Source of the DNA: Marinobacter sediminum
Lineage (GTDB): Bacteria; Pseudomonadota; Gammaproteobacteria; Pseudomonadales; Oleiphilaceae
Assembly: GCF_016820575.1 (NCBI RefSeq)
Contig: NZ_JAEMQH010000001.1
Span: 372,001 to 436,000 of the forward strand
Length of the DNA stretch: 64,000 bases
Reading direction: 5' to 3'
Shown in pieces: positions 1-64,000 of this stretch. The position numbers and the translations under genes were made by a program. Position 1 is the stretch's first letter. Each line of letters starts with the position of its first letter. The notes under the pieces are model-generated. The model was given only the letters and a program-made list of their open reading frames with translations, did no database searches and had not been told where the DNA came from.

Positions 1-1
1 G

Positions 2-1018
2 AACGACTACCACTCCAACGCGTTCCTCGACGTCAACCAGGCCTTGCTCACGCCCACCGGTTACAAACGGGAAGACCTGATGGCGCTCAACCTCAGTGAT
101 TTAGTCGCAGGTGATGTCGACATTGTCCGTGACCGTGTCATGACAGAACTGGAAAACACCGGGCGTTTCGGCCCGCTCGAACAGGAGATTGTTCGCCGCG
201 ATGGCTCGGTGTATCCGGCGGTTATTCAAGGCATGCGCATCACCAACGCTTCTGGCCGGGCCCTGGTCTGGTCGCTGATTGAGGATATCTCCGAGCGCAA
301 GAAGGTCGAACGGATGAAGAACGAGTTCATTTCCACCGTCAGCCATGAACTGCGCACGCCGCTGACCTCCATTGCCGGGTCCCTCGGGCTGGTGGCCGGA
401 GGCGCACTGGGCCAACTACCGGAAAAAGCTGAGCGCATGGTTTCCATTGCTGCCCGCAACAGTGACCAGCTGAAGCGTCTGATCGACGATCTACTCGACA
501 TGGAAAAACTGATTTCCGGGCGGATGTCGATCAGGATGCAACCCGAGGCCGTCAGCCCTGTGATACAGGACTGCATTGATCGCTTACGCACCTACGCGGT
601 GGACCGGGGCGTATCCATCCGGTTCAGGGATCATCATCCACATCAGCGCATCCTGGTTGACCGCAACCGCCTCGATCAGGCCTTGGCTAATCTGTTGTCC
701 AATGCCATCAAATTCTCGCCCGAACACTCCGAGGTGGTGGTTGAGACTCTTTTCGATGGTCACAATTTCCGCATTCAGGTTTCAGATAATGGTCCAGGCA
801 TTCCAGCAAGTTTCCGATCTCGAATCTTCCAGAAGTTCGCTCAGGCCGACAGCTCCGATACCCGGGGCCGTGGCGGCACGGGCCTGGGCCTGGCCATCAC
901 CCGAGAGATCATGACCCAGATGGGCGGTTCAGTCGGCTTCGAATCCATTGAGGGTGACGGTGCCACCTTCTGGCTGCAAACCGCCTCCAGTGAGCCTCTG
1001 GCGGACACCACTGCATGA
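2..1018 (+). CDS. PAS-domain sensor histidine kinase, 5' end outside window
   Basis: The reading frame is open from the first bases of the window, so the gene begins further left; a TTG at 44 is internal, because the residues before it already read as PAS sequence (NDYHSNAFLDVNQA). Visible order: end of a PAS domain, a linker ending DISERKK, a HisKA dimerisation domain with H-box STVSHELRTPLTS, and a HATPase_c domain with N-box LSNAIKFSPE, DNGPGIP and GGTGLGLAI. It should autophosphorylate on the H-box histidine and pass phosphate to an aspartate on a response regulator. No receiver domain is fused and no regulator lies next to it here. Its stop overlaps the start of the next kinase (ATGA), so the two are co-transcribed. 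The HisKA regions of the two are strikingly alike, which points to tandem duplication. The signal sensed is unknown. Confidence 0.93.
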   Translation, partial: NDYHSNAFLDVNQALLTPTGYKREDLMALNLSDLVAGDVDIVRDRVMTELENTGRFGPLEQEIVRRDGSVYPAVIQGMRITNASGRALVWSLIEDISERKKVERMKNEFISTVSHELRTPLTSIAGSLGLVAGGALGQLPEKAERMVSIAARNSDQLKRLIDDLLDMEKLISGRMSIRMQPEAVSPVIQDCIDRLRTYAVDRGVSIRFRDHHPHQRILVDRNRLDQALANLLSNAIKFSPEHSEVVVETLFDGHNFRIQVSDNGPGIPASFRSRIFQKFAQADSSDTRGRGGTGLGLAITREIMTQMGGSVGFESIEGDGATFWLQTASSEPLADTTA

Positions 1019-2961
1019 AGGCGGATAGCCGCGACTCTCGGTTCTTTGTCCTGATCTGGGCATCCCGGTTGGCCATCTTGATGCTGATGGTCGCGGTATC
1101 ATTGCTGCTGGATGCAGCGGGCACAGCTAATCATCGGACCGATGTCCGTCAGCAGTGGCAAATACAACTGGACGAACGCAGCCTTAACCTGCAAAGCACC
1201 ATCATCCAGAACATCCAGACCGTCTGGGGTCTGGCAGCCAATGTCGCGGTCGAGCCCGATATTGACGATGAGCGATTCCGCGATCTCGCCTCAGTCATTT
1301 TTCAGTTGGCACCGCAACTGCGAAATATTGGTCTGGCGCCCGACTTCGTCATCCGCCACATCTATCCTCTGGAAGGCAACGAGGCTGCCTTAGGTTTGGA
1401 CCTCAGCCAGGGCAGTCTGCCCCCCATGCAAATCCAGCAATTACTCGAGGAGACCTCGCAGGCCGTCTACTCCGGGCCCATCAGTCTGGTTCAGGGCGGC
1501 CAGGGTCTGGCCGGGCGTATCCCGATTTTCGAACGCGATTCCGGTGACTTCTGGGGCGTGATTTCCGTGATATTGGATCTGGAGCGAATGTACCAGGCCG
1601 CTGGCATCCTACCCATAAAGGACAGCATGAGATTTGCCCTGTCCAGATCGGACAATCCACTGGACCAGGCTGACATTTTCCTGGGCGAAGCCACCACCGA
1701 CTGGCAAGCTCCGGTCGCCTCGACCATGAACATGCCCGGAACCCGCTGGACCCTATTCGCTGAGCCGACACAAGGGTGGCCTGACCACCCCGAGGCGCCC
1801 CTGTTGACGCGCGGTCTACTCATTGTCATGGTGCTGCTGGTAACCGGTGTCACCTTCTGGCTCACCAGCCTGATGCTGAAAGACCGGGAAATGCAGCGTC
1901 GTTTCTGGGGCCTGTTCGAACAGGCACCTATTGGCATCGCGCTCTACGGCAGGCACCGAAAGACATTGCTGCGATCAAACCGAGCGTTCGACCAATGCTT
2001 CGGCAACCTGGCCCGATCGCTACATTTTTTCGAACGCGGATTCGATCAGCACGGTCAGCCGATTCCGGGCGGCCTGGGCATTCAGAAGCGCCTGGAAAAC
2101 GATGTCAGCTTCAGTGGTGTGGAGGGGTACCTGCCGGGGCCGGACCAGACCCTGAAACCTATTATGCTGCAGGGTCTGCGGCTGGAAACCCATGACAGCG
2201 ATTCCGTTGTCTGGCTGATTACCGAGGATATATCCGCCCAGAAGAAAGCAGACCGCCTGAAAAACGAATTCATCTCTACCGTCAGCCACGAACTGCGCAC
2301 CCCCCTGACTTCCATTTCCGGCTCGCTGGGCCTTCTCGCCAACAACGCCGTAGGCCAGCTGCCGGAGAAAGCCTCCAAACTGGCGAACATCGCCCATCGC
2401 AACAGTCGCCAGTTGGCACTATTGATCAATGACCTGCTGGATATCGAAAAGCTGGCCGCCGGCAAAATGCCTTTCGTGCTCGACGAATACCCCTTGCGCC
2501 AATTGATCCAGGAATGCGTGGAAAACATGGAGCCCTACGCCCGGGATCTCGATGTCAGGATCAACATCGGCCACATGCAGGATGTCCACGTGCAGGTCGA
2601 TCAGCATCGCTTCCAGCAGGCGGTCACCAACCTCTTGTCCAACGCCATAAAGTTTTCCCCCAAGAATTCACGGGTCGACATCTTCACGGAATCCCACGAA
2701 GGCTGCGTCAGGCTGTGCATTCGCGATCATGGCGAGGGCATTTCCCCGGAATTCAGGGAGCGGATCTTCCAGAAATTCTCCCAGGCGGATGCCTCGGATC
2801 GGCGGGCAAACGGGGGCACCGGGCTGGGCCTGGCCATTACCCGCGAGCTGATGCTGAACATGAAAGGCACGGTGGATTATGCCTCGACGCCAGGCGAAGG
2901 TGCGCTGTTTTGGCTGGAACTTCCCATTGCCCGTAGCACCGTCGCGCAGGCGTTGGATTGA
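1015..2961 (+). CDS. membrane CHASE-PAS sensor histidine kinase
   Basis: Protein of 648 residues. An N-terminal membrane helix (about 12-32) is followed by an extracytoplasmic region resembling a CHASE sensor domain (NIGLAPDFVIRHIYPLEGN), a second helix at about 263-285, a cytoplasmic PAS-like region, HisKA (H-box STVSHELRTPLTS) and HATPase_c (LSNAIKFSPK, DHGEGISP, GGTGLGLAI). CHASE domains bind small extracellular ligands in other kinases; the ligand here cannot be told. The start overlaps the stop of the upstream kinase by 4 nt. The catalytic half closely matches that neighbour, sharing the linker, H-box and a GSLGL...GQLPEKA stretch, so the pair look like paralogues sharing one output. No response regulator is encoded beside them in the window. 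Confidence 0.93.
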   Translation: MKADSRDSRFFVLIWASRLAILMLMVAVSLLLDAAGTANHRTDVRQQWQIQLDERSLNLQSTIIQNIQTVWGLAANVAVEPDIDDERFRDLASVIFQLAPQLRNIGLAPDFVIRHIYPLEGNEAALGLDLSQGSLPPMQIQQLLEETSQAVYSGPISLVQGGQGLAGRIPIFERDSGDFWGVISVILDLERMYQAAGILPIKDSMRFALSRSDNPLDQADIFLGEATTDWQAPVASTMNMPGTRWTLFAEPTQGWPDHPEAPLLTRGLLIVMVLLVTGVTFWLTSLMLKDREMQRRFWGLFEQAPIGIALYGRHRKTLLRSNRAFDQCFGNLARSLHFFERGFDQHGQPIPGGLGIQKRLENDVSFSGVEGYLPGPDQTLKPIMLQGLRLETHDSDSVVWLITEDISAQKKADRLKNEFISTVSHELRTPLTSISGSLGLLANNAVGQLPEKASKLANIAHRNSRQLALLINDLLDIEKLAAGKMPFVLDEYPLRQLIQECVENMEPYARDLDVRINIGHMQDVHVQVDQHRFQQAVTNLLSNAIKFSPKNSRVDIFTESHEGCVRLCIRDHGEGISPEFRERIFQKFSQADASDRRANGGTGLGLAITRELMLNMKGTVDYASTPGEGALFWLELPIARSTVAQALD

Positions 2962-2982
2962 GTACCGGGTAAAGCTATTGAG

Positions 2983-3015
2983 CTAAAAGAGCCCGGCAGG
3001 CCTGACCTGCCGGGC
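2983..3015 (-). terminator. intrinsic terminator of acnA
   Basis: A perfect 10-bp stem (GCCCGGCAGG / CCTGCCGGGC) with a 5-nt loop. Read on the minus strand it is followed by TCTTTT. It lies between the convergent kinase gene and acnA and fits acnA best, because the plus-strand side lacks a T run. Confidence 0.7.
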
Positions 3016-3022
3016 CAAGAGC

Positions 3023-5767
3023 TTACGCCGACTTGAGCATCTCACGCACCACGTAGTGCAGGATGCCGCCATGCTTGAAGTACACCGCCTCGTTGGCGGT
3101 ATCGATACGCGACTTCAGATCACAGCTCGCAGTTGAACCGTCCTTGTAGGTCACCGTCATGGTCAGGGTCTGGCCCGGCTTGATGTCACCCGACAAGCCC
3201 TCGATGCTGATGGTTTCCTCTCCGGTGAGCTTCAGGCTCTTGCGATCCGTGCCCTCGGGGAACTGCAGCGGCATGACACCCATGCCAATCAGGTTGGACC
3301 GGTGAATCCGCTCGTAGGATTCCGCCACCACCGCTTTTACCCCCAACAGACGCGTGCCTTTGGCAGCCCAGTCACGGCTTGAGCCAGTGCCGTATTCCTT
3401 GCCGGCAATGACCACCAGTGGTGTACCGGATTCCTGGTACTTCATGGCCGCATCGTAGATCGGCATTTCCTCACCGCTGGGCACATGGCGGGTAAAACCG
3501 CCCTCAACGCCATCAAGCATCTCGTTGCGGATGCGCACGTTGGCAAAGGTGCCCCGCATCATGACCTCGTGATTGCCCCGGCGGGAGCCGTAAGAGTTGA
3601 AGTCTTTCGGTGCCACACCGTGTTCCTGCAGATACTTACCGGCCGGTGTATCGGCTTTGAACGAGCCCGCCGGCGAGATGTGGTCAGTAGTGACCGAATC
3701 CCCCAACAACGCCAGGATATTGGCATCCTTGATGTCGTCAATGGCATCGGGCTCTTCGCCCATTCCCTCAAAGAACGGTGGGTGCTGGATGTACGTGGAC
3801 TTGCCGGACCACTCATAGACCTTGCTCTCCGGGAACTTGATCGCCTGCCAGGTGGCATCGCCATCGAACACTTCCCCGTATTCCTTACGGAACATGTCGG
3901 TCTTCACTTTTTCCACGGCTTCGGAAATTTCCTGCTGGCTTGGCCACAGGTCCTTCAGATACACCGGGTTGCCGTCCGAACCGACGCCCAGGGGGTCCTT
4001 GGAGAGATCCAGCCGGACGTTGCCGGCCAGAGCATAGGCAACTACCAGGGGTGGCGATGCCAGCCAGTTAGTCTTCACCAGTGGATGCACCCGACCCTCG
4101 AAGTTGCGGTTACCGGACAGGACCGAGGCCACGGTCAGGTCGCCATCGGCAATAGCCTTTTCCACCGCCTCGGGCAGTGGCCCGGAATTGCCGATGCAGG
4201 TGGTGCAGCCGTAGCCCACCAGGTTGAAGCCCAGCTTGTCGAGATCATCATCCAGGCCGGCGACTTTCAGGTAATCAGTCACCACTTTCGAGCCAGGTGC
4301 CAGCGAGGTTTTCACCCAGGGCTGGGTTTTCAGGCCCTTGGCGACCGCCTTCTGGGCGATCAGGCCCGCGGCCATCATGACGCTCGGGTTGGACGTGTTG
4401 GTACAAGAGGTGATCGCGGCAATAACCACCGCTCCCGGATCGAGACGGGATGTTTCACCATCCATCTCCAGGGGCTGGCTGGCAGCATGCTCGTAGCTGT
4501 CGTGGATACCGACCGCGGTCTGGCCCCCTTCGGAATCCAGCTTGTTTTCCCGGGTTTCGGCCGGTCCCTCAGCGGTTTCCATCAACAGCTCGAACGACCC
4601 CTTCATATTCTTCAAGGCAACCCGGTCCTGCGGGCGCTTCGGCCCGGCCAGGCTGGCTTCGACCTCGCCCATATCCAACGCCAGGGTGTCGGTGTAAACC
4701 GGTTCATGACCTGGCTCGCGCCAGAGGCCCTGGGCCTTGGCGTAGGCTTCCACCAGCTCGATCTGGGCATCATCGCGCCCGGTCAGGCGCATATAGGTCA
4801 GCGTTTGCTCGTCCACCGGGAAGAAACCACAGGTAGCGCCGTACTCCGGCGCCATGTTGGCGATGGTGGCTCGATCCGCCACGGGCATGTCTTTCAAACC
4901 ATCGCCATAGAACTCGACGAACTTACCCACTACGCCTTTCTTGCGCAGCATTTCGGTGACAGTCAGCACCAGGTCGGTAGCGGTAATGCCTTCGCGCAGC
5001 TTGCCACTGACCTTGAAGCCCACCACTTCCGGAATCAGCATCGACACCGGCTGACCAAGCATGGCCGCTTCCGCCTCAATACCGCCGACACCCCAACCGA
5101 GAATGCCCAGGCCGTTAATCATTGTGGTGTGGGAGTCGGTTCCGACCAGGGTGTCCGGGTAGGCAAAGGTTTTCCCGTCCTGGTCTTTTGACCACACGGT
5201 CTTACCAAGATACTCCAGGTTGACCTGGTGACAGATCCCGGTGCCCGGGGGTACCACCCGGAAATTGTCGAACGCCTGCTGCCCCCAACGCAGGAACTCG
5301 TAGCGCTCCTGGTTACGCTCCATCTCGATGGCGACGTTGTCCTTGAACGACGAGGCATCGCCAAACTTGTCGACCATCACCGAGTGGTCGATCACCAGAT
5401 CCACCGGCGATAGCGGGTTGATCATAGCGGGATCCTTGCCGGCTTTCTTGACCGCTTCGCGCATGGCGGCCAGATCCACCACGCCGGGCACGCCGGTGAA
5501 GTCCTGCATCAGCACCCGGGCCGGACGAAATTGGATTTCGGTGTCGGAGCCGCGGTCCTTCAGCCACTGCACCATGGCATCAATGTGACTGCGATCGACC
5601 GTAGCGCCATCCTCGTTACGGAGCAGGTTCTCCAGCAGAACTTTCAGTGAGAATGGCAGGCGGTTAATATCCCCGAGGGTGTCAGCCGCCTTCGGCAGGC
5701 TGTAGTAGTGGTAGGTCTTGCCTCCCGCTTCCAGGCTGGACAAGGTGTTCAGGCTATCGTTCGACAT
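3023..5767 (-). CDS. acnA: aconitate hydratase A
   Basis: 914 residues, the usual size of bacterial AcnA/IRP-type aconitases. It interconverts citrate and isocitrate in the TCA cycle through a [4Fe-4S] cluster in the cytoplasm. The three cluster cysteines are visible at C455 (SCTNTS) and C521/C524 ([10 protein letters not shown]), with the same 66- and 3-residue spacing as E. coli AcnA. The C-terminal swivel domain carries the motif [13 protein letters not shown]. The start is well supported: AAAGGAGG lies 8 nt before the ATG. It is a single-gene unit ending in an intrinsic terminator. No start or frame anomaly is seen. I found no convincing -35/-10 in the 159 bp upstream. Confidence 0.98.
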
Positions 5768-5926
5768 GGTCTGCCTCCTTTGCGTCGTATTCCGGCTGTT
5801 GCGATAACTATTGCACCGATTAAACAGAGTTCAACCGCGGACCCCTGAATGTTCGACATTCGCCCGCTGAATAGTGCCCTTGCAGTAGTGCCATTAGAGC
5901 AACGCCTTGGCATTGCTCCAAGATAC

Positions 5927-7750
5927 CTACAATTGCCGTTCGCCGTACAGTTGAGCATACAGTCCGTCTTGCCGGATCAGCTCATCGTGATGGCCTTCTT
6001 CGATAATCCGTCCGTCCTCAAAGACATAGACCCGGTCCGCCTGCTTCACGGCGCTGAGCCGGTGAGCAATGATCAGCGTGGTGCGCTGGCTCAGGAAGGC
6101 TTCCAGATCCCGGTGCAGCTGGTACTCAGTCTCGGCATCCAGCGCCGAGGTGGCTTCGTCGAGAATCACGAGGGAGGGGTCCGACAGAATCATCCGGGCA
6201 ATGGCCAACCGCTGGCGCTGACCGCCGGACAACCGCACGCCCTGCCGCCCGACCATGGTGTCGAGCCGAAGGGGCATGTCCGCCACCGTCTTGTCCAGCT
6301 GGGCAATCTGCAATGCCTGCCAGAGCTCGGTGTCAGTTTTCTCCCGCCCCAGGGTGAGGTTTTGGCGCACGGTGTCATTGAACAAGGCCGGATGCTGCAG
6401 CACCGTGGCCACGTGTTCCCGAAGGCAGGGCAGGCCGATTCTCTGCACCGGTACGTCATCAATCAGGATCTCCCCGCGCTGGGGCGTGTACATACCCAGA
6501 ATGACCTGCACCAGGGTCGACTTGCCACCGCCACTGGTACCGACCACGGCGACTTTTTCACCCGGCTCCAGGCGTAGGTTGATGCCCCGCAGCACGGCCT
6601 CGTCGTCGTAACTGAAGTGTATGTCCCTGAGTGTGAGACTGACCGTGTGCCGTTCCCGGAAGGGGTTTTCCAGGGCCGGATAACGCGGTTCCTCCTTCAG
6701 CTCCAGCAACCGGTTTATCCGGCCCAGGGCAGCATTGGCGGCAAACCAGGCGTACTGCATGTTCAGCATCTCCTGCACCGGAGTCAGCATGAACCAGAGG
6801 TAGCCGAAAATGGCGAACATCATGCCGATGCTCAGATCGCTGAACAGCACCGTAACCATGGCTGCGCCACGGAAGACATCGACGCCGAACTGGAACAGCG
6901 CAAAGCTGGCCCGGGTGGCGGCGTCGCTGCGCCATTCAAACTGGATGGCGTGATCCCGGACCGTCCTTGCCCGATCAATCAAGTGACGCAGGTAGTGCTT
7001 TTCCCGGTTCGCCGCCCGGAGCTGGTGAATGGCATCGAGGGTTTCGGTCAGATCGCCCTGGAATTCCTCGTAGGCCTCGTTCTCCCGGCACTTCAGATCC
7101 TTGACCCGCTTGCCGATCAGGATAGTGGAAAATATCACCAGTGGATTAAACAGCAGAATCAGCAGGGCCAGCTGCCAATGCACCCACAACAACACCATGG
7201 CGGTGCCGGTCACGGTCAGGCTGGCCACCAGGAAACGACTGATGGTGGTGCCCAGGAACTGGTCTATGGTGTCCAGATCGGTGATGAAGTGGCTGCTGAT
7301 GCCACCCGCGCCACGAGTCTCGTACTCGGACATCGCCACACGCTGCAAACGGCCGAGCAAGCGCGACCGGATCCGGAACACCACATCTTTGGAAACCTTG
7401 GAAAATTCCCGGGATTGCAGAACATTGAACGATAACGCCGCCAGCCTCAGGCCGAAGGCCACCAGCACCATCACACCGATATACACCAGCGGCTGCTGCC
7501 AGGCCTCCGGCAAGACCTGGTCCATCACCGGCAGCACCGGCCCGCTCTCTTCCAGTAGCACCTCATCCACCAGCACCGGCAACAGCAGGGGCACGGGCAC
7601 ACTCATAAGGGTCGCCATGATTGCCAGGCCATTGGCCTTTAACAGGCGAGGCTTATGCTTCAGCGCCAGCTGAAAAACATCGCGCCACTGGTATTTGCGC
7701 TGACCTTCGTCCTGATCGGCGGTCTGACTGGGGTGATGGTGCGGGTTCAA
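5927..7750 (-). CDS. ABC exporter, fused permease and ATPase (MsbA-like half transporter)
   Basis: About 607 residues. The N-terminal half is a six-helix ABC transporter membrane domain; the C-terminal half is a nucleotide-binding domain with Walker A GTSGGGKST, signature LSGGQRQR, Walker [13 protein letters not shown] and H-loop IIAHRLS. It should act as a homodimer exporting a lipid, peptide or drug; substrate not inferable. I place the start at the TTG at 7750, which has GGAGG 4 nt upstream, rather than at an in-frame TTG at 7777 that has no ribosome site. It is divergent from the zinc-finger/TPR gene at 7896. No periplasmic adaptor or outer-membrane partner is nearby, so a tripartite secretion role is not supported. 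Confidence 0.92.
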   Translation of the reverse strand: MNPHHHPSQTADQDEGQRKYQWRDVFQLALKHKPRLLKANGLAIMATLMSVPVPLLLPVLVDEVLLEESGPVLPVMDQVLPEAWQQPLVYIGVMVLVAFGLRLAALSFNVLQSREFSKVSKDVVFRIRSRLLGRLQRVAMSEYETRGAGGISSHFITDLDTIDQFLGTTISRFLVASLTVTGTAMVLLWVHWQLALLILLFNPLVIFSTILIGKRVKDLKCRENEAYEEFQGDLTETLDAIHQLRAANREKHYLRHLIDRARTVRDHAIQFEWRSDAATRASFALFQFGVDVFRGAAMVTVLFSDLSIGMMFAIFGYLWFMLTPVQEMLNMQYAWFAANAALGRINRLLELKEEPRYPALENPFRERHTVSLTLRDIHFSYDDEAVLRGINLRLEPGEKVAVVGTSGGGKSTLVQVILGMYTPQRGEILIDDVPVQRIGLPCLREHVATVLQHPALFNDTVRQNLTLGREKTDTELWQALQIAQLDKTVADMPLRLDTMVGRQGVRLSGGQRQRLAIARMILSDPSLVILDEATSALDAETEYQLHRDLEAFLSQRTTLIIAHRLSAVKQADRVYVFEDGRIIEEGHHDELIRQDGLYAQLYGERQL

Positions 7751-7895
7751 AAATCCTCCGGACTGAGTGCCTATCAAGATCGATACGATGGCGACCAGCC
7801 ATCAGTCTACCGTGTCACGGGATTGCTGCGATTGCCGATCAGTTCTGTCATGATTGACCGACGCTTTTTCTGACGGACCAGGAACAAAACCCGCT

Positions 7896-9350
7896 GTGAA
7901 ACACGACTGCCATTACCACCCCGGCGACCCGGCCAAGTGGCACTGCTCCGAGTGCCAGATGCATTACTGCACCCGCTGTATGCCCGATGCCGACACCCGC
8001 CAGCGCCGGGCACTCTGCCCGCAGTGCAGCAAGGCCATGCGTTACCTGGGCGCCGCCACCGAGGTGGTGCCCTTCTGGAACCGCATCGGCGCATTTTTCC
8101 GGTACCCGTTCCACAGCGATCCGCTGATGGTCATTGCCATCTGCACCCTGGTTCCCATTGTCGCCCCCGCCAATCTCATAGGCATTGTGATCTGGGTGCT
8201 GCTGGCCTTGGCCCTGTTCAAGTACACCTACGCGGTAATCAACCACACGGCCGAGGGCCACTTGAAACCGCCCCCGGTTTCCGTGGCGTTCAGCGGCAGT
8301 GGCTTCAGCATCGTACTACTGCAGTTTCTGGTGTTTGTGCTGATGGGCGGCCTGGTCGCTTCTGCCGGCATGCTGGGCGGGCCGCTATTGATGATGCTGA
8401 CGCTGGCGTTCGTGGTGCTGGCGCTGCCGGCCAGTATCATGGTGCTGGCCATGGAGCGCTCGGTGGGCGCTGCCGTCAACCCGATGAACCTGGCCATGCT
8501 GATCTCCCGGATCGGCAGCCCCTATTTCCTGTTGTACGGTTACCTGATCCTGCTGACCCTGGCCTCGGGGGCCGCCCAGGATTTTGCCGTTAATCACTTC
8601 CCGTTCTGGGTGTCTCAGCCGCTGGCCGGCTTCTTGAACAGTACCTTCACTCTGATCCTGTTCCACATGCTGGGTTACCTGCTGTTCCAGTATCAAGAGG
8701 AGCTGGGTTTTGCCTCAGACCTGCAAGACGGGTTGGAGCAGCAGGACAGCCACCACCGTGATCGCAGTGCTCGCTTTGATGCGGACATCGACATGAATCT
8801 GAAAGACGGCAACTACGACCGGGTTCAGTCCATGCTGAAAGAAGCCCTGAAGCGTGACCGGGACAACAGCCAGCGCCTCGGCCAGCTGCATCAGCTGCTG
8901 ACCGCCCGCAACGACGTCTCGGAGCTGTACCGCTATCACCCCCGATTGCTGGCCTGGCTGGCCGATCGCAACGACGGTGATAGCATGGCGGCGCTGCTGG
9001 ACACCCTGCAAACCGCCGAACCCCAGTTCCGGCTCGACGACCCTGAACTGTCGGTGCGCTGCGCCCGAGCGCTGTACCACCGCGGCCAGTACAAACCCGT
9101 TTTGCGCCTGCTACAGGACTTCCACAAACGCTTCCCGGACAGCGATCAGCTCGCGCAGGCCTACCTGCTGGTCGCCAAGGCGCTGGCAAACGGAATGAAT
9201 CAGTGGGAAAAAGCGACGGCGTTCCTGACCTTTATCCAGAAACGCTGCGGGAACGATCCGCTGCACAAACAGATTGGCACCTACCTGGAGCAGGCCGAAA
9301 AGCGCGAGCCGCTCAAGGGGCCGAAGGCGACCTTCGCAGTTCAGGAGTAG
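7896..9350 (+). CDS. membrane protein with N-terminal B-box-like zinc finger and C-terminal TPR-like region
   Basis: About 484 residues. The N-terminus has a cysteine/histidine-rich module (CHYHP...WHCSECQMHYCTRCM...LCPQC) resembling a B-box or treble-clef zinc site. A block of about five hydrophobic helices follows (about 60-270 residues in), then a soluble helical C-terminus that looks like TPR repeats (NYDRVQSMLKEAL...; RALYHRGQYKPVLRLL). I cannot name a function; the architecture suggests a membrane scaffold. The GTG at 7896 is preferred because AGGA lies 12 nt upstream; an in-frame TTG at 7854 has no ribosome site. It ends just before a large inverted repeat and is convergent with the rhomboid gene, which also combines membrane helices with a helical repeat tail. 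Confidence 0.8.
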   Translation: MKHDCHYHPGDPAKWHCSECQMHYCTRCMPDADTRQRRALCPQCSKAMRYLGAATEVVPFWNRIGAFFRYPFHSDPLMVIAICTLVPIVAPANLIGIVIWVLLALALFKYTYAVINHTAEGHLKPPPVSVAFSGSGFSIVLLQFLVFVLMGGLVASAGMLGGPLLMMLTLAFVVLALPASIMVLAMERSVGAAVNPMNLAMLISRIGSPYFLLYGYLILLTLASGAAQDFAVNHFPFWVSQPLAGFLNSTFTLILFHMLGYLLFQYQEELGFASDLQDGLEQQDSHHRDRSARFDADIDMNLKDGNYDRVQSMLKEALKRDRDNSQRLGQLHQLLTARNDVSELYRYHPRLLAWLADRNDGDSMAALLDTLQTAEPQFRLDDPELSVRCARALYHRGQYKPVLRLLQDFHKRFPDSDQLAQAYLLVAKALANGMNQWEKATAFLTFIQKRCGNDPLHKQIGTYLEQAEKREPLKGPKATFAVQE

Positions 9351-9356
9351 GCTAGC

Positions 9357-9533
9357 CGGGCGGGCTTGTTCCGAAACACGCTGTGAATACATCCATGTAC
9401 GCTCGGCTCCGCCTCTCAGCGCTAACTGCTCCTGCGTCGCACTGAGAGTCCTGAACGGGCCGTCCTTGGCCCGTCCGTAAAGAGCTTCGCTCTTTACCCA
9501 TGGCTCCGCACGGTTTCGGAACAAGCCCGCCCG
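9357..9533. repeat. 177-bp nested inverted repeat with internal hairpins
   Basis: Perfect 21-bp inverted arms at 9357-9377 and 9513-9533 enclose three further stems: CTCTCAG/CTGAGAG (9413-9419, 9442-9448), ACGGGCC/GGCCCGT (9455-9461, 9468-9474) and GTAAAGAGC/GCTCTTTAC (9477-9485, 9489-9497, 3-nt loop). It fills the whole gap between two convergent genes and holds no credible ORF. It could fold as a four-stem RNA from either strand and act as a bidirectional terminator or mRNA end stabiliser. The length and terminal symmetry also fit a non-autonomous mobile repeat. No second copy lies in this window. Confidence 0.8.
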
Positions 9534-9549
9534 ACTACCCAGCAATCAT

Positions 9550-10998
9550 TCAGTTCGCGTTCAACAACTGCCGGTAGTGCCGTGCCTTCGGCTCCATCTG
9601 TAACTTCTCGAATTCCTCCACCAGCAACCGGCAGGCCTCTGACGTAAGCAGCTGATCGCCAGTACCGCGCAGGCGCTCAAAGGCTTTTTCGGCGGCCTTC
9701 AGATCGTGCTGTTTCAGACTGGTGAACAGCACCCGGTTGTGGTCTTCGGCATCCAGGGGCTGGTGACTCTCGCCTTTGCCGAGGAATTCCTGCCAGATCT
9801 CAATCACCTGCTCCGGCTGGCGCCGGGCCAGCGCGTCGTTCATCAACTCCCGGGTTCGGTCCCGGTACTCCGGCAAATCCGGGCGTAACTTGGCCAACTG
9901 GTACAGGTGCTCAAGCAGAATGGGCCGGTCCGGATAATGCTCCCTCAAGGCTACAAACTGATGGTGGGCCAACTCGAACTCCATGCGGCCCAGGCTGGCC
10001 ATGGCCTGGGCGTAGCCACTGGTGAAGCGGGCATCCTGCTCGTCTTCCTCGGGCTCGAAAAACTCTTCCCGCACCTGCAGCCAGCTGCGACCAAGCATCC
10101 ACACCAGGCCGGCGCCAGCAACCAGGCCGCCGGCGTGCGCCATGTAGGCAATACCGGTAGCCCCGGCAAACCAGTAATCGTAGATCTCCTTGCCCAGCCA
10201 GACCGGCAGCATGGCCAGGGCCGGAGCCCGGAAATAATTGAAATACACCCCGAGAAAGTAGAAGAACCGGATTTTCTGCAGGCCATAGATGGCCACGTAC
10301 ATCCCCATCAGGCCGGAGATGGAGCCAGATGCACCAACCAGGGGAACGTAACTGCCCGCGGAAAATGCCGTGAACATCAGACCGGACAAGGCCCCGCAGA
10401 TCAGATAGGCCACTAGGAAGCGCCCGGCCCCGAGGGCCTTTTCCACGGTGAAGCCCAGCAGGAACAAAAACACCAGGTTGCCGATGATGTGACCCCAGCC
10501 GCCGTGCAGGAACTGGTAGGTAATCAAGTTGTAGAGAGAGATTTCAGCCGGCACCAGGCCAAGCTGGAAGGAACTGAGTTTCTGGATGAAGTTCTCTTCG
10601 ATGGGAAGCCGCTGCTCGGCCCAGCGAGCCCGATCGGCCGGCGCCCAGATCACTTGCTGGTTGTTCTGCAGGTAGCGGTAGAATTCCCGGTCCATCAGCA
10701 GGCTCACCGCCAACCAGAAGGGCTCGTCGCCCTCGCGCAGCTCCTGGAACTGCTGCAGCTCATGGACCCTGTCCTCGGCACCTTCGAAGCGGATCTGGCG
10801 CTGGAGGTAATCCTCGTAGGCCGGGGCCTCAAGGGATCGCAGGTCGGAATTCAGGTACTGACCCACCGCTTGTTCGATCTTCCGGCTGTCCCCACCCTGA
10901 TAAAACAGGAAAACCAGCAGGCAGGTCAGCATCAGGCCGAGGGTGATCCAGGGCGGGCGCTTCCAGTTAACGGTGTTCTCGGCGGGGATTATCAGCAT
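9550..10998 (-). CDS. rhomboid-family intramembrane serine protease with C-terminal helical tail
   Basis: 482 residues. One N-terminal helix (about 19-36), a roughly 130-residue soluble insertion, then the rhomboid six-helix core with GASGSISG (nucleophile S224) and AHAGG (H288), the catalytic Ser-His dyad. The C-terminal 170 residues are soluble and helical with TPR-like character. Rhomboids cleave membrane-protein helices within the bilayer; the substrate is unknown. The ATG at 10998 lacks a strong ribosome site, but residues from the first helix onward are in frame and continuous. It converges on the zinc-finger/TPR protein gene across the inverted repeat. Confidence 0.9.
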   Translation of the reverse strand: MLIIPAENTVNWKRPPWITLGLMLTCLLVFLFYQGGDSRKIEQAVGQYLNSDLRSLEAPAYEDYLQRQIRFEGAEDRVHELQQFQELREGDEPFWLAVSLLMDREFYRYLQNNQQVIWAPADRARWAEQRLPIEENFIQKLSSFQLGLVPAEISLYNLITYQFLHGGWGHIIGNLVFLFLLGFTVEKALGAGRFLVAYLICGALSGLMFTAFSAGSYVPLVGASGSISGLMGMYVAIYGLQKIRFFYFLGVYFNYFRAPALAMLPVWLGKEIYDYWFAGATGIAYMAHAGGLVAGAGLVWMLGRSWLQVREEFFEPEEDEQDARFTSGYAQAMASLGRMEFELAHHQFVALREHYPDRPILLEHLYQLAKLRPDLPEYRDRTRELMNDALARRQPEQVIEIWQEFLGKGESHQPLDAEDHNRVLFTSLKQHDLKAAEKAFERLRGTGDQLLTSEACRLLVEEFEKLQMEPKARHYRQLLNAN

Positions 10999-11306
10999 GG
11001 GCGGTCACAATTCATCACAATCTGTCCCTGAAAACCTGTTTTTTTACCACAGTAAGGCCTTCTTTTCGCGTTGTAATGTCTTTTAAGCGGTAAGGCGTCA
11101 CGAATGCACTCCAGCAACGATGACCAATGCCATGGATTAGCTGGCGCCCTGTCATGCAAGGGTCACAGAAATACCATCTAATCAGGCCATCAGGGCTGCC
11201 GTGCAAACGCTTATCGACCTTTCGCCAATTGCCGTTAGTCCTGCGCCAACGAATAGTGAGCCGGACTAACAAGAAAAACCGGATACTGGAATCAAGGAAA
11301 TTGCCA
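10999..11306. other. 308-bp intergenic region
   Basis: Lies between the divergent rhomboid gene and the small OmpA-domain gene, so promoters for both should be here. It is less GC-rich than its surroundings. A weak plus-strand promoter-like pair, TTGCCG with AATAGT 17 bp downstream, is visible near 11230-11260. I find no hairpin terminator, operator palindrome or convincing small gene. An open frame running from 11127 into the OmpA gene lacks a ribosome site and coding character. Confidence 0.4.
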
Positions 11307-11753
11307 ATGACCGTACTCGTTTTGGATAACCCAGAGCTGATCGCCAAGGCCGCCATGGCGTCCGGTTTCACAGCCGCTGCCCTTGCCACCGATACCAGGC
11401 GTCCGCACCGGATGAAGTTTCATTACGGCTTCAATAAGCATGCGCTGGACGATACCGACGTCGCCATTTTGCAGCAGCATGCCACCTATCTGCGGCAATA
11501 CCCGGGTGTCCGGGTGCGCATTCACGGTCACTCCGACAATTTTGGCGCTGAGGATTACAACCAGTTTCTGTCCCGGCTTCGGGCCAACGCCGTCGCCAGG
11601 CTACTGATGCACGAAGGGGTAGCCGAGAACCAGATCCTACTGACCGGCTGGGGCTCAACCCGGCCACTGGCAACCCTGGAAGACCACGCGGCCAATCGCC
11701 GGGTGGAGCTGGAATACCTGACCCAGGATATGGACCAGGCGTTACAGGGCTAA
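11307..11753 (+). CDS. small OmpA C-terminal-like domain protein
   Basis: 148 residues, nearly all a peptidoglycan-binding OmpA_C fold: MKFHYGFNKHALDD, RIHGHSDNFGAEDYNQFLSRLRANAVARLL and TGWGSTRP...RRVELEYL. Such domains bind diaminopimelate in the cell wall. The start at 11307 has AAGGA 8 nt upstream; the longer frame to 11127 looks non-coding. Oddly, the N-terminus (MTVLVLDNPELIAKAAMASG) is not a convincing signal peptide and has no lipobox cysteine, so export is unproven. Proteobacterial dedicated sortase systems usually include an OmpA-family partner (PdsO). This gene lies about 1.6 kb from the sortase, but that link is only suggestive because PdsO proteins as I recall are longer. Confidence 0.85.
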   Translation: MTVLVLDNPELIAKAAMASGFTAAALATDTRRPHRMKFHYGFNKHALDDTDVAILQQHATYLRQYPGVRVRIHGHSDNFGAEDYNQFLSRLRANAVARLLMHEGVAENQILLTGWGSTRPLATLEDHAANRRVELEYLTQDMDQALQG

Positions 11754-11762
11754 CATCGGCTC

Positions 11763-11793
11763 AAAAAAAGGGGGCTCGCAAGCCCCCTTTTTT
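11763..11793. terminator. bidirectional intrinsic terminator
   Basis: A7, then a 7-bp stem GGGGGCT / AGCCCCC with loop CGCA, then T6. It sits between the convergent OmpA-domain gene and the MAPEG gene and has T runs on both strands, so it should serve both. Confidence 0.9.
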
Positions 11794-11811
11794 GATGCCG
11801 GCCTGAGTAAC

Positions 11812-12213
11812 TCAGCCGTATACCTTCCAGACATTCCACAACAGCAGCACGGCCGTGAACAGAATGGCCAGCCAGGTCATGATAATGCCCAGAAAGCGCG
11901 CCCAGTGGGTGCCGCCCCGGCCATTCAACATGCCCCAGGCATGCAGGATACGGCCGACCACCAACACCATGCCGGTCCAGTAAACCAGGCCGGTGGCAAC
12001 ACCGTTCAACTCAGCAATACCCAGCATAATCAGAGCAATGGGAGCGTATTCCACCAGATTACCGTGGGCCCGGACCGCCGCCTGAAAATCGCGGTCTTCG
12101 GTTACGCCAATGCCCTTCTTGAACTTGAGGCGGAACTTCACCACCTGAACCGACAGCACCAGCAAAAGAATGCCAATGACCGCGGCAAACACTCCGGTTA
12201 CGGGTACGATCAT
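11812..12213 (-). CDS. MAPEG family membrane protein
   Basis: 133 residues with four hydrophobic helices and the MAPEG signature RAHGNLVEYAPIAL, plus GRILHAWG. MAPEG proteins in eukaryotes include microsomal glutathione transferases and leukotriene synthases; bacterial members are inner-membrane proteins, some with glutathione-dependent activity. Its start lies 2 nt past the stop of the GlsB-like gene, so the two form an operon transcribed from about 12458. The substrate is unknown. Confidence 0.9.
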   Translation of the reverse strand: MIVPVTGVFAAVIGILLLVLSVQVVKFRLKFKKGIGVTEDRDFQAAVRAHGNLVEYAPIALIMLGIAELNGVATGLVYWTGMVLVVGRILHAWGMLNGRGGTHWARFLGIIMTWLAILFTAVLLLWNVWKVYG

Positions 12214-12215
12214 GG

Positions 12216-12458
12216 TCAGCCCTTCTTGATCTGGCTAACAATGGCCAGCAGCAGGACCGCCCCCACCGTTGCCGTTACCAGCTCGCCAACCGCGCCCTGA
12301 GCCGCTAGACCGAGCAGACGGAACACGAAGCCGCCGATCACCGAGCCGACGATACCAATACCGACATTGGCCAGCACCCCAAAACCACGGCCTTTCATGA
12401 TCAGCCCGGCCAGCCAGCCAGCAACACCGCCGATTATCAAAAACAGAATCAGATTCAT
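12216..12458 (-). CDS. GlsB/YeaQ/YmgE family small membrane protein
   Basis: 80 residues, three glycine-rich helices (IIGGVAGWLAGLIMKG; GIGIVGSVIGGFVFRLLG), typical of the transglycosylase-associated, general-stress YeaQ family. The ATG has GGAGAGG 7 nt upstream. It is the first gene of a two-gene unit with the MAPEG protein. The biochemical role of the family is not established; E. coli members are RpoS-controlled. Confidence 0.92.
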   Translation of the reverse strand: MNLILFLIIGGVAGWLAGLIMKGRGFGVLANVGIGIVGSVIGGFVFRLLGLAAQGAVGELVTATVGAVLLLAIVSQIKKG

Positions 12459-12572
12459 GGTTTGCCTCTCCGTGAAGTTCGTTCAACAATTTTTCAGACC
12501 CGCAAAGCCTGCCCTGTTTACCCAGGCGCTTCAAGAACTTCCACAGGTCAGTGGGGGACAAATACAGAATGG

Positions 12573-13271
12573 CTACAGATCAGCGATAGCCTCGGCCATC
12601 AGCTTATGGCATCGGGCCATCAGCTCGGGAATGTCTGCGGTGGTCATCCCGGCCGTTTCGATGGGTGGCAGGATACGAACGGGCACCGGCTCGCGCTGAC
12701 CGCGCCAACCCAGGATTTTATCCTGGTATTGGCGGGCACAGACCAGGGTAATGGGTGCGCCGGAGGCAACGGCGGCGTGGAAGGCGCCTTTCTTGAATTT
12801 CTGCAGGCCGCGGCCCTGGCTGCGGGTGCCTTCGGGAAACACCCACAGACTCTTTTGGTCGCGAACAATGGCTTCGCTGGTAGCCTGCATCACCGCAACG
12901 GCCTTGTGCGAGCGGGCGCGATTGAGGATCACGTTGCCACCGAGCCAGAATACCTGGCCAAAAAAGGGAATCCACACCAGCGATGACTTACCAACCGTGA
13001 CTGTGCGCGGTGGCAGCAGGTCGCCCATCACGAACAGGTCGTCATTGTGCTGATGATTGGCAAGCACCACGGTCGGACGATCGGAGGGCATGTTTTCATG
13101 ACCTTCGAGTGGCCGCTCCATGCCCAGCAGAGCCCGGCCCACTCGGGCCACCACTTTTGCCAATAACCGGTTGTTGTCCGGGTTAAACGGCCGGGCCAGA
13201 TACAGCACCAGTGCAAACAGGCAGATAACCGGTACGCTCACCCAGGCCAGGAATTTTCTTAACGCTCCCAT
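12573..13271 (-). CDS. PlsC-type lysophospholipid acyltransferase
   Basis: About 232 residues. An N-terminal helix (WVSVPVICLFALVLYLA) is followed by the glycerolipid acyltransferase motifs NHQHNDD (an NHxxxxD box with the catalytic His-Asp) and FPEGTRSQG (phosphate binding), in the order seen in 1-acylglycerol-3-phosphate acyltransferases. It would transfer an acyl chain to lysophosphatidate at the inner membrane in phospholipid synthesis. I chose ATG 13271 because it places the membrane helix at the N-terminus; a GTG 11 codons upstream has no ribosome site. A dedicated main plsC may exist elsewhere, so a paralogue role is possible. Confidence 0.92.
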   Translation of the reverse strand: MGALRKFLAWVSVPVICLFALVLYLARPFNPDNNRLLAKVVARVGRALLGMERPLEGHENMPSDRPTVVLANHQHNDDLFVMGDLLPPRTVTVGKSSLVWIPFFGQVFWLGGNVILNRARSHKAVAVMQATSEAIVRDQKSLWVFPEGTRSQGRGLQKFKKGAFHAAVASGAPITLVCARQYQDKILGWRGQREPVPVRILPPIETAGMTTADIPELMARCHKLMAEAIADL

Positions 13272-13319
13272 GACATCCAACTCTATCGCCAAACTTTGGC
13301 GCACAAGTGTACGCTAACC

Positions 13320-13922
13320 TCAAATTCCGGCAACAGTATCCATTGGTTCCAGTTGGTTACGTTTTAGCGGTACCTCGGCACGGGCCTCCACCACATACCG
13401 CAGGGGACCACGGGCGTCCATGCCGTCAAACGGATAACAGGTCACCAGAATCAAGGCATCGTCGGCCAGTGCCCGGGTATCAATCTGCTCCGATCTGCTG
13501 TCGACAATCCGCGTGGCCTGAACCCGGTAATGGCGCCAGCCACCCGCCCGGTCCTGCAACCGCAGTTCGCTGCCGGTCTTCAGATACTGTAGCTGATCAA
13601 AATGGGTATCGCGGTGACCGGCAATGATCACCGGGCCCCGACTGCCCTCCGCGCCCAGCAGTTGTCCCGGTCCAAATGCCAGGCTCTCGCCATGACCACC
13701 CGCCAGCACAATCATCGAGTCGCCCAGTTCCGGCACGGTTAACCGGGCTACCGGCCAGGTGTCGGCCCAGGGCCAGGGCCGGGTTTCGATCTGCCGGGCC
13801 TGGCTCTCGGCCCAGGCCAGCTCCAGCAGTTCCTGGGCAACCACCGCCTTGAGGGGAATCCACAGTCCGAACACCAGCAAAGTCGCGGACGATGTCAGCA
13901 GCAACAGCAACAGACGGCTCAT
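13320..13922 (-). CDS. class GN (marine proteobacterial) sortase
   Basis: 200 residues. An N-terminal signal anchor (LLLLLLTSSATLLVFGLWIP) is followed by a sortase fold with the catalytic histidine H103 in AGHRDTHF, cysteine C162 in LVTCYPFD, and an arginine nearby (R171 or R175). In Gram-positives sortases join sorting-signal proteins to the wall; in this Gram-negative family one sortase serves one target protein encoded beside it. The start overlaps the target's stop by 4 nt, so they are co-translated. The attachment substrate in Gram-negative cells is not known. Confidence 0.95.
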   Translation of the reverse strand: MSRLLLLLLTSSATLLVFGLWIPLKAVVAQELLELAWAESQARQIETRPWPWADTWPVARLTVPELGDSMIVLAGGHGESLAFGPGQLLGAEGSRGPVIIAGHRDTHFDQLQYLKTGSELRLQDRAGGWRHYRVQATRIVDSRSEQIDTRALADDALILVTCYPFDGMDARGPLRYVVEARAEVPLKRNQLEPMDTVAGI

Positions 13923-16033
13923 GAGGTGGCCCTCCGCCGTAACAATCCGAAGGCCAGGGTAAACATCAGTCCAATCAGGCCCAGGGCGCTAAACAACGGG
14001 GCCAGCGTTGCGGTCTGGGGGTAACGCAACATGCCGTCCTGAGCACCCGCGGGTAACAACGTGGGTAGGTGCTCGGTTTCAGCGGTTTCCCCGCTCGGCC
14101 GGGCCGGCTCATCATCCACCGCGACAAAGCTGGTGTAGGGCGACATTAGGCTGTGCTCCACCGCCAGCTCGGTCACCCGCGCCTTGTTTGGCTCGCTGCC
14201 TTCCACACGCGCACTATCCAGCAGGTGGTCGATTTTCTGCCTGGCCCACTGGCGATTCAAACCACGTCCCGGCGCCGCTTGCTGCGCATCCAGCGATTGT
14301 ACCCAGCGCCGACCACCGGGCAACTGGCCAGAGACCTTCACCACACCCGACGGTGCGGTGCCGCGAACCACTTGTATCAGCGGCTCACCCCGGAACAGAT
14401 CACCGGTGCGGGCGGGGAAGCGTTCAACCTTGCCGCTTTGCTCCGGCCACTGCACCCGGACATCGGTCAACACCGGTGCTTCCATAGCGGAGAACAGGCG
14501 CTGCAAAGGCCCACTGACATCAGCCGGGTCCTGAATGGCGGTGTACAGGCCGCGGCCCCAACGTGCCGCTTCACGCATGAAGTGCATGTTGGGAGCCGAG
14601 CCAATGCCGACTGTAAACAGACGCTGGCTGCCAAGCTGCTGGCGTATCTGGGCAAACAGGGCGGCTTCATTACCAACCGCACCGTCGGTAATAAACACCA
14701 CCTGGCGCACCCGCTCGCCGGCGTTTTCGCCAGCGCTGGCGGAGCTAGCCAGCGCCCGCTCCAGCGCCGGGGCCATCTCGGTGCCGCCATCGGCCTGCAA
14801 ATTAGCAACATACCGTCGGGCCCGCGCCAGGTTGTTGGCGGTGGCCGCCTCCGGTTGCATGAACAATGCATGGGTCTGGCTGTTGAAGCGGATAACGTTA
14901 AAGCGGTCGTCCGGGGTCAGGGTCGCGAGCCCCTGCTGGAGTGCCGACCGGGCCTGGCGAATGGATTCCCCGGCCATGGAGCCGGAGGTGTCAATCACGA
15001 ACACTAGATCCCGTGGCAGCACCTGGGCCTCATTCACCCCAGGCACGATCATGGTTAGCAGGTAATCGTCCTCCCGCCAGCGCTGGTGAAATACCGCCGC
15101 CGTTGGCTCCCGCCCGGCCAATGGCTGCCAGCGCATCACAAAATCCCGGTCCATCAGTATCTGCTCAGACTGCACCTGAACCGCCTGACCATCGAAGCTC
15201 GTCTGCAACGGATGGGACGGACTGGTAACCCGGGCCAACGGTAATCCGGCATCAATGGTCATCCGGATATCCGCTCGATGACTGGTGGCGGCAACCTCAT
15301 CCGCCTGGACCGTAAACGGGCTGATGGCATCGGCATCCGGCACCTGGGTCGACGGCAGCGCCCAGCCGCCGTGCCATTCCCGGGGCTGTTCTGCCAGCGG
15401 CTGTCCGGGCATGTACCGCGGCATCAGAGTGGTGGGCACCCGCAACTCAAACTGCCCCGCGTGGTAGTGCACCGGTTGCTGATATTGAAGCTCAACACCT
15501 ATAGTCTCGCCCGGGGGGATGTTGGCCACCCGGGCGGTGAAAAGGTTTGGCCGCTGCTGCTCGACGTTGGCGGCACTCTGCCCGGCGGAACGGGCGTTTT
15601 CATAGGTCTTGCGAGCCTCCGCTTTCGGCTGCACCTCGCCAACGATAGTGCGCTCACCCACGGTCATGGTCAGCCCATAGACACTGGCTTTCTCCGGCAA
15701 CGGAAACACAAACACGCCCTCGCGCCAGTCATCGCTGGTATTGCGAAACCGTCGCGACAGCTTGGTTTCCGCCAGCAGGCCACTGACCTCAATATCAAAC
15801 TCACTGTCCAGAACGATGGCCGGCTGCTGCCAGCGGCCGGTGGCGTCCACGAAGTGCAGCACACCGGCACTGTCCGGCTGGCGCTGATCCGCCTCGGCAT
15901 AAAGCGGATGGACAAACAGCATCAGCAGGACCGCCAGCCACAAGCTGACGCCTTCGGCAAAGCGCCGGGCCCGGCGACGCTGGCTGTCGGTGCGCGTGGG
16001 TGTTAATTTGAGCAATCCGGTGGAGAGCATCAT
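13919..16033 (-). CDS. sortase target protein with VIT and von Willebrand A domains
   Basis: 704 residues. An N-terminal hydrophobic signal (about 28-46), a VIT domain (about 60-190), a VWA domain with MIDAS motif DTSGSM, and a long C-terminal region. The protein ends with a Gram-positive-like sorting signal: PQTAT, a hydrophobic helix (LFSALGLIGLMFTLAFGLL) and a basic tail RRRATS. This matches the family described as the single dedicated target of marine proteobacterial sortases. The VWA domain probably binds metal and ligand at the surface or in the periplasm. It is the first gene of a two-gene unit with the sortase, and is divergent from the response regulator and kinase that complete the system. 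Confidence 0.95.
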   Translation of the reverse strand: MMLSTGLLKLTPTRTDSQRRRARRFAEGVSLWLAVLLMLFVHPLYAEADQRQPDSAGVLHFVDATGRWQQPAIVLDSEFDIEVSGLLAETKLSRRFRNTSDDWREGVFVFPLPEKASVYGLTMTVGERTIVGEVQPKAEARKTYENARSAGQSAANVEQQRPNLFTARVANIPPGETIGVELQYQQPVHYHAGQFELRVPTTLMPRYMPGQPLAEQPREWHGGWALPSTQVPDADAISPFTVQADEVAATSHRADIRMTIDAGLPLARVTSPSHPLQTSFDGQAVQVQSEQILMDRDFVMRWQPLAGREPTAAVFHQRWREDDYLLTMIVPGVNEAQVLPRDLVFVIDTSGSMAGESIRQARSALQQGLATLTPDDRFNVIRFNSQTHALFMQPEAATANNLARARRYVANLQADGGTEMAPALERALASSASAGENAGERVRQVVFITDGAVGNEAALFAQIRQQLGSQRLFTVGIGSAPNMHFMREAARWGRGLYTAIQDPADVSGPLQRLFSAMEAPVLTDVRVQWPEQSGKVERFPARTGDLFRGEPLIQVVRGTAPSGVVKVSGQLPGGRRWVQSLDAQQAAPGRGLNRQWARQKIDHLLDSARVEGSEPNKARVTELAVEHSLMSPYTSFVAVDDEPARPSGETAETEHLPTLLPAGAQDGMLRYPQTATLAPLFSALGLIGLMFTLAFGLLRRRATS

Positions 16034-16236
16034 GTCGGGATCCTTTTCGCTGCATGCTTGGTCGAGGTGTCAGCATTTCAGCAATCCCGCGGGTATAAGA
16101 GGTGGCAGAACCGGGCATTCCGGCCGCAAATAATGATCAATTGTGGCAACCATCGGTGACAGCCTTGTGCCGATGCCTGCAAATGTTTAAATAACAGTTC
16201 CCCTATTAATCAGACCGTAACCAGACTGTCGTGACC
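16034..16236. promoter_or_regulatory. divergent regulatory region of the sortase system
   Basis: 203 bp between the sortase target (minus) and the response regulator (plus). Near the regulator start there is a pair of CAGAC half-sites 11 bp apart (start to start) at 16210-16225 (CAGACCGTAACCAGACTGTC), the spacing expected for tandem OmpR-type binding. This could be the regulator's own operator. No terminator or small gene is seen. Confidence 0.35.
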
Positions 16237-16938
16237 ATGAAGAAGCACATTGTTCTGATCGAAGACGAGCCTGCCATTCGCGACAATTACCGGGTCGCGT
16301 TCGAACGCCGCGGTTACCAGGTGTCGGCCTTCGGCGACCGGCCATCGGCCTGGCAGGTGCTGCGCCAGGAGTTGCCGGATATTGCCATTATTGATGTCGG
16401 CCTGGGCGAGGAGCCGGAAGGGGGCTTTGCCCTGTGCCAGGACCTTCGCGCGCACTCCAAGACCCTGCCGATTATTTTCCTGACTGCCCGGGACAGTGAC
16501 ATCGATTCGGTGCACGGCCTGCGCCTGGGCGCCGACGATTACGTCACCAAAGACATGAGCATGGAGCATCTGCTGGCCCGGGTGACCGCGCTGTTACGGC
16601 GAGCCGAGGCCTGGACTGAAGCCCTGCAGAAGCCCGATGAAGTGCTGGAGCGGGGGCGCCTGACCCTGAACCTCGACCGGATGACCGTGGCCTGGGACGA
16701 CCAGCCGCTGGACCTGACCGTAACCGAGTTCTGGATGTTGCACTCGCTGGTGCGGCATCCCGGCCATGTGCGCAGCCGCGATCAGCTGATGGAAGCCGCC
16801 AGCACCGTGCTCGACGACAACACAGTGACCTCCCACATCAAGCGGATTCGCCGCAAGTTCATCCAGGTGGACAACCGGTTTAACGGCATCCAGACCGCCT
16901 ATGGCATGGGTTATCGCTGGAACGCCCATGAGGTCTGA
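16237..16938 (+). CDS. OmpR-type response regulator of the dedicated sortase system
   Basis: About 233 residues. N-terminal receiver with acidic pocket IEDEP, phospho-acceptor in IIDVGLG, and the conserved lysine in YVTKD; C-terminal winged helix ending RRKFIQVDNRFNGIQTAYGMGYRW. A GTG two codons upstream (16231) is an equally possible start; neither has a clear ribosome site. It lies 3 nt before the sensor kinase gene and divergent from the sortase and its target, the arrangement described for proteobacterial dedicated sortase regulators. It probably controls the target-sortase unit and itself. Confidence 0.93.
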   Translation: MKKHIVLIEDEPAIRDNYRVAFERRGYQVSAFGDRPSAWQVLRQELPDIAIIDVGLGEEPEGGFALCQDLRAHSKTLPIIFLTARDSDIDSVHGLRLGADDYVTKDMSMEHLLARVTALLRRAEAWTEALQKPDEVLERGRLTLNLDRMTVAWDDQPLDLTVTEFWMLHSLVRHPGHVRSRDQLMEAASTVLDDNTVTSHIKRIRRKFIQVDNRFNGIQTAYGMGYRWNAHEV

Positions 16939-16941
16939 GCC

Positions 16942-19005
16942 TTGACCCTGAAGCGGCAGCTTCTGGTTGCCAGCCTGCTCATGCTGTTCATTCCATGGGC
17001 GGGTCTGCAGTTTGTGCTGGAACTGGACGACGCCCTACGCCAGCAGGCCGGCGAGCAGCTTCGGATGCAGGCCAAACGGCTGGCTGAAACCGCCGGCGAC
17101 GCGCTTATTGGTCAATCACCGGTAACCTCCGATGAGCCCGCCATTTACGTCGACACCCTGTACCGCTCGCTGAATCTGGATGGCTACCCGGACGACTGGC
17201 CCGGCTACGAGGAAGGTGCAGCGAATGAGGAAAGTCCAGTCTCAGCGCCAATCAGTGGCGAAGCGGAAACCAGCCAGCCCGCCCTGACCTGGCAGGCTGC
17301 TTCGGATGGCCGCCACCTGTACCTGCTGATTCGCATCAGCAACCGGCAACCGGTGCTGTACGACCCGGGCAATCCCGACGCGCCCCACGACCGCCTTTTG
17401 CTCTGGCTGCAGTCACCTGCGGATACCGTCGATAAGGCTGTCGAGCAGCAAACCTGGCTGATCCGCACCACCGCACCCGGCACGTTCTACGCGCTAAATG
17501 GAGGGGATGGTGAATCTGGAAAAGCCAGTAAGCGCCCCGACTACCGGGTAACGGGGAGCTGGCAATCCACGCGTTCAGGGTGGCAACTGGAACTCCAGAT
17601 GCCGGCACCGCCGGCAGGCAGCCGGCTTGGTTTTGGTGCCCGCTGGACCGTTCAGTATGAACAAGTCGGCGTGAACACGACAACAGAACCGCTGCCCATG
17701 CTGGTGCGTCCGAACCAGGCACTGGAACGGCAACTGGAGCCGCGCCTCAACCCCGGCCAGCGGGTGAGGGTACTTGAGCCGGCTGGCTGGGTGCGAGCTC
17801 AACAGCAGGTCAGCGCGGAGCATACCCGGCCGGAATTTGACCAGCTCAGTCCGCTGGAAGTGACCGAGCAAATCAGCCTCAATGCCCTGCGGGCGCTGAT
17901 CCGGTTCTATCAGCCTGAGCCGGCTCAAGCGCCCGGCGACGGCCACAAATTAATCCCGGAGGCGCAACCGTCGGAAGGCCTGGTCCGACACAGCGATGGC
18001 AGCATCTGGCTGCTGACCAGCGAACCGGTGTTTGGCGGCCGCACTCTGATCCTCGAGCAGTCCCTGGACCAATTGCTAACCCTATCCGGCTCTGCCCTGG
18101 GCTCGGTCATTGCCCGCAGCACCCTGATTATCGTTGGCCTGACCCTGGTGCTGCTGGGCTATGCCAGCTGGTTGTCCTGGCGCATCACGAGGCTACAGCG
18201 GGCGGTCAGTGCCAGTGTTGACGACGATGGCCGAATTATCGGCAACCTGCCACCCGCCAAAGCCAACGATGAACTCGGGCAACTGCAACGCCATTTCAGC
18301 CAGATGGTGGATCGCCTGCATGGTTACAACCGCTATCTGGAGAGCTTTTCCCGGCGCCTGTCCCACGAGCTGAAAACCCCGGTCGCAGTGGTGCGTTCAT
18401 CGCTTGAGAACCTCAGCCACAGCGAATCGGAAGCTGAGCGGACGCAGTACCTGCGCCGAGCCTCGGACGCCACCGATCGCTTGCGCCAGATCCTGAACGG
18501 CATGAGTGAAGCGGCCCGGCTGGAACAGAGCTTTGATCACGCCGACAAGGAGCCCTTCGATCTGGCCGAGGTTGCGGCCCAGGCCACCGCCGCCTATCAG
18601 GGCTTGGACCCAAGCCACCGGATTCAGTACGTCGGCCCGGAACAAGGGCTGGCCATGACCGGCTCACCGGAACTGATCGTGCAACTGCTGGACAAACTGG
18701 TGGATAACGCCCGGGACTTTACCCCCGAGGGTGGGCTGATTCAGGTGGCCCTGGCCTCGCAGCCGGACGGCCTGTGCCTGACCGTGTTCAATGAAGGATC
18801 GGCACTGCCGAACAATACTGGCACCGACATCTTTGACCCGTTCGTTTCCCTGCGCGACGGACGCGAGGAAGGCCACCTCGGGCAGGGCCTGCTGATTGTC
18901 CGCCTGATCGCCGATTTCCATGGCGCGAACGTAGACGCGGCCAATGCCGCCGAAGGCGGCGTGGATGGCGCCCGGTTCCGCGTCACCCTGCCCCCGAACG
19001 GCTGA
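16942..19005 (+). CDS. sensor histidine kinase of the dedicated sortase system
   Basis: 687 residues. N-terminal helix (LLVASLLMLFIPWAGLQFVL), a large periplasmic domain of nearly 370 residues, a second helix at about 393-412, a HAMP-like segment, HisKA (SRRLSHELKTPVAVV) and a HATPase_c domain with a shortened G2 box (LGQGLLIVRLI). The periplasmic part contains a stretch (LDGYPDDWPG...HLYLLIRISNRQPV...DRLLLWL) resembling family-9 carbohydrate-binding modules, so the signal may be a glycan. The TTG start is supported by GAGG about 9 nt upstream. It is paired with the regulator just before it. Confidence 0.92.
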   Translation: MTLKRQLLVASLLMLFIPWAGLQFVLELDDALRQQAGEQLRMQAKRLAETAGDALIGQSPVTSDEPAIYVDTLYRSLNLDGYPDDWPGYEEGAANEESPVSAPISGEAETSQPALTWQAASDGRHLYLLIRISNRQPVLYDPGNPDAPHDRLLLWLQSPADTVDKAVEQQTWLIRTTAPGTFYALNGGDGESGKASKRPDYRVTGSWQSTRSGWQLELQMPAPPAGSRLGFGARWTVQYEQVGVNTTTEPLPMLVRPNQALERQLEPRLNPGQRVRVLEPAGWVRAQQQVSAEHTRPEFDQLSPLEVTEQISLNALRALIRFYQPEPAQAPGDGHKLIPEAQPSEGLVRHSDGSIWLLTSEPVFGGRTLILEQSLDQLLTLSGSALGSVIARSTLIIVGLTLVLLGYASWLSWRITRLQRAVSASVDDDGRIIGNLPPAKANDELGQLQRHFSQMVDRLHGYNRYLESFSRRLSHELKTPVAVVRSSLENLSHSESEAERTQYLRRASDATDRLRQILNGMSEAARLEQSFDHADKEPFDLAEVAAQATAAYQGLDPSHRIQYVGPEQGLAMTGSPELIVQLLDKLVDNARDFTPEGGLIQVALASQPDGLCLTVFNEGSALPNNTGTDIFDPFVSLRDGREEGHLGQGLLIVRLIADFHGANVDAANAAEGGVDGARFRVTLPPNG

Positions 19006-19007
19006 GG

Positions 19008-19805
19008 CTAGTCCTGCGCGAACGGATGCCCCGCGAACTGGCGATAAAACTGATTGGCCGTGCGGCCGTTGCGAACGCCCTTGCCGGTCGCAAACCGAAT
19101 GGCGTGCCGGTGCAGCGCCTCCCGGTCCGGCACCTCCGGGAACAAGGCATCGACAGCCTGTAGGTAGACGTCCTGTGAGAACGGGTAGAACGACAACTGA
19201 AGACCAAAGCGATCCGCCAGCGAAACCTGCTCCTCGATGGCTTCGGCCGGGTGCAATTCGCCATCCTGCATGGTGCTCTTGAGGTTGTCGGACATGAACT
19301 CGGGCATCAGGTGTCGGCGATTGGAGGTGGCATAAACCCGGACATTCTCCGGCGGCAATTCCAGCGATCCTTCCAGCACGCTCTTTAACGCCTTGTAGCT
19401 GGATTCGCCGACATCGAACGACAGGTCGTCGCAGAAAATCACGAACCGGAAACTCAGATCGCAAATGTCATCGACAATTTCCGGCAAGTTCACCAGATCG
19501 TCCTTGTCCACTTCGATCATCCGCAAACCGCGATCACTGTAGCGATTCAGCAGAGCCTTGATCAGCGAGGATTTTCCGGTGCCCCGGGAGCCCCAGAGCA
19601 GGGCGTTGTTGGAAGGCTGGCCAGCCAGGAATCGTTCGGTATTCCGGGCCAACGCCTGTTGTTGGCGATCGATACCGGTCAACGCCTCCCACTGCACCGG
19701 ATCGAGGCGGCGGATTGCGCGCAAACCGGACCGATGCCGGCGCCAAACGGCAGCGGGCGTGGTGGTCCAATCCACTGAACTGGCAACTGTACTGGTCACT
19801 GGCAT
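19008..19805 (-). CDS. DUF815-family AAA ATPase
   Basis: 265 residues with Walker A GSRGTGKSS, a Walker B-like FVIFCDDLSF and the arginine-containing motif ATSNRRHL. This is the conserved DUF815 (YqhE/YcjX-neighbour type) ATP-binding family, whose cellular role I do not know. It converges on the sortase-system kinase with a 2-nt gap and no terminator between them. The ATG at 19805 has AGGA about 10 nt upstream. It is divergent from methylglyoxal synthase. Confidence 0.88.
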   Translation of the reverse strand: MPVTSTVASSVDWTTTPAAVWRRHRSGLRAIRRLDPVQWEALTGIDRQQQALARNTERFLAGQPSNNALLWGSRGTGKSSLIKALLNRYSDRGLRMIEVDKDDLVNLPEIVDDICDLSFRFVIFCDDLSFDVGESSYKALKSVLEGSLELPPENVRVYATSNRRHLMPEFMSDNLKSTMQDGELHPAEAIEEQVSLADRFGLQLSFYPFSQDVYLQAVDALFPEVPDREALHRHAIRFATGKGVRNGRTANQFYRQFAGHPFAQD

Positions 19806-19891
19806 ACCCCTTCTGTCCTATTCCGTCCACCCTCGGCTTGTGAAACACTGAAGCCCTGGATGGATTCTGTAACACGGAGACTTTACCTCAA

Positions 19892-20335
19892 ATGGCCGTA
19901 AAATCCGTCGCCCTGGTGGCGCACGACAACAAGAAGAAGGAACTGGTGGACTGGGTTGCCGAAAACCGCACCCGCTTTACCGCACTAACCCTGTACGCAA
20001 CCGGCACGACGGGCCGCCTGCTCCGCGAACATCTCAAACGGGACGATATCCGTTGCCTGCTCAGTGGCCCCCTGGGTGGCGATCAGCAGATCGGAGCCAA
20101 GATTGCTGAAGGCGAAATCGATCTGCTGGTGTTCTTCTGGGATCCCCTGGAACCCCAGCCGCACGACCCGGACATCAAGGCCCTGCTGCGCATCGCTGCG
20201 CTGTGGAATATTCCAGTGGCCTGCAACCGGGCGACAGCAGAATTTATCCTGACCTCGGCCTACATGACGGACGATCACCACCAAGCCAAGCGGCCCGATT
20301 TCAACGACTACACCGGCCGCAAGGTCTCTTCCTGA
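19892..20335 (+). CDS. mgsA: methylglyoxal synthase
   Basis: 147 residues, close to the 152 of the E. coli enzyme. It converts dihydroxyacetone phosphate to methylglyoxal and phosphate, a bypass relieving phosphosugar accumulation. The catalytic aspartate lies in the conserved GPLGGDQQIGA (about D64), followed by the family motif FFWDPLEPQPHDPDIKALLR. It is a monocistronic cytoplasmic enzyme. The ORF runs from an ATG with weak ribosome-site similarity. Confidence 0.97.
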   Translation: MAVKSVALVAHDNKKKELVDWVAENRTRFTALTLYATGTTGRLLREHLKRDDIRCLLSGPLGGDQQIGAKIAEGEIDLLVFFWDPLEPQPHDPDIKALLRIAALWNIPVACNRATAEFILTSAYMTDDHHQAKRPDFNDYTGRKVSS

Positions 20336-20413
20336 CAACCGGCCCCCGTTGGGCAAGGCCGACTGCACGGACTAAACTGAAACAAACAATAATGTCTGAC
20401 AGCCGGCAACCCA

Positions 20414-23338
20414 ATGAACGACAGGTTCGCCCCCCTCAAGAGTTCACTTCTCACTTGCCTGGGGCTAGTCGTTTTCACTGTACTTCTGATTTGCGCCTGG
20501 CAACCGGCCCTGGGCGCCGAAACCTCCGACGAAAAAACCACTGTCTCCATCGGCGTCGTCGCTGACAGCAAACCCTATTCCTTTTTTGAAGGTAGAGTCA
20601 CCTCCGGCTTATCGGCCGACATACTCAAGGAAATCGCCGCCAACAGCGGGCTGGAGTTTGAGTTCCGAGTCGGGAACTGGCCCGAGCTCTATGCCGCTTT
20701 TCTGAACGGAGAGCTCGACGCCATTGACGCCATCTCGTACCGGGAAAGCATGGCTGAGGAAATCCTGTTCACCGAGCCCTACCACATCCGACAAACCTAC
20801 CTGATGCAGGACGACACCCGGCCGATCGGGCACATTCAGTCGCTGGCTGACCTGCAGGATATGAAGATTGGGGTGGTAGAAGACGTGTACTACCGCGACT
20901 TGCTGGTCGAACAGGGTATTGATATCAGCACCTACGACTCCTTCCCGGGCCTGGTGCGGGCCCTCGCCTTTGGCTGGGTGGACGCCATCATCGGACCGCG
21001 GCTGAGCCTAAAATACCAGGCCAAAATCGCGGGTTTGGATTTCCTTTCGATCGCCGCGGAAGCCCCCCTCGGCCCCCTAGCGCAGGAGGACCTGCGCATC
21101 GGTGTACGAGCGGAGAATCCCGTGCTGTTCCGCAAGATACAGCTGGGACTGGCGGCCATTTCCAAACCGAGAAGAAACGAATTACTGCAACGCTGGCAAG
21201 AGTTTGGCGGTGCCAGCCTTATTGGTGGGGCGGAGTTTCAGTTGGACGAAAACCAGAGGGAGTTCCTGGCTGAGCTGGGACCGGTTCGGGTCGGCCTGAT
21301 GGAAGACTATGCGCCGTTCAGCTTCAAAGACGCTGGCAAACTTCAGGGATTTTCAGTGGATGTGCTTACGCGGCTGGCTGATCTCACCGGGCTTCAGGTC
21401 ATTCCTGTCAGCGGCCAGTGGTCTGAACTGTTTCCAATGCTGCGTGATGGCACCATTGATGTTCTCGGCAATATGTCGCTGACCGAAGAGCGCAAAACCT
21501 TTACCAGCTTTACCGCTCCTTACTACATCATTCCCAATGTCGCATTTACCCGAGACGGCGGCCTCGTATTCGATAACTTGAGCAGCCTTCAAGGTTTATC
21601 CGTTGGTATCAGCAAAGGTATTTACTATCAGAACGAGGTCGTCAGCATACTCGGAGACAACACTAAGGTGTTCGACTCCCAGGAATCGATGTTTTCAGCT
21701 CTGGAGCAGGACCGCATCGATGTGGCGCTGGCAGCCTTGCCCAACGGTAACTACTGGGTTCAGGAACTCCGCATCCCGGGCGTTCGAATTGCCGGTGAAC
21801 TGGTGCTGGAAGATCATCCCGGGGAGGACCTGAGATTTGGTGTCCGCCGGTCACTCGCCCCTCTGGCCAGCATTCTGGATCATGCGCTGGCGACGATCAG
21901 CCCGACCGAAATGCGAACGATCGAAAATCGCTGGCTGGGCGCCTCTTCGGCCACGAACAACCAGAGCCTCAGCAAACCCCAATTTTCTGCTGAACAGCAG
22001 CTGTGGCTGGACCAGCGCAACCGAACCATCACCTACTGCATTGACAACGACTGGATGCCCCTGGAGGGGCTGGATTCATCAGGTAATCACACCGGCTTAT
22101 CGGCTGAGGCCCTGCGCCTGTACAGTGAACGCGGCGACATACAGTTCAAGCTGGTGCAAACCGAGTCCTGGCAGGCCAGCCTTGAGGCGGCACGGGACCG
22201 GCGCTGCGATATGCTCTCGCTGGCAATGCGCACCCCCGAGCGGGCTCAGTACATGAACTTCACTACGCCGTACCTGCACGTACCCAACATTATTTTGGGA
22301 CGCATCGAGGCGCCGTTCATTGAAAACGTCGGGGACCTCCGCAACCAGCGAGTAGGCCTGGTGCGGGGCTACGCCTTTGCCGAGCTTCTGGAATACCGCT
22401 ACCCCGGTCTTAAACCGGTCGAGCTGGAGTATGAGACCGAAGGTCTGAAACGGTTGCAGGACGGTGCGCTGGATGGCTACGTCACTACCCTGGCAACCGC
22501 CATGTACCACTTGCAGGAGCTGGGCCTGGCCGATATCAAAGTGATTGGCCGCATACCCGCTGACTGGTCATTATCGGTCGCCACCCGCAGTGATGAGCCC
22601 TTCCTGCTCGACATCATGCAAAAACTGGTGGACAGCCTGACCCCGGAGGAACGGCAAAACCTGGAAAGTTACTGGCGCAACATCAAGATTGAGCAGTCGG
22701 TGGATTACCGCGTGGTCTGGCAAGTGCTGGGCATTGCCTTGTTTGGCGCCTCACTGCTGTTCTACTGGAATCGCAAGCTTGACCGGGTTAACCGCCAGCT
22801 GGAGGGAGCCAACGCCGCCCTCGCCCGCCTGAGCGTGACCGACGATCTGACCCAGCTGGGCAACCGCAGCTACTTTGACCGTGAGTTCCGCAAGAGTTTT
22901 CAATGGTGCCAGCGCAACCGCGACGGATTTGCCGTCGCCATGGTCGATGCTGATCTGTTCAAGGGTATCAACGACACCTACGGCCACGAAGCCGGGGATC
23001 ACTGCCTGAAAGCTCTGGCCGAAAAAATGCGCCATCATTTCAGGCGCGAGACCGATCGCCTGGCCCGCTTTGGCGGCGAAGAGTTTGTCATTTTCACCAC
23101 CTTCCAGACCTCGAAAGAGATTGTTGAGCGCCTCGACCGATTCCGCGATGCCGTCGCCGACGGCCCAACCGTCTATAGCGGAAAGGAAATCCACCTTACC
23201 GTGAGCATCGGATTGGCCACCGGCGTGCCGGAACCAGACGACTCGCCAGCGCATTTCCTGCGGCTCGCGGACCAGGCGCTCTATGCCGCCAAGAAGAATG
23301 GCCGTAACCGGCTGGAAGTGCGCGCCATCAGGGATTGA
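20414..23338 (+). CDS. diguanylate cyclase with three tandem periplasmic SBP_bac_3 domains
   Basis: 974 residues. Signal anchor (about 12-33), then three consecutive amino-acid-binding-protein-like (SBP_bac_3) domains at about 45-270, 290-505 and 530-755, a membrane helix at about 776-795, and a C-terminal GGDEF domain. The active-site motif GGEEF is intact at 887-891, and an RETD inhibitory I-site (878-881) lies exactly five residues before it. The protein should make cyclic di-GMP in response to a periplasmic ligand, with product inhibition. Three ligand domains in series are unusual. The gene is followed by cysK about 40 nt downstream, but cysK has its own strong ribosome site. Confidence 0.95.
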
Positions 23339-23376
23339 TGGGTGCTAGACTGCAAAAAAATCACAAGGAGGACACC

Positions 23377-24348
23377 ATGGCACGCATCTACGAGGACAAT
23401 TCCCTTTCCATCGGAAACACCCCCCTGGTCCAGCTCAATCGGGTAAGTGACGGGGCCACCATCTGGGCCAAGATTGAAGGCCGCAACCCCGCCTATTCCG
23501 TAAAATGCCGCATCGGCGCGGCCATGATCTGGGATGCCGAGAAACGTGGGGTCCTGAAACCCGGCATGACCATTGTAGAACCCACCAGCGGCAATACCGG
23601 CATCGCGCTGGCTTTCGTCGCGGCGGCCCGCGGTTACCGGCTGGTGCTCACCATGCCGTCTTCCATGAGCCTGGAACGACGCAAGGTACTCAAGGCACTG
23701 GGTGCTGAGCTGGTTCTGACCGAGCCCGCGAAAGGCATGCCGGGGGCAATCGCCAAAGCCGAAGAGTTAGTCGCCGCCGACCCGGATACCCACTTCCTGC
23801 CCCAACAGTTCCAGAACCCGGCCAACCCTCGCATCCACGAGGACACCACGGGCCCGGAAATCTGGCAGGACACCGACGGCGAGATCGACGTCTTTGTGTC
23901 CGGCGTGGGCACTGGCGGCACCCTGACCGGCGTCTCACGCTATATCAAGGAAACCCGGGGCAAGAAAATCACCACGGTGGCCGTGGAGCCAACCGATTCA
24001 CCGATCATTACCCAGACCCTCAACGGTGAAGAGCCCAAACCCGCTCCCCACAAGATTCAGGGCATTGGCGCTGGGTTTGTGCCAAAAAATCTCGATCTGG
24101 ACATGGTGGATCAGGTGGAAACCGTGTCTAACGAAGACGCTATGGAGATGGCTCATCGCCTGATGCAGGAAGAGGGCATTCTTTGCGGTATTTCCTGCGG
24201 TGCGGCGGTGGTTGCAGCGGTTCGTGTCAGCAAACAGCCAGAGTACAAGGGCAAGAATATCGTGGTGGTGCTGCCGGATTCGGCGGAACGCTATCTGTCG
24301 TCAGCGTTGTTTGCCGATCGGTTTGGCGATCTGGAAAACAAACAGTAG
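23377..24348 (+). CDS. cysK: cysteine synthase A (O-acetylserine sulfhydrylase)
   Basis: 323 residues, the length of E. coli CysK. PLP-dependent enzyme making L-cysteine from O-acetylserine and sulfide. The PLP lysine is in [11 protein letters not shown], the substrate loop is [10 protein letters not shown] and the phosphate-binding loop is [10 protein letters not shown]. The true start is the ATG at 23377 with AAGGAGG 5-6 nt upstream; the longer open frame overlapping the cyclase stop is not coding. CysK rather than CysM is favoured by overall sequence and the KCRIG motif. It converges on the outer-membrane barrel gene across a GC-rich imperfect hairpin (24360-24384) without a T run. Confidence 0.97.
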
Positions 24349-24393
24349 GCATTTAACGCGGGGCACGGCCGCTGGCCGCGCCCCTGCTGATCC

Positions 24394-24972
24394 TTAGAAC
24401 TGGTACTTCAGACCAACTCGACCGGTATCAAATTCAGGTCCATCGTTGGTGACCTGACCGTTGAAGTCATCTTCGTCGATATCCACGTTGTAGTGGTTGT
24501 ACTCGGCAAATGCGGTCAGCTGGCGCGTGACCCGGAAATCGACGCCGGCCCCCACAAACGGACTCACCTCATCGTAGGTTTCGTCTTCATCAAACGCGTC
24601 TACATCGAACGCTGATGCAAAGGCACCCACCTTACCGTATACGCCGAAGCTGTCAGTTAGCGGGAGCCGACCAACGGCACTTAGCCCCGCACCCTTCAAT
24701 TTCCCTTCAACGTCGTCTTCACCAAAATTACCAAAATCGATGTATTCCGCTTCCAGGGCAAAGAACGGATTGAACTGGTAGCCCAAGGCGACACCGAGCA
24801 TGTCGTTTTCGTCTTCGAATTCACCGCCGTGGGCCTTATAACCACCATAGCTACCACTGATGTAAGGCCCAGTCTGTTCACGATCAACACCATCCTGCGC
24901 CCAGACAGCCGGCGCGGTAAACGCAGTCGCGGTCAGAACGGTGGCACAGGCAAAACGGGTTGTGGAATTCAT
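24394..24972 (-). CDS. outer-membrane beta-barrel protein
   Basis: 192 residues with a signal peptide ending AVWAQ and eight or so amphipathic strands, finishing in VGLKYQF; the terminal phenylalanine is the classic Bam-complex signature. It resembles the OmpA/OmpX-like OMP_b-brl family of 8-stranded barrels. The loops are strongly acidic (EDENDM, DVDAFDEDETYDE, DIDEDDFNG), typical of marine bacteria. GGAGGA precedes the ATG by about 8 nt. No peptidoglycan-binding domain is attached. Function beyond a membrane barrel is unknown. Confidence 0.88.
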   Translation of the reverse strand: MNSTTRFACATVLTATAFTAPAVWAQDGVDREQTGPYISGSYGGYKAHGGEFEDENDMLGVALGYQFNPFFALEAEYIDFGNFGEDDVEGKLKGAGLSAVGRLPLTDSFGVYGKVGAFASAFDVDAFDEDETYDEVSPFVGAGVDFRVTRQLTAFAEYNHYNVDIDEDDFNGQVTNDGPEFDTGRVGLKYQF

Positions 24973-25114
24973 AAGGCAGTCCTCCTAGTGAGTTCAGATG
25001 TCCTTTCTTCCATGCAATCACATACCTACGATGCGATTGCGTGGTTGCACCTTAACCGGGTTCCTGCCTGATGGGGGTTAAAATCGGACTACAAAATCGT
25101 CATCTTCTGTTCAT

Positions 25115-26341
25115 TCAATGGTCGTCGCTGTTGCTCGCCAGCCCCATGCAATTGGCGTACAACGTCGTCGTTGCCGGCCAGTCGGAGAAGACCGCGATAA
25201 CGCCAACCTCCCGGGCCAGCACGTCAAGAACTGTCAGCATGTCGCCGTCGTTGTTGATGGCGTCGGTCACGCTCTGGTAGTACCAACCACCGCCTTCAGC
25301 CAACGGACCACTGCGCTCCAGTGACCAGGCGATCATATCGAGGCCAGCCATGCCGGCATTTTTGGCGTATTCCGACGGAACGATTTCCTGGTTGCCGTTC
25401 AGTGCCAGCATCTTCCAGATCGCCGGCGCCAGAATGTTCACGCCCTGCTTCTTCAACCCCTCCATATAAGAAAGGGAGCTGTTCTGCGCCGTGGGTTCAG
25501 CCATGTCCAGAAACACCGCCTGACGGCCATAGCGCGGGGTTTCATTCACCCAGAACAGGACGTCATCCAGGTTGAACGATTGCGGCCAGACATCATTCGG
25601 GTTCACGCCGGCTTCGCGATACTCGGCGATCAGTTGGCGGGCATAATCCTGCTGGCTGTAATCACCCTCGAATGGCATCTCCACCACTGGCGTTTTCAGT
25701 TCCGGCGTGAACTTCACCCCCAGGGTCTTGAACAGCTCGATGCTCTCCCTGTGACTCATCAAGGTGCCGCGAGAGGAGTAAAGGTCGGTGCGCCAGTCCG
25801 CGGTACCGCCGACATACTCTTCGGGCGTAGTCGCCATGGGATCGTAAGCATCCATTTTGCCTTTCAGCGACTTGAACTCGGCCAGAGTGATGTCACTGGT
25901 CCGGCATTCCGCCTGCGCCTCCCGGCCGCTGGCCGGATCTGCCGGCACAAACGGCTGTGTGCACTTGGCGTTCAGTTCGGGCACGGTGACGATGTTGGTG
26001 GTGGTGTGAAGATCGTTCTGGGCATGACGGCAGACCAGCTGCCGATCCTTGGTAAACGCCACATCGCACTCAACAATACCAGCGCCCATACGGGCGGCCG
26101 CAATGTAGGATTCACGGGTATGTTCCGGGAACTGCAGCGGTGCGCCCCGATGACCAATGGAGAAATCCGTTCGCTTCATAGTCTTGGTGCGACAGGCCTG
26201 CAGGCGCTGTTTCAGCGGGCCCTCATCCATGTCGTCCACCAACCAGAATGGTCGCGGCCCGACTTCAACAGACGCCTGGGCTTGGGCGACCGCCAAGGGC
26301 ACCAAACACAACACCATGGTTACCAGTAGACGTAACTTCAT
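25115..26341 (-). CDS. secreted glycerophosphodiester phosphodiesterase
   Basis: 408 residues. Signal peptide [23 protein letters not shown], then a GDPD TIM barrel with [31 protein letters not shown] and RHAQNDL, giving the catalytic histidines and acidic metal ligands. It would hydrolyse glycerophosphodiesters from phospholipid turnover in the periplasm to glycerol-3-phosphate and an alcohol. The ATG at 26341 has AAGGAG 7 nt upstream; an upstream in-frame ATG would bury the signal peptide. A 14-bp palindrome sits about 40 bp before the start and may be its operator. Confidence 0.93.
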
Positions 26342-26379
26342 ACCCAGCTCCTTTTGAAATGAATGGTCTGACAAAATGT

Positions 26380-26393
26380 ACTGACAGGTCAGT
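26380..26393. promoter_or_regulatory. 14-bp palindromic operator candidate
   Basis: ACTGAC AG GTCAGT, perfect 6-bp arms, upstream of the glycerophosphodiesterase gene. On the minus strand it is followed directly by TACATT, a fair -10 hexamer, so a bound dimer would block RNA polymerase. The size suits a TetR-type repressor; none is encoded nearby. Confidence 0.5.
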
Positions 26394-26451
26394 GTTCACT
26401 CAGAGGGTTACGTTAGCATGACCTTAATTTGACAGGGTGTTGCGTATGGGC

Positions 26452-26487
26452 AAAAAAAAGCCAGCGGCTCAAGTCCGCTGGCTTTTT
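26452..26487 (-). terminator. intrinsic terminator of metNIQ
   Basis: A 9-bp stem (AGCCAGCGG / CCGCTGGCT) with a 7-nt loop; A8 on the plus-strand 5' side gives a U8 tail on the minus strand. It lies 35 bp past the metQ stop. T5 on the other side would let it also work on the plus strand. Confidence 0.9.
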
Positions 26488-26521
26488 ATAGGGCAATTAC
26501 CGCCCGAAAAGGCGGCTGCCA

Positions 26522-27304
26522 TCAGAATGCCGGGACGACGGCACCTTCATAGTTTTCCATGATGAAAGCCTTCACTTCATCGGAGTTCAGAGCCGCGGCC
26601 AGCTTCTTCATGGCGTCGCTGTCCTTGTTGTCCGGACGGGCAACAAGGATGTTCACGTAAGGCGAATCAGAACCTTCAATCATCAGCGCGTCTTCAGTCG
26701 GGTTCAGGCCCGCTTCGAGCGCATAGTTGGTGTTGATCAGGGCCACGTCGACCTGGTTCAGGATGCGCGGCAGCGTTGCGGCTTCCAGTTCCTTGAAGTC
26801 GAGGTCTTTCGGGTTGTCAGCAATGTCACGGGGTGTTGCAGTGATCTTGCTGGCATCCTCAAGGGTAATCAGGCCAGCTTTCTGAAGCAGCAGCAGGGCA
26901 CGACCACCGTTGGTAGGATCGTTGGGAATAGCCACGACTGCGCCGTCTTCCAGATCTTCCAGAGAATCAATCTTGCTGGAATAGGCGCCGAACGGCTCCA
27001 CGTGAACACCGGTGACAGTAACCAGCTCGGTGCCACGGCCAGCATTGAATTCATCCAGATACGGCTGGTGCTGGAAGAAGTTAGCGTCCATCCGCTTCTG
27101 ATCAACCTGGATGTTGGGCTGGATGTAGTCAGTGAATACTTTCACATCCAGCTCGACGCCCTGCTCGGCCAGAGCTGGCTTTACGAATTCGAGGATTTCA
27201 GCGTGCGGCACCGGTGTTGCTGCCACGGACAGTTCTTCAGCAGAAGCGGCAACAGAGAAAGTTGCAGCTGCGGCCAGCGCCGCCAATGATTTCTTGAGGT
27301 TCAT
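26522..27304 (-). CDS. metQ: D/L-methionine ABC transporter substrate-binding protein
   Basis: 260 residues of the NlpA/MetQ family (LSVAATPVPHAEILEFVKPALAEQG; FTDYIQPN; MDANFFQHQPYLDEFN). The signal peptide ends FSVAASAEE and contains no lipobox cysteine, so unlike E. coli MetQ it should be a soluble periplasmic protein. It delivers methionine to MetI-MetN. AGGAG lies about 9 nt before the ATG. It is the last gene of the metN-metI-metQ operon, 20 nt past metI. Confidence 0.95.
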   Translation of the reverse strand: MNLKKSLAALAAAATFSVAASAEELSVAATPVPHAEILEFVKPALAEQGVELDVKVFTDYIQPNIQVDQKRMDANFFQHQPYLDEFNAGRGTELVTVTGVHVEPFGAYSSKIDSLEDLEDGAVVAIPNDPTNGGRALLLLQKAGLITLEDASKITATPRDIADNPKDLDFKELEAATLPRILNQVDVALINTNYALEAGLNPTEDALMIEGSDSPYVNILVARPDNKDSDAMKKLAAALNSDEVKAFIMENYEGAVVPAF

Positions 27305-27324
27305 AAGAGTATCTCCTGTTTGAA

Positions 27325-28002
27325 TTATTTACGGCTGAAATGCAGCACCAGGCGGTCGCCCAGCATTTGCAGCACTTGAACAAAAATCACCAACAACGCC
27401 ACGGTAATAACCATGACATCGGTCTGGAAACGTTGGTAGCCAAAACGGATCGCCAGATCGCCCAGACCACCGCCACCAATAACGCCGGACATGGCCGCGT
27501 AGGACACCAGGGTGATCGCGGTGACGGTAATGCCCGCGATGATACCCGGCAGTGCCTCTGGCAACAGGGCGCCGAACACGATCTGTTTTACGCTTGCGCC
27601 CATGGCCTGGGTCGCTTCGATAATTCCGCGATCAACCTCGCGCAGCGACGTCTCCACCAGCCGGGCAAAAAATGGCGCTCCGCCTGCCACCAGCGGCGGT
27701 ATGGCACCGGCCACACCCAGCGAAGTGCCTATCAGCATCACCGTGAACGGAATCATCACGATCAGCAGGATGATAAAGGGCACCGACCGTAGCACGTTCA
27801 CCACGAACGACAACACCGCGTATGCCGCCGGCTGCTCCAGCAGCTGGCGCTTGCCAGTAAGGAACAACAGCACCCCGATCGGCAAACCAATCAGCACACT
27901 GAACAGCAGGGACATGCCCACCATGATCAGGGTGTCCCAGCTGGCCAGGCCAATCTCTGACCAATCCACGTTACTCAACAGTCCGTCCATCAAGGCTTCC
28001 AT
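27325..28002 (-). CDS. metI: methionine ABC transporter permease
   Basis: 225 residues with five or six hydrophobic helices and the EAA-like loop MGASVKQIVFGALLPEALPGIIAG that contacts the ATPase. It forms the membrane channel of the methionine importer. Its ATG overlaps the metN stop by one base (TGATG), indicating translational coupling. Length and sequence match MetI. Confidence 0.95.
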   Translation of the reverse strand: MEALMDGLLSNVDWSEIGLASWDTLIMVGMSLLFSVLIGLPIGVLLFLTGKRQLLEQPAAYAVLSFVVNVLRSVPFIILLIVMIPFTVMLIGTSLGVAGAIPPLVAGGAPFFARLVETSLREVDRGIIEATQAMGASVKQIVFGALLPEALPGIIAGITVTAITLVSYAAMSGVIGGGGLGDLAIRFGYQRFQTDVMVITVALLVIFVQVLQMLGDRLVLHFSRK

Positions 28003-29009
28003 CAGCGCAGCACCTCCACGTGAACGTCGGCGGCTTTGAGCGCGCTCATGGCAACATCAAGGTCACCACCGACCAGCGACAAGGTGAGCTGCCCGTAGGG
28101 TGTGTCCTTGATGTGATCGATACGCCCGGACAGGATGCTGAAATCGACACCCGATTCGCGCGCCACGCTGCCCAACAACGGCTTGTAGGTGGCATCGCCC
28201 TTGAAAGTGAGACGCATGATACGGCCTTTGGCCTTCTGCAGATCTTCCTGCATCTCTTCGCTGTCGATGCTCTCGCTTTCGAACACGAAATCCCGGGTGG
28301 TTGGGTGTTGCGGATGCAGGAACACTTCGCTGACCGGCCCCATTTCCACCACTCGGCCGGCATCCATCACCGCGACCCGGTCGCACACCCGGCGCACCAC
28401 GTCCATCTCATGGGTGATCAGCACAATGGTCAAACCAAGTTCGCGGTTTATGTCCGCCAGCAGCCTCAACACCGACTGGGTGGTTTGCGGGTCCAGGGCG
28501 CTGGTGGCTTCATCGCACAGCAGGATGGTTGGACGGCAGGCCAACGCACGGGCAATACCGACCCGCTGTTTCTGACCACCAGACAGCTGTGACGGGTACT
28601 TGTTGGCGTGATCACTCAGGCTGACCCGGGCCAGCAGTTCCTGCACCCGGTCCCGGATTTCCGCTTTCGAGTAAATACCCGCCAGCTTCATGGGAAACGC
28701 GATGTTGTCGGCTACAGTTTTCGAAGACAGCAGGTTGAAGTGCTGAAAAATCATTCCAACCTTGCGCCGGAACGCGCGCAACTCAGACGCGCTGTAGTCG
28801 GTGATGTTCTCGTCGTCGATCAGAATCCGACCGCCGGAGGGCGGCTCAAGCAGATTGATCAGACGAACCAGCGTGGACTTGCCCGCGCCGGAATGACCGA
28901 CGATGCCAAAGACCTCGCCGGTTTCAATGGTCATATCAGTGGGGTGAAGCGCGGGGATCGCCCGGCCGTCCACCTGATACGACTTCTGTACCTGGTCAAA
29001 TACAATCAC
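28002..29009 (-). CDS. metN: methionine ABC transporter ATP-binding protein
   Basis: About 335 residues. ABC ATPase with Walker [10 protein letters not shown], signature LSGGQKQR, Walker [13 protein letters not shown] and switch histidine LITHEMD, plus the C-terminal NIL regulatory domain (about 255-335) that in E. coli MetN binds methionine and inhibits transport. I start it at the GTG at 29009 (AAGGCG upstream); the longer frame to 29069 adds residues unlike the family. First gene of metNIQ. I see no MetJ box or S-adenosylmethionine riboswitch in the region before it. Confidence 0.95.
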
Positions 29010-29206
29010 GGTCAGCGCCTTGTGGGTGCAGCGATTAAAGCCGGCGATTATAGCCCATTCGGCCGCCAAACCCGAATTCGGGGCCTATCGCCCGTGTGGG
29101 TAGTTGCCCTTACACAAACCGTTACCTGACACCCACTCCCGCGGTGCATTAGACTGACTTGAAAGGCGCTCCGAATCCTAACAATCACCGCCCCGAGACC
29201 ACTACT

Positions 29207-30628
29207 GTGACCACCGACAACAAGACCACCCCTGCACGGATGACCTCGACCCAGGCCTGGGTGACCTATCTGAGCAAGGTAGAACTGCCGGTTCTGGCCA
29301 ATACGCTGCGACGCATCAATGAACTGGCCGACAACCGCAACAGCACGGTCAACGAGTTGGCCAGCGTCATCCTGAACGACGCCCAGCTCACCTCCCAGGT
29401 GTTACGGCTGTCCAACACCGTGTTTTACAACCAGACCCGGACCCAGGTCAGTACCGTCAGCCGCGCCATCACCCTGATCGGATTCGACGCCGTGAAATCC
29501 ATGGCCATTTCATCCCTGATCGTCGACGCGCTGTTGCAACGCAACGACCGACCACACCTGCTGAGCTGCCTGGCCCGGGCTATCCACGCCGCGGTTCAGG
29601 CCCGGTGCCTGATGCCCAAACGCAATGAAACCGCCCTGGAAGAAGTGTTCATTGGCGCCCTGCTGATGAACATTGGTGAACTGGCGTTCTGGTCCTGCGA
29701 GACCGATCAGGCCAACGAACTGGAGCAGCGCCTGCGACTGGAGGAAGCCCCCGTGCCAGCCCAGAAGGCGGTGCTGCATTCCACCTTTACCGAAATTACC
29801 CGTGGCCTGGTCGAAGCCTGGTCACTGGGCCCTTTTATCCGCGATGTGGTCTCGCCAGGGCCCGCCAATTCCCCGGCCGCCAGCCTGGTGCGCCATTCGG
29901 TGGAAATGGCCCGTTTGTCCGAGCAGGGCTGGAGTGGCGCCGAAATGGACAAGGTGCTGGAGCAGTTAGGCAAGGACATTGACGAGAATCCGGCGACGGT
30001 TCGGGACCGGATCAAGGTCAACGCTTCAGAAGCCGCACGGGTAGCCGTTTCCCTTGGCATTCCTCAGGTCACCGCGCTGATGCCCGGCAATCGCAAAGCC
30101 GATGATCACCCCAAGGCCCTGGCCCCGGAGATGGATCCGGAGCTGCAATTGCAGATCCTTCGCGACCTGACCCACAGCCTGGCCGAGCAGCCCAATATCA
30201 ACGAGATCTGCGAGCTGGTGATTGAGGGCATACACCGGGCCATCGGTATGCAACGGGTGGCCCTGTTGATGTCGGATCGGGACGGACAGGCTCTGGTACC
30301 ACGAAAACTCAGTGGCCGGGGCACGGAAGGTTGGCGCGACCACCTCACCATCGCAAGAAACGGCAGTGGCATGCTCGGCGGCCTGCTACCTGAGAACGGC
30401 TGCTTCATTTATCGGCCTGGAACAACGCCAGGCTCGGTCAGCTACGACCGCTGGCTAGGCCGGGTGCCGGCCCTGATCGGGCCACTCCGGGCCGGCAACC
30501 GCCTCGTGGGATTGTTCTATGCGGACAACGCCGCCGGTGATTACACGCCCTCCGAGCAGCAGCTGACGGCGTTCGGACACTTCATCCAGAACGCCCAGCT
30601 GTGCCTGACCCTGATGGCCGCCCGCTAG
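29207..30628 (+). CDS. HDOD domain protein with C-terminal GAF-like domain
   Basis: About 473 residues. An N-terminal HDOD domain (about 15-215: PVLANTLRRINELADN, VILNDAQLTSQVLRLSNT, AITLIGFDAVKSMAISSLI) and a C-terminal GAF-like domain (about 315-465). HDOD proteins are HD-phosphodiesterase relatives lacking the catalytic residues and act in signalling, motility or stress circuits. The start is uncertain: GTG 29207 is chosen, but TTG 29159 and ATG 29240 are in frame and none has a strong ribosome site. It is divergent from metN and convergent with the anti-sigma gene (6-nt gap). Confidence 0.85.
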   Translation: MTTDNKTTPARMTSTQAWVTYLSKVELPVLANTLRRINELADNRNSTVNELASVILNDAQLTSQVLRLSNTVFYNQTRTQVSTVSRAITLIGFDAVKSMAISSLIVDALLQRNDRPHLLSCLARAIHAAVQARCLMPKRNETALEEVFIGALLMNIGELAFWSCETDQANELEQRLRLEEAPVPAQKAVLHSTFTEITRGLVEAWSLGPFIRDVVSPGPANSPAASLVRHSVEMARLSEQGWSGAEMDKVLEQLGKDIDENPATVRDRIKVNASEAARVAVSLGIPQVTALMPGNRKADDHPKALAPEMDPELQLQILRDLTHSLAEQPNINEICELVIEGIHRAIGMQRVALLMSDRDGQALVPRKLSGRGTEGWRDHLTIARNGSGMLGGLLPENGCFIYRPGTTPGSVSYDRWLGRVPALIGPLRAGNRLVGLFYADNAAGDYTPSEQQLTAFGHFIQNAQLCLTLMAAR

Positions 30629-30634
30629 GCGGCG

Positions 30635-31327
30635 TCAGAGTTCATACAGTTTGGTCACGTGCAGGATTGGGCCGGTGGGGGCACCCGTTGGCGAGCCGCC
30701 CACAGGCTCCAGGCTGATCGCCAGGGTACGGCTCTGGGACAGCGCTGTCCGGGCCTCGTCAGTCAACGTGACCTGGTGCACGCCGCCCGCCGGGATGACC
30801 CCGAGCGATAACGGCTGGCCCTGTTCGGGCACTACCCAGAGCTCATAATCCTTGCCGGCATCAGCCGCGCTGGCCGCAATCGAACGCAATTTCAGCAACC
30901 GGTCCGGCCCAGACTCACTGACCAGCCAGAGCGGATCACTGACATTGGCCTGGACAATCGCGCCAGACAGCTGTGGTGCGGGCACCGGCTGCTGCACGAT
31001 CAATACCGCCATCATCACCGCGGCCGCTGTGGCCACCAGACTCCAACTCGGCCATAGCCAGCGCAGCCCTGATCCCGCACGCGCGCCAGACTTGGCCGTG
31101 TCCGGCCAGAGCCGACGTTCAATCGCCTGCCAGACTGATTTGGGTGGCTCCACCGAAGGTACTTCCGCAGACAGCTGGCCCAGTTTCTGTTCCCAGTACC
31201 AGACTTCCTGGCGCACCCGGCCCGATTCCATCATCCAGCGCTCGAACCGACGACGGGCCCGACCATGCAGAGAGCCCAGCACATACTCTGCCGCCAGGCT
31301 CTCAATACGTTCCGTTGTCATCTTCAT
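30635..31327 (-). CDS. RskA-like anti-sigma factor
   Basis: About 230 residues. An N-terminal cytoplasmic helical domain (ESLAAEYVLGSLHGRARRRFERWM; anti-sigma zinc-finger fold but without HxxxCxxC), one membrane helix (about 99-117) and a periplasmic RskA-type domain ending DYELWVVPEQG...LAISLEPVGGSPTGAPTGPIL. It should hold the adjacent ECF sigma at the membrane until an envelope signal releases it. ATG 31327 overlaps the sigma stop (ATGA), the classic coupled arrangement; an ATG four codons upstream is less likely. Confidence 0.92.
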   Translation of the reverse strand: MKMTTERIESLAAEYVLGSLHGRARRRFERWMMESGRVRQEVWYWEQKLGQLSAEVPSVEPPKSVWQAIERRLWPDTAKSGARAGSGLRWLWPSWSLVATAAAVMMAVLIVQQPVPAPQLSGAIVQANVSDPLWLVSESGPDRLLKLRSIAASAADAGKDYELWVVPEQGQPLSLGVIPAGGVHQVTLTDEARTALSQSRTLAISLEPVGGSPTGAPTGPILHVTKLYEL

Positions 31328-31881
31328 TTTTCGAGACACCTCTTGAGGGCAATCAAACCGCGCCGAATCCAGCTCTTCACCGTTCCGATCGGAGAACTCA
31401 ACGCCTGCGACAATTCGTCGTGGGTCAGGCCCTTGTAGTAGGACAGCAAAATGCTGTCCCGTTGCACGTCACTCAGTTCACTCAAACACCCGGTCAACTG
31501 GGTCGCGCCAGCACTGCGGAGCGATTCATCCAGCGGACCGGCACGCTGATCCTCCACATGCTCCAGCTGATCCTCGCCGGCGTGTTGGCGAACCTTTCTG
31601 GCGCGCATTAAATCCAGGGTGCGATAGCGGGCAATCGTCATCATCCACCCCAGGGGCGTGCCGCGATCGCTGTGATACTCACGGGCGTGGTGCCAGATCT
31701 GAATAAAGGTCTCCTGCAAGGCTTCTTCCGCCAGTTCCCGCTGCCCAGCCAGCTTCAGGCAAACGCCGTACATGCGGCCGGAGATCAGCTCATACATCTG
31801 CTGGAACGCACGTCGGTCCTCATGGGACACCGCAATCAAAAGGCGCATCAGGTCATCCTGACTGGCGTCGATTCGAGACAT
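31324..31881 (-). CDS. ECF-type RNA polymerase sigma factor
   Basis: 185 residues with region 2 (EEALQETFIQIWHHAREYH; GWMMTIARYRTLDLMRARK) and region 4 (RDSILLSYYKGLTHDELSQALSSPIGTVKSWIRRGL). It should direct polymerase to envelope-related promoters. GGAG lies 6 nt before the ATG. The next gene is its anti-sigma. A TGCATC-N17-CGTA element upstream on the minus strand, mirrored by a similar one facing the DUF4331 gene, suggests autoregulation plus control of the divergent cluster. Confidence 0.95.
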   Translation of the reverse strand: MSRIDASQDDLMRLLIAVSHEDRRAFQQMYELISGRMYGVCLKLAGQRELAEEALQETFIQIWHHAREYHSDRGTPLGWMMTIARYRTLDLMRARKVRQHAGEDQLEHVEDQRAGPLDESLRSAGATQLTGCLSELSDVQRDSILLSYYKGLTHDELSQALSSPIGTVKSWIRRGLIALKRCLEK

Positions 31882-31908
31882 TTCAGCTCCACTCGTTGTT
31901 GTTCTGGG

Positions 31909-31935
31909 TACGCGCCGACTCTCGGGTGAGATGCA
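31909..31935 (-). promoter_or_regulatory. candidate ECF promoter of the sigma/anti-sigma genes
   Basis: On the minus strand TGCATC (31935-31930), a 17-bp spacer, then CGTA (31912-31909), about 28 bp before the sigma start. The layout and spacing equal those of the divergent plus-strand element at 31969-31995. Confidence 0.6.
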
Positions 31936-31968
31936 GCACAGTGGTCGAATTTATTTTTCAGTCAGGGG

Positions 31969-31995
31969 TGCATCTTTCTCGCAACGCTGCCCGTT
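31969..31995 (+). promoter_or_regulatory. candidate ECF promoter of the DUF4331 cluster
   Basis: TGCATC (31969-31974), a 17-bp spacer, then CGTT (31992-31995), 40 bp before the DUF4331 start. It pairs with the minus-strand element in front of the sigma gene; GCATC- and CGT-type hexamers are typical of ECF promoters. Confidence 0.6.
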
Positions 31996-32035
31996 GCTTC
32001 TGTTGCACAACCCAACAATAGACGAGGAACACGCA

Positions 32036-33637
32036 ATGAACACAGCCACAAAACGCTCGGCCCTCGCAGTCGCCGTAGCGGGAATCTGTTTAGGCGCCAG
32101 CCTGAGCCAGGCGTCCAGTCACCGGGAAGCTCCGTTTATCACCGAAGTTCCGAAAGTAGACGGTACTGATTTTTACATGTTCCGCAGTTATGAGACAGGC
32201 CGAGAGGATTTCGTAACCCTGATCGCCAACTACTTGCCTCTACAGGATGCATACGGCGGTCCGAACTATTTTGATCTCGACGAAAACGCGATTTACGAGA
32301 TTCATATCGATAATGATGGTGATGCAGTAGAAGATCTGACGTTCCAGTTTGACTTCGAGACCGTAAACCAGGATTTCACCCTAAATATCGATGGGACTGA
32401 CGTTGCCATCCCGCTGAAAACCGCAGCAGCTCTTGGGGCAGACGCGAGCGCGGATGCTAATAATCCGGCGCTTCAATCCCGTCAAACCTATTCCATCGAC
32501 GTTATTAGGGGGGACCGTCGTACCGGGACTGTCCAGGCAGTAACGGATATGTCAGGCGGTACCAATTTTAGTAAGCCGGCGGACAACATCGGCTCGAAGA
32601 CCATTTCCAACTATCCCACCTACGCAAAAAGTCACGTCAATGATATCAGTATTCCAGGCTGTGGCATGGGACGTGTCTTTGTCGGACAACGGCAAGAAGC
32701 CTTTGCCGTCAACCTCGGCGAAATTTTCGACCTAGTCAATTTACCACTCGCCGATGTTGCGGGGTTCAACGGCCGGGATCTCGGCCTCAACATCCTAAAC
32801 GATAAAAACGTTACCTCTCTGGCGATCGAAGTACCGACACAGTGTTTGACTTCAGGTAGCGAACCGGTCATCGGTGGCTGGACCTCAGCGAGCCTGCGCC
32901 AAGCCCGGGTTCTCAATCCCGAACCCACCAAGTTCACCGATACGGATATGGGTAAGGGTGCGACTGTCGAGGGTGGAGCTTACACTCAGGTTTCCCGCCT
33001 TGGTTCACCTTTGGTCAATGAAGTAGTTATTGGTCTGCGTGATAAGAACAAGTTCAATGCCAGCGAACCCAAGGACGACGCAAGCAACTTTGCTCCATAT
33101 GTCCTGACTCCAACTTTGCCGGCATTGGTAGAAATTCTATTTGGCGAGCAAGCTGACACGGCCGGTTTCCCGGGAGCAGCCGATGCACCTACTGCATTTC
33201 CACGAGCAGACTTGATCTGGGCATTTCTAAACGGTGTACCAGGCTTGAATCGTCCAAGTGGCAATGTTGTTCTGAGTGAGATGTTGCGACTTAACACAAC
33301 CATCGCTCCTACTGAATTGACAAGCCAGAACGATCTGGGCGTGATTGAAACTGATGGCATGGGCACTATTGTTAATCCTGATTTCGCAGGCTTCCCGAAT
33401 GGAAGGCGCCCAGTTGACGACGTTGTCGATATCGCCTTGCGTGTTGCGATGGGTGTCCTTTATGCAGATCGATTCGACGCCGTACATCCGGACTTCGAAA
33501 CTCTTATGCCCGGTGATGCCACCGCTAAAGACACAGAATTCACGGACGGGGCGGTCACAGCTACTGGCCCATTGCTAACCGAGTTCCCGTATCTGGGCCA
33601 TCCCATTTCCGGTTCACCCAACCCGCAGCGTCCATAG
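32036..33637 (+). CDS. secreted DUF4331 family protein
   Basis: 533 residues. Signal peptide (ALAVAVAGICLGASLSQA) then the DUF4331 opening ASSHREAPFITEVPKVDGTDFYMFRSYE. The family is abundant in environmental bacteria and its biochemical function is unknown. The ATG has GAGGAA 7 nt upstream; an open frame extending to 31931 crosses the promoter and is not coding. The gene is visibly less GC-rich than its neighbours and has looser codon use, which may mean acquisition by transfer. It leads a cluster with a lipoprotein, a TPR protein and a HupE-like protein, opposite the sigma/anti-sigma pair. Confidence 0.9.
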   Translation: MNTATKRSALAVAVAGICLGASLSQASSHREAPFITEVPKVDGTDFYMFRSYETGREDFVTLIANYLPLQDAYGGPNYFDLDENAIYEIHIDNDGDAVEDLTFQFDFETVNQDFTLNIDGTDVAIPLKTAAALGADASADANNPALQSRQTYSIDVIRGDRRTGTVQAVTDMSGGTNFSKPADNIGSKTISNYPTYAKSHVNDISIPGCGMGRVFVGQRQEAFAVNLGEIFDLVNLPLADVAGFNGRDLGLNILNDKNVTSLAIEVPTQCLTSGSEPVIGGWTSASLRQARVLNPEPTKFTDTDMGKGATVEGGAYTQVSRLGSPLVNEVVIGLRDKNKFNASEPKDDASNFAPYVLTPTLPALVEILFGEQADTAGFPGAADAPTAFPRADLIWAFLNGVPGLNRPSGNVVLSEMLRLNTTIAPTELTSQNDLGVIETDGMGTIVNPDFAGFPNGRRPVDDVVDIALRVAMGVLYADRFDAVHPDFETLMPGDATAKDTEFTDGAVTATGPLLTEFPYLGHPISGSPNPQRP

Positions 33638-33658
33638 CCGACAGATAAGGAGACAATC

Positions 33659-33895
33659 ATGAAAAAAGCTCTCACTATCTCAGGCCTTCTAGCGGCAGTA
33701 CTGACGCTTGCGGGCTGCACCGACGGCTCCAGCGTCGGATTTGAGCGACCGAATCCGTCAGTGGATTTCACCACCTTCGTGAAAGCGGAAATCGCCAACA
33801 CCAGCGATACCCGTGCGGCGGTGGAGATCAACGACACGGACTTCAGCTTCAACGATGAAAACAACCCACAGGCCTACGATGACCTGTTCCGTTAA
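33659..33895 (+). CDS. small lipoprotein
   Basis: 78 residues with a clear lipobox LAGC (cleavage before C21), so it is membrane-anchored through lipid. The mature 58 residues are acidic (VEINDTDFSFNDENNPQAYDDLF) with no recognised domain. It begins 21 nt after the DUF4331 gene with GGAG 8-9 nt upstream, and overlaps the next gene by 17 nt. It is presumably a partner of the DUF4331 protein or of the membrane protein downstream; I cannot assign a role. Confidence 0.85.
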   Translation: MKKALTISGLLAAVLTLAGCTDGSSVGFERPNPSVDFTTFVKAEIANTSDTRAAVEINDTDFSFNDENNPQAYDDLFR

Positions 33896-35093
33896 GAAGA
33901 CCCTTCGCCGGAGCGACATCCGTCGTCGTCCGGCGATTTCCTTCCCTGCCCTCCCGGGCAGGGCTTTTTGGCTTGGGCTTACTCTGGCCGGATCACTGCT
34001 GTCGGCATCAGTGGTGACCAGTGCGCCGAGCCCAATCCAAAACGATTTTTCTGACCATGCTGTGTTGGCAACGCTTCCGGACATGTCGCCCGACCTAAGC
34101 TCTACCCCCGACAATGTCGAGGCATTGGCTGATGAGGTACAACAGCTGATCGGTCAGGCCCGATCGACCGGCGACCCCCGATTCCTGGGCTACGCCGAGC
34201 GTCTGCTGCAAGACTGGCCGGAGGCTGGCTTTACGGATCGGCTACGAGTTCTGCGTGCCACCCTGGCCCAGAGCCTGCACCGCTTCGATGCGGCCCGGCA
34301 GGATCTGGAGCGGGTCTTGCAAACCACACAACAGCGCCAGCAGCGGATTCAATCGCGGCTGACCCTGGCCAACCTCGAGCTGGTGCAGGGCAACTATGGC
34401 AAAGCCCGACAGCACTGCCAGGAACTGGCAGGCATCTACCCCGGGCTGATTGCTGCCAGCTGTCTGGCGCAAACCGACGCCAGAACCGGCCAGGCCGACG
34501 CCGCCTACGCGCACTTGCAAGCCCAACAGGCCTCAGCCTCCAATGCCGACCTAACCGGCCAACTCTGGGCCGAAGGCACATTGGGCGATCTTGCAGCACA
34601 GCTGGACCTCGACTCGGCAGCCGTCCACTGGGGTATCGTGCTTCAACAATCACCGGATGATCTCTACACCCGGACACAACTGGCAGATTGGCACCTGCAG
34701 GCAGGCAATCTCCAGGCAACCCTGGCACTCACCGAAGGCTATAAACAGGTCGATGCTCTGGCGGTTATCCGAGCGATTGCCCTGCGCGAAGCGGGGGCCC
34801 CGGCGGCGGAAGCGCTGGCAGACTCCCTGCGGGAACGGTTTGCCGAAGCCCAGTGGCGCGGCACCCTGCTGCATCAGCGGGATTTCGCCCGCTTTCAGCT
34901 CGACATCGAAAACCGTCCGACGCTGGCCCTGAAGCATGCACTGGCCAACTGGGAGACCCAGCGCGAACCCATGGACACCCGCCTGGCCTTGAGAGCTGCA
35001 CACAGCGCTGGAGACCAGCCCGCCCTAGAGCGTTTACACCAATGGCTGGCGCAGTATGATCAGATTGACCAGCGCTACCCGGAGGCACCGTGA
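33879..35093 (+). CDS. TPR-like periplasmic protein
   Basis: 404 residues from ATG 33879. A basic N-terminus with a hydrophobic helix (FWLGLTLAGSLLSASVVTSA) that should act as signal anchor, then helical repeats (RFLGYAERLLQDWPEAG; RFDAARQDLERVLQTT; YGKARQHCQELAGIYPG) consistent with TPRs across most of the protein. It probably acts as a protein-protein scaffold in the periplasm. Its start lies inside the lipoprotein gene and its stop overlaps the HupE-like start by one base, so the three are translationally linked. Confidence 0.82.
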   Translation: MTCSVKKTLRRSDIRRRPAISFPALPGRAFWLGLTLAGSLLSASVVTSAPSPIQNDFSDHAVLATLPDMSPDLSSTPDNVEALADEVQQLIGQARSTGDPRFLGYAERLLQDWPEAGFTDRLRVLRATLAQSLHRFDAARQDLERVLQTTQQRQQRIQSRLTLANLELVQGNYGKARQHCQELAGIYPGLIAASCLAQTDARTGQADAAYAHLQAQQASASNADLTGQLWAEGTLGDLAAQLDLDSAAVHWGIVLQQSPDDLYTRTQLADWHLQAGNLQATLALTEGYKQVDALAVIRAIALREAGAPAAEALADSLRERFAEAQWRGTLLHQRDFARFQLDIENRPTLALKHALANWETQREPMDTRLALRAAHSAGDQPALERLHQWLAQYDQIDQRYPEAP

Positions 35094-36226
35094 TGTTCCG
35101 GCCAATTCCCCTACCACTACTCACCGTATTTCTCTGGCTATTGGCACTGGCCAATCCAGTGCTGGCCCATAAGGCCAGTGACAGTTTCATGTACCTGGAC
35201 ACCGACTCCAGGCAGTTCAGGATCGACGTAGCTCTGCGGGATTTGGCCCTGCTGGTTCCCCTGGATACCAACCGCGACGGCGAGGTGACCGGTGGCGAGT
35301 TGCGTCAGCATCGAGGGGCGATCCTGGCTGCCATCGAGGCAGCCATTACTCTGTCGGCTGACAATACCGCCTGCCAGCTGAGGGGCGAGGAGTCGGGAAT
35401 CAGCCAGCACAGCGATGGCGCCTACGCCGCCACCCGTTACCAGGTGCTCTGCGACGGCGGTCAGGCCCCGGATAGCCTTAACTACCAGCTGCTCTTCGCG
35501 CAGGACAGCCTGCACCGCGGGCTGATTCAGATCAGCGCTGGCAACGAATCGTCACTGGCAGTGGCGGGACCAGACAGCCAAACTGTGGATTTGCGCCCGG
35601 CTGGCCGCGCGGGACTCTGGCACAGCTTCACCACGTTTCTCTGGGAAGGCGTGGTGCACCTGCTGATCGGCCTGGATCACATCCTGTTTTTGTTGGTACT
35701 GGTGCTTCCGGCCAGCCTCTCCCGCAACGATTCAATAACCTCGCCGCAGCGTTGGTTGCCATCCCGAGCGCAGATCATCGAGCTGACCGGCGTGGTCACT
35801 GCCTTTACGGTTGCGCACTCAATCACTTTGGCGCTGGCGGCCCTGAAGATCGTCAGCCTGCCCATTGCCTGGGTGGAAACGGTGATTGCAGCGTCCATTG
35901 TGGTGGCGGCGGTGAACGTGGTCTGGCCAGTGCTCGGGCGCAAAACCTGGCCGCTGGCCTTTGGCTTCGGGCTGATTCACGGCTTCGGCTTTGCCAGCGT
36001 GCTGTCGGACCTGACCTCTGGCACCGCCAATCTGGCCGTCGCCCTGGCAGGGTTCAATGTGGGCGTTGAGCTTGGCCAGCTGGCATTGCTGGCGATCTGC
36101 TTCCCGCTGCTAAACTTACTGGCGCAAGCAACACCGCTCTATCAGCGGGCACTGGTGCCGGTGGTTCTTCTGGGAGTGGTTGGCGTCAGTCTGATGTGGG
36201 TATGGGAACGCACACCGGCCGTTTAG
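35093..36226 (+). CDS. HupE/UreJ_2-like membrane protein with EF-hand-like loop
   Basis: 377 residues. Signal peptide (ending NPVLAHKAS), a soluble extracytoplasmic domain of about 150 residues, then six or so helices with the HupE/UreJ_2 core (HLLIGLDHILFLLVLVLP; TAFTVAHSITLALAAL; GFGLIHGFGFASVL). Related HupE and UreJ proteins carry nickel or cobalt, but this long-domain family is uncharacterised. Residues 58-69 read DTNRDGEVTGGE, a complete 12-residue EF-hand calcium loop, so the soluble domain may bind calcium. GGAGG lies 7 nt before ATG 35093. It is the last gene of the cluster; the stop codon lies in an 11-bp stem. Confidence 0.88.
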   Translation: MFRPIPLPLLTVFLWLLALANPVLAHKASDSFMYLDTDSRQFRIDVALRDLALLVPLDTNRDGEVTGGELRQHRGAILAAIEAAITLSADNTACQLRGEESGISQHSDGAYAATRYQVLCDGGQAPDSLNYQLLFAQDSLHRGLIQISAGNESSLAVAGPDSQTVDLRPAGRAGLWHSFTTFLWEGVVHLLIGLDHILFLLVLVLPASLSRNDSITSPQRWLPSRAQIIELTGVVTAFTVAHSITLALAALKIVSLPIAWVETVIAASIVVAAVNVVWPVLGRKTWPLAFGFGLIHGFGFASVLSDLTSGTANLAVALAGFNVGVELGQLALLAICFPLLNLLAQATPLYQRALVPVVLLGVVGVSLMWVWERTPAV

Positions 36227-36241
36227 GGGCTAAACGGCCGG
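36215..36241. terminator. 11-bp hairpin at the end of the DUF4331 cluster
   Basis: CCGGCCGTTTA / TAAACGGCCGG with a 5-nt loop, overlapping the HupE-like stop codon. It has no T run on either side, so it may be a factor-dependent terminator or mRNA-stabilising hairpin between convergent genes. Confidence 0.5.
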
Positions 36242-36273
36242 AGACAATTGATGAAAGAATCAGCTGGCGTTGC

Positions 36274-36885
36274 TTAGTGCAGCGCTCTCAGCTCCCTGGG
36301 GTAGAGGGCTGCGCTGACTTCTGGTTCCTCAAGAAGATCAGCCAGTTCCCGATCGACATCAGTTTCCTGGCCTTCATCGGGCAGTGGCTCGAACAAGGTG
36401 CTGAGCCAAGCCGCAACCGACGGGGCTTCGTCCCGTTTATAGTCGGTGGACAGCGCCTTGATTCGGCGAAAGCCGACAATGCGCTGATGCTTGGGATCCC
36501 GAATCTGCTCGAACCCCCGCCAGTACACGTGATCTCGGGTGTGTAGCTGAACGAACAAGGTATCGATCGGGCTGTTATCAGCGGCGTCTGCGTCAGCATC
36601 GGCATGCTCCGATTCGCTGTCTGGCGCCATTTCCGGGTTTTTGTGACGAATGGTGGTCCAGGCTGGGTACAGCACGGCCACGGCATCCGCTTCCACATGC
36701 TCGCGGGCGGCGCGGAGGATCAGTCCCCAGCGGGCCTTGTCGGCATCGGTTTCAAGGGAGTTAATGGGCAAGTCGTAGCTTTGTTCACTGGACAGGACGA
36801 TCGCCATCATAGGGGCATCCAGCTCCCCCATTGCCTCGGCCTGTGCTACTGACACCAGATCATCGATTGCCATCGGTTGGTTCAT
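36274..36885 (-). CDS. hypothetical protein
   Basis: 203 residues, no signal peptide or membrane helix, so probably cytoplasmic. I do not recognise a family. Features: overall acidic, a central low-complexity acidic stretch (SEHADADADAADN) suggestive of a flexible linker between two folded parts, a WTTIRHKNPEMA segment, and FVQLHTRDHVYWRGFEQIRD. Coding character is supported by GC-rich third positions and a ribosome site (GGAGGCG about 9 nt before the ATG). It lies downstream of the amidase gene on the same strand, separated by a small hairpin, and converges on the HupE-like gene. Confidence 0.75.
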   Translation of the reverse strand: MNQPMAIDDLVSVAQAEAMGELDAPMMAIVLSSEQSYDLPINSLETDADKARWGLILRAAREHVEADAVAVLYPAWTTIRHKNPEMAPDSESEHADADADAADNSPIDTLFVQLHTRDHVYWRGFEQIRDPKHQRIVGFRRIKALSTDYKRDEAPSVAAWLSTLFEPLPDEGQETDVDRELADLLEEPEVSAALYPRELRALH

Positions 36886-36920
36886 AATACGCTCGCCTCC
36901 TCGATGCCATCAGGGTCGTT

Positions 36921-36942
36921 CAGGAAGGAAGGAACCTTCCTG
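36921..36942. other. 8-bp hairpin between amidase and hypothetical gene
   Basis: CAGGAAGG / CCTTCCTG with a 6-nt loop in the 123-bp gap between the amidase stop and the hypothetical protein start, both on the minus strand. No T run follows, so it is not a typical intrinsic terminator; it may be a regulatory inverted repeat for the downstream gene. Confidence 0.4.
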
Positions 36943-37008
36943 ATAGACAGCATAGCCTGTTCCGCACACAAAGATAAACGTGGAGTTTCCCCAACCGGAT
37001 CACAACCC

Positions 37009-38502
37009 CTAGCCGTCGAATGCGTTCTCCAGGCGCTCGTATTGGCCAAACCAGGGGCTCGCCTCTTCCAGCTGAGCCGCCAGTTGCAGCAGCCGGGCTT
37101 CATCGCCGTGCCGGCCGCCAAATTGCACGCCCACCGGTAAACCGGACTGACTCCAGTGCATGGGCACCGACATCGCCGGGGTACCCGTCAGGTTAGCCAG
37201 CTGGGTAAACGGGGTGCGGGCCAGGCTCTCCATCGCCATCTGATCCACCTGGCCAGTGCGGTGCACCAGCTTCCCCGCCTTCAGCGCCAGCATCACTTTG
37301 GCTACCAGTTTCAGGTGCGCCGGGGTATCCAGTTCGCCGATCCGGGCCGGAAGCTGGCCGGTGGTCGGGCACAGATAAAGATCGTAACGGCCAAAGAACG
37401 TGCCCAGGGCACGGGCAAAATCGTTCCAGCGCTGCCGGCGCCGAACGTAATCCGACAGCGGCATGGTGTTGCCCAGCATCCCGATCAGCCGGGTATCCAG
37501 CTCGAAACTGTCGTCCCCGGCACCGAACTCCTCGCGCGCCCGGGCCATCATCGCGGACACCTCGCCAAAGTAGAGCCCGAGGTAACAGCGGGCCAGCGCC
37601 ATGCCGTCATAGTCCGGGCGGGCGTACTCCACCGTGTGGCCCAGATTTTCCAGCACCCGCGCCGTGGCTTCCACCGCGCCAACGCAGTCGGGGGCCACCT
37701 CGGTCCCGTAGGGCGAGGCCGTGAACACACCAATTTTCAGGGTGCCCGGAGACTGCTGGATCAGATCCCGATACCGTCCCGCCGGCGCCGGGATTTCAAA
37801 CGGGTCGCCGGGGGCCGACCCACTAAGGACATCCAGCATGGCCGCACTATCGCGAACCGTGCGGCTGACCACGTGATCAGAAGAGGCGCCGGTCCAGGCC
37901 TCACCCACCAACGGGCCACTGGAAATGCGGCCCCGGGAGGGTTTGAGACCAAACAGGCCGTTGTAGGCCGCCGGAATGCGAATGGAACCGCCGCCATCGT
38001 TGGCACCGGCCATAGGCACCACGCCCGCAGCCACCGCCGCACCGGAACCACCACTGGACCCACCGGGAGTGCATTCGGTTTGCCACGGATTACGCGATGG
38101 CCCCCACAGCTCGGACTCGGTCACGGCTTTGAGCCCAAATTCCGGAGTCGCGGTGCGGCCCAGGAACACCAGGCCAGCCTCCCGCGCACGCCGGACAAAC
38201 TCTGAGTCCTGGGACGCAATATTGCGGGTCAGACCCCGGCTGCCATAGGTACAGGGATGACCCGCCTGCTCCTGGGCCAGATCCTTGAGCAGCAGCGGCA
38301 CCCCGGAGAACACCGACGAGGCTGGAAACTCCTGTTCCAGGGCTTCCGTGAACTGAGGATGGCAGATGGCGTTCAGCGAGCCGTTGACCCGGGTGGCCCG
38401 GTCAATAGCCGCCTCACACACTTCCCGGGGCGTTACTTCGCCACGTTGGATCAAATCTGCCAGTGCGGTGGCGTCATACCTCAGATATTCTGATTGCTTC
38501 AT
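37009..38502 (-). CDS. amidase-signature family hydrolase
   Basis: 497 residues. Ser-cisSer-Lys amidase with lysine K73 (VPLLLKDLA), cis-serine S149 (PGGSSGGS) and nucleophile S173 (DGGGSIRIPA); the 24-residue gap between the serines is the family norm. It would hydrolyse an amide to acid and ammonia; the substrate is unclear. No gatB/gatC neighbour is present, so it is not the transamidosome subunit. The ATG at 38502 has GGAA about 7 nt upstream. It is divergent from the lytic-transglycosylase-like gene. Confidence 0.93.
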   Translation of the reverse strand: MKQSEYLRYDATALADLIQRGEVTPREVCEAAIDRATRVNGSLNAICHPQFTEALEQEFPASSVFSGVPLLLKDLAQEQAGHPCTYGSRGLTRNIASQDSEFVRRAREAGLVFLGRTATPEFGLKAVTESELWGPSRNPWQTECTPGGSSGGSGAAVAAGVVPMAGANDGGGSIRIPAAYNGLFGLKPSRGRISSGPLVGEAWTGASSDHVVSRTVRDSAAMLDVLSGSAPGDPFEIPAPAGRYRDLIQQSPGTLKIGVFTASPYGTEVAPDCVGAVEATARVLENLGHTVEYARPDYDGMALARCYLGLYFGEVSAMMARAREEFGAGDDSFELDTRLIGMLGNTMPLSDYVRRRQRWNDFARALGTFFGRYDLYLCPTTGQLPARIGELDTPAHLKLVAKVMLALKAGKLVHRTGQVDQMAMESLARTPFTQLANLTGTPAMSVPMHWSQSGLPVGVQFGGRHGDEARLLQLAAQLEEASPWFGQYERLENAFDG

Positions 38503-38580
38503 GAGCGGTTCCGTTTGTTATTGTGGTCCCGGGACGGTCACGGTTTTCTCTTGAGTGGTTCGTATATGGTTTGGAGAGTC

Positions 38581-39693
38581 ATGAGCTTACGACAGCTCTG
38601 TGTGTTTTTCACCCTGGCCTGGGCGACGCTTGGCACCGCCAGCGCCAACCCGGGAAAAACCGCCACCAGTGACGACTGGACCCAGGTGGTTCGGAGCTCG
38701 CCCTACTGGGTCAGCCAGGGGGTCTACAGCAATGTGTTAACCATTCGCGGCTGGGTGCTGAAGGAATCCGGTTACTGCGCCGAAACCGATCGCCACATTT
38801 TGTTTGATATGCGGGGCCAGTTTCTGGCCTGGATCAGCGATGGCTCCGATCGGGACGAAACCCAGGCCCGGCTCAACGATACCCGGCAAAAGCTGTTCGA
38901 TGATAACCGCACCGACACCTGGCTGCCTGGCAAAACAGGCCAGACCGGGTACCCCTTCGCCCTGGCCTGCGACCAGCCACACGTGAACCTGGACGAGGCG
39001 GTGGCCCGCTACCTTGGCACCCTGCCTTCAGAACGGATCTGGGGTGCCTGGGACGATCTGAATTTCGCCTCCAGCGGCCAACCGGAATCCCTGCATTCCG
39101 CTCTTCGTTATGTCGTCCAGACCCGTCAGGACCAGGGTCGCCTGGACCTGCCGCGGGAGCTGCCCCTGTATCTGGCAGGCCAGATCCTGATCGAAAGCGG
39201 TGGCCAGGCCCGCGCCCATTCCGGCGCTAATGCACGGGGCATCCTGCAACTGTCGCCCTCGGCGCTGTCAGACTGCCGGATCAAACCACGCAACTACTGG
39301 CACCGTCTGGCGCAGATCGACTGCGCTCTGCGCCTGATGAATCAGAATGCCCGTAATCTCGAGCCTGCATTTGCCGAGCGCTTTGGCCACCTGCCCGAGA
39401 CCAAGCAACAGCGCCTGTTCACCCTGCTGCTGATCCAGGCCTACCATGGTGGCGCGGGCCGGGTTGAGGCCCTGCTGACCGACGAGGCCCTGTCCAAGCC
39501 CGCCGCCTACTTTGCCGAACACCATGACCGATTCACCGCCGGCGACATTGCCTTCGGCATGGTGTTCCATAACCTGGGCCGTGATCGCCTCGGGCTGGCC
39601 TCCCTGTATTACGTGGCCGACGTGCAGCTGGCCACGGAAGCCCTGTGCCGCACCCCCCGGCTGAACAGCACGGACTTCTGTGCATGGAAATAA
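38581..39693 (+). CDS. periplasmic lytic-transglycosylase-like (SLT fold) protein
   Basis: About 370 residues. Signal peptide (CVFFTLAWATLGTASAN), a 150-residue N-terminal domain, then a goose-lysozyme/SLT-like region with ILIESGGQARAHSGANARGILQLSPSAL, where the glutamate of ESGG fits the catalytic position and ARGILQL fits the GLMQ-like motif. It may cleave peptidoglycan glycan strands in the periplasm. The ATG at 38581 was chosen because it directly precedes the signal peptide and has GGAG upstream. Its end overlaps the TauE/SafE permease start by 10 nt, so the two are coupled. Confidence 0.85.
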   Translation: MSLRQLCVFFTLAWATLGTASANPGKTATSDDWTQVVRSSPYWVSQGVYSNVLTIRGWVLKESGYCAETDRHILFDMRGQFLAWISDGSDRDETQARLNDTRQKLFDDNRTDTWLPGKTGQTGYPFALACDQPHVNLDEAVARYLGTLPSERIWGAWDDLNFASSGQPESLHSALRYVVQTRQDQGRLDLPRELPLYLAGQILIESGGQARAHSGANARGILQLSPSALSDCRIKPRNYWHRLAQIDCALRLMNQNARNLEPAFAERFGHLPETKQQRLFTLLLIQAYHGGAGRVEALLTDEALSKPAAYFAEHHDRFTAGDIAFGMVFHNLGRDRLGLASLYYVADVQLATEALCRTPRLNSTDFCAWK

Positions 39694-40448
39694 CTCTCCT
39701 GCCCGACAGCCTGAGCCTTCCGGTTGCGGCGTTCCTGTTAGCGTGTTCGGTCCTGACCTCCATGATCACCGCCAGCCTGGGCGCCGGCGGCGGGGTACTG
39801 CTGCTGGTACTGATGGCTACCTGGATGCCGCCCGCGGCCATCATCCCGGTGCATGGCATGATCCAGCTGGGCTCCAACGGCGGACGGGCGCTGCTTACCC
39901 GGAAACAGGTCGATTGGAAGGTGATTGGCGCCTTTGCGCCGGGTGTACTGGTGGGTGCGGCCCTTGGGGCCTGGCTGCTGGTCGATCTGCCGGCCGCAGC
40001 CTGGCAACTGACCATCGCCCTGTTCGTGCTGTTTCTGTGCTGGGGACCGGCCCTGCCCAAGGCCTCGTTTGGAAACACGGGAATATTTCTGGCCTCGGGC
40101 CTGACCAGCTTCATCAGCCTGTTTGTCGGCGCCACCGGGCCACTGGTTGCGGCCTTTATCAAACAGATTCACCGGGACCGCTTCACCACCGTGGCCACCT
40201 TCGCCACCGCCATGACCTTGCAGCACGCGCCCAAGGCGCTGGTTTTCACGGTAGCGGGGTTTGTCTTCCCGGATTGGCTGCCCTTCATCCTGGCTATGAT
40301 AGCCAGTGGCTTTGCCGGAACCTGGCTGGGCCTGCACGTGCTCAAGTCACTCAGTAACCGCTGGTTTCACCAGGCCTTCAACCTGATCTTAACTGCCCTG
40401 GCCGCCCGGCTATTGTGGCAGGCCGGCCAGTCCTCAGGCTGGTGGTAA
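39684..40448 (+). CDS. TauE/SafE family anion permease
   Basis: 254 residues with seven or eight hydrophobic helices and the family pattern SLGAGGGVLLLVLMATW and HGMIQLGSNGGRALLTRK. Members export or import sulfite, sulfoacetate and related anions across the inner membrane; the substrate here is not indicated by context. The start overlaps the upstream gene by 10 nt. It ends 3 nt before the convergent GGDEF gene, with no terminator visible. Confidence 0.9.
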   Translation: MEITLLPDSLSLPVAAFLLACSVLTSMITASLGAGGGVLLLVLMATWMPPAAIIPVHGMIQLGSNGGRALLTRKQVDWKVIGAFAPGVLVGAALGAWLLVDLPAAAWQLTIALFVLFLCWGPALPKASFGNTGIFLASGLTSFISLFVGATGPLVAAFIKQIHRDRFTTVATFATAMTLQHAPKALVFTVAGFVFPDWLPFILAMIASGFAGTWLGLHVLKSLSNRWFHQAFNLILTALAARLLWQAGQSSGWW

Positions 40449-40451
40449 GCG

Positions 40452-42794
40452 TCAGGACCGGGCTGGCATCACCACCACGGCGTTGCGACCACGGGATTTG
40501 GCGGTGTAGGAGCCCTCATCGGCCCGGGCCATGACTTCTCGCGGCCCGCTGTCACCGGGGGCGAGTTCGGTCAAGCCGATACTGGCGGTAACACCAAAGC
40601 TTCGACCGTCCTGTTCGATCCGCAAGTCCTGAACCCGTGCCCGGATGCGTTCGGCCAGCGTCTCCGCCCGCTCCAGCCCGCACATGGGCAAAATGATGCC
40701 GAATTCATCACCACCCAGGCGGGCGACGGTGTCGGACTGTCGAACCGTGTCTTTGAACAGATCGGCCAGACGCTTGAGCAAGTCGTCCCCGAGCAGGTGG
40801 CCGCCCTGGTCGTTAACGGGTTTGAAATGGTCCAGATCGATCAGCATCAGCACCGAACGCGCAGTCGGCTCGGTCACTTCACTCAGGCACTTGAGCAGGG
40901 AGGCACTGAAGGCCCGGCGATTAAGCAGATGGGTCAGGCTGTCGTGGGTGGCCTCCCAGGACAGGCGTTCTTCCTGACGACGACGTTCGCTGTCGTCCCG
41001 GATCACGAACACCATACGTTCGTTAAACCGGCCCTGACGAACATGGAGCACGGTCAGGTCGATATCGTACCGACCATCGTTGCGGTTCTTCAGGGTGGCG
41101 TACAGGCTGTCGATGTCGCCACCGGTCAGAAAATCATTGTGGCTCAAAACCTTTTCTTCGCTCCAGATTTCCACCAGATCAAAAAAATTATGCTGGGCGC
41201 AGTCGCCCTCGGCGCCCAGGAATTGGCAAGCAGTCTGGTTGGCGAACCGAATCCGGCCTTCAATATCCACCATCAACACGCCTTCCTGCAGCACGCCGAG
41301 GATGTTTTCGGCGCGTTGTTGCTCCTCGCGCAGAGCCTCTTCCACCTCCAGCTCCCGGGACACGTCCCGGACAACGGTAATGCTGCCCAGGGTCTTGTCC
41401 GGTGTTTCAATCACCGAAGTCATCACATCACCCCAGATCAGGTCCCGCTCGCCGCGACTTAGAATGCGGAATCGACCCCGGAACACCTCTTTGTTCCTGA
41501 GTGACTGCCTCCAACCACTCAATACTGCTTCCCGGTCAGCCTCGAGGACGCCCTCGATCAGATAAGTATGCTGAAGTTCCGACGCTGGCCGCCCAATGAG
41601 GTTTTCAAAGGCCGGGTTCACGAAATCGATGCGGCCAAGAACATCGGTCTGGATGATGCCTATCGGCGCGCTCTGGGTCAGGGAACGGAAAAAGGCCTCG
41701 CGCTCTGCCAGAGAGGTCAATACGTCTTCACGCTCGTCCATGACAGTATTGAAAATCTCAGCCACCTGCCGGATTTCCCGACCACCGCTGACATCCACCG
41801 GCACGGTACGAACCCCCAGGTGCCGCTCATTGATTTGCTGACCCAGCACCTGAAGGGGCGCCATCAGCCGTCGGAAGCGCCAGAGTGCAAAAGGGGTCAC
41901 AACACCAACAATGCCCAGCAACGTCCACAGGAAGGCATCGGTCATCCGGGTAATCGGTGCAAAAGCTTCCCGAGCCGGCCATACCGCCGCGACAAACCAG
42001 GGCACCTGATCCATCTGCCGGACCGACATGATGGTACGAACGCCCTCGCCGTTGCGGGTTTGCCGGGTACCTTCAAACCCCTCCATGGCATCCTTGAGCA
42101 CCGGATTACCAACGCGCACAGGCACCATCACTTGGCCTGTCCGCCCATGAGCCAGGGTAATACCGCTGCGGGTGGCCACACCCAGGTAGCCGGTTTCGCC
42201 AATACGAAGGTCGGCAACTTCCTCCATGAAATTCTCGCCGCTCAGCAGCAGGGCGCCGGCGAGCATGCCAATGAATTTCTGACGATGATCGAAGATCGGC
42301 GCAACGATAGTGATCGCCGGCTGATCCTGATAAATCGAGACGTAGGGTTCGCTAATAACCGGGGTCAACCGCTGGGATGCGTCTTGAAAATAATCACGGT
42401 GGCTTAAATTAGAGCCGATCAGATCAAGATCCGAGAGATTTTCTGCAAGAACATTGCCTTTGGAATCAATCAGGTAAACAGCATCGAACAGGTCCTGGAG
42501 AGCATATTGCTCACCAATAAGAGCATTGGCGCGACCCTCCAGCATGGCTTCATCCATGGCAAAGCTGCGGGCCACATGACTAATCGTATCCAGCCGGCGC
42601 GCTAGCTTGTCATCCAGCTCACCAGCAACCAGTTGCGCAATGGTTGCTACCTGGTTTTTTGCCTGCTGTTCCAGCTCACTCTGACTGAGCACGGCGCCCA
42701 CCACGGCAACCACCAACGCCGACGACAAGGTGAAGCCAATCACCAGCACCACCGCACGGTTCGCCAGACTCCCGAGCCAGCGTTTAATCATCAT
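40452..42794 (-). CDS. membrane diguanylate cyclase with dCache, HAMP, two PAS and GGDEF domains
   Basis: 780 residues. N-terminal helix (about 14-36), a double-Cache periplasmic sensor (about 40-280), a second helix (about 288-306), a HAMP-like linker, two PAS domains (about 365-480 and 495-605) and a GGDEF domain (about 620-778). The catalytic motif GGDEF is intact, and an RQSD inhibitory site lies five residues before it, so it should produce cyclic di-GMP with product inhibition. No EAL domain is present. dCache sensors typically bind amino acids, organic acids or amines. It is transcribed alone, divergent from the ExbB operon. Confidence 0.95.
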   Translation of the reverse strand: MMIKRWLGSLANRAVVLVIGFTLSSALVVAVVGAVLSQSELEQQAKNQVATIAQLVAGELDDKLARRLDTISHVARSFAMDEAMLEGRANALIGEQYALQDLFDAVYLIDSKGNVLAENLSDLDLIGSNLSHRDYFQDASQRLTPVISEPYVSIYQDQPAITIVAPIFDHRQKFIGMLAGALLLSGENFMEEVADLRIGETGYLGVATRSGITLAHGRTGQVMVPVRVGNPVLKDAMEGFEGTRQTRNGEGVRTIMSVRQMDQVPWFVAAVWPAREAFAPITRMTDAFLWTLLGIVGVVTPFALWRFRRLMAPLQVLGQQINERHLGVRTVPVDVSGGREIRQVAEIFNTVMDEREDVLTSLAEREAFFRSLTQSAPIGIIQTDVLGRIDFVNPAFENLIGRPASELQHTYLIEGVLEADREAVLSGWRQSLRNKEVFRGRFRILSRGERDLIWGDVMTSVIETPDKTLGSITVVRDVSRELEVEEALREEQQRAENILGVLQEGVLMVDIEGRIRFANQTACQFLGAEGDCAQHNFFDLVEIWSEEKVLSHNDFLTGGDIDSLYATLKNRNDGRYDIDLTVLHVRQGRFNERMVFVIRDDSERRRQEERLSWEATHDSLTHLLNRRAFSASLLKCLSEVTEPTARSVLMLIDLDHFKPVNDQGGHLLGDDLLKRLADLFKDTVRQSDTVARLGGDEFGIILPMCGLERAETLAERIRARVQDLRIEQDGRSFGVTASIGLTELAPGDSGPREVMARADEGSYTAKSRGRNAVVVMPARS

Positions 42795-42943
42795 TTTCTT
42801 CCAGCGTTGAATGCTTGGGGGTTGGAGTAAAGGTTGGACTAATCAGATCGTCTCCGCAGCTGACCACGTTGTAGTTGGGCGTGATGAATTGAGGGCTGGC
42901 GCCGGGCATTTTAACAGAGCTGGGGCGATTGTCAGATTACGCC

Positions 42944-42971
42944 TTGCAAACGTATTGATAAGCGTTATCAT
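42944..42971 (+). promoter_or_regulatory. promoter with overlapping Fur box for exbB-exbD-exbD-tonB
   Basis: TTGCAA (42944-42949), 16-bp spacer, TATCAT (42966-42971) form a good sigma-70 promoter. TGATAAG-C-GTTATCA at 42956-42970 matches the 7-1-7 Fur consensus (TGATAAT-N-ATTATCA) at 12 of 14 arm positions and covers the spacer and -10. This predicts repression by iron-loaded Fur. Confidence 0.75.
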
Positions 42972-43003
42972 TCGCAGCTGAATTTATTTTTGCGAGGATC
43001 CCC

Positions 43004-43798
43004 ATGCCAGATTCTTCCCTGCTCTCATCAGCCGAGCCCTTCAACGGCCCGCTCGCCCAGCTGTTTGAGATGGGCGGGCCGGTCATGATGGTGCTGGCCG
43101 CCCTCGCAGTAATCGGGTTCGTAACCTTCCTCTACCTGATGCTGATCGGTGCTTTCTACGCACCACGCCTGACCCGCCCACTGAAGCGCTTCATGACGGT
43201 TTGGCAACAAACACCCGCTGATGCCCAGCCCGAGACGTTCCGCCAGCAGGCCAGCGCCGTCGGCCGGCTCAACCCGTTGCTGCCGCTGGTACTCGATACC
43301 GCCAAGGCCTGTCAGGCCCAGCGCGACCAGGCCCGCATCAAAACCACGGCGGCACGGGATGCCCAGGAAGCACTGCAGCCGTTTGAAGCCCCGCTTAAGA
43401 TCATTGAGGTCATTGCCGCGCTCGCGCCGCTGCTGGGGTTGTTGGGTACGGTAATGGGCATGATCGACGCTTTTGGCGCCATGGCGACATCCGAGGGCCG
43501 TGCCAACGCGACGCAACTCAGTGGCGGCATCTACGAGGCTTTGACCACCACCGCGGCTGGTCTGGTGATTGCCATCCCCTTTGCGGCCCTGGCCGCCTGG
43601 ATCGAGTTCCGGCTGCGCCGACTGCACGCCACCATCAACAGCACCCTGGTGACTGTCCTGAATGGCGCTGACGGCCTTAAGGTCGCGACAGCCGGACCAA
43701 AGGGCGAGCTGGGACCGGAAGCCGACACCCAAGACAGCAGCGAGCCACAGGATTTCGCAGCACGCAGTCGACAGCGCCTGGCCCATGCAACTGGTTGA
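43004..43798 (+). CDS. exbB: MotA/TolQ/ExbB proton-channel protein
   Basis: 264 residues with three hydrophobic helices and the ExbB/TolQ core (IEVIAALAPLLGLLGTVMGMIDAFGAMA; GGIYEALTTTAAGLVIAIPFAALAAW). Forms the proton channel with ExbD that energises TonB. It leads an operon exbB-exbD-exbD-tonB behind a Fur-type promoter, which points to iron-siderophore uptake rather than the Tol system. Its stop lies inside the next gene (14-nt overlap). Confidence 0.92.
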   Translation: MPDSSLLSSAEPFNGPLAQLFEMGGPVMMVLAALAVIGFVTFLYLMLIGAFYAPRLTRPLKRFMTVWQQTPADAQPETFRQQASAVGRLNPLLPLVLDTAKACQAQRDQARIKTTAARDAQEALQPFEAPLKIIEVIAALAPLLGLLGTVMGMIDAFGAMATSEGRANATQLSGGIYEALTTTAAGLVIAIPFAALAAWIEFRLRRLHATINSTLVTVLNGADGLKVATAGPKGELGPEADTQDSSEPQDFAARSRQRLAHATG

Positions 43799-44180
43799 AC
43801 CCCGGCCCAGCCGACCCATTCCCATTCGCATGACACCGCTGATTGATGTGGTGTTCATCCTGCTGGTGTTTTTCATGCTCACTAGCCGTCTATTGCCCGT
43901 GGGCTCATTGGAACTGGCCAATGCCACCCCGGAGAAGCGCACCGAGGCTGGCGATCCGATTCCCGCACTGACCGTAGGCAACGACGGCCGGGTGCTATGG
44001 CAGGGGCAGGCGTTTACACCGGATGAGCTGATTCCAGCCCTTGCCGCAGAGGGGGTGAACGAAGTCACTCTGGGCACCCGGCCACAAACCCGACTGGGAC
44101 AGTTCACCCAGGCCCTGACCCGCCTGGACGCCGCCGGCATCGAAACCCATTGGCAAAGGCAACCCGAACAGACCCCATGA
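43785..44180 (+). CDS. exbD: ExbD/TolR biopolymer transport protein, first copy
   Basis: 131 residues. One N-terminal helix with the ExbD motif MTPLIDVVFILLVFFMLTS, in which the aspartate is the proton-carrying residue, then a small periplasmic domain. It overlaps exbB by 14 nt and the following exbD-like gene by 4 nt (ATGA), a tightly coupled set. Confidence 0.9.
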   Translation: MQLVEPRPSRPIPIRMTPLIDVVFILLVFFMLTSRLLPVGSLELANATPEKRTEAGDPIPALTVGNDGRVLWQGQAFTPDELIPALAAEGVNEVTLGTRPQTRLGQFTQALTRLDAAGIETHWQRQPEQTP

Positions 44181-44587
44181 CCGACCTGGTTCCACCACCG
44201 TTCAGCTCAGGCAAGACCTTGATGGAGCGCGTGGAAGATGCGCTATTGCCACTGATCAATCTGGTGTTTCTGCTGCTGATGTTTTTTATCGTGGCCGGCC
44301 AGATGGCCGATGAGCCACTGCCAACGCTGCCCACTGCCGAGACCGGAGCGCAGCAGCAGGAACCCCGGGCCGAGCTGTCGGTGACCAGCAAGGGCGACTG
44401 GAAGATCGCCGGCCAGGTCCTGAACCGGGAACGCCTACTTGCATTGCTGCCGCCGGCAGATCCACAACAGCCGTTGACCGTCGCCGCGGCCGAGGGCCTG
44501 GCCATGGCCAAACTGGAGAGCCTGTTCAGAACCCTCGAAGACGCAGGCTACACCGAAATCCTGCTGTTGACGGAACCGGCTCCATGA
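44177..44587 (+). CDS. ExbD/TolR-like protein, second copy
   Basis: 136 residues. N-terminal helix ([19 protein letters not shown]) where the position of the essential ExbD aspartate is occupied by asparagine (PLINLVF), so this copy may be non-proton-carrying. It starts in the ATGA overlap with the first exbD and its stop overlaps tonB by 4 nt. A heteromeric ExbD pair, one active and one modified, is a plausible reading. Confidence 0.88.
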
Positions 44588-45306
44588 AAGCATCCCCACA
44601 GTTGATCAGGACGGGGCTGTTACTGGTCGCGGTCGTGACCGCTGGGCTGATCCTGCTGTTCGCTATACCCCAGCAACCGATCACCCAACTGGCAATGGGT
44701 GAGGCGCCCAGCAACACTGCCCCGGCGGTTCGCATCAGTCTGGCGCCACAACAGGAACCCCAACCTGAGCCGACCCCCGAACAGCCGTCAGAGCCGGAGC
44801 CCCAGCCAAAACCCGAGCCCGTACCGGAACCAGAGCCTGAACCCGAACCCGAACCAGTGCCTGAAACAGTGCCTAAGCCAGAACCGGAGCCAAACACCAA
44901 ACCGGAACCGGCGGCCGAAACCAGCCCGCGGGAACCGTCGGCAACCACAGCCACGGACGTTGCCGAGAGTACCGAACCGAAAAACCAGCAGGTCCAGCTT
45001 GAAGCGGGCAGTTCTGCCAGAATCGACGAGTATCTGAAGCAGCTCAGCCGGCATCTGAGCCAGCATTACCAATACCCCAGACGGGCGCGTCGGTTGGGAC
45101 AGGAAGGCACGCCAGTGGTGGTCTTCAGGTTCGATCGGGAGGGGAAACTGCTGGAACTGCACTTGAAAACCGGTTCTGGCCACCCGTTGCTCGATGACGC
45201 CGCCCTGGAGATGCTCAGAGACGCCGCCCCCCTGCCGGCTGTGCCTGCCAGAATGAATGGCCAGAGTTTCAGCTACGCTCTGCCCGTCCGATTCCGTCTG
45301 CGTTGA
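44584..45306 (+). CDS. tonB: TonB energy transducer
   Basis: 240 residues. N-terminal helix ([18 protein letters not shown]), a long Pro-Glu spacer (about residues 58-115, PEPEPEPEP runs with PKPEP) that spans the periplasm, and a C-terminal TonB domain ([58 protein letters not shown]) that contacts outer-membrane receptors. Last gene of the Fur-controlled operon. It ends before a regulatory region of the nitrite-transport unit and no clear terminator follows. Confidence 0.92.
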
Positions 45307-45361
45307 GACCTGACTGAACCGAACCGGTCCGAACCACAGTGCAGCACTGACCGAAAAATAC

Positions 45362-45376
45362 GCACTGAACCGGTGC
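45362..45376 (+). promoter_or_regulatory. NtrC-type enhancer site
   Basis: GCAC-TGAACCG-GTGC, an inverted repeat with 7-bp spacer as in NtrC enhancers, about 100 bp upstream of the sigma-54 element. A further 13-bp palindrome (CAGTGCAGCACTG, 45337-45349) and repeated GAACC motifs lie just upstream and may extend the enhancer. Confidence 0.55.
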
Positions 45377-45474
45377 GTGCCACCGTGCCAAATGACCAAT
45401 GCCGCACTGTGAAAAACAAACCGCCCTCCGTAAGCCCCTGAGCCGAATAAGCTTTAAGCTTCACCCCACGACTC

Positions 45475-45490
45475 TGGCACAGTCCCTGCA
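45475..45490 (+). promoter_or_regulatory. sigma-54 promoter of the formate/nitrite-family transporter unit
   Basis: TGGCAC-AGTCC-CTGCA, -24/-12 elements with exact spacing; only one base of the -12 core (C for the first T) departs from consensus. It precedes the leader and transporter gene. Confidence 0.75.
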
Positions 45491-45501
45491 CTAATCAGAT
45501 C

Positions 45502-45612
45502 AGTAGAGCCAACGTGGGCTCTGCTCACAGCGACAACATTATTTCAGACAACGGCGTCTGCTCTTCACCTTGCACAGGCAGCAGTAAAGGTGGTGGGCAG
45601 CGCCGTTTTTTT
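45502..45612 (+). ncRNA. ANTAR/NasR-type antitermination leader
   Basis: Two hairpins with hexaloops of form A-N-N-G-N-N: P1, a 9-bp stem around AACGTG (loop 45511-45516), and P2, CAGAC [AACGGC] GTCTG (45545-45560). A long terminator begins within P2 (45550), pairs about 20 bp with 45588-45607, and ends in T7. P2 and the terminator cannot form together, so an ANTAR protein bound to the hexaloops would allow readthrough. The nearby nasR gene (56298-57596) is the obvious binder. Part of the sequence up to 45632 is the ribosome-binding region of the transporter. Confidence 0.75.
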
Positions 45613-45632
45613 GTGGGCCAGAGGAACCAGCT

Positions 45633-46481
45633 ATGTCTTATATATTACCTTCCGAGTTCGCCACCAAAATGGTGGACGCGGGTGAATCCAAGATCTTCAT
45701 GTCCACCCGTGACACCCTGATCCGTGCCTTCATGGCCGGTGCAATCCTGGCTCTGGCGGCGGCGTTTGCCATTACCGTTGCGGTTCAGACCGGCGTGTTC
45801 CTGATTGGCGCCATCCTGTTCCCGATCGGGTTCTGCATGCTGTACCTGATGGGCTTTGATCTGCTCACCGGCGTGTTCATGCTGACCCCGCTGGCACTGC
45901 TGGACAAACGCCCGGGCGTTACCCCCAAGGCCATTCTGCGCAACTGGGGCTGGGTGTTCCTGGGTAACCTGGGCGGTGCCTTGACCGTTGCCTTCATGAT
46001 GGCATTCATCTTCACTTACGGTTTCAACACTGACCCGGGCGCTGTCGGTGCAAAGATCGCCAGCGTGGGCGAAGACCGCACCCTGGGTTACGCCGAATTC
46101 GGCGCTGCCGGCTGGGCCACTATCTTTATCCGCGGCATGCTGTGCAACTGGATGGTGTCCATGGGCGTGGTTGGCGCGATGATCTCCACCAACGTCAGCG
46201 GCAAGGTACTGGCCATGTGGATGCCGATCATGCTGTTCTTCTTCATGGGCTTCGAGCATTCGATCGTGAACATGTTCCTGTTCCCCTCCGCCATGATCAT
46301 GGGCGGTGAATTCTCGGTCATGGATTACCTGTGGTGGAACGAGATCCCGACAGTGCTGGGTAACCTGGTGGGCGGTCTGGCCTTTACCGGACTCACGCTC
46401 TACAGCACCCATGTGCGCACTGCGCCCAAGCGCCCCGCACCTGCCGCTTTTAATGACTCGGCATTGGCCAACCGTGCCTGA
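45633..46481 (+). CDS. formate/nitrite transporter family channel
   Basis: 282 residues with six helices and the FNT landmarks IGAILFPIGFCMLYLMGFDLLTG and FFFMGFEHSIVNMFLFP (the conserved pore histidine is H in GFEHS). FNT members carry formate, nitrite or hydrosulfide. Context (sigma-54 promoter, NasR-type leader, nitrate and nitrite reductase genes nearby) argues for nitrite or nitrate-linked transport, NirC-like, over formate. GAGGAA lies 7-8 nt before the ATG. The next gene encodes a phosphatase-kinase in the same unit. Confidence 0.9.
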   Translation: MSYILPSEFATKMVDAGESKIFMSTRDTLIRAFMAGAILALAAAFAITVAVQTGVFLIGAILFPIGFCMLYLMGFDLLTGVFMLTPLALLDKRPGVTPKAILRNWGWVFLGNLGGALTVAFMMAFIFTYGFNTDPGAVGAKIASVGEDRTLGYAEFGAAGWATIFIRGMLCNWMVSMGVVGAMISTNVSGKVLAMWMPIMLFFFMGFEHSIVNMFLFPSAMIMGGEFSVMDYLWWNEIPTVLGNLVGGLAFTGLTLYSTHVRTAPKRPAPAAFNDSALANRA

Positions 46482-46515
46482 ATCCTGTCCTGATCCGGCC
46501 ACCGCACAGGCCGGA

Positions 46516-48282
46516 ATGCCTCCGCCGGTGTTATCACCGGACGGGGGCAAACCCGTTACAGCACAACTGGAAATCACGGTGGGTCAGTACTCTGACAGAG
46601 GGCTGAAAACCATCAACCAGGATTTTCATGGCCTGCTGATTCCTGATCCACTACAGCGAACAACCAAAGGCATCGCGGTAGCCATTGCCGATGGCATCAG
46701 CTCGAGCAATGTCAGCCAGGTGGCGAGTGAGTCGGCCGTGGCCGGCTTTCTCAGTGACTACTTCTCTACACCAGAAACCTGGTCGGTCAAGAAGTCGGTT
46801 CAGCGCGTGCTGCTGGCTACCAACGCCTGGCTCCACGCCCAGACCCGCCGCAGCCAGTACCGGTATGACCTCGACCGGGGTTACATCTGCACCCTGAGTG
46901 TCCTGGTGCTGAAATCCACCACCGCGCACGCATTCAACGTAGGCGACTCCCGGATTTACAAAGTTCACAATCAGGCCCTGGAGCAATTGACCACGGATCA
47001 TCGCCTCTGGTTGTCCCGAACCGAAAGCTGTCTGACCCGTGCCATGGGCATGGATCATCAGCTAGACATCGACTACCAGCAGGCTCCGCTGCAGGTCGGC
47101 GACACGTTCTTGCTGGCCACCGACGGGGTCTATGAGCACCTGGCCGAGGCCGACATCCTGGAACGGCTGAAACGGCACCCGGATGACCTGACCGCGGCCG
47201 CCAAAGCCCTGGCCGCAGCGGCACTGGCGGCCGGCAGTGACGACAACCTGACGGTGCAGATCATCCGCATCGATAACCTACCGAAGTCCCAACAGGCGGG
47301 CGAGCTGAGCCGCGAACTCAGCCAGCTGCCCTTCGCCCCGGAACTGACACCGGGACGATCCTTCGACGGCTACCGTATTCAGCGCCAGCTCCACGCCAGT
47401 GGCCGCAGCCATGTGTTCCAGGCGGTGGACGAGGCAACGCAGACACCGGTGGTGATCAAGATCCCATCCACCGATCTTCGTGACAATCCGGAATATCTGG
47501 AACAGTTCGCCACTGAGGAGTGGATTGCCCGTCGCATCTCAAACCCGCACGTAGTAAGGCCTTTCGCCCCGGATAGGCCCCGCAGCTGGGTCTACCTGGT
47601 GACCGAATTCGTGGAAGGCCGAACCCTGAAACAGTGGATGCTGGATCACCCGGCGCCTGCCCTGGAGACGGTTCGCAATCTGGTGGAACAGATCGGGCGG
47701 GGCTTACGTGCCTTCCACCGACTGGAAATGGTGCATCAGGACCTGAAACCCGAAAACATCCTGGTGGATGCTTCCGGCACCGTCACTCTGATCGATTTTG
47801 GCGCCACCCGGGTCGCCGGCCTGCAGGAAATGACCGACACCGATACCGAGCATTATCCTCGCGGCGCGGCCCTGTACAGTGCACCAGAAACCATGCTGGG
47901 CGAACCCGGCAGCTGGCTCGCCGACCAGTTCTCTCTGGGCGTCATCACTTATCAGTTGTTGACTGGTCAACTGCCTTTCGGCGCGGAAGTGCCAAGAATC
48001 CGCAGCCGCAGTCAGCAACGCCGACTAACCTATCAATCGGCCCGGCCCTACCGGGAAGATGTCCCGTTGTGGGTGGATGACGCCCTGGCCCGGGCACTGC
48101 ATCCCGAACCGCACCGCCGCTATCCGGCACTGTCGGAATTTCTGCACGACCTCCGCCAGCCCGGCGCCGACTGGCAAAGCCGGCATCGGCCGCCGTTGAT
48201 GGAGCGCCACCCCGTGGCCTTCTGGCAAAGCCTATCAGCGCTGCTTTTGCTAGCGCTGCTGGCCAGCCTCGCATTCGACTGA
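46516..48282 (+). CDS. fused PP2C phosphatase and serine/threonine protein kinase
   Basis: About 588 residues. N-terminal PP2C-like domain (VAIADGISSSNVSQ, NVGDSRIYKV, LATDGVYEHL, GSDDNLTVQII) and C-terminal eukaryotic-type kinase (VVIKIP lysine, VHQDLKPENILVD catalytic loop, LIDFGATR), then a membrane helix at the end (LSALLLLALLASLAF). The catalytic loop reads HQD rather than HRD. Such phosphatase-kinase fusions are found beside nitrite-channel genes in Pseudomonas-type bacteria; the substrate is unknown but may be the channel or nitrogen regulators. The start is ATG 46516, 34 nt past the channel stop; a GTG at 46474 is possible. Confidence 0.9.
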   Translation: MPPPVLSPDGGKPVTAQLEITVGQYSDRGLKTINQDFHGLLIPDPLQRTTKGIAVAIADGISSSNVSQVASESAVAGFLSDYFSTPETWSVKKSVQRVLLATNAWLHAQTRRSQYRYDLDRGYICTLSVLVLKSTTAHAFNVGDSRIYKVHNQALEQLTTDHRLWLSRTESCLTRAMGMDHQLDIDYQQAPLQVGDTFLLATDGVYEHLAEADILERLKRHPDDLTAAAKALAAAALAAGSDDNLTVQIIRIDNLPKSQQAGELSRELSQLPFAPELTPGRSFDGYRIQRQLHASGRSHVFQAVDEATQTPVVIKIPSTDLRDNPEYLEQFATEEWIARRISNPHVVRPFAPDRPRSWVYLVTEFVEGRTLKQWMLDHPAPALETVRNLVEQIGRGLRAFHRLEMVHQDLKPENILVDASGTVTLIDFGATRVAGLQEMTDTDTEHYPRGAALYSAPETMLGEPGSWLADQFSLGVITYQLLTGQLPFGAEVPRIRSRSQQRRLTYQSARPYREDVPLWVDDALARALHPEPHRRYPALSEFLHDLRQPGADWQSRHRPPLMERHPVAFWQSLSALLLLALLASLAFD

Positions 48283-48411
48283 GACTGGCCGGGCGAGATT
48301 TGGCCCAGTCAGCAAGTCCTCGCTCAACGCACGGGCACCGTCTTGCCTGATGCCGGCGAAAGCCGACACAGAATGCGCCTTAGCCACTGTTTTATATAAC
48401 CTTTATGTTAC

Positions 48412-48427
48412 TGGCACGGAGTTTGTA
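48412..48427 (+). promoter_or_regulatory. sigma-54-like promoter of hcp
   Basis: TGGCACGGAGTTTGTA, with a consensus -24 half and a near-consensus -12 half (TTGTA rather than TTGCA). AT-rich sequence upstream (48391-48409) could favour IHF bending. It lies 65 bp before the hcp start. Many type VI secretion hcp genes are sigma-54 dependent. Confidence 0.45.
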
Positions 48428-48492
48428 ATTGTCTGGAAGTCCAGGGAAGACCCACAGGGACACTCATTCAATCAGACGTCATGGAGCAGACA

Positions 48493-49011
48493 ATGCCAAC
48501 TCCTTGTTATATCAGTATCGAAGGCCAGACACAGGGCAACATCACCGCCGGCGCATTCACTTCCGACTCGGTCGGCAACATCTACGTAGAAGGTCACGAA
48601 GACGAAGTGCTGGTACAGGAATTCAGCCATGTGGTTACTGTCCCGACCGATCCGCAGTCAGGCCAGCCTTCCGGCCAGCGCGTGCACAAGCCGTTCAAGT
48701 TCACCTCTGCCCTGAACAAGGCCACCCCGCTGATGTACAACGCCCTGGCCTCCGGCGAAATGCTGCCCAAAGTAGAGCTCAAGTGGTACCGAACCTCCGT
48801 TGAGGGCAAGCAGGAGCACTTCTTCTCGACCATCCTGGAAGACGCCACCATCATCGACATCCAGTGCAACATGCCCCACTGCCAGGACGCCGCCAGCGCG
48901 GACTTCACCCAGCTGGTCACCACCTCCCTGTCATACCGCAAGGTCACCTGGGAGCACGCAGTTGCCGGCACCTCCGGCGCTGACGACTGGCGCTCGCCGT
49001 TCGAGGCCTGA
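48493..49011 (+). CDS. hcp: type VI secretion tube protein Hcp
   Basis: 172 residues, the standard Hcp length, with the family opening MPTPCYISIEGQTQGNITAGAF, the conserved KPFKFTSALNKATPLMYNALASGE and the ending VTWEHAVAGTSGADDWRSP. Hexameric rings stack to form the secretion tube, and Hcp is also secreted. ATG 48493 is preferred over 48481 because GGAG lies 7 nt before it. No other type VI gene is near, so this is an orphan copy, possibly an effector carrier. Confidence 0.96.
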   Translation: MPTPCYISIEGQTQGNITAGAFTSDSVGNIYVEGHEDEVLVQEFSHVVTVPTDPQSGQPSGQRVHKPFKFTSALNKATPLMYNALASGEMLPKVELKWYRTSVEGKQEHFFSTILEDATIIDIQCNMPHCQDAASADFTQLVTTSLSYRKVTWEHAVAGTSGADDWRSPFEA

Positions 49012-49138
49012 TCCAACCGCGTTGCTATCTCTACATCGGCCAGCCTCAGTGCTGGCCGATGTGGTTTTGCGCCGGCCCCGGGAGCGGGTATCATCAGCGT
49101 CGATATTCCCGGAAAAGCATTTGCTAGATGGCTCCTTG

Positions 49139-49831
49139 ATGACCAGTACCCAGGCCCGGCAACTCGGCCAACTGATGTGCGACACCACTTATGACGTACT
49201 CTGGCAACCGGCCACCGGCTGGCTGACAGACCGCCTCCCAGGCAGCTCCCTGCAGTGTCGTGTCGGTGCCGGCCAGGCCACCTACCACCGCTTTGACCCC
49301 CAGCGAAAACAGCACCTGATCACCTACGGCGTGCGCATGGTCGAGGCCAAGCAACAGCCAGACACCGCCCATGGCTGGCTGTCCAGTCGAGAGATCCGGA
49401 AACGGGGTTATTTTGACGGCCAGCTGAGTCCGCTGAACCTGCTGGCGCACACCTGCTGCCATGAATTCGCGCACCTGTTACAGCAGAATGCCGGCAAACG
49501 CTTCCGGGGTTCGGTGCACAACCGGCACTTCTACGAGATTCTGGACGAACTGCACGCCAGTGGTGGGGCTGTGGCGGTGCGGCGGTCTCTGGCCATCCGT
49601 GCCGCCGACCGCGGCATGGCGCTGTCGACAGATCCGTTCGAACTGCCGGATCCAAGCGTCGCCCGCAAACACTGGCAGGTCGGCGAGGTAGTGACCTTTG
49701 GAGCCGGCACACGAGAAATCCGCGGCCGGATTCGCCGGGTCAACCGGAAGACCTGCACCGTTGAGGGCACCGGCCGGTCTGTGGGGTTGCGCTACCGGGT
49801 GCCCTTACCGCTACTGCGCAAAGCCGGCTGA
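49139..49831 (+). CDS. SprT-like zinc metallopeptidase family protein
   Basis: 230 residues. Catalytic motif HEFAH at residues 108-112 (an HExxH site, preceded by LAHTCC), with a further histidine pair (SVHNRHFYEILDELH) that could supply the third zinc ligand, the pattern of SprT/YgjP-type metallopeptidases. No signal peptide, so probably cytoplasmic. SprT relatives act on DNA-protein crosslinks in eukaryotes, but a bacterial role is unclear. The start lacks a clear ribosome site. It converges on nasA, 7 nt away. Confidence 0.75.
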   Translation: MTSTQARQLGQLMCDTTYDVLWQPATGWLTDRLPGSSLQCRVGAGQATYHRFDPQRKQHLITYGVRMVEAKQQPDTAHGWLSSREIRKRGYFDGQLSPLNLLAHTCCHEFAHLLQQNAGKRFRGSVHNRHFYEILDELHASGGAVAVRRSLAIRAADRGMALSTDPFELPDPSVARKHWQVGEVVTFGAGTREIRGRIRRVNRKTCTVEGTGRSVGLRYRVPLPLLRKAG

Positions 49832-49838
49832 CCAAAGC

Positions 49839-52535
49839 TCAGGACACCTCGGCCGCTTCCGGCGCCGGGTATTGGCTCAGCAATCCGCGCAATTCCGGGA
49901 TACAGGAGCCACAGTTGGTGCCGCATTTCAGGGCCTGACCCAGCGCTTCCACACTGTCTTCACCGGCCTGAATCGCCTTGGCGATCTGCATCTCACCTAC
50001 CTGGAAGCAGCTGCACACCAGCGCGCCGGTGTCTTCGCTGTCTACAGCACGAGCCGCCAGCAGGCACTGACGTTGCTCGGGACTCAGACACTCGGCCTCA
50101 AAGCACTGATCCAACCAGGCCAGATCCGGCAACTCGGACGCACTCGGCGCCACCAGCAGAATCGCCTGCAGCTGCCCATCAACAATTCTAGCGGCCCGAA
50201 ACCGGCCGCAGGCGACGTCGCCCATCACCACCTGAGCCGCACCGCCCAGCCAGGCATCGGCCTCCCGTTCCCAATCCACCGGCTGGTTGCCCGCCAGCCA
50301 CCAGCTCTCGCTGTGACTCAGCGGCTGCCGGGCCCAGTAACCCGAGGGACTGACCAGCTCCGGCTGCCATCCACTGGCCGGGCGTCGCATCACGCGGGCG
50401 TGCCAGCGACTCGGCAACGGTTGCAGGCTGGCGACGCCATGTTTGCCCTCCGGCTGCCCGGATACCGGATCGGTCACTGCCATCATCAAATCGGTCGCAG
50501 TGCCCCGGGAGGCAAACTGACGGTTCCAGTGAATGGGCACAAACACCTCGCCCGGGCGCTGATCCGGTGTCACCCGAATCCGGCCCACGTATTCGCCACC
50601 GTTGCGACCGGTCAGCCGGCCCAGCTCGCCCTCAGCCAGGGTCAGTGCCTCAGCGTCGTTGGGGTGCACCTCAATAAACGGCTCCTGACGATGGGCAAGC
50701 AGCCGGGGTGCCAGGGCAGTCCGGGTCATGGTGTGCCACTGATCACGAATCCGGCCGGCGTTCACCACCATCGGCTGGGCGGGCGAAGGCTGTTGGCCCG
50801 CACTCACGGTGTGGATTGGCACCATTCGGGCGCGACCATCGGGCGTAGCAAAGCCGCCTTGGCCAAAAAGTCGGCGGGTGCCGGCAATCCCACCCTCCGG
50901 CGTAGCTGAAACCGGCCATTGCAGCGGTTCGAATTCGTCGTAATCAGAGTCGGACAGGGTTTTCAGGCAGTCAATATCAAACTGGCGGCGACTGCCGCTG
51001 GCCTGGACGGCGATTCCGGAAAGCGCAGCGTGCTCGCGAAAGATATCCGCCGGCCGCTGGTAGCCGAACGCCTCGCCATAACCCATCTCCCGGGCCACGT
51101 TCGCCATGATCCACCAGTCAGGTTTCACCTCGCCAGGCAGGGGCAGGAACGCCCTTTGCCGGGAAATACAACGTTCAGAGTTGGTCACCGTACCGTCTTT
51201 CTCGCCCCAGCCGGCAGCGGGCAACAGAATGTCGGCGTAGGTGGTGGTGTCGGTCTCGGCCATGCAATCGGAAACGATCACCGTGGGGCAACGTGCCAGC
51301 GCCTCGCGCACTCGGGTCGACTCCGGCAGGCTGACCGCGGGGTTGGTACCCATGACCCACAGCACCTTGATCTCGCCCCGATGCACTGCTTCAAAAAGTT
51401 CCACGGCTTTCAGGCCGGGGCCCTCGGGAACCCGGTCAGCACCCCAGAACCGGGCCACACTGTCCCGGGCACCCGGGCTGTCGTAATCCATGTGCGCTGC
51501 CAGGGTATTCGCCAGCCCGCCGACTTCACGCCCGCCCATGGCGTTGGGCTGGCCGGTCAAGGAAAAGGGTCCGGCACCCGGCAACCCGACCCGACCGGTG
51601 GCCAGATGGCAATTGATAATGCTGTTGCACTTGTCCGTTCCCGCTGACGCCTGGTTGATGCCCTGGGAAAAACCGGTCACCGTGCGCGGAGTCTGCGCAA
51701 ACCAGCGGTAGAAGGTTTCCACATCGGCCATCGGGAGATCACATTGCTCAGCCACCGAGCTGACCGAGGGAGCTGCCTGGGTGGCGGCCTCCAGGGTTTC
51801 ATTGAAGCCGTGACAATAGCGGGCGATATAGCCCTGATCCAGGCCGTCGTGCTCCGTCAGCCACGCCAGCAGGCCATTGAACAAAATGGTGTCGGTGCCC
51901 GGCTTCAGTTTCAGGTGCAGGTCCGCCAGCTCGGAGGTAGCCGTCCGGCGGGGGTCGATCACCACCACCCGACGCCCGGCCCGGCTGGCCGCTTTCATGC
52001 GCTGGTACAGCACCGGATGGGCCCAGGCGGCGTTGCTGCCAGCCAGTACCAGTAGATCTGCCAACTCCACATCGTCGTAGCAGCCGGGCACACAGTCTTC
52101 TCCAAATGCCCGTTTGTGGGCCGCCACTGCCGAAGACATGCACAGTCGGGAGTTGGTATCCACATGCGGTGTGCCGACAAAGCCCTTGGCCAGTTTGTTG
52201 GCGACGTAATAATCCTCGGTTAACAGCTGGCCCGACAGATAGAACGCCACCGAACCGGGACCGTGCCTGGCCACCGCCTCGCGAATGGCTCCAGACGCGG
52301 CTTTCAGCGCCTCGGGCCAATCGCTTTCCACACCGGCGAGCCGGGGCCGCAAAAGACGACCGGCAGGCACCAGGGTCTCGTGCAAGGCCGAGCCTTTAAC
52401 ACACAATCGCCCCTGATTGGCCGGGTGCTGCTGATCGCCACTGACTTGCCCGGGCCCGGCCGTCACGCCGCAACCGACACCACAGTAGGGGCAGGTGGTC
52501 CGAACGCCGGTCGCTGTCTGATGCTCGCTGTTCAC
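49839..52535 (-). CDS. nasA: assimilatory nitrate reductase catalytic subunit
   Basis: 898 residues. N-terminal [4Fe-4S] cysteines C15, C18, C22 and C45 (CPYCGVGC; LCVKG), a molybdopterin oxidoreductase core of about 700 residues with molybdopterin dinucleotide-binding domain, and a C-terminal BFD-like [2Fe-2S] domain (CSCFQVGEMQI...CGTNCGSCIPEL). It reduces nitrate to nitrite in the cytoplasm. The start is GTG 52535 with GAGAGGA 6 nt upstream; a longer open frame runs through the leader and terminator and is not coding. Divergent from the nitrate transporter. Confidence 0.96.
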   Translation of the reverse strand: MNSEHQTATGVRTTCPYCGVGCGVTAGPGQVSGDQQHPANQGRLCVKGSALHETLVPAGRLLRPRLAGVESDWPEALKAASGAIREAVARHGPGSVAFYLSGQLLTEDYYVANKLAKGFVGTPHVDTNSRLCMSSAVAAHKRAFGEDCVPGCYDDVELADLLVLAGSNAAWAHPVLYQRMKAASRAGRRVVVIDPRRTATSELADLHLKLKPGTDTILFNGLLAWLTEHDGLDQGYIARYCHGFNETLEAATQAAPSVSSVAEQCDLPMADVETFYRWFAQTPRTVTGFSQGINQASAGTDKCNSIINCHLATGRVGLPGAGPFSLTGQPNAMGGREVGGLANTLAAHMDYDSPGARDSVARFWGADRVPEGPGLKAVELFEAVHRGEIKVLWVMGTNPAVSLPESTRVREALARCPTVIVSDCMAETDTTTYADILLPAAGWGEKDGTVTNSERCISRQRAFLPLPGEVKPDWWIMANVAREMGYGEAFGYQRPADIFREHAALSGIAVQASGSRRQFDIDCLKTLSDSDYDEFEPLQWPVSATPEGGIAGTRRLFGQGGFATPDGRARMVPIHTVSAGQQPSPAQPMVVNAGRIRDQWHTMTRTALAPRLLAHRQEPFIEVHPNDAEALTLAEGELGRLTGRNGGEYVGRIRVTPDQRPGEVFVPIHWNRQFASRGTATDLMMAVTDPVSGQPEGKHGVASLQPLPSRWHARVMRRPASGWQPELVSPSGYWARQPLSHSESWWLAGNQPVDWEREADAWLGGAAQVVMGDVACGRFRAARIVDGQLQAILLVAPSASELPDLAWLDQCFEAECLSPEQRQCLLAARAVDSEDTGALVCSCFQVGEMQIAKAIQAGEDSVEALGQALKCGTNCGSCIPELRGLLSQYPAPEAAEVS

Positions 52536-52551
52536 GTCGTATCCTCTCGGC

Positions 52552-52617
52552 TCTAAAACAAAGACGCCCGCTTCCGGGAACCGGTATATCCGGCACACGG
52601 GAGCGGGCGTCTTTGCC
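52552..52617 (-). ncRNA. nasA leader with terminator and probable NasR hairpin
   Basis: On the minus strand, a 13-bp terminator stem (AAAGACGCCCGCT / AGCGGGCGTCTTT) is followed by TTTGTTTT, between the sigma-54 element and the nasA start. Its 5' arm overlaps a short hairpin GGC [AAAGAC] GCC with an A-N-N-G-N-N hexaloop (52606-52617). An upstream P1 hairpin is not clear, so the ANTAR reading is weaker here than for the other leaders. Confidence 0.6.
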
Positions 52618-52658
52618 TATTTCGTCGTTATCTGAAGTCTTTTTGCTAAGTTAACCGT

Positions 52659-52674
52659 TGCAATAACAGGGCCA
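52659..52674 (-). promoter_or_regulatory. sigma-54 promoter of nasA
   Basis: On the minus strand TGGCCC-TGTTA-TTGCA, with perfect -12 and one mismatch in the -24 core, exact spacing. It lies about 45 bp before the nasA terminator stem. Confidence 0.6.
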
Positions 52675-52849
52675 TCCCTGCATTGAAGCTATAACGGACC
52701 CCGGCGGGCAGGAGCATCACTTTTCACGGCCCACAATGGTGCAAGGCTCAAAAAAGCGCACTAAAACACATCGGCAACCACGCGCCAGATTCCGACCCAT
52801 TGTCGGGCCTTAATCCTTACTCGGCTGTTTTAAATAACTTTTTTATCTC
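52675..52849. promoter_or_regulatory. divergent control region between nasA and nrtA
   Basis: Between two divergent sigma-54 elements. Contains an NtrC-like half-site (TGGTGCA, 52737-52743) and AT-rich tracts before the nrt promoter (TTTTAAATAACTTTTTTAT). A full inverted repeat for NtrC was not found. No gene seen. Confidence 0.5.
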
Positions 52850-52865
52850 TGGCACAGGCTGTGCA
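52850..52865 (+). promoter_or_regulatory. sigma-54 promoter of the nrt operon
   Basis: TGGCAC-AGGCT-GTGCA, consensus -24 and GC of the -12 core at exact spacing, directly before the leader of nrtA. An AT-rich run upstream may aid bending. Confidence 0.75.
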
Positions 52866-52887
52866 ATCAACACCTTTGAACATTTCA

Positions 52888-52953
52888 GATCATTGTTGAT
52901 TCAACAGGCATAGGCGCCTGCCTTCCGATAACGGAGGGCAGGCGCTTTTTTTT
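52888..52953 (+). ncRNA. ANTAR/NasR-type antitermination leader of nrtABC
   Basis: Tandem hairpins with hexaloops: P1 GATC [ATTGTT] GATT (52888-52901), linker CAA, P2 CAGGC [ATAGGC] GCCTG (52905-52920). Both loops have A at position 1 and G at 4. The terminator stem (13 bp, 52914-52926 with 52933-52945, loop GATAAC) followed by T8 overlaps the 3' arm of P2, so the two are mutually exclusive. This is the arrangement known for ANTAR antitermination, as with Klebsiella NasR at nasF. Confidence 0.8.
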
Positions 52954-52983
52954 GCCTGAAAGAACATCGCGAGGAAAGTAACC

Positions 52984-54372
52984 ATGAAGACATCCCTGAC
53001 AACCGTCTCCGGCACACTCAGGCAGCTGACCGGACTGGCCACGGCCATCTCTCTGATGGCCGGCACCGGCCTGGCCCAAGCAGAGATTGGCGCCCCGGAG
53101 AAGCCGGACCTGAGACTCGGCTTCATCAAACTGACGGACATGGCGCCCTTGGCGGTAGCCTGGGAGCAGGGCTTCTTTATGGATGAAGGCCTGTTTGTCG
53201 AGCTGGAAGCCCAGGCCAACTGGAAAGTGCTGCTGGACCGGGTCATCACCGGCGAACTGGACGGCGCGCACATGCTCGCCGGACAACCCCTGGGGGCCTC
53301 CATTGGCTATGGCACCCAGGCCGACATCATTACCGCCTTCAGCATGGACCTGAACGGCAACGGCATTACCGTCTCTAATCAAGTCTGGGAGACCATGAGC
53401 CAGCACATTCCTGAGGAGGACGGCAAACCGGTACACCCGATCAGCGCCAGCGCCCTGAAACCGGTGGTGGAGCAATCCCGGGCAGAAGGTGAACGTTTTC
53501 GTATGGGCATGGTGTTCCCGGTGTCTACCCACAACTACGAGCTGCGTTACTGGCTTGCCGCCGGTGGCCTGAACCCCGGGTTCTACGCACCCCAACGCGG
53601 TGACACCAGCGGCACCCTGGAAGCCGACGTGCATCTATCGGTGACGCCACCACCACAGATGCCCGCCACCATGGAAGCCGGCACCATTCAGGGTTACTGC
53701 GTGGGCGAGCCCTGGAACCAGCAGGCAGTATTCAAGGGCATTGGCGTACCGGTGATCACCGACTATGAGATCTGGCCCAACAACCCGGAGAAGGTGTTCG
53801 GCGTGACCCAGTCCTGGGCCGAGCAAAACCCCAACACCCACCTGCACCTGCTGCGTGCCCTGATTCGCGCGGCGCACTGGCTGGACGAGAACAACAACGC
53901 CAACCGTGCCGAAGCGGTGGAAATCCTGGCCCGCCCCAGCTATGTCGGCGCCGATGCTGAGGTCATTGCCAACTCCATGACCGGCACCTTTGAATACGAG
54001 AAAGGCGACATCCGCGAGGTGCCTGACTTCAACGTCTTCTTCCGTCATCACGCCACCTACCCGTACCCGTCGGATGCCATCTGGTACCTGTCGCAGATGC
54101 GTCGTTGGGGCCAGATTCCCGAGGCCAAATCCGATGACTGGTACATGAAAACCGCCGCCCAGGTGTATCGCGGTGACATTTATGCCCAGGCCGCCCAGTC
54201 CCTGATCGACGACGGCCTGATGCAGGCCGAGGACTTCCCGGATTTCAGCCAGGAAAACTTCGCCCGCCCTTACCAGGGTGAGCTGATTGATGGCGTTGCC
54301 TTCACGCCACGCCAGCCGAACGCCTACATCGACAGCTTTGAGATCGGCCTGAAAGGCGACGACACACCGTAA
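52984..54372 (+). CDS. nrtA: nitrate ABC transporter substrate-binding protein
   Basis: 462 residues of the NrtA/CmpA/NMT1 family ([68 protein letters not shown]). A cleavable-looking signal peptide precedes the mature part and ends near GLAQAEIG, with no lipobox cysteine, so it is probably periplasmic. Delivers nitrate to the NrtB-NrtC importer. GAGGAAAG lies about 7 nt before the ATG. First gene of a three-gene operon under sigma-54 and leader control. Confidence 0.94.
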
Positions 54373-54395
54373 CCGGGCGTAGCCAGGAGAACGAC

Positions 54396-55391
54396 ATGAC
54401 CACGTTAACCAACCCCACTTCCAGAACCGGCACACCCGGCTGGCTGAAAGCACTGGCAAGCCGGTTCACCGGCGCCGAGCTGGCCCAGTCGGGCAAGCAA
54501 CTGTTGCTGCCGACCATCGGCATCCTGATCTTCCTCGGGTTCTGGCATCTGGCCGCGCCCCAGGTCAACACGTCCCTGGGCGCCTTTCCGGGCCCGGCAC
54601 AAGTCTGGGAGCAGGGCGGTCAGCTCTGGCAGGAACACGCCAACCAACGGGCCCGGGCCGACAAGTTCGTGACCATGCAGGAAGAGCGTAATGCACGCAT
54701 CCTGGCCGATAACCCGGACGCTGACGTCAAAATTCGCGACTATCCGGGCGCCCCCACCTTTCTGGATCAGGTGGTTACCAGCCTGATCACCGTGCTCGCA
54801 GGCTTCCTGCTGGCAACGGCGATTGCAGTGCCTTTGGGCATCGTCTTTGGCTTGAACCGGCACTTCCAGGCGGCGGTCAATCCGCTGATCCAGATCTTCA
54901 AACCGGTATCGCCGCTGGCCTGGCTGCCCCTGGTGACCATGGTGGTCTCGGCTACCTACGTCAGCGACGACCCGATGTTCGAGAAGTCGTTCCTGACTTC
55001 CATGATCACCGTCACCCTGTGCAGCCTTTGGCCCACCCTCATCAACACCAGCGTCGGCGTGGCAGCGGTCAATCCGGATCTGCTCAACGTGTCCCGGGTG
55101 CTGCGCCTGTCGTTCTCGACCCACGTGCGCAAGGTGGTACTGCCGTCGTCGGTACCAATGATTTTCACCGGCCTTCGGGTCTCTCTGGGTATCGCCTGGA
55201 TGGTACTGATTGCCGCGGAAATGCTGGCCCAGAGCCCGGGCCTGGGCAAGTTCGTGTGGGACGAATTTCAGAATGGCAGCAGCCAGTCCCTGAGCCGGAT
55301 CATGGTGGCGGTATTGGCCATCGGTTTTATCGGTTTCCTGCTGGACCGGCTGATGCTGATGATCCAGAAGAAAGTCGCCTGGAATGAATAA
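54396..55391 (+). CDS. nrtB: nitrate ABC transporter permease
   Basis: 331 residues with an N-terminal helix (about 32-45), a roughly 50-residue hydrophilic insert, then five helices and the binding-protein-dependent-transport motif NVSRVLRLSFSTHVRKVVLPSSVPMIFTGLRVSLGIAW. Channel of the nitrate importer. 23 nt after nrtA with GGAG upstream, 11 nt before the ATPase gene. Confidence 0.94.
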   Translation: MTTLTNPTSRTGTPGWLKALASRFTGAELAQSGKQLLLPTIGILIFLGFWHLAAPQVNTSLGAFPGPAQVWEQGGQLWQEHANQRARADKFVTMQEERNARILADNPDADVKIRDYPGAPTFLDQVVTSLITVLAGFLLATAIAVPLGIVFGLNRHFQAAVNPLIQIFKPVSPLAWLPLVTMVVSATYVSDDPMFEKSFLTSMITVTLCSLWPTLINTSVGVAAVNPDLLNVSRVLRLSFSTHVRKVVLPSSVPMIFTGLRVSLGIAWMVLIAAEMLAQSPGLGKFVWDEFQNGSSQSLSRIMVAVLAIGFIGFLLDRLMLMIQKKVAWNE

Positions 55392-55402
55392 CGGAGACCA
55401 TC

Positions 55403-56260
55403 ATGACTAAAGCACATCTGGAATTAACCGGCGTGGAAATGGCCTTTGAGACACCCAAAGGCGCCTTCGTCGCACTCGACAACCTCAACCTGAAAATCAA
55501 GAAGGGCGAGTTTGTGTCCCTGATCGGCCACTCAGGTTGCGGCAAATCCACCGTGCTGAACATTGTCGCCGGCCTGCTACAAGCCTCCAAGGGCGGCTGC
55601 GTTCTGGACGGCCATGAGGTCAACTCGCCGGGCCCAGAGCGGGCGGTGGTGTTTCAGAATCACGCCCTGATGCCCTGGCTGACCGTGTACGAAAACGTGG
55701 AACTGGCGGTACAACAGGTATTCCGCAAGTCCATGGCGAAACAGGAGCGCAAAGACTGGATTCATCACAATTTGGAGCTGGTCAACATGGCCCACGCCGC
55801 CAGCAAGCGGCCGGGAGAGATTTCCGGCGGCATGGCACAGCGGGTGGGCATTGCCCGAGCGCTGGCGATGAAACCCAGCGTATTGCTGATGGATGAGCCG
55901 TTTGGCGCGCTGGATGCCCTGACCCGGGCACACCTGCAGGATTCACTGATGGAAATTCAGCAGGAGCTTAACAACACGGTGATCATGATCACTCACGACG
56001 TGGACGAAGCCGTATTGCTGTCCGACCGCATCATCATGATGACCAACGGCCCGGCTGCCACCGTGGGTGAGGACCTGCGCATCGAGCTGCCGCGGCCACG
56101 AAACCGGGTCACCCTGGCGGACGATCCCACGTATGTGCACTACCGCCAGGAAGTGCTGAAGTTCCTGTACGAGAAACAGCGCAAGCTGGAGAACATCAAA
56201 ACACGCAAAACCCACAGCGCCGAACAGGAAGAGAGCACCGCTCGCGCCGCAGGCGCCTGA
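55403..56260 (+). CDS. nrtC: nitrate ABC transporter ATP-binding protein
   Basis: 285 residues. ABC ATPase with Walker [10 protein letters not shown], signature ISGGMAQR (in place of LSGGQ), Walker [15 protein letters not shown] and switch histidine ITHDVDEAV. It lacks the extra solute-binding domain of cyanobacterial NrtC, so it is single-domain (NrtD-like). Powers nitrate uptake. End overlaps a likely terminator hairpin. Confidence 0.93.
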
Positions 56261-56288
56261 GCCTGGTGGCTTTTTCAGGCCGCCTTTT
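56252..56288 (+). terminator. probable terminator of the nrt operon
   Basis: A stem GGCGCCTGA / TCAGGCCGCC with one bulge, followed by T4, starting in the last codons of the ATPase gene and ending before the convergent nasR gene. Confidence 0.5.
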
Positions 56289-56297
56289 CAAACCAGG

Positions 56298-57596
56298 TCA
56301 CTTCAGAACATCGGCCATGGAGACCAGAGCCCGGGCCACCTCGGGCAGCTTCTTGCCCTGGTCCATGGCCAGCTTCCTGAGCACCCGGTGAGCCTCGTTG
56401 TTGTCGATCTTGCGATGTTCCATCAGCAGCAGCACCGCTTTTTCCTGGGTTCTGCGGTCTTCCAGGGCCTCCTTGGCACTCTGCAGTTCGTCGGTCATCT
56501 GCTGCAACCGACGAGTCTGTTCCTGCACCAGATCGAAGATGGAGCGACCAAACTGCTGACCCACGCCCTCACTCTTCCAGGCTTCCCCGGACCGGGCATC
56601 GTCAGCGGAATCGCACAGCACCAGCAGCGGCTGCGCCGGCGGATTCTGTGCGTCCAGTGATGCGATCAGGGTTTCCTGATGGGCCAGGGAGTTCCGGGCC
56701 TCGGCAAAGCGCTCGACACAGCGGATGTGGAAACTGCCCTCAACGGCGTCTTCCACCTTCTTGAGTTCATCCATGCGTTCCGACATCAGCGCAAACCAGC
56801 GATCCGCCAGCCCGGAGTCCAGGGTTTTGTAGCGCCCCACGGAACAGCCGAGCTGACGCAGGCGCTCGATTTCCGTCTCCCGGTCATGGGACCGCAAGGT
56901 CTGCCACAAGGCACGACTGTCGTCGTCGGCAAAGCTGACAAACACCTCAAAACAGCGTTCCTGTGCTTCAACCAGGTGCGTCATGCGCTTGGATAGTGCA
57001 CTGTCGAAGCCGCCACTGGAGAACCCGGCGGAACCCACGGCACGCTCCTGGCCACAGAACTCCTTACCGTTCATCAGGTGCACCATGGCCACCAGCAGAC
57101 CGGCCAGGGACGGATCAACCGCGGTATCGGCGGCCTCAAACACCACCGTAATCAAGGCGTGGATCAGGTTGCCATAAGCCTCGGTGGCTTCCGCCGCCGA
57201 CACCGCCTGCCCGGCCACCTGGGACCGTAAGGCCGACAACTGCTGCAAGCCGTGCAGGGCAGTGGCGAGATGGTTCAACAGGTGGCTGCTGACCGGGTGA
57301 GCCGTCAGCGCCTCCTGAACCTCGGCCAAGGCCTGCTCGAACAGCTCCGTCAGCCGATCAGAGTCCTGGATCATCGCTTCCCGTTCGTCGGCGAATTTGT
57401 CGCCACCCGAGCCCAGAAACACGTTGGAAGCGCCCCGCTCACGCTGCAGGCCGTGCACCAGGTTACTGATGCTCTGCACCACCTTGCCCATCTGCAGAAA
57501 GTACTGGAGGTTCATCAGTTCGCATTGCCGGGATGCAATCAGGAAGTCCGCGGCGGTGGGTGGTTTGGGGTTGTGCTGCTGTCGCTTGGCGTTCAT
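56298..57596 (-). CDS. nasR: nitrate/nitrite-sensing antiterminator with NIT and ANTAR domains
   Basis: 432 residues. An N-terminal NIT (nitrate/nitrite-sensing) helical domain (about 30-300; NLVHGLQRERGASNVFLGSGG is the family hallmark), and a C-terminal ANTAR RNA-binding domain (about 365-425: LQSAKEALEDRRTQEKAVLLLMEHRKIDNNEAHRVLRKLAMDQGKKLPEVARALV). In Klebsiella, NasR binds a two-hexaloop leader when nitrate or nitrite is present and prevents termination of nasF. Here it lies between the nrt and nir operons, each with such a leader. It is divergent from the nir leader and convergent with nrtC. The start is an ATG with GGGAGAACTTCC upstream. Confidence 0.95.
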   Translation of the reverse strand: MNAKRQQHNPKPPTAADFLIASRQCELMNLQYFLQMGKVVQSISNLVHGLQRERGASNVFLGSGGDKFADEREAMIQDSDRLTELFEQALAEVQEALTAHPVSSHLLNHLATALHGLQQLSALRSQVAGQAVSAAEATEAYGNLIHALITVVFEAADTAVDPSLAGLLVAMVHLMNGKEFCGQERAVGSAGFSSGGFDSALSKRMTHLVEAQERCFEVFVSFADDDSRALWQTLRSHDRETEIERLRQLGCSVGRYKTLDSGLADRWFALMSERMDELKKVEDAVEGSFHIRCVERFAEARNSLAHQETLIASLDAQNPPAQPLLVLCDSADDARSGEAWKSEGVGQQFGRSIFDLVQEQTRRLQQMTDELQSAKEALEDRRTQEKAVLLLMEHRKIDNNEAHRVLRKLAMDQGKKLPEVARALVSMADVLK

Positions 57597-57775
57597 GGAA
57601 GTTCTCCCGGCACTGGCCGTGCTGTCTCAATAGCAATAACCGCAGCAATAACTACGCCAGAGGAAGCCTCAAAGTCGTGCAAAACGCCCCAGCACGGGGC
57701 AGTTAACCCTGCCAGAAAGCCCCAGCACATCCACCTGAAATCAGTATCTATCTGATTTAATTAGACTTAAAAAAC

Positions 57776-57791
57776 TGGCACGAAGATCGCA
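57776..57791 (+). promoter_or_regulatory. sigma-54 promoter of the nir operon
   Basis: TGGCACG-AAGA-TCGCA, consensus -24 with CG, and a -12 with one mismatch (TCGCA for TTGCA) at exact spacing. A GCAC-TGGCC-GTGC inverted repeat upstream near 57612 has a 5-bp spacer rather than 7, so is a weaker NtrC candidate. Confidence 0.7.
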
Positions 57792-57842
57792 ATGTCTTTG
57801 GCAAGGATGAACGTCCCGGCCAAGGATTCGGCCGGACCATCA

Positions 57843-57911
57843 GATCATTGTTGTTGGCATTGGCGCCGGACCATCGATTCCCCTCGGGGATGCGATGCTC
57901 CGGCTTTTTTT
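57843..57911 (+). ncRNA. ANTAR/NasR-type antitermination leader of the nir operon
   Basis: P2 TTGGC [ATTGGC] GCCGG (57854-57869) has a hexaloop with A at 1 and G at 4. The terminator (57865-57904, ending T7 at 57905-57911) starts exactly at the P2 3' arm. The P1 loop ATTGTT is present as in the nrt leader (57847-57852) but its flanks pair poorly; a separate strong hairpin CCGGCC [AAGGATTC] GGCCGG lies upstream (57816-57835) and may serve instead. The 14-mer TCAGATCATTGTTG is shared with the nrt leader. Confidence 0.72.
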
Positions 57912-57950
57912 GTGGGTTCAGGAAAAGGTTCAGGAAATCGGAGCGCGGCT

Positions 57951-59195
57951 ATGGCCAGGACTAAGAACGGAAACAGGGAGCGCACCTTGGTGGTTTGCGG
58001 CCACGGCATGGTAGCGCAGCGCTTTCTGGAAGAACTGATGGCCCGGGCGCCAGTGCCTTACCAGAGCATCATTGTCTTCAACGGCGAGAGCCGGCCGGCC
58101 TATAACCGCATCCAGCTTTCGGCGCTTTTGAGCGGTGATGCCGATGAGGACAGCCTGATACTGAAGCCCGACGACTGGTTCGCCAGCCACGGCATCCGGG
58201 TGCATCACGGCGAGCCGATCCGCGCCATCAACCGCCAGGAACGCACCGTGACCACCCTGACCGGTCGCAGCCAGCATTACGACACTCTGGTACTGGCTAC
58301 CGGCTCCCGGCCAGGGCAACTGGGGCTCCCGGGTGAAGACCTGGACGGTGTCCGCTACTTCCGGGACATCAACGACACCCGGACATTGATCGAGCAAAGC
58401 GAAACCCGGCAGCGCGCGGTCGTGGTCGGCGGCGGATTTCTGGGCCTGGAGGCAGCCGCCGGCCTGCAAAGTCGCGGCATGGCCGTCACCCTGCTGCACC
58501 GCAGTAACCACCTGTTAAACCGGCAGCTGGATACCGTGGGCGGCCAACTGTTGGCCGAGGCACTGGAACGCAAGGGCCTGAACATTCTTACCGGCACCGC
58601 GCTGCTTCAGCTGCTGGGCCGGGATCGGGTCCGGGCCGTGCAACTGAGTGACCAGACCCTGATCAGCACCGATCTGGTGGTCATCGCCACCGGCATAGTG
58701 CCAAACCGGGAACTGGCCGAGGCCGCGGACCTGGACTGCGGCCGGGGCATCCGGGTGAACCCGCAGCTGCGCACCAGCGACCCTGACATCTACGCCTTGG
58801 GGGAGTGCTGTGAACTGGGCAACGAAACCTTTGGCCTGGTGGAGCCCGGCTACCAACAGGCCCGGATACTCGCCCGGGTGCTTACCGACGACAGCGGTGC
58901 GGCCGGGTGGGCCCCATCGGTCATCGCCACCCGGCTCAAGATCAGCGACGTGCCGGTGTTTTCATGCGGTCAGCAGGCTCCGGACGAGGCCACCGAATCG
59001 CTGATCTTCCGGGATTTCGACACCGGCAGTTACAGCCATCTACTGGTCCGCGACAACCGCCTGATCGGTGTGGTGCTGATTGGCAACACCAACCAGGGTC
59101 CCTGGTACCAGGAGCTGATCACCGACCACACCGACATTACCGGCATTCGCGCCCAACTGCCCTTTGGCAAACCATTTTGTGAGGCGGCGGCCTGA
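57951..59195 (+). CDS. NAD(P)/FAD-dependent oxidoreductase of the nir operon
   Basis: 414 residues. FAD-binding fold with GHGMVAQRFLEEL, ATGSRPGQLGLPG, the second dinucleotide site VVVGGGFLGLEAAAGLQSRG and the FAD-closing DIYALGECCELG. It resembles the N-terminal FAD domain of NirB and rubredoxin reductases. It may pass electrons to nitrate reductase NasA (a NasB-like role) since no separate nasB is present. Start ATG 57951 has GGAG 7 nt upstream; the longer open frame crosses the leader. 27 nt before nirB. Confidence 0.9.
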   Translation: MARTKNGNRERTLVVCGHGMVAQRFLEELMARAPVPYQSIIVFNGESRPAYNRIQLSALLSGDADEDSLILKPDDWFASHGIRVHHGEPIRAINRQERTVTTLTGRSQHYDTLVLATGSRPGQLGLPGEDLDGVRYFRDINDTRTLIEQSETRQRAVVVGGGFLGLEAAAGLQSRGMAVTLLHRSNHLLNRQLDTVGGQLLAEALERKGLNILTGTALLQLLGRDRVRAVQLSDQTLISTDLVVIATGIVPNRELAEAADLDCGRGIRVNPQLRTSDPDIYALGECCELGNETFGLVEPGYQQARILARVLTDDSGAAGWAPSVIATRLKISDVPVFSCGQQAPDEATESLIFRDFDTGSYSHLLVRDNRLIGVVLIGNTNQGPWYQELITDHTDITGIRAQLPFGKPFCEAAA

Positions 59196-59222
59196 GCCGC
59201 TGCCAGGAGAGAGGACATCACC

Positions 59223-61730
59223 ATGAGCAAGAAAACCCTGATCGTCGTTGGCAATGGCATGGTTGGCCACCACTTCCTTGAACAGCTGGTCGCCAGCCCT
59301 GCCGCCGCAGACTACGACATCCTGGTCTTTGGCGAAGAGAAACAGCTGGCCTATGACCGGGTGCACCTGTCGGAGTACTTTGCCGGTTCCACTCACGCCG
59401 ATCTCGCCATGGGCACAGCAGACTGGTACACCGAACAAGGCATCCAACTGCTGCTGAACGAGCCAGTCACGGGTCTGGATCGCGACCAGCGCACGGTGAC
59501 CACTCCCAAGGGCGACTACCACTACGACGAGCTGGTGCTGGCCACCGGCTCCTACCCGTTCGTGCCACCCATTGAGGGAAGAGAGCATCCCCACTGCTTT
59601 GTCTACCGCACCCTGGAAGACCTGGATGCTATCCGTGCCAGCGCCCAGGCCGGCAAGTCCGGCGTGGTGGTCGGCGGCGGCCTGCTGGGTCTCGAAGCGG
59701 CCAATGCCCTCAAAAGCCTGGGCCTGCAGGCCCATGTGGTGGAGTTTGCACCCCGGCTGATGCCGGTACAACTGGACACCGACGGCGGCGCGCTGCTGCG
59801 CCACAAGATCGAAGAGCTGGGTGTGCAGGTACACACCGAAAAGGCCACCACCGCCATTGTTGCCGGTGAAGAAGCTCGCCTGCGCATGAACTTCAGCGAT
59901 GACAGCCACCTGGAAACCGATCTGATCGTGTTCTCCGCCGGCATCCGGCCCCAGGATGCCCTGGCCCGCAGCAGCGGCCTTGAGGTAGGCGAACGCGGGG
60001 GCATCGTGGTCAACGACCAGTGCACCACCTCGGACCCGCACATCCACGCCATCGGCGAGTGTGCGCTCTGGGATCAGCGCATTTTCGGCCTGGTCGCCCC
60101 CGGCTACACCATGGCCCGCACCCTGGCGTCGGTGCTGAACGGCGATCAGGAGGCCGCGTTCACCGGCGCCGACATGAGCACCAAACTGAAACTGCTGGGC
60201 GTCGATGTGGGCTCCATCGGCGATGCCCACGGCCAGACTCCGGGCGCCCGCAACATCCGCTTCAACGACGAACAAATCGGCCACTACCGCCGCATGGTGA
60301 TCAGCGAGGATGGCAAGAAACTGCTCGGCGCCATCCTGGTAGGCGACAACAGTCACTACGACACCCTGCTGCAATACGCCCTCAATGGCATTGCCCTGCC
60401 GGACAACCCGGAAACCCTGATCCTGCCGGAGAGCCAGGGCGGTGCCCCGGCCCTGGGCCCGGATGCCCTGCCGGAAACGGCGTCGATCTGTTCCTGCCAC
60501 AACGTCACCAAGGGCGACATCTGTGGCGCCATTGACGCCGGCTGCGGCGACCTCGGCAGCGTCAAGGCCGAAACCAAGGCCAGTACCGGCTGTGGCGGCT
60601 GCACCGCGTTGCTGAAAAACGTGGTCGACAGCGAACTGGAAAAACGCGGCGTGGAGGTCAGCAAGGACCTGTGCGAGCACTTCCCGTACAGCCGCCAGGA
60701 GCTGTTCCACCTGGTGAAGGTGAACGGCATTCGTACCTTTTCCACTCTGATCCGGCAGCACGGCCGTGGTCACGGCTGCGACATCTGCAAGCCGGCGGTG
60801 GGCTCCATTCTGGCCAGCTGCTGGAACGAACACATCCTGGCCACCGACCATGTGCCACTGCAGGACACCAACGACACCTTCATGGCCAACATGCAGAAGA
60901 ACGGCACCTATTCCATCGTGCCGCGTATTCCCGGTGGCGAGATCACCCCGGACAAGCTGATTGTGCTGGGTGAGGTGGCCAAGCAATACAACCTGTACAC
61001 CAAGATCACCGGCGGTCAGAGGGTCGACCTGTTTGGCGCCACCTTGAGTGAGCTGCCGGAGATCTGGGAACAGCTGATCGCTGCCGGCTTTGAAACCGGT
61101 CACGCCTACGGCAAGTCCCTGCGTACGGTGAAATCCTGTGTCGGCAGCACCTGGTGCCGTTACGGCGTGCAGGACAGTGTGGGCATGGCGATCCGTCTGG
61201 AGGATCGCTACAAGGGCCTAAGGGCACCGCACAAGGTCAAGATGGCGGTCTCCGGCTGTACTCGGGAGTGCGCCGAGGCCCAGAGCAAGGATTTCGGGGT
61301 GATCGCCACGGAGAACGGCTGGAATCTGTATGTCTGTGGCAATGGTGGCATGCGTCCGCGCCACGCCGATCTGTTTGCTACCGACCTTTCAGACGAGGAA
61401 CTGATCCGCACCATCGATCGGGTGGTGATGCTCTATGTCCGCACCGCCGATCGGCTGCAGCGCACCAGTGTCTGGATGGAGAATCTGGAAGGTGGCCTGG
61501 AGTACCTGAAGCAGGTGGTGCTGGAGGACAGTTTGGGGATCTGTGCGGAACTGGAGGAGCACATGGACGGCATTGTTGGCACTTATCAGTGTGAGTGGAA
61601 GACGGCGGTGGAGGATCCGGAGAAGCGCAAGCGGTTCCGGGAGTTTGTGAATGCGCCGGAGAAGAAGGATCCGGTGCAGCAGTGGACGACGGAGCGGGAT
61701 CAGCGGCGGCCGGTGCTTGAGTCGGCCTAG
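59223..61730 (+). CDS. nirB: NADH-dependent nitrite reductase large subunit
   Basis: 835 residues. FAD- and NAD-binding domains (GNGMVGHHFLEQL; GVVVGGGLLGLEAANAL; HAIGECALWD), a BFD-like [2Fe-2S] domain (CSCHNVTKGDI...TGCGGC), a sulfite/nitrite reductase ferredoxin-like half domain, and the siroheme/[4Fe-4S] site with C639 and C645 (KSCVGSTWC) and C679 and C683 (SGCTREC). Reduces nitrite to ammonia in the cytoplasm with NADH. Second gene of the nir operon; strong ribosome site (AGGAGAGAGG upstream). Confidence 0.97.
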   Translation: MSKKTLIVVGNGMVGHHFLEQLVASPAAADYDILVFGEEKQLAYDRVHLSEYFAGSTHADLAMGTADWYTEQGIQLLLNEPVTGLDRDQRTVTTPKGDYHYDELVLATGSYPFVPPIEGREHPHCFVYRTLEDLDAIRASAQAGKSGVVVGGGLLGLEAANALKSLGLQAHVVEFAPRLMPVQLDTDGGALLRHKIEELGVQVHTEKATTAIVAGEEARLRMNFSDDSHLETDLIVFSAGIRPQDALARSSGLEVGERGGIVVNDQCTTSDPHIHAIGECALWDQRIFGLVAPGYTMARTLASVLNGDQEAAFTGADMSTKLKLLGVDVGSIGDAHGQTPGARNIRFNDEQIGHYRRMVISEDGKKLLGAILVGDNSHYDTLLQYALNGIALPDNPETLILPESQGGAPALGPDALPETASICSCHNVTKGDICGAIDAGCGDLGSVKAETKASTGCGGCTALLKNVVDSELEKRGVEVSKDLCEHFPYSRQELFHLVKVNGIRTFSTLIRQHGRGHGCDICKPAVGSILASCWNEHILATDHVPLQDTNDTFMANMQKNGTYSIVPRIPGGEITPDKLIVLGEVAKQYNLYTKITGGQRVDLFGATLSELPEIWEQLIAAGFETGHAYGKSLRTVKSCVGSTWCRYGVQDSVGMAIRLEDRYKGLRAPHKVKMAVSGCTRECAEAQSKDFGVIATENGWNLYVCGNGGMRPRHADLFATDLSDEELIRTIDRVVMLYVRTADRLQRTSVWMENLEGGLEYLKQVVLEDSLGICAELEEHMDGIVGTYQCEWKTAVEDPEKRKRFREFVNAPEKKDPVQQWTTERDQRRPVLESA

Positions 61731-61751
61731 CCTTTTGATTTTGGGGGGGTG

Positions 61752-61848
61752 GAGCGAGGGGCATGGGGGTATTTTTCTTCTGGGAAAATAACTCGCTTCG
61801 CTCAGACATCTTTTCCCTGACAGAAAAGTACCCCCATTCCCCTCACTC
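61752..61848. repeat. 97-bp imperfect inverted repeat between nirB and nirD
   Basis: Arms of 37-38 bp at 61752-61788 and 61811-61848, about 80% complementary, with a 22-bp loop (containing ACTCGCTTCGCTCAG). The arms hold G-rich and T-rich blocks (GAGGGG...GGGGGTA...GGGAAAA). It would form a long hairpin in the nirB-nirD message. Its composition differs from neighbouring coding sequence and it resembles a small mobile or REP-type element. It may limit nirD expression relative to nirB. Confidence 0.75.
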
Positions 61849-61894
61849 ACAGAACTTTCGGATATCGACAGCTAGGAATCAAAGGAGCAAAACT

Positions 61895-62263
61895 ATGAAA
61901 GCTCGGACTTGTTGGGAAGCGGTTTGTACGGTTGAGGACCTGGTGCCAGAATCAGGCATTGCGGTCTGGACCGCAGCGGGGCCGGTGGCGGTGTTTTACC
62001 TGCCGCATCGGCTGCCGGCGTTGTTTGCTATCAGTCACACCGATCCGTTCAGCGGTGCCAATGTGCTGGCCCGGGGGCTCACCGGTGATCTCAAAGGTCA
62101 GCCGGTGGTGGCCTCGCCGTTGTACAAGCAGCACTTCAACCTGGTGACCGGCCAGTGCCTGGAGGACGAGGCGGTGTCGGTTCAGACTTACCCGGTGTTG
62201 TTGGACGGCAATGAAATCCGGCTCGAGGTTCCGGTCAAGCAGTCTGAAACCGAGGCGGCCTGA
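61895..62263 (+). CDS. nirD: nitrite reductase small subunit
   Basis: 122 residues of the NirD family, a Rieske-like fold that, as usual for NirD, lacks the cluster-binding Cys/His pairs (CWEAVCTVEDLVPESGIAVW; SPLYKQHFNLVTGQCLED). Partner of NirB. Start ATG 61895 has AAAGGAG 7-8 nt upstream; the longer frame to 61763 runs through the inverted repeat and is not coding. Separated from nirB by 164 bp, unusually long for this pair. Confidence 0.94.
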   Translation: MKARTCWEAVCTVEDLVPESGIAVWTAAGPVAVFYLPHRLPALFAISHTDPFSGANVLARGLTGDLKGQPVVASPLYKQHFNLVTGQCLEDEAVSVQTYPVLLDGNEIRLEVPVKQSETEAA

Positions 62264-62352
62264 TCCGGGTTCGACGATTTACCGAGCAGTGACTTCTCAG
62301 GGTGTTTTTCTCGTGTAAGATCAGGGCAAACACTAAGAACAAGGATGCCTCT

Positions 62353-63720
62353 GTGAAGTCACTCAGCCCCACCGACCAGTTGTTCCTTTGGCTCGAAAAG
62401 CGCCAGCAACCCATGCACGTCGGCGGCTTGCAGCTGTTCTCGTTTCCTGAGGATGCGCCGGATGACTATGTTGCCCAACTGGCGGAGCAACTCCGCCAGC
62501 AAACCCAGGTAACCTCGCCGTTTGACCGGCGGCTGGATAGTCGCCTGGCCCAGCCGGTGTGGGTACACGATGACCACCTGGATCTGGAGCACCATTTTCG
62601 CTTTGACGCCTTGCCCACACCCGGCGGAGTCCGGGAGTTGCTGAGGTTTGTCTCCGCCGAACACTCGCACTTGATGGATCGGGAACGGCCGTTGTGGGAA
62701 TTCCACCTGATTGAAGGACTGGGCAACCGTCAGTTCGCGCTGTACAGCAAGATTCACCATTCCCTGGTGGATGGAGTTTCCGCCATGCGCATGTTCCAGC
62801 GCATGCTGTCCACCGATCCGTCACAGCGCAACATGCCGCCGATCTGGGCACTGCCCCGGCGCAGTGGCAGGAAAACGGATGATGGCCAGCCCTCGCTCTG
62901 GCAGACCATCGGCCAGATTCTGGGGGCATCGGGCAAACAACTGGGCACCCTGCCCAAGGTGACCCGGGAGCTGCTGAGAACGGTGAACGAGGCCCGCAAG
63001 GATCCGGCATACGACTCCATCTTCCATGCCCCGCGCTGCGTGCTGAATGAAAAGATCACCGGTTCCCGCCGCTTTGCCGCCCAGTCCTACTCCCTCGCGC
63101 GGATCCGAGGTATTTGCCAAGCCTTCGGCACCACCATCAACGACGTGGTCACGGCCATGTGTGCCAATGCTCTGCGAACCTATCTGATGAATCAGGATGC
63201 ACTGCCAGAGAAGCCATTGATCGCCATGGTGCCCGTGTCGCTGCGCAAGGATGACAGTGCGGAAGGCAACCAGGTCGGCGTTATTCTGGCCAACCTGCAT
63301 ACCGATGAACCCGATCCGGTGGAACGGCTGATCAAAATCCATCAGGGCATTCGCGCCGCGAAAGACCGCTACGCCAACATGTCGTCGGAGGAGATCATCA
63401 ACTACACGGCGATGATGCTCTCGCCTGCGGCGTTCCACCTGCTCACCGGGCTGGCCCCGAAGTGGCAGACCTACAACGTGGTGATTTCCAACGTGCCCGG
63501 CCCCAAGGAGACCAGTTACTGGAATGGCGCCAAGCTGGAAGGCATGTACCCGGTCTCCATCGCCATGGACCGGCTGGCCCTGAACATGACGCTGACCAGC
63601 TACAACGATCAGGTGGAGTTTGGTCTCATCGGCTGCCGCCGCACCCTGCCCAGCCTCCAGCGCATGCTGGACTACCTGGAAGAGGGTTTGACCGAGCTGG
63701 AGCAGGCGGCAGCTCGGTGA
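62353..63720 (+). CDS. wax ester synthase/diacylglycerol acyltransferase (WS/DGAT)
   Basis: 455 residues. Acyl-CoA:alcohol and diacylglycerol acyltransferase with catalytic HHSLVDG at residues 135-141 (H136 and D140), family opening SPTDQLFLWLEKRQQPMHVGG, and conserved NVVISNVPGP and PVSLR. Makes wax esters and some triacylglycerol for storage lipid inclusions. The length equals the best-studied Marinobacter enzyme. GTG 62353 has AAGGA 8-10 nt upstream; an open frame to 62302 is not coding. Its stop abuts the convergent TM2 gene. Confidence 0.96.
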   Translation: MKSLSPTDQLFLWLEKRQQPMHVGGLQLFSFPEDAPDDYVAQLAEQLRQQTQVTSPFDRRLDSRLAQPVWVHDDHLDLEHHFRFDALPTPGGVRELLRFVSAEHSHLMDRERPLWEFHLIEGLGNRQFALYSKIHHSLVDGVSAMRMFQRMLSTDPSQRNMPPIWALPRRSGRKTDDGQPSLWQTIGQILGASGKQLGTLPKVTRELLRTVNEARKDPAYDSIFHAPRCVLNEKITGSRRFAAQSYSLARIRGICQAFGTTINDVVTAMCANALRTYLMNQDALPEKPLIAMVPVSLRKDDSAEGNQVGVILANLHTDEPDPVERLIKIHQGIRAAKDRYANMSSEEIINYTAMMLSPAAFHLLTGLAPKWQTYNVVISNVPGPKETSYWNGAKLEGMYPVSIAMDRLALNMTLTSYNDQVEFGLIGCRRTLPSLQRMLDYLEEGLTELEQAAAR

Positions 63721-64000
63721 TCAGCCGAACCGCCGCTCCTTGTTGCGCTCGGAGATCTGGTCGTTAAGGGTCCAGAAATCGTACAGCACGCCCAGCAGGA
63801 ACAGGCCGCCGGTGAGCAGGTAAATAATGCCGGTGATCCACTTGCCCTGGTACATCCTGTGCAAACCGAAGACCCCGGTGAAGGTCAGCAGCAGCCAGCC
63901 GATGTTGTAGCTGACTTCGCCATCCCGGAACCGCAGGTCCGCCTCCCGGTCCATGGCCGGAATCAGGAACAGGTCAATGATCCAGCCGATGAAGAACAGG
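63721..64000 (-). CDS. TM2-domain membrane protein, 5' end outside window
   Basis: The frame is open to the right edge. Residues before the ATG at 63954 read LFFIGWIIDLFLIPAM, the end of one TM2-type helix pair (TM2 domains end in a WLIDLFLIPG-like pattern). Then YNIGWLLLTFTGVFGLHRMYQGKWITGIIYLLTGGLFLLGVLYDFWTLNDQI, a second such pair with the typical G-x4-HR turn. So a tandem-TM2 protein rather than one starting at 63954. Function unknown. Convergent with the wax synthase gene, with no gap and no terminator. Confidence 0.85.
   Translation of the reverse strand, partial: LFFIGWIIDLFLIPAMDREADLRFRDGEVSYNIGWLLLTFTGVFGLHRMYQGKWITGIIYLLTGGLFLLGVLYDFWTLNDQISERNKERRFG

Follow-up and report, generated by a model that had tools for sequence, protein, structure and literature searches.

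A DUF4331 gene block in Marinobacter sediminum as a probable, so far undescribed system for handling metal at the cell surface

Anglerases consist of an Ang-1 or Ang-2 domain together with a HupE/UreJ-2 permease, and a structure is available as PDB 9GCE (PMC12537917, Nat Commun 2025). As stated in the text of that paper, Ang-1 has a Kd of 74 nM for Cu and 220 nM for Ni, and the second protein ligand in 9GCE, Asn41, shows poor conservation. DUF4198, indigoidine A-like, and PfkB genes are named there as neighbours of Ang-1, and most neighbours are of unknown function; DUF4331 may be among these. The main text of the paper has no mention of 4331, tetratricopeptide, sigma factor, or lipoprotein (PMC12537917). 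The SigK/RskA regulators (ECF18/ECF19) are described with the mpt83-sigK-rskA cassette (PMC7509140), and the signature of the HupE/UreJ nickel/cobalt permeases is given as HPXXGXDH (PMC7689651). In the main texts of open-licence papers, we found no paper on DUF4331/PF14224 and none describing a DUF4331 module. Here we describe a six-gene block whose sequence suggests a system, not described before, that handles metal at the cell surface.

The window, which is the whole stretch of 64,000 nucleotides of Marinobacter sediminum that was analysed, contains this block at 30635-36226. The six genes form two divergent units: the minus-strand unit encodes a SigK/RskA-type ECF sigma factor and its anti-sigma factor, and the plus-strand unit encodes DUF4331, a small lipoprotein, a TPR protein, and a HupE_UreJ_2 permease. 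The features are as follows.

30635-31327, minus strand: RskA-type anti-sigma factor (PF10099, RskA_C, 69.4 bits, cut-off 29.4)
31324-31881, minus strand: ECF sigma factor, SigK type (matches to Sigma70_r2 and Sigma70_r4_2)
31909-31935, minus strand: TGCATCT-N16-CGTA, an ECF-type promoter motif preceding the sigma gene
31969-31995, plus strand: TGCATCT-N16-CGTT, an ECF-type promoter motif preceding DUF4331, the head of the four-gene unit
32036-33637, plus strand: DUF4331 secreted protein, signal peptide followed by the mature part (PF14224, 451.9 bits, cut-off 27)
32114-32134, plus strand: predicted start of mature DUF4331, with the sequence SSHREAP (motif conservation)
33659-33895, plus strand: small acidic lipoprotein with lipobox LAGC and a mature part of about 60 residues (sequence and family conservation)
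33879-35093, plus strand: TPR protein with an N-terminal signal anchor (best start ATG 33879)
35093-36226, plus strand: anglerase-type HupE_UreJ_2 permease (PF13795, 150.8 bits, cut-off 24.5)
35168-35593, plus strand: periplasmic (outer) Ang-like domain, from the mature N-terminal His (predicted structure)
35636-36127, plus strand: HupE_UreJ_2 transmembrane domain with HxxxGxDH (family match and alignment)
36215-36241, no strand assigned: terminator-like hairpin with a 12-bp stem and no T run, covering the HupE stop codon

All the parts that a first-pass annotation had listed (ECF sigma/RskA, DUF4331, lipoprotein, TPR, and HupE-like proteins) were found in the window by sequence and family matches. 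The plus-strand genes are overlapping or tightly spaced, as it had described them: there is a 21-bp gap between the DUF4331 and lipoprotein genes, the TPR gene overlaps the lipoprotein gene by 17 bp (from ATG 33879), and the TPR and HupE genes overlap by 1 bp (HupE start ATG 35093). On the minus strand, the RskA and sigma genes overlap via ATGA. The best start of RskA is ATG 31327, where Met is kept in 78/79 aligned sequences, and GTG 31339 is also possible. In the source genome (3.72 Mb, 99.93% complete), DUF4331, HupE_UreJ_2, and RskA_C each had one match at E ≤ 0.001. These sole matches all fall within the same 5.6 kb, indicating that the grouping is more than chance.

The block is conserved across many genera and thus is not confined to the source strain, so the proposal of the first-pass annotation withstands its own refuting condition of a neighbourhood limited to one strain. 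Among relatives, M. adhaerens HP15 has DUF4331 and HupE on a plasmid. In 80 named loci anchored on DUF4331, the TPR gene was present in 70, the lipoprotein in 67, HupE in 63 (counted at 90 bits, which takes in three short copies, L123, L125, and L129), and the sigma/RskA pair in 52; nine short-flank loci are included in these counts and excluded from the full-flank set of 71. The pooled loci contained two pairs of duplicate contigs (L062/L106 and L080/L144), leaving 119 distinct loci out of 121. Across 37 genomes of the genus, the presence and absence of DUF4331, full-length HupE, and RskA largely coincide: both partners were found in 19/19 DUF4331-positive genomes, against 1/18 (HupE) and 2/18 (RskA) of the DUF4331-negative ones, with a membrane-domain-only match (G379) excluded from the HupE count. 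In an even draw of 369 genomes from the class, DUF4331 was present in 22 of the 25 genomes with full-length HupE, compared with 31/369 overall (Fisher 3e-25). Here full-length HupE was defined as at least 250 bits with a profile start at or before position 15, a post hoc rule that leaves out G286, and by this rule 9 of the 31 DUF4331-positive genomes had no full-length HupE. At all seven Acinetobacter loci (7/7), HupE and the RskA pair were absent from the fetched flanks, while DUF4331, TPR, and a TonB-dependent receptor were retained. The flanks of the DUF4331 loci of Saccharospirillum, Noviherbaspirillum, and a few others had neither TPR nor HupE. One TonB-dependent receptor subfamily occurred in the fetched flanks of 24 of the 80 named loci (19 of 23 rows kept, four generic rows dropped). 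When the source genome was searched with one such neighbouring receptor, the best match had 25% identity, and the associated subfamily was absent.

The regulatory pair has the SigK/RskA arrangement, with an RskA_C anti-sigma gene adjoining the ECF sigma gene. The best NCBIfam subfamily of the sigma factor was SigK (PRK09646), with a score under the cut-off of that model. Two SigK-type cysteines, equated with C133 and C183 of SigK by position without an alignment to SigK, were each kept in 79/82 aligned sequences. The sigma gene is probably autoregulated through the motif upstream of it, and the motif at 31969-31995 is the candidate promoter of the four-gene DUF4331 unit. An ECF-type motif was present upstream of DUF4331 in 82/117 loci (83/115 without duplicate loci and with a flank-free expression). 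The strict pattern had five matches in the source genome, compared with two for a control pattern. Two of the five are the predicted sigma and DUF4331 promoters, both in the shared intergenic space; two others are inside long open frames (L186, L188), and one is upstream of a TolC-like OEP gene (L187). Across 61 genus genomes, the motif count exceeded the control in most, and every genome had some matches whether DUF4331 was present or absent. Seven of the listed genus-wide matches, chosen by eye, were examined: L251 lies ahead of another DUF4331 gene, L249 ahead of the TolC-like gene of G396, and L253 ahead of what is probably the start of an open frame of 785 residues; four (L250, L252, L254, L255) sit inside open frames, in one case on the strand opposite to the frame. 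We take the regulon to be mainly local; sites departing from the strict pattern would escape detection. SigAb of Acinetobacter was also considered, because it responds to copper. Its anti-sigma genes are named AabA/AabB in PMC12153292, and thus SigAb is a different system. The first-pass annotation had proposed a signal-controlled module in which secreted, anchoring, and membrane components act together, and the conserved neighbourhood, the co-occurrence in the genus, and the shared ECF-type motif support this proposal at the level of sequence.

The outer domain of the permease was modelled with a pLDDT of 94.6, and the best VIA match of the model was the Cu-bound Ang-1 structure 9GCE (125 residues aligned at rmsd 2.8, Z 11.4), followed by ZrgA and PA4063 (Z 9.3-10.4); the next unrelated rows scored 6.0. 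Foldseek gave a probability of 1.0 for 9GCE, ZrgA, and PA4063. Identity to 9GCE was 9% in the structural alignment, and sequence-level searches gave no match to 9GCE. By predicted structure, the outer domain is thus a relative of the copper-bound anglerase domain and of the zinc-binding ZrgA. Since Asn41 of 9GCE is poorly conserved, the metal identity is not transferable to the window domain. Cleavage of the signal peptide is predicted to occur directly before H1. Three residues of the Ang-like domain were conserved among 97 HupE loci (H1 96/97, D25 95/97, H116 95/97), the exceptions coming from L110, which is broken, L118, which is cut short, and a single D-to-E change. The figure of 96/97 is quoted for H1 instead of the 51/51 in the alignment, which was pre-selected by skipping loci without His in the column and six HupE loci of wrong length (51 of 57 sequences retained). 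In the membrane domain, the H, G, D, and H of HPXXGXDH are invariant in 51/51 aligned sequences, and the window copy reads HLLIGLDH, without Pro. Against PF04955 (HupE/UreJ nickel/cobalt permeases), the window permease scored 19.7 bits, under the cut-off of 23. The Ang-like domain also has an EF-hand-like loop (D33-E44), which might point to a calcium-dependent envelope module. EF-hand_1 matched 19 of 51 family members at E up to 1, but all matches were weak (window copy 13.8 bits, cut-off 25.9) and the loop may be merely structural, so we consider such a module very improbable. Of the metal or calcium handling suggested by the first-pass annotation, metal is the better supported, by the Ang-type outer domain and by a NicO transporter in Streptomyces (see below), while calcium has a sub-threshold EF-hand-like loop only. 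Its statement that none of the proteins has a known function no longer applies in full to the HupE-like protein, since a Cu-bound structural relative of the outer domain has been solved.

All 121 DUF4331 loci (119 distinct) have the His of the SHREAP motif, and the residue preceding the motif is A or G in 120/120 matched sequences, as signal peptidase rules expect. The mature protein may start with NH2-X-X-His, which would be a Cu/Ni (ATCUN-type) site, but the motif seems internal in both Bacteroidota copies. (S/A)SHREAP was also found in 20/20 plasmid-encoded copies examined. Many polar positions of DUF4331, such as those in FPNGRRPxDDxxD, are near-invariant, and these resemble an active site more than a passive binder. 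Together with the TPR-HupE pairs that are also found away from DUF4331 (L223, L228), they suggest that DUF4331 could be an extracytoplasmic enzyme and that TPR and HupE are its maturation and metal-supply partners, as HupE/UreJ supply nickel to hydrogenase/urease. However, no twin-arginine motif is evident by eye in the signal peptide of the window DUF4331, which makes cytosolic metal loading before export unlikely, and the protein has no convincing fold match to any enzyme; we regard such a metal supply for a secreted metalloenzyme as rather unlikely. Foldseek of the DUF4331 model against the PDB gave no match at E ≤ 0.001 (best 0.032, probability 0.06), and the VIA matches (best Z 5.5) were nearly all antibody Fab chains and were treated as no match. 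The model was made for the domains together and has a mean pLDDT of 75.4, so the missing match does not prove a new fold. The sequence model of DUF4331 was built from 50 of the 80 loci plus the window copy.

The TPR protein has a near-invariant His (106/106) and two near-invariant Cys (104/106 each). Its repeats in the window are weak by Pfam (best 21.5 bits, cut-off 25.5), while relatives score over the cut-off, one of them with 38.6 bits for TPR_19.

In other lineages, DUF4331 has different neighbours. T2SS genes adjoin it in 5/5 Rhodobacterales plasmid loci examined (8 matched), with neither TPR nor HupE annotated beside it, and one Bacteroidota copy tested has a T9SS tail over the cut-off. 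Adhaeribacter has DUF4331 and TPR without an adjoining transporter. All four Streptomyces-type plasmids examined carry DUF4331 and TPR together with a gene annotated as a nickel transporter, with a sortase gene in between in one; class F sortase and fasciclin genes are found near DUF4331 in Streptomyces. With T2SS genes or a sortase gene nearby in some lineages and a T9SS tail in another, DUF4331 probably acts at the surface. The block could be a surface or adhesion programme of the kind of mpt83-sigK-rskA, in which DUF4331 and the lipoprotein are structural and the metal permease is incidental. Besides the sortase and fasciclin genes, the fusion of the Pseudoalteromonas lipoprotein to Big/cadherin-like repeats and the control of surface antigen genes by SigK/RskA in mycobacteria, as described in PMC7509140, fit such a programme, but it is doubtful, as both the Pseudomonadota and the Actinomycetota keep a HupE or nickel-type transporter together with TPR and DUF4331.

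The one Streptomyces transporter tested is a NicO protein, which replaces the HupE permease there. Its nearest NCBIfam model is nickel/cobalt efflux, below the cut-off, and thus the direction could be export: the permease would expel excess metal and DUF4331 and the lipoprotein would sequester it outside, for which ECF control, suited to a stress response, would be fitting. HupE/UreJ relatives with data are, however, described as importers in the texts of PMC7689651 and PMC4284471, and for anglerases, metal is proposed to be captured and taken up (PMC12537917). Export or detoxification is therefore improbable, and uptake is the likelier direction.

With the anglerase-type outer domain and the NicO replacement in Streptomyces, metal handling is the best-supported reading, and we favour with moderate confidence ECF-controlled transition-metal handling at the cell surface as the best explanation of the whole module. 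The SigK/RskA-type pair would sense an envelope or metal signal, and the released sigma factor would transcribe its own gene and the divergent DUF4331-lipoprotein-TPR-HupE operon from the two sites seen in the sequence. After export, DUF4331 would be on display at the outer membrane or outside it, and the small lipoprotein would probably hold it there. The TPR protein may connect these surface parts with the permease, which is the weakest step. As the solved structural relative suggests, the outer domain of the permease would capture the metal via its N-terminal His and exchange it with the HupE channel. Cu or Ni appears to be the likeliest metal. Much more tentatively, DUF4331 (the SHREAP protein) could be a new class of surface-displayed metal trap in at least three phyla, mounted by a lipoprotein tether, T2SS, T9SS, or sortase F, which in two phyla uses a TPR adaptor to pass Cu or Ni inward to permeases of the anglerase or NicO type and in Proteobacteria is under a dedicated SigK/RskA switch. 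The newly described anglerase permeases gain a conserved partner set and a regulator, and DUF4331 gains a testable surface role. If the proposal is true, there is a protein-based metal-handling route across phyla, and the signal of a SigK/RskA-type switch outside mycobacteria becomes testable.

Like anglerases, the window permease has a His that is predicted to be N-terminal once the signal peptide is removed, the same predicted Ig-like fold of the outer domain (Z 11.4), and a HupE_UreJ_2 membrane domain. What sets its subfamily apart is the near-invariance of D25 and H116, together with the EF-hand-like loop. The fold of the outer domain is also like that of ZrgA and PA4063 (8F1B and 7AMX; Z 10.4 and 9.4), which are separate periplasmic zinc proteins not known to be fused to a permease. 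Like SigK/RskA, the regulatory pair has an RskA_C anti-sigma gene overlapping the ECF sigma gene, two conserved cysteines, and a surface-protein neighbour. Its neighbours are DUF4331, lipoprotein, TPR, and permease and not, as in mycobacteria, MPT70/MPT83, which have a fasciclin domain. Surface signalling of the FecI/FecR type also places an ECF sigma factor and a membrane anti-sigma factor beside metal-related envelope genes, but the block uses RskA and not FecR, and no TonB-dependent receptor is among its six genes. In YcnJ/CopC-CopD copper uptake (for CopC, PMC10952591), an outer domain with an N-terminal His serves a membrane permease. The outer domain and the permease of the block belong to families different from these.

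In the window, which is Marinobacter DNA, the six genes are arranged as two divergent units, and the sequence places the regulatory pair as follows:

31324-31881, minus strand, ECF sigma factor gene
start ATG at 31327, minus strand, RskA-type anti-sigma gene, overlapping the ECF sigma gene by ATGA

The plus-strand unit opens with DUF4331, followed by genes for a small lipoprotein, a TPR protein, and a HupE_UreJ_2 permease. The first-pass annotation described these four genes as overlapping or tightly spaced, and they are: a 21-bp gap follows DUF4331, the lipoprotein and TPR genes overlap by 17 bp, and the TPR and permease genes by 1 bp. A hairpin spans the stop codon of the permease gene, the last of the unit. 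DUF4331, HupE_UreJ_2, and RskA_C each have a single match in the own genome, all within the block. Among the matches listed, the closest named relative is M. similis, with 90% across the best segment of DUF4331. In an M. similis assembly (L110, 7842-12187), the frames of DUF4331, TPR, and HupE are each in pieces, perhaps from sequencing errors or decay.

DUF4331 was present in 19 of 37 genus genomes (own included), and all 19 carried both the full-length permease and RskA. Among the 18 DUF4331-negative genomes, the full-length permease was found in one (G393) and RskA in two (G397 and G400). In the class sample of 369 genomes, 31 had DUF4331 and 25 had a full-length permease; 22 of these 25 also carried DUF4331 (Fisher p 3e-25). 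Nine of the 31 lacked a full-length permease by the length and score rule, and in some, permease and DUF4331 sat on separate contigs. We also examined named loci, the best 80 of at least 576 confirmed by a scan with DUF4331. The lipoprotein was found in 67 of them, TPR in 70, permease in 63, the sigma/RskA pair in 52, and the promoter motif in 56; merged by genus or MAG label into 30 groups, the counts were 25, 24, 23, 19, and 22, and in the 56 non-Marinobacter loci with full flanks they were 45, 50, 43, 33, and 39, respectively. Because the best 80 were taken, this set is biased to close relatives. It covers Gamma- and Betaproteobacteria, for example Alcanivorax, Saccharospirillum, Agitococcus, Massilia, Duganella, and Peristeroidobacter. 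The proposed module therefore extends beyond this strain, its neighbourhood recurring in many genera, and by sequence comparison the gene block is real, conserved, and co-inherited.

Counting short-word pairs in DUF4331 upstream regions yielded a two-part motif, TG(C/A)ATC(C/T)-N16-(C)CGT(A/T). The expression matched 82 of 117 upstream regions (62/78 with RskA nearby versus 20/39 without), against a mean of 0.15 and a maximum of 1 over 20 trials with letter-shuffled regions. It occurred on the reverse strand of 25 regions, part of them the divergent sigma promoter, and 30 of 78 had it around the start of sigma. Since the expression was fitted to the regions on which it was scored, the own genome is a cleaner test: a strict scan of 3.72 Mb gave five matches versus two for the control, and two of the five sit in the 154-bp sigma-DUF4331 intergenic space, where both predicted promoters would be used. 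Two sigma cysteines, positioned like those that PMC7509140 describes for SigK, are each kept in 79 of 82 aligned sequences. In the own genome (G000:C1:1076120-1076146, L187) and in a near relative (L249), this ECF-type motif also precedes a TolC-like outer membrane gene, a possible further sigma target. At L187, a large divergent frame adjoining it resembles a LapA-type adhesin by eye.

The predicted mature DUF4331 starts with SSHREAP. The histidine is present in 121 of 121 loci (119 distinct), and each of the 120 matched has A or G immediately before the motif. DUF4331 of Pseudomonadota and Actinomycetota would have a free NH2-X-X-His terminus, which would be a Cu/Ni (ATCUN) site. In the two Bacteroidota copies the motif is apparently some residues inside, which argues for a role other than an ATCUN terminus. 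The DUF4331 model has a pLDDT of 75.4, with the N-terminal stretch below 50, and the whole model gave no convincing PDB relative.

DUF4331 was matched in 31 plasmid records, 19 of which were read for neighbours. All five Rhodobacterales plasmids read, of eight with a match, had type II secretion (T2SS) genes by DUF4331, along with a small lipoprotein-like gene, which in L239 is present but unannotated. In these plasmids (L177, L178, L237-L239) DUF4331 adjoins T2SS gene sets, with an A24/PulO prepilin peptidase upstream in four of five, and the arrangement suggests that DUF4331 is the substrate of a secretion system. DUF4331 is accompanied by a class F sortase on the plasmids of Streptomyces and a relative (192.4 bits in L244, cut-off 166). 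A C-terminal sorting signal on Streptomyces DUF4331 was seen by eye, with no more than a sub-threshold match in one of three copies tested (18.4 bits versus a cut-off of 29). In Adhaeribacter, the DUF4331 copy tested, one of two, carries a T9SS sorting tail of its own (35.5 bits against a cut-off of 23), and the gene adjoins a TonB-dependent receptor gene. The Pseudoalteromonas lipoprotein carries a Big/cadherin-like repeat. Together, the T2SS, sortase, T9SS-tail, and repeat-lipoprotein contexts make a surface location of DUF4331 likely, and we infer surface display in Marinobacter.

In each of the four Streptomyces-type plasmids read, DUF4331 and TPR lay together with a gene annotated as a nickel transporter, and the one transporter tested belongs to the nickel/cobalt family NicO (36.9 bits against a cut-off of 27.7). 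Another metal transporter in the permease's place supports a metal role of the module; the nearest NCBIfam model to this transporter is an efflux model, so transport may run in either direction. Clustering put one TonB-dependent receptor subfamily, with 39-69% identity between genera, near the module in 19 loci, and a profile put it there in 24 of the best 80 of at least 576 loci; a search of the own genome did not find it. It was present in seven of seven Acinetobacter loci, where the permease and the RskA pair are absent from the fetched flanks. In these loci (L133, L141, L148, L150, L151, L165, L171), DUF4331 is followed by a short lipoprotein-like gene, then by TPR, the TonB-dependent receptor, and a further conserved gene of no assigned family.

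By the usual signal peptidase rule, the predicted mature permease begins with histidine. This residue is kept at 96 of 97 loci, all but a broken copy, and D25 and H116 at 95 of 97 loci each. The AlphaFold2 model of the outer domain has a mean pLDDT of 94.6. Its top VIA structure was 9GCE (Z 11.4, rmsd 2.8, 125 residues), followed by the zinc proteins ZrgA and PA4063 (Z 9.3-10.4), with unrelated rows from 6.0. In the Foldseek ranking ZrgA came first and 9GCE fourteenth, with a probability of 1.0 for all of these hits. The searches made gave no sequence-level match to 9GCE. This structure is the Ang-1 domain of a HupE/UreJ-2 protein with copper bound; the 2025 paper that solved it, PMC12537917, names such proteins anglerases and reports that Ang-1 binds Cu with a Kd of 74 nM and Ni with a Kd of 220 nM, the ligands being His1 and Asn41. 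Judged by sequence and predicted structure, the permease outer domain is of the anglerase type. Full-length anglerase-type permease genes with no DUF4331 nearby were beside NRPS genes in L225 (8054-9220, 10578-15498; condensation and AMP-binding domains) and in L226 (4832-5605, 7685-8977; phosphopantetheinyl transferase), both possible metallophore gene clusters.

Sequence and predicted structure establish the gene order, co-inheritance, promoter motif, and anglerase-type domain. The most likely task of the module is transition-metal handling at the cell surface, controlled by a SigK/RskA-type switch; the small lipoprotein would tether DUF4331, and the TPR protein might link the parts. The earlier suggestion of metal or calcium handling narrows to a probable transition metal, through the anglerase-type outer domain and the NicO swap, with the metal's identity and the direction of transport assigned by inference. 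No paper on this gene combination was found in the main texts of open-licence papers searched. The parts are of known kinds, DUF4331 excepted. Like the anglerases, the window permease has a predicted N-terminal histidine and an outer domain of Ang-1-like predicted fold.
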